Shown here in pieces: positions 1 through 27,852 of a stretch of 27,852 nucleotides of DNA. Source of the stretch: a virus; the IMG/VR virus record IMGVR_UViG_3300032323_000768, positions 1-27,852 of that record; one strand, written 5' to 3'. Every line of letters begins with the position of its first letter. Positions within the stretch are counted from its first letter, which is position 1. A program made the translations under genes and the position numbers. The notes under the pieces were generated by a model. That model saw only the letters and a program-made list of their open reading frames with translations. It had not been told where the DNA came from and searched no databases.

Positions 1-114
1 ATATGAATCGTCATCATCAGAATGGACCACGGTATATCCGCGATCTTCAAGCTCATAAATCATTTCCTCATCATCAACCTCGTTGAGGTCGATATCGACA
101 TGCATATAAGCCAT
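1..114 (-). CDS. small acidic phage protein, 3' part outside window
   Basis: The reading frame opens with ATG at 114 and runs off the left edge, so only 38 codons are visible. It reads MAYMHVDIDLNEVDDEEM and continues into a run of aspartates (HSDDDDSY). AAAGGA lies about 8 bases before the ATG. The start sits 24 bases after the DUF1289 stop, so the gene probably shares that transcript. Short acidic proteins opening with a 'VDIDL..' segment occur in many tailed phages, but I know of no assigned function. I see no enzyme motif. The reading frame is well supported; the role is unknown. Confidence 0.65.
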   Translation of the reverse strand, partial: MAYMHVDIDLNEVDDEEMIYELEDRGYTVVHSDDDDSY

Positions 115-138
115 CTCATGATCCTTTTGAGAACTTAA

Positions 139-378
139 TCATGAATTGATCTTAAAGATTCTTTTCAGAGAAGTCAAGTCTTTTTTGTACTCTTCTTCAA
201 GCTTCCTTGCTGCACTGGCTTTGATGATTTGTTTACGTCGTTCTTCGGTGGCGAGGAACCACTCTTCAATTTCTTCAGCCGTTCTTGAACAGCCTTTGCA
301 TGTTCTTTCAAGTTCTCCCTCTGTGATTTCGGCATACTCGCAGACTCCTATGCAAGGTGATTTAGTTGTAAGGCTCAT
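139..378 (-). CDS. DUF1289-family four-cysteine protein
   Basis: A 79-residue protein matching the DUF1289 pattern: SPCIGVCEYAE, then TCKGCSRTAEEIEEW, then an ER-rich helix. The four cysteines (C-x3-C and C-x2-C) could bind a metal or an Fe-S cluster. That is inference, since the family has no firm function. The frame stays open to an ATG at 438, but I chose 378 because family members begin a few residues before SPCIGVC and because the longer form would overlap the upstream glycosyltransferase by 77 bases. The chosen start still overlaps that gene by 17 bases. DUF1289 is a common bacterial family, frequent in proteobacteria, which makes this a plausible host-derived gene. Confidence 0.8.
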   Translation of the reverse strand: MSLTTKSPCIGVCEYAEITEGELERTCKGCSRTAEEIEEWFLATEERRKQIIKASAARKLEEEYKKDLTSLKRIFKINS

Positions 379-1162
379 ATTTTCTTCTCGGCATAAATTC
401 ACAAGCAAGATTCGATTGCGGAGGCGGTTGATCTGCATTCTTCAGCGATACTATTTTAGCATCATCTTTACAACAAATCCACATCTCGTCTCTTAACCGC
501 CATGTGAGATTCTGCATTGTTGGGCATCTCTGAAGTTCGAACTTCCACCAATCATCATTTCGAATATCAGGTATCGTTCTTATGTATTCTGACTTAGACC
601 ACCAGTAGTTGCCGCTGAAGTGTTTCATGGGCCACGGTGCGAAGTTGCAACCTACAACATCATATTTATTCAATAGCTCATTGCACTCTTGCCATCTCTC
701 TACACAAGCCCATTCAAGAAACTTGCGCCAATAGAAATAGTTCTTGAACTCTTCGAACTTACCGGAACGCAGATGCCTCTCATATGAAGTTACGCCTTTT
801 GCGTGCATATACAAGAAGTGTGCATCTTCTCTTAGTGCATGTTCATAGATTAACTGAAGAGTCGCATACTCTGTAATAGGTCTGACATTACGACCATATA
901 GATCAGAGTCAAGAGTATGAAGGTCCTTATCGTCTTTGAACCTATCTTCAAACTCTATAACTTCGATCTTATCACTCAGAGACTTTGCCAGACCCTTTGC
1001 GAGTCTGACATTTTCAGGTTTACCTACGACTACAAGAAAAAACTTTTCTATGTGATCGATAAGTCTATTGTCTTCACACATCTTGAACTGTTCAAGAAGA
1101 TAGTTAGACCATGCAGCAGCTTCGTTAGGAAGATAGAGGTGATAGTAGACGTACTTTTTCAT
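362..1162 (-). CDS. putative glycosyltransferase-like protein
   Basis: A 266-residue soluble protein at the distal end of the glycan cassette. The segment HFLYMHAKGVTS, followed by VGCNFAPWPMKHFSGNYWWSKSEY, resembles a group of phage and bacterial proteins annotated as glycosyltransferases that share a 'H.KG' and a 'GNYWW...Y' motif. I cannot assign a CAZy family. There is no signal peptide or membrane helix. GGAG lies about 8 bases before the ATG. The start overlaps the stop of the C-methyltransferase gene (ATGA), so translation is coupled. Transfer of a sugar to a host or virion glycan is inferred mainly from context. Confidence 0.65.
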   Translation of the reverse strand: MKKYVYYHLYLPNEAAAWSNYLLEQFKMCEDNRLIDHIEKFFLVVVGKPENVRLAKGLAKSLSDKIEVIEFEDRFKDDKDLHTLDSDLYGRNVRPITEYATLQLIYEHALREDAHFLYMHAKGVTSYERHLRSGKFEEFKNYFYWRKFLEWACVERWQECNELLNKYDVVGCNFAPWPMKHFSGNYWWSKSEYIRTIPDIRNDDWWKFELQRCPTMQNLTWRLRDEMWICCKDDAKIVSLKNADQPPPQSNLACEFMPRRKYEPYN

Positions 1163-2385
1163 TCTCTAATCTCCACATCCGGAAAATAAGTGATAAACCG
1201 ATCATATTGATGATCTCGGCGCTGCTTGATTCTTGTGCGAATCTCGTCAAAGAAATTCCATGCAAGAGGTACAAACAAAGTCGTATCCTTCAAGTTATCA
1301 AGCTCATCAGCAGAAACAATAGGTATGCTAGAGCCAGGAGTAAAACGTCCCTGCTTTAGCGGATTGTCGTCAACAATGAAGTCTAGATCAAGCTTTGCAT
1401 AATTAAGCAAAGTCATACCCTTTGCAGCAGCGCCATATCCAACAACATTCCAACCTATCATACCTTGTCGAACAAAATCACATTGCTGCTTCAGGTTTCG
1501 AACGATCTCATTACAACGCTTTGCATACTCAACATATGTGTTGGGACTATAAAGACCCTTGCTGTGCTCTTCATTGATTAGCAGACTGACATCGCGTCCG
1601 TCATACTTCTTGCGAACGATGAATACGAAGCTGGTGCCGTGAATAGGCATCCATTCGACACCAACGAGAACAAGACCCGCTCGCTTACAGAGACGATCCA
1701 TAGACTGAACATTGAAGAATGAAATATGCTCGTGATAGATGGTATCGAACTCATTGTTCAAAATCATATTCGCTTGCGAAGTCTGAATGAACAGAGTCGA
1801 GTCATCATGCATAATCATCTTTGCAGCACGAAGAAAGCCAAGAGGATCAGCATTATGAGCAAAGACGTTCTGTGCTGTGATTACATCGAAACCCTTTTGA
1901 GCCCAAGTCAGATTACGAGCAAAGTCTTCGTTGAAGTAATCACAGAATACATTATGCTTTCTATCGGAAAGCTCATGTAAGTTCTTAGCAGGATCAACAC
2001 CAAACGTGACGTACCCCAACTTCTTGAAGTAGTCTAGCTGAGTACCGTCATTACAACCAACATCAAGTACAGTCTTACCTTCTGCTGACCCATGAACGAA
2101 GTTAGCAAAACTTTCGCAGTGTTCATGCATAGTGCGAGAAGTGCCACTGACATACAGGTAGTCTTCAAACATCAACTTAGGATTGACTGCATGAGTCAAC
2201 TGCACATGAAAGCATTCTTCACAGTGATTGATAGCAAGAGGATACTCTGCTTGAGCATCCTCCTTTCTTAGCTTGTATGAGTTAGCAAGCGGCTGAGTAT
2301 TCAAATCAAGAACTAACTTGAGTTTGTTCGAACCACACGCAACACACTCATGTAGTGGTACATAATCCATATGAAAGTCAGTCAT
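1159..2385 (-). CDS. deoxysugar C-methyltransferase (TcaB9/NovU-type)
   Basis: A 408-residue protein with the three-part layout of NDP-ketosugar C-methyltransferases. An N-terminal zinc site is formed by two cysteine pairs (CVAC, then CEEC). A SAM-binding core carries VLDVGCNDG. A C-terminal Rossmann-like domain contains VVGYGAAAKG and ends with VPLAWNFFDEI. YHEHISFF matches the catalytic Glu-His region known from TcaB9. Characterised members methylate C-3 of dTDP-4-keto-deoxysugars. The adjacent 4,6-dehydratase gene could supply such a 4-keto substrate. The frame extends up to 2421, but GAGG placed 5 bases before the ATG at 2385 favours this start, which also avoids overlapping the upstream gene. 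Confidence 0.85.
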   Translation of the reverse strand: MTDFHMDYVPLHECVACGSNKLKLVLDLNTQPLANSYKLRKEDAQAEYPLAINHCEECFHVQLTHAVNPKLMFEDYLYVSGTSRTMHEHCESFANFVHGSAEGKTVLDVGCNDGTQLDYFKKLGYVTFGVDPAKNLHELSDRKHNVFCDYFNEDFARNLTWAQKGFDVITAQNVFAHNADPLGFLRAAKMIMHDDSTLFIQTSQANMILNNEFDTIYHEHISFFNVQSMDRLCKRAGLVLVGVEWMPIHGTSFVFIVRKKYDGRDVSLLINEEHSKGLYSPNTYVEYAKRCNEIVRNLKQQCDFVRQGMIGWNVVGYGAAAKGMTLLNYAKLDLDFIVDDNPLKQGRFTPGSSIPIVSADELDNLKDTTLFVPLAWNFFDEIRTRIKQRRDHQYDRFITYFPDVEIRE

Positions 2386-2392
2386 ATCAACC

Positions 2393-3421
2393 TCACGCAA
2401 GCAGCCAATGATTATGTTCAAGAGTCCAGTGAACTACTTCTTCAATACGATCACGAAGACGAATACGAGGTTCCCAACCAAGCGACTTCATATACTCACC
2501 ACTTAGCGAATAACGAAGATCGTGACCAGGTCGAGACTTGTTAAAATCAATCAACTCATAGTTGACTTCTTTCTTCATAACACCACCAATAATCTTGATG
2601 AGTTCAAGATTATCAATCTCTTCATTACCGACGATGTTAAACTTAGGACACTTTGCGCCGCCGTAATCAGGTTCAAAGCGATGTTCGTCAAGATTGAGAA
2701 TGTGCATCAATGCATCAGCAACATCAGAGACATGAACATAGAAACGAGAACCAGGCTGACCAGTAACAGGATCAGCATGAACTGTGATCAAACCACCGTC
2801 ACGAATGTTCTTGATGCTCTTAGGAACATACTTCTCAGGATGCTGACGCTGACCAAATACATTCATCGTATGACAAATATAGACGGGCAAGCTATATGTG
2901 TTGTGAAAAGAAACCGCAAGTTCTTCGCCGCCAGCCTTCGTTGCAGAATATGGGTTCGTAGAGTTGTATCGAGCGCGCTCATCATAGAGAACACCCTTTG
3001 GTGCAGGACCAAAGACTTCATCAGTAGAGAAGTAAACAAAACGCTCAAGGTTCTTACACTGACGAGCATAGTTCAGAATGTTGCAAGTACCAACAACGTT
3101 ATCAAGAACAAACTCAAGAGGATTTAGAATAGCACGATCAACATGTGAGCCTGCGGCTAGATGAAGAACGTAGTGACAATCACCAATGTTGTTGAATGTG
3201 AGAGGATTGATTTCTGCCTTCAGATCATGAAACACAAAACGAACGCGCTTACGAACAGATGCAGGCTTAGTATCAAGAAGTTCATGTAGACGATTCAGAT
3301 TACCTGAGAAGTCGAGACGGTCGATAGTGACAACATCCCAATCTGTGTTCTCAAGAATAGTATCAATAACATGATGTGCAATAAAACCGGCACCGCCAGT
3401 GACTAGAACTTTCTTCACCAT
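2393..3421 (-). CDS. NDP-glucose 4,6-dehydratase (RmlB-like extended SDR)
   Basis: A 342-residue extended short-chain dehydrogenase. The NAD-binding glycine motif is TGGAGFIAHH at residues 8-17. STDEVFG carries the Thr-Asp-Glu triad that marks sugar 4,6-dehydratases, and YSATKAGGE gives the catalytic Tyr and Lys. The C-terminal part has RPGHDLRYSLSGEYMKSLGW, typical of RmlB. It would convert an NDP-glucose (most often dTDP-glucose) to the 4-keto-6-deoxy form in the cytoplasm. The nucleotide cannot be decided from sequence. Length is normal for the family (about 340-360). The distance to the preceding stop is 6 bases. No thymidylyltransferase (RmlA) is in the window, so the substrate may come from the host or from elsewhere in the phage. 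Confidence 0.88.
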   Translation of the reverse strand: MVKKVLVTGGAGFIAHHVIDTILENTDWDVVTIDRLDFSGNLNRLHELLDTKPASVRKRVRFVFHDLKAEINPLTFNNIGDCHYVLHLAAGSHVDRAILNPLEFVLDNVVGTCNILNYARQCKNLERFVYFSTDEVFGPAPKGVLYDERARYNSTNPYSATKAGGEELAVSFHNTYSLPVYICHTMNVFGQRQHPEKYVPKSIKNIRDGGLITVHADPVTGQPGSRFYVHVSDVADALMHILNLDEHRFEPDYGGAKCPKFNIVGNEEIDNLELIKIIGGVMKKEVNYELIDFNKSRPGHDLRYSLSGEYMKSLGWEPRIRLRDRIEEVVHWTLEHNHWLLA

Positions 3422-3427
3422 TACAAA

Positions 3428-4183
3428 TTATCCTTGTTCACTTTGTTTGAATGCCCTCAGTGTCATCTGAGAGTCATGATATTTATAGTCGATGCTGAAC
3501 TTGTCTTTCATATACTTCGGAAACCAATCTTTCATCAAGTAATCCATTTCAGCGAAAGCGTTTGTCTTATCGTACCAAGACTCACGCCTCATGTGCTTGA
3601 TAGACGTTTCATGAATGACATGTGCAGTCTGTCTGAGGTAATCGCACATAATCTTGTCGATACCCCATTCAGATTCATTATACACGTAATCGTTTAGTAA
3701 TGTCAAGACTTTCTTGAAGATGTCAGTGCGATAGAAAGGAACACCCATCTCTGTAAAGTTAGTCTCAGCGAATGTCCATTCTTTGTTTTGCTGAAGACAT
3801 GGGTATACAGTCCATGATGTAAGAGACTGCTGAAACAGTCTCATATCATACTGGCGTGCAAGCTGAAGGGCACGTTCAACAGACTGGATATCAGTACAGT
3901 AATCATCGTCCCAGTAACCAATGTAGTCATAGTCCCGCCAGTTGATACCTTTTGTCGAAAGCCACGAACACAGTTGAGGTAGTTGCTTCCACTTATGACG
4001 AACGGGATAGTGAAAGAAGTAATCATAAGAATACATCTCAGGAACATAATCTTCCTTGAATCCGATTACACAGACTTCAAATGAACGATTGGGTTTCTGA
4101 AATCTCCAATGATTCTCTCTGTCATACTCGTCATCGTAGAACATAGGACAACCAGTTGGAGTGATGATTAGTGCCTTATCCAT
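3428..4183 (-). CDS. putative GT-A-like glycosyltransferase
   Basis: A 251-residue protein. DYIGYWDDDYCTDI contains a run of aspartates at the end of a hydrophobic strand, as in the DxD metal and nucleotide-sugar site of GT-A fold enzymes. The region after it (MRLFQQSLTSWTV, then FTEMGVPFYRTDIF) resembles acceptor-side segments of poorly characterised bacterial glycosyltransferases. I cannot name a family. AGGGGTG lies upstream of the ATG, and the start overlaps the 3' end of the GT10 gene by 8 bases. A cytoplasmic role in building a glycan is inferred from the motif and neighbours. Confidence 0.65.
   Translation of the reverse strand: MDKALIITPTGCPMFYDDEYDRENHWRFQKPNRSFEVCVIGFKEDYVPEMYSYDYFFHYPVRHKWKQLPQLCSWLSTKGINWRDYDYIGYWDDDYCTDIQSVERALQLARQYDMRLFQQSLTSWTVYPCLQQNKEWTFAETNFTEMGVPFYRTDIFKKVLTLLNDYVYNESEWGIDKIMCDYLRQTAHVIHETSIKHMRRESWYDKTNAFAEMDYLMKDWFPKYMKDKFSIDYKYHDSQMTLRAFKQSEQG
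3480..3487 (-). promoter_or_regulatory. candidate T4-type late promoter element
   Basis: The minus strand reads TATAAATA, the T4 gp55-dependent late -10 element, about 60 bases before the dehydratase start. It lies inside the 3' end of the preceding gene, where it encodes Tyr-Lys-Tyr, so chance is a real possibility: an AT-rich 8-mer is expected a few times in a window this size. No good -35 is present, which fits late promoters but adds no support. Confidence 0.3.
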
Positions 4184-5075
4184 TCAAAACACCCCTATAA
4201 ACTTGAGTCTCAAACCACTTTAGAAAACGATCTTTGTCAAAGAACTTGTTGACTCTCTGATAGTCAGCGAACATAGGCTCAAGATACATCTCTTCATACA
4301 TATCTGGATTTTCGTCTATCTCTCTGATTGCATTGAAGAAGTCTTCATCATTACCGTAGTCGTGCCAGTTTAAAAACGCCTTTGTGTTGAAGTCAACTTC
4401 GATAGTTGGGCTTCCCCAATAGATCGGTATAGTCTTCGCACAAAGAGCTTCATACAGTTTTTCTGTAGCATAACCAGGATAGCTTGAGTTCTCAAAACAA
4501 AGATTGAACTTATAGCCATTGAGAAACTTCAATTTTGCCGGTATAGATTCATCACCTCTAGGTAAGATATAGCCAACATTGTTATACAAGGGTCCAGCAG
4601 AATCAACACCCTTATGCTCATTGAGTTTATGAAACCAACTATTTCTCATCTGACAGGCTTCATTCTTGACAACAAAAGAACAAAACTTTTTCTGTGTAAG
4701 GTAGCGCAAGTCTGCCGGCATTCTGTTTATGTTAGATGTGTTGGGTACAGGCACATCTCTAAAGTGATTATCGTGGTCATAGATCACATACAAAGGAAGT
4801 CTATAGTTACGACCTTCGAACTCGTGATGATCAAATGAAATAGAATAGTGACAGCGATAGTCCCACGGTCTGGCATTCTCGCCAGTGTAGAATACCTTTA
4901 TGCAATTCTTATCATCATAGTTCACATTGTTGTTGCCGAAATTTCTGTCGCCGAAGATAAGATAGTCAGGATTCACATCGTCTCTGATAACATGAAATCT
5001 TTCACTCAGTATCTTAGTGAAGAAGTTTTCGATTGAACCAAAAGTATCTGTGAATCCCAGTCTCAACACTTTCAT
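4176..5075 (-). CDS. GT10-family alpha-fucosyltransferase-like enzyme
   Basis: A 299-residue GT-B-type glycosyltransferase of CAZy family GT10. The diagnostic stretch is YKFNLCFENSSYPGY followed by ATEKLYEALCAKTIPIYWG, where the Glu-Asn and the Thr-Glu-Lys segment form the GDP-sugar site in bacterial alpha-1,3/1,4-fucosyltransferases. Known members transfer L-fucose from GDP-L-fucose to GlcNAc or Glc in surface glycans. No GDP-fucose synthesis gene is present here, but a GDP-mannose 3,5-epimerase lies two genes upstream, so the donor may be another GDP-L-sugar. AAGGGGG sits 5 bases before the ATG. It is slightly shorter than Helicobacter FucT, which has a heptad-repeat tail. Confidence 0.85.
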   Translation of the reverse strand: MKVLRLGFTDTFGSIENFFTKILSERFHVIRDDVNPDYLIFGDRNFGNNNVNYDDKNCIKVFYTGENARPWDYRCHYSISFDHHEFEGRNYRLPLYVIYDHDNHFRDVPVPNTSNINRMPADLRYLTQKKFCSFVVKNEACQMRNSWFHKLNEHKGVDSAGPLYNNVGYILPRGDESIPAKLKFLNGYKFNLCFENSSYPGYATEKLYEALCAKTIPIYWGSPTIEVDFNTKAFLNWHDYGNDEDFFNAIREIDENPDMYEEMYLEPMFADYQRVNKFFDKDRFLKWFETQVYRGVLNG

Positions 5076-5086
5076 AATAACCCCCT

Positions 5087-5791
5087 TTATGCTGCTTGAT
5101 AAAGTCTATCACCAGCGTATGATAACACTTCAACTTCTTTATAGTTCCACTTTGATAAACAATCTAAAATTCTATTAGAGTGTTCTGCTGAAAGATGAAC
5201 CTCACAGCAGATGATGGGTTTGAATCTTTCAATAGTCTCACTAGCACCAGTTAGTGCGTTCACTTCATATCCTTCAATATCAAGCTGAATCAAGTCACAT
5301 GCGTTTAGTTGTAAATCATCAATTCTAAGTGTAGGAACATTTGACCTATTGTCAGAACCTAAAACTTTAAACATACCTGGATTAACATCCAAGCCGCCAC
5401 CCACATTTACAAGTTGATGTTCAGCACCAAGAACTGAGTTAAACTTATGGATATTCGGCGATTGACAGTTGTTAACAAGACAATGAAAGTTTAAGGGATC
5501 GGGTTCGAAAGTATACACTTCATCAAACATAAGACTTAGAAGTTTAGGATAGATTCCAATAAAACCCCCTGCTTGAACAGCAACTTTTCTACTTGTACAA
5601 TACTTTTCGAACATAGGCTTATGATCTAGATTCCAACACATAATCATAGCGTCACTAACTTTTTCCGACTTCTGTGTCATGATCTGTGTTAGACCGTAAT
5701 CTTTAAATGATATGCCGTTTCTGAATATACCATCATCATAATATGTACTAACTGTCTTGTCAACTAAATGCACACGATCATCATATATCAT
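5087..5791 (-). CDS. FkbM-family SAM methyltransferase
   Basis: A 234-residue FkbM-like methyltransferase. VYTFEPDPLNFHCLVNN is the motif II region with the acidic residue that binds the SAM ribose. LRIDDLQLNACDLIQLDIEGYEVNALTGA is the conserved FkbM core, and ICCEVH follows. The glycine motif is degenerate (VQAGGFIGIYPKLL instead of the usual D.GAN.G), which is common in the family. Members O-methylate sugars or polyketides. The gene starts inside the stop of the epimerase (ATGA) and precedes the GT10 gene, so methylation of a sugar in the same glycan is the likely job. Confidence 0.8.
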   Translation of the reverse strand: MIYDDRVHLVDKTVSTYYDDGIFRNGISFKDYGLTQIMTQKSEKVSDAMIMCWNLDHKPMFEKYCTSRKVAVQAGGFIGIYPKLLSLMFDEVYTFEPDPLNFHCLVNNCQSPNIHKFNSVLGAEHQLVNVGGGLDVNPGMFKVLGSDNRSNVPTLRIDDLQLNACDLIQLDIEGYEVNALTGASETIERFKPIICCEVHLSAEHSNRILDCLSKWNYKEVEVLSYAGDRLYQAA

Positions 5792-6825
5792 ACTAAAGCC
5801 TCCACTTTCGCAACCTGCTCTTCAATCCAGTCATATGTCTTCTGTAGACCACTGTGCAGAGAGTGCTTTGGTTTCCAACCCAACTTCTCTTCGATCAAAC
5901 GATTATCGGAGTTACGACCACGAACGCCCGTTGGACCACCAACATAAATCTTAGTCAGGTCTTTGCCGCCGATTTCAGAAGCAATATCAACAAGACGATT
6001 GATTGTCACCATTTCTTCTGAGCCGATATTTACAGGACCCATAAAGTCGGACTGCATAAGAAGACGAACAGCATCAATACAATCATCAATATAAAGGAAT
6101 GAGCGAGTCTGCTGACCGTCACCCCAAATTTCAATTGTGCGATTAGATTGAACAGTCTTACGGCAGATAGCAGCAGGTGCCTTCTCTCTACCGCCGTCCC
6201 ATGTGCCTAGTGGGCCATAGATGTTATGGAATCTAGCAATGCGTACAGGAATAGAGTAATTGCGATTGTAGGCAAGATAAAGTCTTTCACTGAATAGTTT
6301 CTCCCATCCATATTCACTATCTGGGTTTGCAGGATATGCAGAATCTTCGGCACAATTAGGATTGTTCGGATCTAACTGATTGTGTTCAGGATACATACAC
6401 GCTGACGAAGAGTAGAAAACTGTAGTCTTGTTTGTGTCGAGTTCCATGTTCTTCTGTCGAACAGCGTCGAGAACATTCAGATTGATCGTTGCAGAATTAT
6501 GCATAACATCTGCATCATGATCACCTGTGAAGATGTAACCAGCGCCACCCATATCAGCAGCGAACTGATAAATTTCATCAAAGGTCTTATCAAACTGCTT
6601 GGCAAAGATTTGATGTGGGCTGCGACTCACGCCTGCCCACCCAACAAGTTCATATACTTCACGAGGATCGCGAAGATCGCGGATCACGAAATGATCCGCC
6701 TGTGTCTTTGAGTATTCAGGATAATTGAGATCAACACCTCTGACCCAATAGCCTTCAGACTTTAAACGATTGACCATATGATTGCCGATGAAACCACCGG
6801 CACCTAGAACAAGTGCAGTTTTCAT
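5788..6825 (-). CDS. GDP-mannose 3,5-epimerase-like extended SDR
   Basis: A 345-residue extended SDR closely matching GDP-mannose 3,5-epimerase. The NAD motif GAGGFIGNH is near residue 8 and ADMGGAGYI near 90. SSSACMYPE contains the cysteine, and GTWDGGREKAPAA the lysine, that act as the acid/base pair in the plant enzyme. YGWEK is the YxxxK site. RSFLYIDD and GVRGRNSDN are also conserved. The known reaction turns GDP-D-mannose into GDP-L-galactose (and GDP-L-gulose). GAGG lies before the ATG. Length matches the bacterial form. It sits between two methyltransferase genes in the glycan operon. The family assignment is strong; the exact product in this phage is inferred. Confidence 0.88.
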   Translation of the reverse strand: MKTALVLGAGGFIGNHMVNRLKSEGYWVRGVDLNYPEYSKTQADHFVIRDLRDPREVYELVGWAGVSRSPHQIFAKQFDKTFDEIYQFAADMGGAGYIFTGDHDADVMHNSATINLNVLDAVRQKNMELDTNKTTVFYSSSACMYPEHNQLDPNNPNCAEDSAYPANPDSEYGWEKLFSERLYLAYNRNYSIPVRIARFHNIYGPLGTWDGGREKAPAAICRKTVQSNRTIEIWGDGQQTRSFLYIDDCIDAVRLLMQSDFMGPVNIGSEEMVTINRLVDIASEIGGKDLTKIYVGGPTGVRGRNSDNRLIEEKLGWKPKHSLHSGLQKTYDWIEEQVAKVEALV

Positions 6826-6829
6826 TTTT

Positions 6830-7339
6830 TTACCTCACGTACCAAAACCAAATCGTTCTATGACAAACCTGTATAGGTGTACCAATCTTTACCTTGCGAC
6901 GAAATTCGTTCAATGCCTGCTTAACTTGACTGCTGTCATGTGCATTGCCGCAGAAGATACCACCCTGCTTGACATTCTGGTAGTATAGCTCAAGATTCTC
7001 TGCTGTGCAAGCATCTTTGTCAATACAAACAATATCTCTCTTCTTATCTTTCGAAAGACCAAAGTCAATCTTTGACTTATAACATTCGATGTTCTTATTG
7101 AAGATAGTCTTTAGATGTTCTTCTGTGTAGTTGTTGATAACATTGATCTTAACAATCTTCGAACTGTTTTCAAGAAAGTGAACAGTGCTTTCACCACGAA
7201 GATCGCCGACAATAGCTATAGCAATCTTCTCTTCACGAATACGCTTGATATAAGGATTGATACCAACAGAGATCAACTGATCATGAGGCCACAAACCAAA
7301 TGTCTTCTTTTCTTCGATATCAAAAAACTCAGGATTCAT
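6830..7339 (-). CDS. class I SAM methyltransferase (Methyltransf_24-like)
   Basis: A 169-residue protein with IAIVGDLRGESTVHF as the SAM-binding motif I, then RDIVCIDKDACTAEN and VKQGGIFCGNAHDSSQVKQALNEF. This is the pattern of the Methyltransf_24 group (the usual D.GD........GG...GHD). It lacks an obvious substrate domain and is short. The frame reaches 7354, but I chose the ATG at 7339 because GGAG stands about 8 bases before it. It overlaps the preceding glycosyltransferase by 11 bases. A small-molecule or sugar methylation role is inferred from the cassette. It could also be a degenerate member acting as a partner subunit. Confidence 0.7.
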   Translation of the reverse strand: MNPEFFDIEEKKTFGLWPHDQLISVGINPYIKRIREEKIAIAIVGDLRGESTVHFLENSSKIVKINVINNYTEEHLKTIFNKNIECYKSKIDFGLSKDKKRDIVCIDKDACTAENLELYYQNVKQGGIFCGNAHDSSQVKQALNEFRRKVKIGTPIQVCHRTIWFWYVR

Positions 7340-8216
7340 ATTTCTTCTCCACAACTTCTCTCAGACCATTCACGCGATCATATTGATGCACAATACAAAA
7401 AGGTTTTCCCTCATCTGTTAAAACAACACCGTCTTCAATTCTTGGTTGAGTGTCTTCGTAGATTTCAGCATAGTTGCTAGGATTGCTCTGATACATTGCA
7501 CCCAAGTCACCCTTACCAGATTGCACTGCGCCTAGTGTAGTGCCTAACTGAATAGCCCATGCCGATCTATTGCTAGAAAACATGGTATCTCCACAGAAGG
7601 GATATTGCTGAAGAACGAAGTTATATACTGCCTGATCGACAATAGGTATAGGTCTATTCACACTGAGATGAAAGATGAAAGACAACAAGCCCTTCACCGA
7701 TTCGTATTCACCTGCAATAGTACCCACATTATAGATGAAGTTGTCCTTTAGCTTATTGTGAAAGTAAGGACCAAATGACTCTAGAAGATTTTGATTTCCC
7801 CAAGGCTCATTTCGATATCTCATACCTTCAGATGAAGCAACAAGATAATGTGAAATCAGATAACTATCTAACCACTCAGATGGGTTTGTCTGAAACACAA
7901 CATCACGAGTGTCGGTTGTAATCACACGATCATACTTTTTGATAGGGTTGTCGAGGAAGTTCCAAATGTAAAAGAAACGCTCAACATGAGGCGCACCGTT
8001 TTGAGGCGCGATTATATCACCATTCTCTTGTGGAGTTCCGTAGAGAGAAAGAATGACACCTTCTTGTGTTAGACGGCTGATCGTCTCTTTCTTCATGTTG
8101 GTACCAACGATAGCAACGTCACCGTTAAAACCGCTCTTGCGTATCGAATTGACCCAGTACTTCAACTGATCCCAAGAGTAGTTTGATGCGCCACCAATTA
8201 TCAAATCTTTTTCCAT
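7329..8216 (-). CDS. putative GT-A glycosyltransferase
   Basis: A 295-residue protein. KYDRVITTDTRDVVFQTNP contains the TDTRD motif at the end of a hydrophobic strand, the usual metal site of a group of bacterial GT-A enzymes. IYNVGTIAGEYESVKGL matches the following 'N.G...G' acceptor loop, and CIVHQYDR lies near the C-terminus with a histidine often found as a third metal ligand. The overall pattern recalls families annotated as glycosyltransferase in polysaccharide loci, but I cannot name the CAZy family. It begins one base beyond the FkbM stop, within the same operon. Confidence 0.72.
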   Translation of the reverse strand: MEKDLIIGGASNYSWDQLKYWVNSIRKSGFNGDVAIVGTNMKKETISRLTQEGVILSLYGTPQENGDIIAPQNGAPHVERFFYIWNFLDNPIKKYDRVITTDTRDVVFQTNPSEWLDSYLISHYLVASSEGMRYRNEPWGNQNLLESFGPYFHNKLKDNFIYNVGTIAGEYESVKGLLSFIFHLSVNRPIPIVDQAVYNFVLQQYPFCGDTMFSSNRSAWAIQLGTTLGAVQSGKGDLGAMYQSNPSNYAEIYEDTQPRIEDGVVLTDEGKPFCIVHQYDRVNGLREVVEKKYES

Positions 8217-8217
8217 A

Positions 8218-8880
8218 TCAAATATCCTTCACATAGAAATCATCCCAACGAGAAACTTCAGTGAACACTCGCTTATAACCATTAGCGGACAGCAATTCAA
8301 AAAGTTTGTCGCGCATAGGTGTAAAGTTGTGTTCAACAGTAATCGCTCTTACTTTGTACTTATCTGCGTTCTGTTTGAAGAAAGCATTAAGAATGCCATA
8401 TTCGGTGCCTTCAGTGTCTACTGACATATAGTCAATAACTTCTGGTGAACTATAATAGTCAAGAAGCTCTAGAAGAGAAATGGTTGGCACCTTGATAGAA
8501 GGAGCATTCTTTCTCGCTTCTACCCATTCATCATCATTACCAAATCCCTTGATCGTAGCAAGATCAGGAGCATCAGTCATGAGAAAGTCTACATTAATGT
8601 CAGACTTAATGTACACACACTTTTTGCTGATGTTGCACTTTCTATTATAGAAAAGATCGTTATGCCAATGAGGATTGGGTTCAGCAAGAATACCCGTCCA
8701 GCCGTATTCTCTTTCAAGAAGAAGAGTGTTATTACCCGTCACGCCGTCTGTCGCACCAAACTCGACGAAAAAACCATCTCGCTTAAACTTGTTTTCAAAC
8801 AGAGCCCAGATGTCTTGATAGTTCTGAGCGTTTGTGGTGTTGTTCTGAATAACAGAAACAAATTCATCCAAAGTAGTCAT
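8218..8880 (-). CDS. FkbM-family SAM methyltransferase
   Basis: A 220-residue FkbM-type methyltransferase. GFFVEFGATDGVTGNNTLLLE is motif I with the acidic patch, and GWTGILAEPNP is motif II. VIDYMSVDTEGTEYGIL is the conserved FkbM core near residue 150, and ITVEHNF follows. The match is better preserved than in the second FkbM gene at 5087-5791, and the two differ throughout, so they are not a recent duplication. AAGGA precedes the ATG by about 8 bases. The gene is 3 bases downstream of the GT2 gene. O-methylation of a glycan sugar is the family-based expectation. Confidence 0.83.
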   Translation of the reverse strand: MTTLDEFVSVIQNNTTNAQNYQDIWALFENKFKRDGFFVEFGATDGVTGNNTLLLEREYGWTGILAEPNPHWHNDLFYNRKCNISKKCVYIKSDINVDFLMTDAPDLATIKGFGNDDEWVEARKNAPSIKVPTISLLELLDYYSSPEVIDYMSVDTEGTEYGILNAFFKQNADKYKVRAITVEHNFTPMRDKLFELLSANGYKRVFTEVSRWDDFYVKDI

Positions 8881-8883
8881 TGA

Positions 8884-9639
8884 TCAATCCTTTATCCACG
8901 GAAACTTACCATTATATCTTTTGTGATTTTCTTCATTGCCTTGTTCGAAGAAGTCAGGCTTCACTGAGTTTGTATTACCATCAAGCCTGTAACAGAGCGT
9001 ATGTTTACCGCTCGTATCATGCTTTGCCTTATCGCGAATGATATTGTAGAAACGTCTGTCGCCACCCCAACCCCAATGCCAGAGATGACTTACTTGAATC
9101 AGAAACTCTCTTGTGAATGCAAACGAAGAAGTATCGATTAAGTATTCTGGCGCATCATGCTTGAACCAGATGGGCCACTTACCTAAGCTCTCACAGTTAT
9201 CATCGCAAAGATAGTTCTTGTTCTCATCATAAACTTCACGAAGCGAATATGCAAACTGATTACCTTCTTCAAGAGTCTTGACAAGTGTTTCGACATGGTT
9301 TGGCTGATACCAATTGTCTTCATCAAGAAAGAAGATGTAGTCTGTGTTTACTAGATGAGCATAACCAGCATAGATGCGATGACCATAAAAACCACCGCCG
9401 CCAGTATTCTCTGGTGCGACGGAAAAAGGCATCAACTTTTCAAGTTCTTCATATTCAAAGTTCTCGACAAACTTTTCATCATACTGTTCACCATCAACTA
9501 CAAGAAGATGTCGAATGTGTTTGTAAGTTTGTTCTTGAACGCTCTTGACAGCATCACGAACTTTAGGAGAACCGATTGTAGGGGTAATAACAGTTACAGT
9601 TTTAGGTTTCGCAGGAGCATCAACAAAGTTGTATCTCAT
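8884..9639 (-). CDS. family 2-like glycosyltransferase
   Basis: A 251-residue GT-A enzyme of the GT2 type. TVTVITPTIGSPKVRDAVKSV is the N-terminal nucleotide-binding strand and helix, with QTYKHIRHLLVVDG just behind. NTDYIFFLDEDNWYQPNH carries the DED metal site, and WHWGWGGDRRFY is an acceptor-side motif. No membrane helix is present, so it is a soluble cytoplasmic transferase. It is the first large gene of the glycan cassette. Its ribosome site (GAGG) overlaps the stop codon of the short membrane protein upstream, which couples the two. Confidence 0.83.
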   Translation of the reverse strand: MRYNFVDAPAKPKTVTVITPTIGSPKVRDAVKSVQEQTYKHIRHLLVVDGEQYDEKFVENFEYEELEKLMPFSVAPENTGGGGFYGHRIYAGYAHLVNTDYIFFLDEDNWYQPNHVETLVKTLEEGNQFAYSLREVYDENKNYLCDDNCESLGKWPIWFKHDAPEYLIDTSSFAFTREFLIQVSHLWHWGWGGDRRFYNIIRDKAKHDTSGKHTLCYRLDGNTNSVKPDFFEQGNEENHKRYNGKFPWIKD

Positions 9640-9645
9640 AGTACC

Positions 9646-9795
9646 TCACCAATGGCGAATAACGCCAGCAATAATAAACAAGTTCGTTAGTATATAGAAG
9701 AGTATTATAAGCGTTCTTATGATTGCGATCTTGTCGGCTTCTTTATCATCTTTACCAGATTTCTCGCCTAACGCTTTTGCCCACATACGCCACAT
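9646..9795 (-). CDS. small single-pass membrane protein
   Basis: A 49-residue protein with a charged N-terminal half (KALGEKSGKDDKEADKIA) followed by a hydrophobic segment, IIRTLIILFYILTNLFIIAG, and a short VIRHW tail. This predicts one transmembrane helix. Three ATGs stand in a row (9801, 9798, 9795). AAGGG is right before the first, so the third gives the best spacing, and I chose it. The ending '(G/A)..IRHW' resembles a short protein I recall from T4-like marine phages, of unknown role. It is the first gene after the terminator, and its TGA overlaps the ribosome site of the GT2 gene. Confidence 0.7.
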   Translation of the reverse strand: MWRMWAKALGEKSGKDDKEADKIAIIRTLIILFYILTNLFIIAGVIRHW

Positions 9796-9812
9796 CATCA
9801 TCCCTTATTATG

Positions 9813-9838
9813 AAAAAGAAGGGGCATCAAGCCCCTTC
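9813..9838 (-). terminator. intrinsic terminator after the hsp20-DUF1127 unit
   Basis: A perfect 8-bp stem (GAAGGGGC and GCCCCTTC) with a 5-base loop is followed on the minus strand by TTTTT. The TGA stop of the DUF1127 gene overlaps the first base of the stem. It separates the structural/chaperone unit from the glycan cassette. I see no good promoter between it and the cassette, so read-through may matter. Confidence 0.8.
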
Positions 9839-10004
9839 AGTATTTTTGAGTTGTTTCGTTTGCGACTGATCTGATATCACACCTCTTGAGTCCAAGTTCT
9901 GCGAGGTCTTCGTCTGAGAGAGCTTCAAGTTCAATTCTGATCTTGCGCGCTCTACATCTTCGGTCCAGTAAAGATACCACATCATTGATAAGTCTTACAA
10001 CCAT
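9837..10004 (-). CDS. DUF1127-domain small protein
   Basis: A 55-residue basic protein. The core IRIELEALSDEDLAELGLKRCDI matches the DUF1127 (YjiS-like) consensus 'R.EL..LSD.ELADIGL.R.DI', preceded by an arginine-rich helix (DRRCRARK). Members are especially numerous in alphaproteobacteria, where some bind RNA and affect stress and nutrient responses. The start codon shares a base with the Hsp20 stop (TAATG), so the two are coupled, and the stop lies in the terminator stem. A phage copy suggests capture from an alphaproteobacterial host. The function here is unknown; RNA binding is a reasonable guess. Confidence 0.8.
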   Translation of the reverse strand: MVVRLINDVVSLLDRRCRARKIRIELEALSDEDLAELGLKRCDIRSVANETTQKY

Positions 10005-10495
10005 TACTTCTCGTATTTTTCAGTTAAGAACTGTTTGGTTGAATCACTCTTATTAGCATTGATATCGATCTTCGTAGGCTTCTTCTCTTCAGGTATGAAA
10101 CGCTCAAGCCAAATCTTGAGCAAACCATTTATGAGATCAGCATTCTTTACTTCAACAGCATCAGCAAGAGTGAACCTGCGTGTGAATGCGCGATCTGCAA
10201 TACCCTTGAAGAGATAATTTTCATTATCACCTTCAGAAGTGACTTGACCCTTTACTGTCAGAATACCATCCAGAAGTTCTAGTTCAAGGTCTTGCTGTCC
10301 AAATCCTGCGACAGCAATTTCGATAACATACTTGGTATCGTCGATCTTGCGAACATTATAAGGTGGATAGGCGGGAATCTTTGGAAGATTTTCTGAAATC
10401 TCACTTAGCTTCTTGAACACGCTATCGAAACCGATAGCAGACTTAGAGAGATTGGGGAAAGCAAAAGGATCAAAAAAAGGAACATTAGGTGCCAT
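10004..10495 (-). CDS. Hsp20/alpha-crystallin small heat shock protein
   Basis: A 163-residue protein with an alpha-crystallin domain from about residue 43 to 140: YPPYNVRKIDDTKYVIEIAVAG, then LTVKGQ, a 'Y.FKGIADRAFTRRFTLAD' strand pair and the terminal GLLKIWLERFIPEE, as in IbpA-type proteins. The N-terminus (PFFDPFAFPNL) has the aromatic-rich character of the family. Such genes are common in T4-like phages of marine and alphaproteobacterial hosts, where a role in capsid or tail assembly has been suggested but not shown. TAGGAG lies 8 bases before the ATG. Its own promoter (10554-10584) precedes it. Confidence 0.92.
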   Translation of the reverse strand: MAPNVPFFDPFAFPNLSKSAIGFDSVFKKLSEISENLPKIPAYPPYNVRKIDDTKYVIEIAVAGFGQQDLELELLDGILTVKGQVTSEGDNENYLFKGIADRAFTRRFTLADAVEVKNADLINGLLKIWLERFIPEEKKPTKIDINANKSDSTKQFLTEKYEK

Positions 10496-10553
10496 GTATT
10501 AACTCCTACAATTAGCAAGTTATGTCTTCGTCCTCCATTAGGCAGGACAACTC

Positions 10554-10584
10554 TATTTATAACAAAAAATACTCTGTATGTCAA
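10554..10584 (-). promoter_or_regulatory. hsp20 promoter: sigma70 elements merged with late TATAAATA
   Basis: The minus strand has TTGACA at 10584-10579, a 17-base spacer, and TATAAATA at 10561-10554. The first six bases (TATAAA) serve as a sigma70 -10, while the full eight match the T4 late element. The -35 overlaps the stop codon of the PAAR gene. The ATG of hsp20 is about 60 bases downstream. The sigma70 reading is well supported; use as a late promoter is inference. Confidence 0.75.
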
Positions 10585-10871
10585 CCCTCATCGAATACAT
10601 CAGGAGAGCCCCCTGCTACCAATGTGCAGGCAGCAATAGGATCGCCAATACGACCGACAGCCATACCATTTGCATATGTGGTTATTGAACCAACAGCAAT
10701 AGGAGCCCCGTGAGTGGGGCAGGGGAAACCGGGTAATAGATGAGGTGTGTTGACATCAGTTTGTCTACTAACACCACGACCATTGATGAGAACATCAGAT
10801 GACTTTCCTAGTCGCGTCATACCAGAACAGTGAAAAACATCAGGATCAGCAAATCTAGTTATTGCTGGCAT
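10581..10871 (-). CDS. PAAR-domain spike-tip protein (gp5.4-like)
   Basis: A 96-residue PAAR protein. It opens MPAITRFADPDVFHCSGM, continues with SSDVLINGRGVSR, PCPTHGAPIAVGS and GMAVGRIGDPIAACTLVAGGSPDV, the repeats that build the small cone. Cys and His residues (FHC, CPTH, AC) could bind the tip metal ion. In T4, gp5.4 caps the gp5 spike and sharpens the membrane-piercing tip. GGGAG precedes the ATG. The start overlaps the preceding gene by 17 bases. Location beside a beta-rich small protein and a structural gene fits a baseplate role. Confidence 0.88.
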   Translation of the reverse strand: MPAITRFADPDVFHCSGMTRLGKSSDVLINGRGVSRQTDVNTPHLLPGFPCPTHGAPIAVGSITTYANGMAVGRIGDPIAACTLVAGGSPDVFDEG

Positions 10872-11067
10872 ATCTCTTCTCCCTTTTCAACAGTTCAAGC
10901 AACTTAGGTGAAAACGTTTCGATGTATGCATGTTGCTCTTCTGTATGTGGCGGCTCAGGACACTCAGGTAAGAACTCAACGACATTATCAAAAGTCTCAG
11001 GAATGTCTTCATAGTTCTCAAAGACGTGTATCTTCTTACCTATTCTAATAGTAAACTTACCTCTCAT
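10855..11067 (-). CDS. hypothetical protein, 70 aa
   Basis: A soluble 70-residue protein that I do not recognise. The first half has alternating beta-like segments (KFTIRIGKKIHVFENYEDI), the middle is acidic and proline-rich (PECPEPPHTEEQ), and the end is a basic helix (LELLKREKRY). It starts inside the stop of the preceding gene (ATGA) and ends inside the PAAR gene, so it is made with the spike-tip protein. A role in spike assembly is only suggested by position. Confidence 0.65.
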   Translation of the reverse strand: MRGKFTIRIGKKIHVFENYEDIPETFDNVVEFLPECPEPPHTEEQHAYIETFSPKLLELLKREKRYASNN

Positions 11068-11372
11068 TTCTTACCTCTGTAACCAGAAGTTAGAATCTTA
11101 GGATTTAGATCGATACGCATAGACTGCTGTTCGATATGCTCAGATGATCCCATATAGATTTTACCATCAACATCAAGATCGAAAGATTCAGAGGCGTGCA
11201 TCTTGATCTTCTTGGCATCAAACTCAATAGTGTCATTCTGAAAACACAACTTATTCTGTCCAGAAACAATGACGTTATTGTCTTTATCGATCTTGATTGT
11301 TACTCCGCCTTCAACTTCAATTAAACACGGTTTCGAAGCTACAAGATATTCGTAGTCAAGTTTCTTAAGCAT
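11064..11372 (-). CDS. hypothetical beta-rich protein beside PAAR gene
   Basis: A 102-residue protein built almost wholly of short alternating hydrophobic strands (GGVTIKIDKDNNVIVSGQNK, DTIEFDAKKIKMHAS, SFDLDVDGKIYMG). This periodicity resembles the triple-stranded beta-helix of gp5-type spikes or other trimeric beta-prisms, though no named domain is clear. I chose ATG 11372, in a TGATG overlap with the dUTPase stop and 7 bases after AAGG, over a GTG one codon earlier. Its position upstream of the PAAR gene makes a spike or baseplate function plausible. That is inference. Confidence 0.6.
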   Translation of the reverse strand: MLKKLDYEYLVASKPCLIEVEGGVTIKIDKDNNVIVSGQNKLCFQNDTIEFDAKKIKMHASESFDLDVDGKIYMGSSEHIEQQSMRIDLNPKILTSGYRGKK

Positions 11373-11968
11373 CACGCCACCTTCTTGGGTCTGCCACGAC
11401 CACGCTTGACTGGCTGTTCATCAGACTGAGCAACAATGTTCATTTTAGAAGTATCGATTGTAGCAACACCAGTAGAACCTAAGCCACCAACACGATCAGT
11501 CTTCTGTGTGGGCGCAACTGTTGTTTCGGCAATCTCATACTTGATCTGCTGAACAAGTTCTGCCTGTGCAATACGATCACCAACATTGATAGACTGGGGA
11601 TTCTCACTCAGATTTGTCAGAAGAACAAACGTCTCTTGTACATAGTCTGAATCAATAACAGCCTCAAGATTGGCAAGAACCAAACCTTGCTTATATGAAA
11701 GACCTGAGCGAGGATGAATGCGAACTGAATAGCCTTCTGGAATATCAAAGATCAAGCCAGTTGGTACCATGATACGATCACCGGGCATAATTACAAGAGT
11801 ACCTTGACCTTGAATTGGTCTTGTAAAAGTGCTGTTGTAGCAATTATAGCCTGTGTACTGACTCTTACCGTGAGGCTGATATGCTAGATCAAAACATGCA
11901 GCTTGTTCTGTACCAAACTTAGGTAGAACAACCCCATTATGCGTCTTATAAACTTTCAACTGTGTCAT
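11372..11968 (-). CDS. dut: dUTPase (trimeric dUTP diphosphatase) with basic tail
   Basis: A 198-residue trimeric dUTPase. Motifs in order: EQAACFDLAY (motif 1), RIHPRSGLSYKQGL (motif 2), LEAVIDSDYVQE (motif 3), GDRIAQAELVQ (motif 4) and DRVGGLGSTG (motif 5). It hydrolyses dUTP to dUMP, keeping uracil out of DNA and feeding dTMP synthesis. After motif 5 there is an extra tail of about 30 residues ending VKRGRGRPKKVA, which contains an AT-hook-like RGRP core not usual for the enzyme. The frame is open to 12067. I chose 11968 because GGAG lies 7 bases before it; the preceding ATG at 11971 is an alternative. Its neighbours are structural genes, unlike T4. Confidence 0.93.
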   Translation of the reverse strand: MTQLKVYKTHNGVVLPKFGTEQAACFDLAYQPHGKSQYTGYNCYNSTFTRPIQGQGTLVIMPGDRIMVPTGLIFDIPEGYSVRIHPRSGLSYKQGLVLANLEAVIDSDYVQETFVLLTNLSENPQSINVGDRIAQAELVQQIKYEIAETTVAPTQKTDRVGGLGSTGVATIDTSKMNIVAQSDEQPVKRGRGRPKKVA

Positions 11969-11984
11969 CATATATCTCCATAGT

Positions 11985-13298
11985 TTATCGTGAAATCTCT
12001 TCCCAGTCCATAGATCCGTAGACACTCTCACCATTAGTTTTGGCTGCCAACACAAGAGAGATTTCAAACGGCGTTCCCGTCAAACTGTTTCTTTCTAGCT
12101 GAAATTTAAACAGTGCTTCTTTGAGAATATCCACAGACACGCTGGTGCTTGCCGTTGATGTAAAGTAACCAGATGCAAGGGTTCTGCCACCTGAAGTACC
12201 AGTGCCTGTTATGTTATATTCAACAGCACTATCAGTGCCTGCACTTACCCATGTTCCACCTGTTGTAGTGGTGCTTGATCTTACCTGCCAGTTGAAGTTA
12301 CTTGCTGTGTCAGCGATACAAGATAATGCAGTAAGAATTACTACAGCATCTAGTGTAGTTGCTTTTAGTCTTAATGAAACAATTGGGTAAAATGTCCCTG
12401 CTGTAGTCAAAGTACGCGCCGCAGTTATTGGAGTACCTATTGCTTGTTGCGAACCTCGAAGTTCGTATCCACCTTCAGAGATTACAGATGAGCAAATTTG
12501 CTTCAGTCTACTGTTGCTCGTTGTTATACCCGTATTGAATATCTCATATCTTAAAGGTAGTGATGCTGTCTGAATGTATGTAGATGTTATGTAGTTGGCA
12601 TGGTGAAATGAATGGCAGTGTATGAATTGACCGTCGATGACAAAACCACATCTTACTGTGCCTAGACCAAGCCATTCGATATCTGTCCATAAAATCTGAG
12701 CCTTACTCATATCCAAGGTTCTCTGAGAAGGACTGCCTGCCGTAGCACCCAACAGGGTATCATAGTTCCAGTCTGCTTGGTTGACTCTTGTTTCAACAAC
12801 ACTACCGCTGACAATCGATCTTTCAACAAACGAGATTGTATTACCTGCTTGCTCAAGATAGATACCATTGTTTGCACCGAAGTAGCCAACTCTCTGTGTT
12901 AGATTGGCTTTGGCTGGTTCCATAACAAAAGTGTTTAGTATAAGGAGAGACTTACCGGGTTGATAAGAGAAGACCTTTGTCGTCTCACGAACGATGTTTG
13001 CACTGTTTGCTGTTGTGATAGCTAGATTAATCAAACCTTCGTTCGGTGAGAAAGCGACTGTGCTATTTCCAGCAGCACTATTGGCGGTAACCCAAAGACC
13101 GTTATCTGAATATCTATGCGAAGAATCGAAAAGCGTCAGAGGAGTAGAAACTCTTGATCTACCGAAAGCATCAACTGCAACACCAGTAGGATTAGCAGGA
13201 CCAACTTGATTACCATATTGGTCAGCCAACATGACAACTTCGAAGATAGTTTTACCATCTGGCAGATATTGATGCGTGTCTTTACGGAACTGTGCCAT
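11985..13298 (-). CDS. virion structural protein
   Basis: A 437-residue protein rich in Thr, Ser, Ala and Gly with few charged residues, typical of beta-structured particle proteins. GVAVDAFGRSRVSTPLTLFDSSHRY, near residue 40, matches a motif ('AFGRLRVS.P.TLFDS..RY') found in structural proteins of T4-like cyanophages and related phages. The C-terminal part (ATLDAVVILTALS through VSVDILKEALFKFQLERN) looks like a beta-sandwich. The exact position in the particle is unknown. The start overlaps the RegA stop (TAATG), so it is translated from the replication transcript unless a late promoter within regA exists; I found no convincing one. Confidence 0.78.
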   Translation of the reverse strand: MAQFRKDTHQYLPDGKTIFEVVMLADQYGNQVGPANPTGVAVDAFGRSRVSTPLTLFDSSHRYSDNGLWVTANSAAGNSTVAFSPNEGLINLAITTANSANIVRETTKVFSYQPGKSLLILNTFVMEPAKANLTQRVGYFGANNGIYLEQAGNTISFVERSIVSGSVVETRVNQADWNYDTLLGATAGSPSQRTLDMSKAQILWTDIEWLGLGTVRCGFVIDGQFIHCHSFHHANYITSTYIQTASLPLRYEIFNTGITTSNSRLKQICSSVISEGGYELRGSQQAIGTPITAARTLTTAGTFYPIVSLRLKATTLDAVVILTALSCIADTASNFNWQVRSSTTTTGGTWVSAGTDSAVEYNITGTGTSGGRTLASGYFTSTASTSVSVDILKEALFKFQLERNSLTGTPFEISLVLAAKTNGESVYGSMDWEEISR

Positions 13299-13702
13299 TA
13301 GTCTTCTCTACGTTTCTTGCCGATATTGTATTTAGTAACGAGAGACCAGTCATTCTTCTCTTTATGAGAGATGATCTTGATCTGACCTAGTGTGGCTACA
13401 GGATCTGAACTCTTCTTAGCATCAACCAGTTCTAACAGCTTCCACTCAGCTAGAAGATTAGCTATCGTATTTCTGCGAGCCACATCGTCTTCTGAGAAGT
13501 CTGATCTTTTACCATCTAGTAGAAAAAGTTCTTTGAAATGTACAAGGTAGTACCTACCTTGCTTGTGTAAAATATGACAGGATTGATATAGAGTTTTGTC
13601 TTTCTTAGAGGCTACACCTATACGAGATAGTGTTTCGCGTATCTTCAGAAAGTCGTCAGGTTCTGTGAGTTTTACCTCTACTAGTTCTTCTAGATTTATC
13701 AT
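13298..13702 (-). CDS. regA: RegA translational repressor
   Basis: A 134-residue homologue of T4 RegA (122 aa). Shared segments include VKLTEPDDFLKIRETLSRIG, KDKTLYQSCHILHKQGRYYL, VHFKELFLLDG and the C-terminal SLVTKYNIGKK. T4 RegA binds early mRNAs near the start codon and blocks ribosome entry on several replication genes. It carries about 12 additional residues, partly near the C-terminus (AKKSSDPVATL). The ATG is inside the 3' end of gp62 (47-base overlap) with AAGGTGG 7 bases before it. Order gp44-gp62-regA matches T4, but polymerase gp43 is replaced by a structural gene downstream. Confidence 0.95.
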   Translation of the reverse strand: MINLEELVEVKLTEPDDFLKIRETLSRIGVASKKDKTLYQSCHILHKQGRYYLVHFKELFLLDGKRSDFSEDDVARRNTIANLLAEWKLLELVDAKKSSDPVATLGQIKIISHKEKNDWSLVTKYNIGKKRRED

Positions 13703-14081
13703 CTAAGCCACCTTTATAAAGTTTCTTCTTTATTTCATTCAGGTGGTCTTCTGAAAGAACTAGCAGAGCATCTTTAGCTTTCTCAGTCGAGTAGTTGTAA
13801 TACTCTTTAACCAAGTCTAAATCTTCAATAGTCTCTTTCTTGTACCACTTCTGATACGGGCGATTGTAGCCTCGTATCCTATTTAGCAGATAGTGGTATT
13901 GAAGAAGTCGGTCTGTATTGGGCAACTTATTCATTTCATTAGCAAACAAGGCGCAATCGCGATGAAACGAAAGCGCCTTGTTAACGACGAAGGGAACATA
14001 GTCCCCTTCGTTTTCGCTGCTGATTACCGCCTTCTTAGTCTTCAGAATAGACGGTATGGTTTCTTTGAATAGGTCTGTCAT
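13656..14081 (-). CDS. 62: clamp loader small subunit gp62
   Basis: A 141-residue protein matching the short gp62 form of T4-like cyanophages: YVPFVVNKALSFHRDCALFANEMN, then LQYHYLLNRIRGYNRPYQKW, then LVKEYYNYSTEKAKDALLVLS and KKLYKGG at the C-terminal end. With gp44 it forms the 4:1 ATP-driven loader that places gp45 on DNA. T4 gp62 is longer (187 aa). The frame opens three codons earlier at a TTG, but ATG 14081 overlaps the upstream stop (ATGA) and is preferred. Its last codons contain the regA ribosome site. Confidence 0.9.
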   Translation of the reverse strand: MTDLFKETIPSILKTKKAVISSENEGDYVPFVVNKALSFHRDCALFANEMNKLPNTDRLLQYHYLLNRIRGYNRPYQKWYKKETIEDLDLVKEYYNYSTEKAKDALLVLSEDHLNEIKKKLYKGGLDDKSRRTSRGKTHRT

Positions 14082-14524
14082 GATTTCCAATTGCTAGATG
14101 AGTACTGAACGAGTAGCTTTTTCTCTTGCTCAGAGACCTCGAAGACTTCTTTCATACCATCTTGATTGATAGGAATCAAGATCATTTCTCGTCCGTCTTT
14201 GGTCTTATGCTTCTTATACTTTATCTCACTACCTTTTATAACATAGACTTTACCTTCAGAGAAGTGTCGTCTTACTGTCGGCACTGAGATAAAGTATACC
14301 TCATCTGCATTTACACACTTGTTTAGCTGATTCTGCTTAAAGGTAAAACTGTCTTTGGTAACGAAAGGCACTTGTGTTTTAACTTCAACAATCTTACCTT
14401 CGACGATCATATCCTTCTGCGAATCAAACTGATTGACAGATATCTCGACCCTCATACCTTGACTGCTAAAGTAGTTCGAGATGATGCTCTCTCCAGCTTT
14501 TCCTAATCTTTCAATGTTATACAT
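14078..14524 (-). CDS. putative PD-(D/E)xK nuclease
   Basis: A 148-residue protein with the layout of small PD-(D/E)xK nucleases. G8-x2-G11-E12 starts a helix. D38 follows, then nine residues on E47-V-K49, ending in KIVEVKTQ. A later helix holds FKQNQLNKCVNADEVYFISVP, as in archaeal Hjc-like and restriction-like folds. The C-terminal third is charged and not recognised. It sits between gp44 and gp62 with a 4-base overlap on the gp62 side and TAGGAA before its ATG, so it is part of the clamp-loader operon. The substrate could be branched or damaged DNA. The fold assignment is by motif only. Confidence 0.65.
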   Translation of the reverse strand: MYNIERLGKAGESIISNYFSSQGMRVEISVNQFDSQKDMIVEGKIVEVKTQVPFVTKDSFTFKQNQLNKCVNADEVYFISVPTVRRHFSEGKVYVIKGSEIKYKKHKTKDGREMILIPINQDGMKEVFEVSEQEKKLLVQYSSSNWKS

Positions 14525-14539
14525 GATACTATTCCTATA

Positions 14540-15475
14540 TCAATTAAATTCACAATCAACCATAATCTCTGTCAGACATGCAACAAGATTGATCTCTTGA
14601 TCGGCCACAAAAGCACTCTGGTATTGATACTTTGATATAATCACTACTGCCTGAGGTATGCTCTCAGGCTTAAAGTACTCATACAGAGAGTCATAAACCT
14701 TACGATAAATACGCGCCGGTTCGATGTCAGAGTTGGTGACAACCCACTTTCGCATCTCGCTGAAGTTGCCTTCTTTGAGAAAGCCTACAAGTTCGCCAAT
14801 CTTTCTTACATCTGATATCTGAGATAGAGTACCAGCATCAATAGAGCCAAAAGCGGAATAACGCTGAAGCTCGTTGAGAGTCCTGCGATAATCAGGGAAG
14901 AACTTTTCGACAATCTTGATAAGAACCTGTTTATCATATTCAATGTTCTCCTTACTAAGAATAGTGGACAGACGAGTAAACAACTGCGCCGCCATTCTCG
15001 GCTTCTCTTCAGCGTGAAGAGTGAAGTCGATAACCGAACAACGAGAATGCAGAGCATCGATTAGACGAGACTTGAAGTTGCATGTGAAGATGAACGTGCA
15101 GTTATCAGAATACTCTTCAATCGCGCCGCGCAGACCAGCTTGTGCTTCTGGCGTAAGATAATCAGCCTCATCAAGAATGATAACCTTACGACCACCAGTC
15201 AGAGAAAGACTTGACGCATAGCCGCGAATCTTAGTTCGCAACATATCGATACCGCGCTCTTCGGACGAGTTTATGAACAGATGGTTCAACCCAATCTGTT
15301 CACACATAGCCATGGCGACAGTGGTCTTGCCAACGCCAGCACTACCAGTAAGCATGAGATTTGGAATGCTATTCTTATCGACGTATTCTTGAAAGACCTT
15401 TTTGATACGATCAGGAAGAATACACTCAGCGACAGTCTTAGGCCTATACTTCTCAACCCACAGAAAATCAGTCAT
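14540..15475 (-). CDS. 44: clamp loader large subunit gp44 (AAA+ ATPase)
   Basis: A 311-residue AAA+ protein like T4 gp44 (319 aa). It begins with LWVEKYRPKTVAECILP, the RFC/DnaX-type start. Walker A is GSAGVGKTTVAMA near residue 44, Walker B is VIILDEADYL near 97, sensor 1 is FTCNFKSRLI, and LHSRC is the SRC arginine-finger motif of clamp loaders. It hydrolyses ATP to open and close the gp45 ring. GGAG stands 8 bases before the ATG. It overlaps the upstream small gene by 8 bases. Confidence 0.96.
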   Translation of the reverse strand: MTDFLWVEKYRPKTVAECILPDRIKKVFQEYVDKNSIPNLMLTGSAGVGKTTVAMAMCEQIGLNHLFINSSEERGIDMLRTKIRGYASSLSLTGGRKVIILDEADYLTPEAQAGLRGAIEEYSDNCTFIFTCNFKSRLIDALHSRCSVIDFTLHAEEKPRMAAQLFTRLSTILSKENIEYDKQVLIKIVEKFFPDYRRTLNELQRYSAFGSIDAGTLSQISDVRKIGELVGFLKEGNFSEMRKWVVTNSDIEPARIYRKVYDSLYEYFKPESIPQAVVIISKYQYQSAFVADQEINLVACLTEIMVDCEFN

Positions 15476-15677
15476 TGTTCTTCTCCAAAAGAGTCATGAT
15501 AACTTTTCGCGCATTATCATGACCCAACTGCTGAACAAAGATGAGTTTAGCAGTTGAAGCCATGATACAGGCGAGCGCAAGTATGTCTTGTTGATCATCG
15601 CACATCATGATCTGTCTGTCAATAGGTTTCATCAACTCTCTCATGCGTGCCATGCGCTCTTCTGGCTTATATGCCAT
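15468..15677 (-). CDS. hypothetical protein, 69 aa, upstream of gp44
   Basis: A 69-residue, probably all-helical protein: a basic amphipathic N-terminus (KPEERMARMRELMKPIDRQ), a central ALACIMASTAKLIF helix and a C-terminal helix LGHDNARKVIMTLLE. It does not match T4 gp33. Its start codon shares a base with the DsbA stop (TAATG), and its 3' end overlaps gp44 by 8 bases, so it is produced with the clamp and its loader. I recognise no family. A small helper of replication or late transcription is possible from position alone. Confidence 0.68.
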   Translation of the reverse strand: MAYKPEERMARMRELMKPIDRQIMMCDDQQDILALACIMASTAKLIFVQQLGHDNARKVIMTLLEKNND

Positions 15678-15970
15678 TAAGGCACCGTATTCTTAATGAT
15701 CAGATCATACGACTCTTCGAATGCCTTGTTCTCTTCGACTTCCTGACCAAAGTTAGCCTTGAAGTACGCCTTCGCCAAACGACGAATCAACTTCTTATCG
15801 ACACCAAGTTCATCGTGAAGAGTGTTGATGATTTCCTTCTGAAGATCGCGTTCAGCAGAAATACGGGTCATGGAATCATTCATTTCCATGATTGCCTTCT
15901 TGAGCTTCTTACGCTCCATATCGTTCAGCGACGAAATGTTGATAGTAGGGGTATTCACAACGGTAGCCAT
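15677..15970 (-). CDS. dsbA: DsbA-like double-stranded DNA-binding protein
   Basis: A 97-residue protein whose C-terminal two thirds align by eye with T4 DsbA (89 aa): ISAERDLQKEIINTLHDELGV, DKKLIRRLAKAYFK, then a glutamate-rich stretch and SYDLIIK. In T4, DsbA binds double-stranded DNA around late promoters and its gene sits next to 33 and rnh. Here it lies between clamp and clamp loader. The frame opens earlier at 15991, but ATG 15970 has GGAG upstream and avoids overlap with gp45. The function is inferred from the alignment, which is moderate. Confidence 0.7.
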   Translation of the reverse strand: MATVVNTPTINISSLNDMERKKLKKAIMEMNDSMTRISAERDLQKEIINTLHDELGVDKKLIRRLAKAYFKANFGQEVEENKAFEESYDLIIKNTVP

Positions 15971-15971
15971 A

Positions 15972-16628
15972 TCACTTCTTCTCCATACCAATGAAATACT
16001 TCAGAGTTCCGGTCTTATTGACCCAACGAGAGAACTTATCAATCTTGATTTCAACTTCATAGTCATCAGGTATCACACGAAGATACTCGGTCTTGAATGA
16101 TGCAATGAAGTTCTTACCGTCATAGTCACCAATTCGAATTGATGCATAGTTCGAACTGTCGTTCTTCAATTCGTGAGTCTTGAAGAATAGACCGCCATCT
16201 AGACCAATCACAGAGATGTTAGGCAAACTATTCATCGCCGCAATCTTAAGCAACTTTTGCAACGAAGCGGCGGTGATGCTAAAACTCACATCTGGATCCT
16301 TCATCAGCAGTTGCTTATCTTCAGGTGGCGTCTTGATAAGATTTGGTGAACATGTATGATAGTTCAGTTTAATCTCGCCATCATCAAGTATAATCATGTT
16401 TGTGTCGAAAGTCAAATCAGGATTGTTGAGTGCAGAGATGTTACCAAGAAACTGATTGAGATCATAGATGCCAACCTTTTCAGGAAAGCTGTCTTGAACC
16501 TGTGCTTCGAACAGAATGACCTGTTCATGATTGATTGTCTTTTGAATATTGCCTTCTTGAAGAACAACACCCGAATTGATACCGGCAAAGTTCTTGAGAA
16601 TGGCAAGAGTATGTTCACTTAGCTTCAT
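15972..16628 (-). CDS. 45: sliding clamp gp45
   Basis: A 218-residue clamp subunit (T4 gp45 is 228 aa). The opening MKLSEHTLAILKNFAGINSG is very close to that of T4. Other shared blocks include VGIYDLNQFLGNISAL, LTFDTNMIILDDG and a C-terminal LKYFIGMEKK. Three copies form the ring that tethers polymerase and also activates late transcription with gp55. A strong TTAAGGAG lies 7-8 bases before the ATG. An extended -10 promoter is just upstream, inside the dNMP kinase gene. The start region resembles the T4 gene 45 RegA target. Confidence 0.95.
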   Translation of the reverse strand: MKLSEHTLAILKNFAGINSGVVLQEGNIQKTINHEQVILFEAQVQDSFPEKVGIYDLNQFLGNISALNNPDLTFDTNMIILDDGEIKLNYHTCSPNLIKTPPEDKQLLMKDPDVSFSITAASLQKLLKIAAMNSLPNISVIGLDGGLFFKTHELKNDSSNYASIRIGDYDGKNFIASFKTEYLRVIPDDYEVEIKIDKFSRWVNKTGTLKYFIGMEKK

Positions 16629-16640
16629 AATTTTCTCCTT
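16623..16640 (-). promoter_or_regulatory. possible RegA operator at gp45 start
   Basis: The minus strand around the gp45 start reads AAGGAGAAAATTATGAAG, which resembles the AU-rich RegA target at the T4 gene 45 start (AAGGAAAATTATGAAA, from memory). RegA is encoded in the same operon. The claim rests on similarity to one known operator and on an otherwise ordinary AT-rich ribosome site, so it is tentative. Confidence 0.4.
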
Positions 16641-16644
16641 AAGC

Positions 16645-17304
16645 TCAAACCACAGTATTCATTATAACAGGTCCGGTCATTACGCGCAACATGTGTTTTA
16701 CGTCAGCCTCAAGCATAGACATGGTGCCGTTATTGGATATAAGATAGTTAAACTGCTGACCGATCCAAGCCCATTCTGAATAATGAACATCTGGATACTT
16801 CGCATACATCTCATATTCGCCAGCTATGTTATGCCTGAATGCAGTATCAAACCATTCGGGTTCAGGACCACGAACAATGCGAACAACGAAGCCACCCCAT
16901 TTATGAATAGCTTCAATCTCATTTGGAAAACGAACATCAGGGATCACGAAGTTATTTTCGAACTCCCATTCTTGCTTATGCTTGATTTTGCGTTCGACAA
17001 CATCCACCCACAAATTTGTATGAAAGACGTTACGACCGGCTTCGGTGCCCATTAGCTGCATAGCAAGACGTGGTGTGAAATCGCGCTCAAGTCGGGCACT
17101 CCAGAAGTCATCTTTCGTTTCGCGAAACTTACGAGATTGATCTGTATCACCTTCTAGCAGATGCCTCGGCCATCCAAAGATGGCCGAGGTTGCATCCTTT
17201 ACAGCATCAGCAAAAGACAGTTTGGTGAAGTCATGATCGTCGACCAAGATATCACCAACCGTTCCCTTGCCGCTACCCGCAAAACCAACAAGTCCGATAA
17301 TCAT
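16645..17304 (-). CDS. 1: deoxynucleoside monophosphate kinase (gp1-like)
   Basis: A 219-residue P-loop kinase. MIIGLVGFAGSGKGTVGDIL is the Walker A region, followed by FTKLSFADAVKDATSAIFGW, the dNMP-binding helix typical of T4 gp1 (241 aa), then LAMQLMGTEAGR and FVIPDVRFPNE. It phosphorylates dNMPs to dNDPs. T4 gp1 also accepts hydroxymethyl-dCMP. One codon upstream is a TTG, but ATG 17304 in a TGATG overlap with the glycosyltransferase stop, with AGGA 8 bases before, is preferred. A promoter for gp45 lies in its 3' end. Confidence 0.9.
   Translation of the reverse strand: MIIGLVGFAGSGKGTVGDILVDDHDFTKLSFADAVKDATSAIFGWPRHLLEGDTDQSRKFRETKDDFWSARLERDFTPRLAMQLMGTEAGRNVFHTNLWVDVVERKIKHKQEWEFENNFVIPDVRFPNEIEAIHKWGGFVVRIVRGPEPEWFDTAFRHNIAGEYEMYAKYPDVHYSEWAWIGQQFNYLISNNGTMSMLEADVKHMLRVMTGPVIMNTVV
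16661..16669 (-). promoter_or_regulatory. extended -10 promoter for gp45
   Basis: The minus strand reads TGTTATAAT, a full extended -10 (TGnTATAAT), about 33 bases before the gp45 ATG. At the 17-base distance the -35 is only TTGCGC, which is poor but acceptable with an extended -10. It would allow clamp and loader synthesis independent of upstream genes. Confidence 0.6.
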
Positions 17305-18122
17305 CAAAGATTTCCTGTCATTTCTGCAATCTTGTTCATATCACCAGTGAAGGCATATGTGCCAACATGTTGAGTACGCATCCATGGGCAGAGCCAAATC
17401 TGACCACCAATCGCTCGCCAGTACTGACAGAACATGTAGTCTTCGGACAGGTAGCGATGACTGTCAGGATCAATCACAGTATCGAAGTATGCATGAATGT
17501 AGCGAGTGCCGTCAAAGTTTGCCTGACCAACATGATCGGGCTTGTAGTTCAAGTGAGGATACTCTTCTCTAAACTTATCAAATACGGCTCTCTTTACCAG
17601 CATTAAGCCTGTACCAATTTCCATGACCTCAAGAGGTTCCGAAACCTTAAACTGAGTGGTACCGGGAACAGGATTAAATACATAGTCACCAGTCAAGCCC
17701 TCAAGTTCAGCAGGATTGAACTTGGATGCATCAAAGTTAGGATCAGCAAGAACTCGCTTCGCACCGTTGAATACGTTTCGCCAGTTGATTGACTTCTTGG
17801 GATACGGACCACCAATAACATCCTTATCAAGCGCAACCAGAGCAAGTACGTCCTGTGGATTGAAAAGAATATCGGAATCGATAAAGAGAAGATGCGTATA
17901 TCCAGAACGAAGAAACTCATCAGCAAGATAGTTTCGAGCGCGGGTGATCAAAGACTCATTGAAGAGAAACGAGAAGCGAACTTCAATGCCATATTGCTGA
18001 CAAAGGCCTTGAAGATCAAGACACGCCTTCATGTACAAGCCATTGCAGTTACCGCCATACATTGGTGTTGCGACAAATAACTTGTTTTTACGAAGGGTTT
18101 GAACGTCGATTGATAGTTCCAT
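17304..18122 (-). CDS. GT-A glycosyltransferase in the replication region
   Basis: A 272-residue protein. KLFVATPMYGGNCNGLYMKAC is the N-terminal strand and helix, SLITRARNYLADEFL precedes the metal site, and YTHLLFIDSDILFNP carries DSD. IGGPYPKKSINW and MEIGTGLMLVKR follow, and YLSEDYMFCQYW is the catalytic-side motif of GT2-like enzymes. Similar proteins occur in T4-like marine phages. The frame extends to 18188, but ATG 18122 has GGAG 8 bases before it, and the longer form would begin upstream of the likely transcription start. Target unknown: host envelope, virion or DNA are all possible. Confidence 0.8.
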   Translation of the reverse strand: MELSIDVQTLRKNKLFVATPMYGGNCNGLYMKACLDLQGLCQQYGIEVRFSFLFNESLITRARNYLADEFLRSGYTHLLFIDSDILFNPQDVLALVALDKDVIGGPYPKKSINWRNVFNGAKRVLADPNFDASKFNPAELEGLTGDYVFNPVPGTTQFKVSEPLEVMEIGTGLMLVKRAVFDKFREEYPHLNYKPDHVGQANFDGTRYIHAYFDTVIDPDSHRYLSEDYMFCQYWRAIGGQIWLCPWMRTQHVGTYAFTGDMNKIAEMTGNL

Positions 18123-18141
18123 AAAGGTCACTCCATGAAAT

Positions 18142-18176
18142 AATAAAAAAGGGGCACCAGTATATAGCGCCCCTTT
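18142..18176 (-). terminator. intrinsic terminator after the winged-helix gene
   Basis: On the minus strand AAAGGGGC, a 13-base loop and GCCCCTTT form an 8-bp stem followed by further T residues and ATTA. It lies 20 bases beyond the winged-helix stop. The loop contains TATATA, the -10 of the next promoter, so termination and initiation signals share the same bases. Confidence 0.75.
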
Positions 18177-18188
18177 GTTGCTTGTCAA
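18161..18188 (-). promoter_or_regulatory. sigma70-type promoter for the glycosyltransferase gene
   Basis: TTGACA at 18188-18183, a 16-base spacer and TATATA at 18166-18161 on the minus strand. The predicted start, about 18154, falls in the 3' arm of the terminator hairpin, so the new transcript lacks the hairpin. The glycosyltransferase ATG is about 32 bases downstream. Confidence 0.68.
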
Positions 18189-18195
18189 ATCAGTA

Positions 18196-18411
18196 TTAGT
18201 CAGTCAAAGACATAAGGTAGTAAGCCTTGCGAACACCGTTGACGGTACGATAGTTCGTGTGAATCTCACACCCTTCATTGCGAAGGTCATGAACTCGCTT
18301 CATAACATTGCTACGCGGAACACGGGTCTTCTTTGCAATCATAGAAGCGGTGAGTCCGGGCGACTGAGTGTTATCAGCAAGAGCATTGAAAACCTTATCG
18401 ATCTGAGCCAT
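18196..18411 (-). CDS. small winged-helix DNA-binding protein
   Basis: A 71-residue protein. KVFNALADNTQSPGLTASMIAKKTRVPRSNVMKRVHDLRNEGCEIHT reads as a winged helix-turn-helix: helix 2 (TASMIAKKT), turn, recognition helix (PRSNVMKRVHDLRNEG), then a two-strand wing (IHTNYRTVNGVRKAYYLM). This resembles small HTH domains of the MarR or LexA-N type, with no additional domain. GGAG precedes the ATG. It lies between two hairpins behind the cobS-like gene. A role as transcription regulator of the neighbouring promoters is plausible, not shown. Confidence 0.75.
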   Translation of the reverse strand: MAQIDKVFNALADNTQSPGLTASMIAKKTRVPRSNVMKRVHDLRNEGCEIHTNYRTVNGVRKAYYLMSLTD

Positions 18412-18442
18412 ACTTTTTCTCCATTACAAATGGTCACTTTCG

Positions 18443-18476
18443 AAAAATGAGAGTATCGAGTGACCGTTCGACACTC
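18443..18476 (-). terminator. hairpin after the CobS-like gene, probable weak terminator
   Basis: GAGTGTCGA and TCGATACTC form a 9-bp stem with one G-T pair and an 8-base loop on the minus strand. After TC comes ATTTTT. It lies 13 bases after the CobS-like stop and could end that transcript. The TTGGGA...GATACT pair within it (17-base spacing) might also act as a weak promoter for the winged-helix gene. Confidence 0.5.
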
Positions 18477-18489
18477 CCAAACTTTTTGA

Positions 18490-19662
18490 TTAGAACGCGA
18501 CCTCATCAGTCAAGGGCTGTTCAGTCGTAGCAGCAGCAGGAGGAGGCGTGATAGTCTCATCAAGCTTCTTATAGAGATCGAGGAAAGATGCCTTCGTGTC
18601 AACATCAAAGCGGTTCAGGCAAAGCTGAATTGCCTTCTCGCGGTTCTGATTGAAGATCACATACGCCTCGCAGATGTGAACAAGACGGCGAGTTGAAATG
18701 ATCTCACTCACGGCGCCCTCATAGAAAGACTTACGAACGATGTCTGCCCAAGCAACCAACTTCTTCACGAAGTCGCCATCGATCACTCCCGACACAGAGA
18801 GAACATTGGTGAGAATCTTCTCTTCAGTCTTTGCGGGCGGATACTCTTGCTCCATCGTGATGCTGAAACGCTCAAGGAAGGCTTCGTTCATGACGTTGGT
18901 ACCAATGAAGCGACCGTCGTCAGAACCCTTACCCTTAGTGTTTGCAGTGGCAATGATATTGAAGCCAGGCTGCGGAGTGATCACCTTGTTGATCTTCTTG
19001 AGATAGATGGACTTGCCTTCGAGAACAGGCTGCAAGCACATCATCTTGTTAGAGCCAAGGTCAACTTCGTCGAGCAGCAGAACCGCACCACGCTCCATTG
19101 CAACGATGACAGGACCATTCTGCCAAACAGTCTTGCCATCTACGAGACGAAAACCGCCGAGCAAATCATCTTCATCAGTTTCGATGGTGATGTTAACGCG
19201 AACCATCTCGCGCTTTTCAGCAGCGCAAACCTGTTCGATCATCATAGTCTTGCCGTTGCCCGACAGACCGGTGACGTACATGGGATAGTACTTACCAGAC
19301 TTGATGATCTGGCGAACATCATTGAAGTTGCCAAACGGCACATAACCATTTGCCTTCTCAGGCACAAGACTGGAAGATGCAGGCACTTCAGACTTGATGT
19401 TGACCGCAGCGAGAGCCATGTCAGCAGCAGAAGTAGCTTCAATCTGAACTTGAGACTTTTCGACAATAGCCTCAACAGCAGAACCTAGATCAAGACTGTA
19501 GACACCACGAGACACGCGGAAGTCAGGATCATTAGTCAACCAAGCTGGCCACGTAATGTTGCGCTTGTTGCAGAGATCAGTGATCTGCTGGCGAGTGATG
19601 GTCTTCACATCACCAAGGTCACGCTTCACGGTAGCGAGAAAGTTGTTGCGAGCGGTAGACAT
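18490..19662 (-). CDS. CobS/MoxR-like AAA+ ATPase
   Basis: A 390-residue AAA+ protein. The N-terminal 105 or so residues contain a short helical domain (KTITRQQITDLCNKRNITWP) as in CobS-like proteins. Walker A is TGLSGNGKTMMIE near residue 131, Walker B AVLLLDEVDLGSNK near 194, sensor 1 NIIATANTKGKG, and LERFSITMEQEYP follows. CobS is the ATPase of aerobic cobaltochelatase. Phage relatives are known in T4-like cyanophages, but their role is not established. I chose ATG 19662 (AAGGA 9 bases upstream) because the one at 19686 coincides with the predicted transcription start. The CobT-like partner is directly upstream. Confidence 0.9.
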   Translation of the reverse strand: MSTARNNFLATVKRDLGDVKTITRQQITDLCNKRNITWPAWLTNDPDFRVSRGVYSLDLGSAVEAIVEKSQVQIEATSAADMALAAVNIKSEVPASSSLVPEKANGYVPFGNFNDVRQIIKSGKYYPMYVTGLSGNGKTMMIEQVCAAEKREMVRVNITIETDEDDLLGGFRLVDGKTVWQNGPVIVAMERGAVLLLDEVDLGSNKMMCLQPVLEGKSIYLKKINKVITPQPGFNIIATANTKGKGSDDGRFIGTNVMNEAFLERFSITMEQEYPPAKTEEKILTNVLSVSGVIDGDFVKKLVAWADIVRKSFYEGAVSEIISTRRLVHICEAYVIFNQNREKAIQLCLNRFDVDTKASFLDLYKKLDETITPPPAAATTEQPLTDEVAF

Positions 19663-19692
19663 AATCACGTTTCCTTCGTTGATCATGAGAGG

Positions 19693-19721
19693 ATTATAGG
19701 CGATGAAAGGGGTTGTGTCAA
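19693..19721 (-). promoter_or_regulatory. consensus sigma70 promoter for the CobS-like gene
   Basis: A perfect match on the minus strand: TTGACA at 19721-19716, a 17-base spacer and TATAAT at 19698-19693. The predicted start is near 19686, leaving a leader of about 24 bases. The -35 lies in the loop and 3' arm of the hairpin at 19706-19728. Confidence 0.9.
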
Positions 19722-19731
19722 CCCCTTTTTT
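19706..19731. terminator. 10-bp hairpin between the CobT- and CobS-like genes
   Basis: AAAGGGGTTG and CAACCCCTTT form a perfect 10-bp stem with a 3-base loop. Six T residues follow on the plus strand, while the minus strand has only three, within the stem. It stands 8 bases after the CobT-like stop and likely reduces read-through on the minus strand, and stops antisense transcription on the plus strand. Because the -35 of the cobS promoter is inside it, an operator is an alternative. Confidence 0.6.
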
Positions 19732-19739
19732 GTAACAGT

Positions 19740-21929
19740 TTAGGCTGCGTTCTTGATCTTACCAGCAACACGCTCCATAAAACGGCTGAGGAGCAGACGA
19801 TTGATCGACTTCTTTTCCGCAAATCGAAGAAACTCTTTAGCAGCCATTTTCTTCGACATTGTAGAATCAACCTTCAACTCTTCAACAGCCGCACTCTGAC
19901 GAAACGACTTCGGATTGATGACATAGTATTCATCATATCCTTCACTGGTTACGGGAACGAAAAACTTTTCATTCCACAACTGCGAAGCCTTCTTACCATA
20001 TTCGGTCGATGCGGTCGTCTCATTCAAGAAATGCCGCGAAACAGTAGTAAAGGCGGACGAATCATACATGAAGAAGCCGACAAGATTACACTCAGTACGA
20101 TCTTTCAAAATCTTCAACATAGTGATTGTTACGTTGCGGCTAGGACCGCTCATGTCGAACGTATACTCTTTCTTGGACTTCGGATCTTGATAGATGAAAG
20201 TTTTCTTAATGCGTTTTCCTTCAGGTGTGGAATAAGCAGATATGCTGTTATCCGAAAAACGATTCCAGTTACTTTCGCCGTCAGTGAGGAAGATCGTGTT
20301 AACAACCTGCAACTTGTACTTGTTACGGAAGTTATTCACAATCTGATCTGCCACAAAAATAGTTTCGTTCAAAGGCGTACCGTGCATTCTCTCACATGCA
20401 GGAACACGATCAGCCGCAGCCCAGAGATAGAGGTAAGCACGATTCAGTTCATTTGCATTCATGCGAGAAGACAGAACATTTCGAATCACAAGGTCATTGC
20501 TAAAAAACAAGTGTGCTTCGTTGTCGTGATTATCGCGCACAAAACGCTCATCAGCTTTTGCACCGTCGCGAAACAGATAAACCTCGAAGGGAATCTGCAC
20601 GCGCTTACAGAACATGGTAAGCGACATAAGCTGGCGAACAGTATACTTCAGATTGGACTGCATAGAACCAGACCAATCAAGAAACATAACGAAGCCGTGG
20701 TTCTTACCATTAGGCACAACCGACAGACGACGAAAGATATCATCATTGTACCGATACGAGTGCAGCTTGTTGGTATCGATCACACCAGTCTTTGCAATCG
20801 ACTGACGCGAATAGATATCAGCAGCCTTACGCTGTTCGAACTCTTTCACCATGAAAGAGATTGTGTTGTTCTCTTCATTACGAATCTTAGACAGTCCCTT
20901 ACCAATAGTCTCAAGCCAGTCAGCTTCGTACTGCCAAACCTTAGTGGCCTTATAGGTGTAAAAGTCCTCATGGTCTGCGAGAAACTTTTTGTAGTCTTGA
21001 ACGATCTTGGAGAGATCGGGCTTAGACATAGACATGTAGACATACTTCATCGTGCCATCAGCGAGACTCGAACGAGACTTTTCATAAGCCTCATCAGTTT
21101 CGGACTTGGGAATGAAATCTTCGTCAGTCTTACCACCGTCACGACTGCTTTGATTGTCCTCGTTTTCACGAGCATCATCGGAGTCGTCATACGACGAATT
21201 GCGACCGGTATTGCTGTCGTCAGTTTCTTCGCCGTCACCATCATCAAAAATGATGTCGCTATCTTCGTCGCCGTCTTCATCACCTTCGCCAATCATGAAG
21301 TCGTCAGATGCAAGTTCCTGATCATCTTTGCGAGAAGCGGCAAGACGATAAAGCTCTTCAGTCAGTTTGATAACATCTTCGAACGTCTCTGTCGTATCCA
21401 TACGATTAAGAAGACGACGCTCATCAGAAGAGAACTCAAGGCTTATCGTGATCGAACCACCCTTAAAGTAAAGGTTGGCACGGTCAATGAACGAAAGAGA
21501 ATTAGGATCACGACCGCTAAGACCGAAGAAGTCACGATCAATCAACTCCTTGTAACCAGCGAGGTAGTTGCGACGAGAACCAGGATAACGAAGCTTCTGA
21601 AGGCGGTCGATACGAGCATCCTCAACAACATTGAGAAAGCCCTTGACGGCCATCACGTAACGATTTTCCTGTTTGCCGTGAACATCTTGAGCGATACGCT
21701 TCAAGGCGTCGAGCCAACCTTCGCAAGGTGTATCAAGAGCGTGACCGACTTCGTGAATGATGAGCATATCATTCAGGTCTTCAGAGATACCCTGCCAGAC
21801 AGGCAACGTCAGGACTCGACGCTTCACATCAAACGATGCAGTCTTTGCGGTCGAGTCCTGACGGATAGAGATGTTTTCGGTGGCCAGCAACTTAGCCAGC
21901 AGAGACTTAGACTGAACAGTAGGGGTCAT
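19740..21929 (-). CDS. CobT-like protein: zincin domain plus VWA domain
   Basis: A 729-residue protein in three parts. The N-terminal domain has HEVGHA at 59-64 and NVVEDARID at 100-108, which together look like a gluzincin-type zinc metallopeptidase site (His59, His63, Glu103 as ligands, Glu60 catalytic). A very acidic linker lies at about 206-260. A VWA domain starts near 412 with the metal site D418-W-S-G-S422, T518 and D550. CobT, the partner of CobS, shares the acidic linker and VWA. Relatives annotated CobT or peptidase occur in T4-like phages. It has its own promoter and GAGG before the ATG. The substrate is unknown; remodelling or cleaving a target protein with the AAA+ partner is inferred. 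Confidence 0.88.
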   Translation of the reverse strand: MTPTVQSKSLLAKLLATENISIRQDSTAKTASFDVKRRVLTLPVWQGISEDLNDMLIIHEVGHALDTPCEGWLDALKRIAQDVHGKQENRYVMAVKGFLNVVEDARIDRLQKLRYPGSRRNYLAGYKELIDRDFFGLSGRDPNSLSFIDRANLYFKGGSITISLEFSSDERRLLNRMDTTETFEDVIKLTEELYRLAASRKDDQELASDDFMIGEGDEDGDEDSDIIFDDGDGEETDDSNTGRNSSYDDSDDARENEDNQSSRDGGKTDEDFIPKSETDEAYEKSRSSLADGTMKYVYMSMSKPDLSKIVQDYKKFLADHEDFYTYKATKVWQYEADWLETIGKGLSKIRNEENNTISFMVKEFEQRKAADIYSRQSIAKTGVIDTNKLHSYRYNDDIFRRLSVVPNGKNHGFVMFLDWSGSMQSNLKYTVRQLMSLTMFCKRVQIPFEVYLFRDGAKADERFVRDNHDNEAHLFFSNDLVIRNVLSSRMNANELNRAYLYLWAAADRVPACERMHGTPLNETIFVADQIVNNFRNKYKLQVVNTIFLTDGESNWNRFSDNSISAYSTPEGKRIKKTFIYQDPKSKKEYTFDMSGPSRNVTITMLKILKDRTECNLVGFFMYDSSAFTTVSRHFLNETTASTEYGKKASQLWNEKFFVPVTSEGYDEYYVINPKSFRQSAAVEELKVDSTMSKKMAAKEFLRFAEKKSINRLLLSRFMERVAGKIKNAA

Positions 21930-21953
21930 GTGTGCCTCACAAATCTTGATTAC

Positions 21954-21982
21954 AATATACGGGCATTCGTGAGGTCTGTCAA
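21954..21982 (-). promoter_or_regulatory. sigma70 promoter for the CobT-like gene
   Basis: TTGACA at 21982-21977, a 17-base spacer and TATATT at 21959-21954 on the minus strand. The predicted start is close to 21947, about 18 bases before the ATG. It shares GGGGTTGACA with the cobS promoter. Confidence 0.85.
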
Positions 21983-22005
21983 CCCCTATTTAAACTGCTG
22001 TTTTA

Positions 22006-23613
22006 TCAAGGTTTTCTAAAGACAAAGATCGGTTCATACTTAAGCATAAGCTTCTTGTTTTTCGATTGAACTTCGCAATAGTTCTTCATCATACCTTTAA
22101 CAACAGACACTTGCTCAACCGTATTGCCGAAAATGGTTGACGTTACCAGTTCTTCTTTCTCACCAGTCTCGACGGTACGATTACCACCAGGCATCTGCGC
22201 GAGCGTCATCTTGATTGTCGTCACGTATTCCATACCCAGCGACTTGAGTATGTTGCAAGAGTCCTCTTCAAGAGGTAAGAGTTCTCCATCAAATGCGGCG
22301 TCAGCAATGTTCCACAAGAGGTAACGATCACTCTTCAGATACTCAACACAAGTTTCAAGTGTCGATCTAAGAAATCCATCTCGCCACGCTTCATATTGAT
22401 TGAACTTATGACAAGACTGTTCAGGATCATCAGAGTAAACTTCTTTCGCGAAATATGGAGGCGAAGTGAAGATCATATCGATCTCACCCTTATACTTCTG
22501 AAAACGAGGATCATCACCAATCACTTCTGATCCTCTCTGAAACATTTCGTATGTGTGATGATCACCATACAAAGTGCCATCAATACGAACGTTCTCGTTG
22601 AAGAAATCAGCAATCTCATGATACTTGGTACGACCATCATGAGTATTGTGATCCGTATTCGGGTCAGTGCCTATGTAGTGAATCTTGCGTTTAACGTCTA
22701 CAGACATTGCACCAATAAGACGACCGCCCCAACCAGAAGAAGGGTCATAGATGTTAATCTGATCTTGCTTATCGATGTGTGCAGTAAATCTTTCGTAAAG
22801 ATACCTAGCAGTCAGAGGAGGGAAGTTGACTGCATACTGACAGAACGAAACACGAAATGCTTTCAGACCAACAGGAAATACTTTCTGTCCTCTCTTGAAG
22901 AGTCGGATTGTATATGCGTTCGATCTGTCGATATCGACATTCGTCTTTGTTCTTGTAGGTGAATCGAATGCAGCATCAACGATGAGATTCTTTCTCTTAC
23001 CAAGTTCCACATTATAACCAGTATACGTCTTATTCTCTTTGACAGGGCAGAGCCAATAGTCGTACTTGTCCTTATCTACATTAGATTCGAACCATTCTAC
23101 GAAATCTGTCGCATCTGTTACACGATAAGGCGCAACATTCAAAGACAACACATCACCTTCCGATATGGGAGATGAATAATGGTAAAACGAATCTCGCTTG
23201 AAGTGTCGAGAAGCATACGTGACAAAAGTATCAAGCAAAGCAGGATCAGCAAAGTAGTCGTAAATGGACTTTGCATTACCCTTTGTGCTATATGAAATCT
23301 TTGTCTTCATCATAGTAGGGAAGAATTGATTAACAGCATTGCCGATGACAGAGGTATTGCGAATGATATCCTTTTCGACTTCAAGTTCATGAACAGAGAA
23401 GGAAATCATCTTTCGAAAATTGTCAACGATCTCGTCTTCGTTGTAACCGACGCGAGGTGGCAGACCTTTATGATCCCAAAGATCAATCACAGTCTTTCGC
23501 ATGTCTACTACCCACTGACGAAACTCAATATCAGTCATCCACAAGAGTTCTTCGAACGTCTTGTTGACAGGGCTGTTGATTAGTTCTTCATTCTTTTCGT
23601 AGAACCACTTCAT
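22006..23613 (-). CDS. DNA methylase-like protein with large N-terminal region
   Basis: A 535-residue protein. The C-terminal half is an amino-type DNA methyltransferase: IYDPSSGWGGRLIGAMS near 288-304 is motif I (SAM binding) and IDMIFTSPPYFAKEVY near 378-393 contains motif IV, S-P-P-Y, as in N4-cytosine or N6-adenine enzymes. YLLWNIAD and PIFVFRK follow. The order (motif I before IV, short gap) resembles the gamma arrangement. The first 280 residues are not recognised and may hold target recognition or another activity. It has its own sigma70 promoter. It could protect phage DNA or modify bases. No cognate endonuclease is adjacent. Confidence 0.82.
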   Translation of the reverse strand: MKWFYEKNEELINSPVNKTFEELLWMTDIEFRQWVVDMRKTVIDLWDHKGLPPRVGYNEDEIVDNFRKMISFSVHELEVEKDIIRNTSVIGNAVNQFFPTMMKTKISYSTKGNAKSIYDYFADPALLDTFVTYASRHFKRDSFYHYSSPISEGDVLSLNVAPYRVTDATDFVEWFESNVDKDKYDYWLCPVKENKTYTGYNVELGKRKNLIVDAAFDSPTRTKTNVDIDRSNAYTIRLFKRGQKVFPVGLKAFRVSFCQYAVNFPPLTARYLYERFTAHIDKQDQINIYDPSSGWGGRLIGAMSVDVKRKIHYIGTDPNTDHNTHDGRTKYHEIADFFNENVRIDGTLYGDHHTYEMFQRGSEVIGDDPRFQKYKGEIDMIFTSPPYFAKEVYSDDPEQSCHKFNQYEAWRDGFLRSTLETCVEYLKSDRYLLWNIADAAFDGELLPLEEDSCNILKSLGMEYVTTIKMTLAQMPGGNRTVETGEKEELVTSTIFGNTVEQVSVVKGMMKNYCEVQSKNKKLMLKYEPIFVFRKP

Positions 23614-23640
23614 AGTTTCTCTCTCATCAAATATCTCATC

Positions 23641-23669
23641 ACTATATAGGAATCGCTTAGACTTGTCAA
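23641..23669 (-). promoter_or_regulatory. sigma70 promoter for the DNA methylase gene
   Basis: TTGACA at 23669-23664, a 17-base spacer and TATAGT at 23646-23641 on the minus strand. It begins 8 bases after the stop of the PLP-like gene, so the methylase can be expressed apart from the gp47-gp46 operon. The leader is about 20 bases. Confidence 0.8.
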
Positions 23670-23676
23670 TGAAGTT

Positions 23677-24483
23677 TTAGCGCCCTACATTCCACACTAA
23701 ACAAGGTTCAAGTCGTGGTGTTGTCTTATGATAATCAATCATTGGTCGCCATACTTTCGCATCATATGTTGGAGCCGAAGGAAATGGCGGCGCGTCTTCT
23801 TTCTTTACTGGCTTATCGAACTTGTAAGGAGACTTGTGAAAGATTGCTCGACCAATTTCTCTATCTGACATGGTATGACCAGTAGAGACAACGTGTACAA
23901 CAGCATCAGGGAATGCATATTGTAGAGATCGCGATAGTGTGCCGGAAGAGCCGACCGACCATATCTCTCTAGGTTTGATCGGTAAACTTCTGGCAACTTT
24001 GATAAGGCATCCAATAGAAGTTGGGTGTTCGAGTCCCATTGGAAGCAGTCTACGTTTTTCTGGGTTTTCTGCGACATAATCTTTTGCTCTCTTTTGAGTT
24101 ACTGTCATCATGCCATCAGGTATCCAATGATATATACCACCCAAATCAAGACCGCGTTTTTGATACTCATGCAGCTTTTCCATTGAACGGGCTGCCATGA
24201 ATAGTATCGCTTTCTTGCCATAACGATTGCAGATATACGGCAAACTAATCTGTGCATATCCTGTTGCAGGAGAAGAACCGTATACCCACTCTTCTACATC
24301 TTTATTTTCTTTCGAATGACCAATTAGAAAGTCACCCGCTCTCGCTTTACTGCCAACGTCAAGAAGATCGTCGCGTACAACGAAATAACCATCATGCTCA
24401 GTGAGTACAGGATCCGGATTAGGATCCTGCCAATCACCAATCAGATTGAGATAGTCTTCTGCATTATCAAAAAATAAACTCAT
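23677..24483 (-). CDS. PLP fold-type II-like protein (ACC deaminase/D-cysteine desulfhydrase group)
   Basis: A 268-residue protein with the main landmarks of fold-type II PLP enzymes. VRDDLLDVGSKARAGDFLI (36-54) parallels 'KR.D....GGNK.RKLE.L', with K46 as the Schiff-base lysine. GSSPATGYAQ (69-78) matches the substrate Ser/Thr loop. LLPMGLEHPTSIGCL (146-160) parallels the 'IP.G.S.P.G..G' motif of D-cysteine desulfhydrase and ACC deaminase, and VGSSGTL (177-183) is the phosphate-binding loop. It is about 60 residues shorter than those enzymes. The ATG overlaps the gp46 stop (ATGA). Function unknown: amino acid lyase, or a step in base modification given the adjacent methylase. Confidence 0.68.
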   Translation of the reverse strand: MSLFFDNAEDYLNLIGDWQDPNPDPVLTEHDGYFVVRDDLLDVGSKARAGDFLIGHSKENKDVEEWVYGSSPATGYAQISLPYICNRYGKKAILFMAARSMEKLHEYQKRGLDLGGIYHWIPDGMMTVTQKRAKDYVAENPEKRRLLPMGLEHPTSIGCLIKVARSLPIKPREIWSVGSSGTLSRSLQYAFPDAVVHVVSTGHTMSDREIGRAIFHKSPYKFDKPVKKEDAPPFPSAPTYDAKVWRPMIDYHKTTPRLEPCLVWNVGR

Positions 24484-26192
24484 ACCAACCTGCTAAAGTT
24501 CTTTTGCTTCTGAAAACGATATACCTTTTGAAACTTATCAAGCATCGCATCTGTTTTATGAGAGATGACAAACACATTCGTGTCTGCAAGTACATTCCAC
24601 ATGATCTTTAGAAACTCATCTGTACCGTTGTTATCAAGAGAACCGTCAAGCACTTCATCAAGAATGAGTAAGTTGGTGTTTACCGAGTTACGCATCTTAG
24701 CAATTGAACGCCATGTGAACAGCAGTGCAAGGTCGATTCTAGTTTTCTCACCTTCTGAAAAGTTGTGATATGAAAACTCGTCACGATAACGACTCTTGAT
24801 TGTTTCTTCAAACTGTTCGTTGATATTGAAGTTGACGAAGAAACCCATCTGCGCCAAGTACTTGTTGATTAGTTTGTTGATGATCGGCAGATACTGCTTG
24901 ATGATCTTTGACTTGATGCCGCCGTCTTTCAACAGATTGACTGCAACATCGATATATTTACGATCTTCGAGTAGTTGAGTTCTTTCATCATTCAGACTTT
25001 GTATATCAGTAACCACAAGTTTCAACTCTTCTTCGTTTGAAGAAAGTAAGCTATCTGAAGATTTCAACTCTTCGATTTGTTTTCGTAGATCATCAATACT
25101 TGAAGTGAGCGAAGACTGCTTTGTTCTAAGGCTCGCAATCTCACTCTTTACAGAGTTCATTTTTGATATGATGATATCCAATGCGTTCAAATCACCGATT
25201 GTCTTATCGATCTGAATCTGAATGTTATCAAGACCCTTTTCAAGCTCGATAATCTTAGACTTACTCTTAGATAGTTCTCCCGACTTGAAAGACTCATCAA
25301 TTGATTGTCTGCAAGTAGGACAGCTATCATAGTCGCAAAAGAAGTTATGATCGTCTCGTGTGCGCTTTAAGTTAGTATCGATCTTAGACGCCAAGGAGAC
25401 CAGTTTGGTATGTCTTTCCTTGAGCGCAGACTGTTCGCCGGCTCTTTCGATAAGAGATTCCCGCTCTTCTTCTTTCTCAGTAATGCTTTTTTCGACTTCG
25501 GCAAGATCAGCCATCTTTCGTGTCGATGAAAGAAGAAGGGATTCACTTTTACTCTCGTTGTTTTCTCTGAGCTTTTCAATCGTCTTTTCAACATATGTTT
25601 TCTTCTCCTCTTTACCTGCTATCTCTAAACGATTCTTCTCAAGCAGTTCTTTCGTGAGTTGCATCTTTTGCTTTGCAATAAGATTCATTATAGAGAAGAC
25701 TTGAATATCAAGTAAGTCTTCAATCACCACACGACGATCAGCAGGAGATAACTGCATGAAAGGTGTAAAAGATGCAGAACCAAGAATGACAATCTGAGTG
25801 AACGACTTATAGTTCATCTTGAGAATGAACTTCTCTAAATGTTCCTGATAGTCCTTTGATGATGAATCTTGATTGAGAAGAGTCCCGTCACAGTAAATTT
25901 CGAAGACAGTCGGCTTTATACCACGAATGACTTTGTATTGTCTGCCGTTCGTCTTAAACTCTATCTCAACAAGACAAGCCTTTTCGTTAACAGAGTTTAC
26001 AAGCAACGGCTTGTTTATCTTACGAAAAGGCTTGCCGAAAAGAGCAAAAGTAAGAGCGTCAAGAATGGTAGACTTGCCAGCACCATTTTCACCGATGATG
26101 AGCGCATTAGTCGTCTCGTTAAGTTTGATTTCTGTGAATGCATTGCCTGTGCTGAGAAAGTTCTTCCATCTAATATTTTCGAATGTGATCAT
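24480..26192 (-). CDS. 46: recombination nuclease subunit gp46 (Rad50-like ATPase)
   Basis: A 570-residue SMC/Rad50-type protein (T4 gp46 is 560 aa). It starts with [19 protein letters not shown]. Walker A GENGAGKS is at 34-41. Long coiled-coil arms (rich in E, K and S) flank the zinc-hook CPTC near the middle. The C-terminal lobe has [15 protein letters not shown] (signature) and [13 protein letters not shown] (Walker B and D-loop), then VFVISHK. With gp47 it resects DNA ends for recombination-dependent replication. It overlaps gp47 (ATGA) and is followed by the PLP-like gene in the same way. Confidence 0.97.
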
Positions 26193-27262
26193 ACATGTTC
26201 CATCGATATTGCTTCGTTGTAGATATCTCGCATAAAGATTTTTATCTTATCTGAATCCACAGGCAATGTCAACCCGTCAATGTACTTGGTCAATATTGTC
26301 GGCGTATCTTCAGCCTGATCTATCTTTTCTTCATCATTAGTATCTTTGAATACAGAAACATCTTCAATGATAGAGATATCAATCGGTGATGCCTTATATA
26401 ACTTGTCAAGCATAGTGTCGAACGCATACGGGTTTGTCTTGTTGACACAGACGACCTTTACGAAACATCCAGAATACTTCGAATAGTCAGTAGCGTTGAT
26501 CTTTTCTAGTATGTCTTGATGCTTCACATCGTCATAAGCGAGCATCGAAAAGATAGAGTTTGGGTTACGATAGAATGTTACTTTTCTAGTTTCCGTATCC
26601 AAGACACTAAACCCTCTTGGGTCAGCATAGTCAGACCAAGTGTATTCAGCAAAAGCACCAAGATAATGAATGTTACCGATAGAGGAACGATGATGGTAAT
26701 GCCCACTAAAAACAAGGTCAAAGCGAGAGAAAACACTACGATCCATGCCATGGTCGCTAATAGTACCGCGAAACATTTCAAAACCAGTAACTTCAAGATG
26801 ACCCATGAGGATATCAGCAGGTGACTTATTGATTGCTTCAATCGACTCATCATAGTTAGACTCCGTGATCCAAGGCAATAACTGTATCTTACAACCATCA
26901 ATCTCGACAACTTCAGGTGTGTCATAGATGTTGATGTATGAATAACGTCCATCAACAATCTCGCGAAGAGCGTTCACTTCGTGTGTATTCTTAAAGTACT
27001 CATCATGATTGCCAGCGATGATATGTGTCGCAATATTACGACGATCAAGTTCTTCTAGAAAGTCTTCGCGACAACGCTTGGCTGTCATGAAGTTAAGATA
27101 CTTGCGACGATCAAACAAGTCACCAAGATGAATGACATGTCTGATTCTCTGCTCGTCTATAACTTGAAAAAACTGCTCAAGCGACTTCTTGAAGTAGTCA
27201 TAGAAAACGGGGCTGTCATTTCTGACGCCCCAGTGCGTATCAGTAATGAGTGCAACTTTCAA
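26189..27262 (-). CDS. 47: recombination nuclease subunit gp47 (Mre11-like)
   Basis: A 357-residue metallophosphoesterase (T4 gp47 is 339 aa). The metal-binding motifs are ITDTHWG at 6-12, [12 protein letters not shown] near 44, [10 protein letters not shown] near 80, ILMGHLEV and [11 protein letters not shown]. It acts with gp46 as an end-processing nuclease on double-strand breaks. The start codon is TTG, with GAGG 7-8 bases upstream. No ATG exists in frame before the D-x-H motif, which begins at residue 8, so the TTG is required. It is separated from the small upstream gene by one base. Confidence 0.96.
26244..26272 (-). promoter_or_regulatory. possible internal promoter before gp46
   Basis: TTGACA at 26272-26267, 17-base spacer, TAAGAT at 26249-26244 on the minus strand, inside the 3' end of gp47. 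It has the GGGTTGACA context seen at the hsp20, cobT and cobS promoters. The -10 is only four of six, so it may be a coincidence. It could allow independent expression of gp46 and the PLP-like gene. Confidence 0.4.
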
Positions 27263-27263
27263 A

Positions 27264-27458
27264 TTAAGCCCTCTTCTTTCTCACATTAAACATGGCGTCA
27301 TCATTCTTATACTTACGCAACGAAGTGTCAATCGCATCACGAATAGACTCAAGACGAACACGATAGTTATCTCTAATGTGAGAACGCTCAGTCTTGTTCA
27401 TCATGCTATCAATTAAGCTTTGTACCTGAAATGGAATGTTGTGTGATTCATCCTTCAT
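27264..27458 (-). CDS. small conserved protein between gp55 and gp47
   Basis: A 64-residue basic, helical protein ([21 protein letters not shown], then [19 protein letters not shown]). A similar short protein, with 'IP..VQ.LID.ML.K....R.NY..RL..I..AI...L..Y', is present near this place in T4-like cyanophages as far as I recall; no function is known to me. Earlier in-frame ATG and TTG codons exist, but the ATG at 27458 has GAGGA about 9 bases upstream, inside the end of gp55 (11-base overlap). It probably belongs to the gp55-gp47 transcript. Confidence 0.7.
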
Positions 27459-27852
27459 CTGTCTTTTCCTCATAAAACTTCGCAAGCCCTTCTTTCATCT
27501 GCTTGCGCTTAATCTTCTTTGCTTCTTCCTTCTTCTCAAATCTATTCATAAAGTCGTTGATATTATCATACATTGAAGAAGGAAGCAAGTTCTTATCGTT
27601 GTCATCGACAAACACGAACGACTCATGTTCACCTTGTGCGGCACCATGAATGATACTGTGCTGAAAGTTTTTGTAAATGACGTATCGATTCTTCTCTTCT
27701 TTACTTATTCTACGCAAGAAGGCGTAGTAGATCACTTGAGTGAAGTATGCGAATGGGTTCTGTCCTATCTCAGGATTGTAGTCTTTGAAATACAGAATGC
27801 AGTTCTCTATGCCATCCGACACCATCTCATCTCTATATGAGTAGTTGATGAA
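27448..27852 (-). CDS. 55: late sigma factor gp55, 5' end outside window
   Basis: The frame is open to the right edge, so the N-terminus is missing; 134 codons are visible including the stop. INYSYRDEMVSDGIENCILYF, then NPFAYFTQVIYYAFLRRISKEEK and RYVIYKN, are the region 2-like core of T4 gp55 (185 aa), which binds the host polymerase core and recognises TATAAATA late promoters. Near the C-terminus, GLAKFYEE could be the short clamp-binding segment, though T4 places it at the very end. It starts the operon that continues to gp47 and gp46. An internal ATG at 27825 is not the real start. Confidence 0.93.
   Translation of the reverse strand, partial: FINYSYRDEMVSDGIENCILYFKDYNPEIGQNPFAYFTQVIYYAFLRRISKEEKNRYVIYKNFQHSIIHGAAQGEHESFVFVDDNDKNLLPSSMYDNINDFMNRFEKKEEAKKIKRKQMKEGLAKFYEEKTDEG

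Follow-up and report, generated by a model that had tools for sequence, protein, structure and literature searches.

The window, which is the whole 27,852-base virus record, carries a gene for a zincin-VWA protein followed by genes for an AAA+ ATPase and a small winged-helix (wHTH) protein. All family-matched genes in the window lie on the minus strand. gp55, gp47 and gp46 are found on one side of the zincin-VWA/AAA+ pair and gp45, gp44, gp62 and RegA on the other; the window therefore comes from a T4-like phage and covers only part of its genome. The three genes lie where an earlier sequence-only reading of this DNA placed them. We observed the following features:

24480..27825, minus strand: syntenic T4-like block of gp46, gp47 and a gp55-like sigma (family and PHROG matches)
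21954..21982, minus strand: sigma70-type promoter of the VWA gene (11/12 consensus match, conserved in relatives)
19740..21929, minus strand: zincin-VWA protein, 729 aa, phrog_459 'peptidase' (PHROG E 4.7e-181)
21315..21929, minus strand: N-terminal zincin-like domain, residues 1-205 (AF2 pLDDT 92.6; closest folds are zincins, Z up to 7.2)
21741..21755, minus strand: HEVGH, residues 59-63, putative zinc ligands and catalytic Glu (invariant, 199/199)
21618..21623, minus strand: E103-D104 (in NVVEDARID), putative third ligand in helix 89-114 of the model (invariant, 200/200)
21105..21317, minus strand: acidic low-confidence linker, about residues 205-275 (composition and pLDDT)
20718..20795, minus strand: candidate pore 'finger', residues 379-404, KTG..DTNKLH..Y..DDIFR (conservation; role from NorD)
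19764..20705, minus strand: VWA domain with MIDAS residues D418xSxS, T518 and D550 (invariant, 203/203; NorD and MDN1 fold matches)
19693..19721, minus strand: sigma70-type promoter of the AAA+ gene (12/12), overlapping the inverted repeat GGGGTTG-ACA-CAACCCC
18490..19686, minus strand: MoxR/CobS-type AAA+ ATPase, phrog_249 'porphyrin biosynthesis' (AAA_5 E 6.3e-18; PHROG E 1.1e-119)
18448..18479, minus strand: hairpin S1 in the wHTH leader, 12 bp, loop ACGGUCAC (sequence pairing)
18432..18437, minus strand: GUGACC, 3' strand of pseudoknot helix S2, whose partner is the loop GGUCAC at 18460-18465 (covariation)
18196..18411, minus strand: winged-helix protein, 71 aa (weak MarR_2/HTH matches)
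13298..16628, minus strand: syntenic T4-like block of gp45 clamp, gp44, gp62 and RegA (neighbour matches)

The pair sits mostly among genes for replication, recombination and late transcription. About 5-8 kb downstream of it lie an Hsp20 gene and a gene related to a structural protein (phrog_1645). The order gp46-VWA-AAA+-gp45, with small insertions allowed, recurs in S-RSM4, S-PM2, P-HM2 and an Ochrobactrum phage, and the AAA+ gene lies at most 4 kb downstream of the VWA gene in 102 of the 104 testable homologous loci. Among 50,697 phage records, 463 carry the VWA protein; these are mostly Synechococcus and Prochlorococcus phages, and the best reaches about 34% identity. Among Pelagibacter phages, HTVC008M has the pair and Mosig has the zincin-VWA gene. 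The photosystem gene psbA, a core gene in T4-like cyanophages (PMC3037559), was not found in the contigs of seven long relatives (136-174 kb), so the host of the window phage is probably not a cyanobacterium.

To assess conservation we took 202 long homologues, both from IMG/VR and from phages with names, and aligned them with the window protein (203 rows). H59, E60 and H63 were kept in all rows covering the HExxH site (199/199), E103, D104 and R106 in all rows covering that site (200/200), and the MIDAS residues in 203/203, in a set that includes near-identical sequences. Dereplication at 85% identity left 93 N-domains; 17 columns were invariant across 78 N-domains, among them H59, E60, H63, N100, E103, D104 and R106. 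A smaller, overlapping set with Pelagibacter, Stenotrophomonas and Ochrobactrum phage proteins showed the same invariance (n = 67). HExxH with a downstream Glu, the hallmark of gluzincin-type sites, is thus both present and conserved.

Modelled alone, the N-domain gave a confident AF2 structure (pLDDT 92.6) in which strands are followed by the HExxH helix and then the E103 helix. Its top-ranked solved folds were zincins of several families, namely ZMPSTE24 (Z 7.2), BlaR1 (6.2), ArdC (6.1), selecase (5.8) and IrrE (5.2), each with a weak score; the Foldseek matches to zincins were likewise weak (E at least 0.4). No Pfam peptidase model matched the window VWA protein. A zincin site is well supported by the invariant residues and the fold model; a working peptidase is supported only moderately. 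Behind this domain, aspartate and glutamate make up 35% of residues 205-300, and pLDDT is below 50 for residues 205-270. Residues 379-404, directly before the VWA domain, hold many near-invariant positions and were aligned to CobT by hhalign; they may act as a pore finger, a role taken from NorD (PMC9976466). The VWA domain itself, with DWSGSM at residues 418-423, was closest to the VWA domains of AAA+ partners (NorD, Z 16.9; MDN1 MIDAS, 16.6), above generic VWA domains (13.8). The gluzincin-like site, acidic linker and intact VWA metal site described in the sequence-only reading are therefore all present. Outside the phages, a scan of genome contigs for bacterial relatives, using the VWA alignment, came up empty, and PADLOC matched neither the VWA nor the AAA+ protein. 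The Ochrobactrum and Stenotrophomonas phage proteins, used as queries, found no loci among the viral contigs, and the Ochrobactrum protein had no plasmid match.

The AAA+ partner, which that reading had called CobS/MoxR-like, has a core of the MoxR/dynein type, matching AAA_5 and, in the PDB, midasin, CobS (9ujv, E 6e-26), NorQ and CbbQ. A linked VWA partner with an intact MIDAS, the hallmark of MoxR AAA+/VWA pairs, accompanies it (MIDAS in 203/203 rows; linkage in 102/104 loci). Its start is probably the second ATG, at 19662, because the promoter -10 element ends only 6 bases before the first.

We next consider the promoters. Counting distinct upstream regions, the window included, matches of at least 11/12 to the sigma70 consensus precede the VWA gene in 18 of 47 and the AAA+ gene in 29 of 37; 18 of 39 wHTH upstream regions have one, and the window's own wHTH gene is without it. 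First-order Markov shuffles reach that level in 0.1-0.4% of cases, and sigma70-type promoters before the three genes are conserved far above chance. A late-promoter search did not find the late TATAAATA at the cassette. The sequence-only reading suggested that the wHTH protein may control the set; its gene is a steady neighbour, but an operator common to the three promoters was not found in the window, where only the promoter-like AGGGGTTGACA is repeated, at two of them. Promoters of equal quality also precede methyltransferase-like and glycosyltransferase-like genes, so they are not special to the pair. The earlier proposal of early action on the host is thus upheld in one part: the early-type promoters are real and conserved. 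They are also regional, and say nothing of the target. Judging by promoter type only, the pair is probably expressed early.

Of 81 loci, the window's own included, 71 have the wHTH gene downstream of the AAA+ gene, and most of the remainder are contig ends. The protein had no match in the 50,697 phage records. Its leader forms a short-loop hairpin in 27 distinct AAA+-wHTH spacers, again including the window's, and most of these loops can base-pair with sequence shortly ahead of the ribosome site of the wHTH gene. This helix, S2, is fully paired (6/6) in 19 of 22 distinct helices, compared to 12.5% when partners are swapped, and none of 5000 permutations reached the observed pairing sum; the search takes the best pairing per leader, and the swapped and permuted controls do likewise. 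Scanning 471 kb turned up 22 such pseudoknots on the plus strand, 15 of them counted at the wHTH leader; the minus strand gave 4 and shuffled sequence 2. Rfam gave no match at gathering in the window, and weak chance matches only in the leader. The covarying pairs, with their controls and the scan, are strong evidence for a conserved RNA pseudoknot.

A sister type of leader has long hairpin loops that are antisense to TCGTGAAAGGAA, which is the ribosome-site sequence of the VWA gene, the AAA+ gene or both. In the long contigs G005 and G006, the 10-mer GTGAAAGGAA occurs three times, as the VWA site, the AAA+ site and the antisense copy, an arrangement that a DNA operator bound by the wHTH protein could explain as well as antisense RNA. 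Among short-loop leaders, the window's included, complementarity of the loop to the VWA and AAA+ ribosome sites was not above background (mean percentiles 0.46 and 0.38), with one leader (L003) excepted, and the window's own loop had no match to either site. That the ATP-driven zinc peptidase pair and the wHTH gene form a self-contained, RNA-controlled module, regulated by the structured leader (through the pseudoknot in the window type and through the loop antisense to the VWA and/or AAA+ ribosome sites in the sister type), is a tentative idea that we consider rather doubtful.

We cautiously favor an ATP-driven remodelling machine with a zinc-binding, protein-cleaving zincin, probably made early in infection, over a cobaltochelatase. 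By analogy with NorQD, CbbQO and midasin, the AAA+ protein would form a hexamer, and the VWA partner would dock in its pore via the segment before its first strand. The MIDAS metal would grip an acidic residue of the target while ATP turnover pulls or twists it. As sequence and fold suggest, the N-terminal zincin would bind zinc and cleave the presented protein. Gene position and early-type promoters point to a target in the takeover of replication or transcription rather than in virion maturation. As a rule, MoxR/VWA partners insert metals or remodel but do not cleave, which counts against the peptidase part.

A published proposal for tailed viruses, in which viral CobS/CobT joins host CobN to make cobalamin (PMC8651126), is improbable here. 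The AAA+ protein does resemble CobS (TIGR01650, 97 bits; PDB CobS, E 6e-26) but falls far under the curated CobS cut-off (97.3 versus 558.55 bits), and for the VWA protein no CobT match came up in NCBIfam at E ≤ 10 or in Pfam (PF06213) at 0.1. Profile comparison with hhalign does tie the VWA domain and preceding segment to CobT of Alphaproteobacteria (E 6e-6), which makes a distant common origin likely. Alphaproteobacterial CobT has an HHDxxxH-like stretch and no HExxH, which the phage proteins keep without exception. Homology between the zincin domain and the CobT N-domain was considered and rejected, as all that they share is a short E..ARxE..G..N match below significance (P 0.02; hhalign gives it a probability of 2%). 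The fold matches listed for the N-domain included no CobT structure. Because the window is only a fragment, the lack of CobN in it says little by itself, and we examined relatives instead. CobN was not found in the contigs of 12 relatives, some of them fragments, and the doubt that the sequence-only reading cast on metal insertion holds up. Neither of the two outcomes that would have spoken against that reading, a CobN-like gene in the phages or loss of HExxH in most homologues, appeared (0 of 12 contigs; HExxH in 199/199). CobN was also found in 0 of 147 genomes of the Pelagibacteraceae, the host family of two other carrying phages, with positive controls detected. Cyanobacterial hosts, on the other hand, can have CobN-type subunits; the positive control includes Synechococcus elongatus. 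Because of the invariant sites, the NorD/midasin-like VWA domain and the missing CobN, we find more support for a MoxR/VWA remodeller, probably with a zinc peptidase, than for the B12 reading. This agrees with the earlier preference for a regulated protease or remodelling machine.

The same architecture would also suit a virion-assembly chaperone with proteolytic maturation, as proposed for jumbo phages (PMC7824862), which also reports a MoxR-VWA system active in tail development of an archaeal virus. The structural relative and Hsp20 gene downstream fit this reading, but the host-type promoters, the failure to find a late promoter at the cassette and the mostly replication and recombination genes around it do not; early-type promoters and location speak mildly against virion assembly, and we regard it as unlikely. 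The HExxH site could instead hold a metal for delivery, with the AAA+/VWA motor opening a metalloenzyme such as ribonucleotide reductase. The VWA domain finds its best structural match in NorQD, which uses a mechanism of this kind to insert iron (PMC13036017). The invariant catalytic Glu E60, however, would be unneeded for holding metal alone, and zincins are not known to have an established role in metal delivery. We think this explanation has little chance of being right. Cleavage of the neighbouring wHTH repressor, as in the IrrE/DdrO and BlaR1/BlaI pairs, is very improbable, although the wHTH gene is a steady neighbour in the window's clade and BlaR1 and IrrE are among the closest N-domain folds. 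The wHTH protein has no match in the 50,697 phage records, of which 463 carry the zincin-VWA protein, so it cannot be the general target.

Viral ecology often treats phage 'cobS/cobT' genes as auxiliary metabolic genes for vitamin B12. Should the pair prove to be a remodelling peptidase, then phages that are very abundant in oceans and fresh water have had one of their core functions misinterpreted. Pelagibacter, with the pair in a phage and no CobN found in the host family, offers a direct way to test the B12 question. Apart from this, the covarying pseudoknot in the leader is a putative regulatory element that can be checked.

The pair itself is already known, and both readings of it, CobST and peptidase-VWA-MoxR, are published. 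It is a core element in cyanophages (PMC3037559, PMC8651126); one report named it CobST, called the 'peptidase' label mistaken and proposed hijacking of host CobN (PMC8651126), and another described a jumbo-phage MoxR-vWA pair with an N-terminal metallopeptidase and proposed virion assembly (PMC7824862). What this analysis adds is a test of conservation, a search for CobN, the finding that the sigma70 promoters and the wHTH neighbour are conserved, and the covarying leader pseudoknot. The closest known system is the phrog_459 and phrog_249 cyanophage pair (S-PM2, S-RSM4, P-HM2), with the same domains, gp46-gp45 order and invariant residues. The window differs from it in three ways: identity between the VWA proteins reaches about 34% at most, the pair is followed by a wHTH gene whose leader is structured, and the window's long relatives are without psbA. 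The group 2.2 jumbo-phage MoxR-vWA systems are alike, by description, in architecture and partner ATPase; virion assembly is proposed there, whereas here position and promoters look early (PMC7824862). Bacterial CobS/CobT shares the AAA+ and VWA cores and the pre-VWA segment, but the phage protein has HExxH where CobT has the HHDxxxH-like stretch, no CobN was found in the contigs of its relatives, and the AAA+ protein is under the CobS cut-off. NorQ/NorD and CbbQ/CbbO also combine a MoxR AAA+ with a VWA partner built of N-domain, linker and VWA domain. In NorD the linker is disordered, a finger enters the NorQ hexamer pore, and target binding is ascribed to the MIDAS (PMC9976466, PMC13036017). 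Unlike in these systems, the N-domain of the phage protein is zincin-like.

The leader of the winged-helix (wHTH) gene in the window very probably folds into an H-type pseudoknot, and we observed a covarying pseudoknot of this type in most of 26 other wHTH leaders as well. No Rfam family corresponds to this wHTH-leader pseudoknot.

18432-18489, minus strand: wHTH-leader pseudoknot, H-type (covariation)

Among relatives with the sister type of leader, which carries long hairpin loops, the AAA+ to wHTH spacers of loci L018, L024, L027, L035, L038, L042 and L048 have a loop whose sequence is antisense to the ribosome site of the VWA gene, the AAA+ gene or both. The same kind of loop was present in the two long contigs G005 and G006. 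In these contigs, GTGAAAGGAA was found only at the VWA and AAA+ ribosome sites and inside the antisense hairpin loop.

An inverted repeat lies at the AAA+ promoter and could possibly be a terminator-promoter overlap or an operator.

19693-19727: inverted repeat GGGGTTG-ACA-CAACCCC, overlapping the AAA+ promoter at its -35

Similar repeats were seen at L018 and L032. The true start of the AAA+ gene is likely the second ATG (19662), which is preceded by GAAGGAAA.

The zincin N-domain (21315-21929) of the window protein matched no Pfam model, even though the protein itself occurs in hundreds of phage genomes.

22006-23613: methyltransferase-like gene, between gp46 and the VWA gene
23677-24483: threonine-dehydratase-like gene, in the same interval

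In one Pelagibacter genome (locus L178), a J-domain-like gene, cobS and cobT are consecutive. We compared CobT and CobN lists across 115 Alphaproteobacteria genomes, drafts included: 45 held both, 40 held CobT without CobN and 2 held CobN without CobT. Cellular CobST may also have a role independent of CobN.
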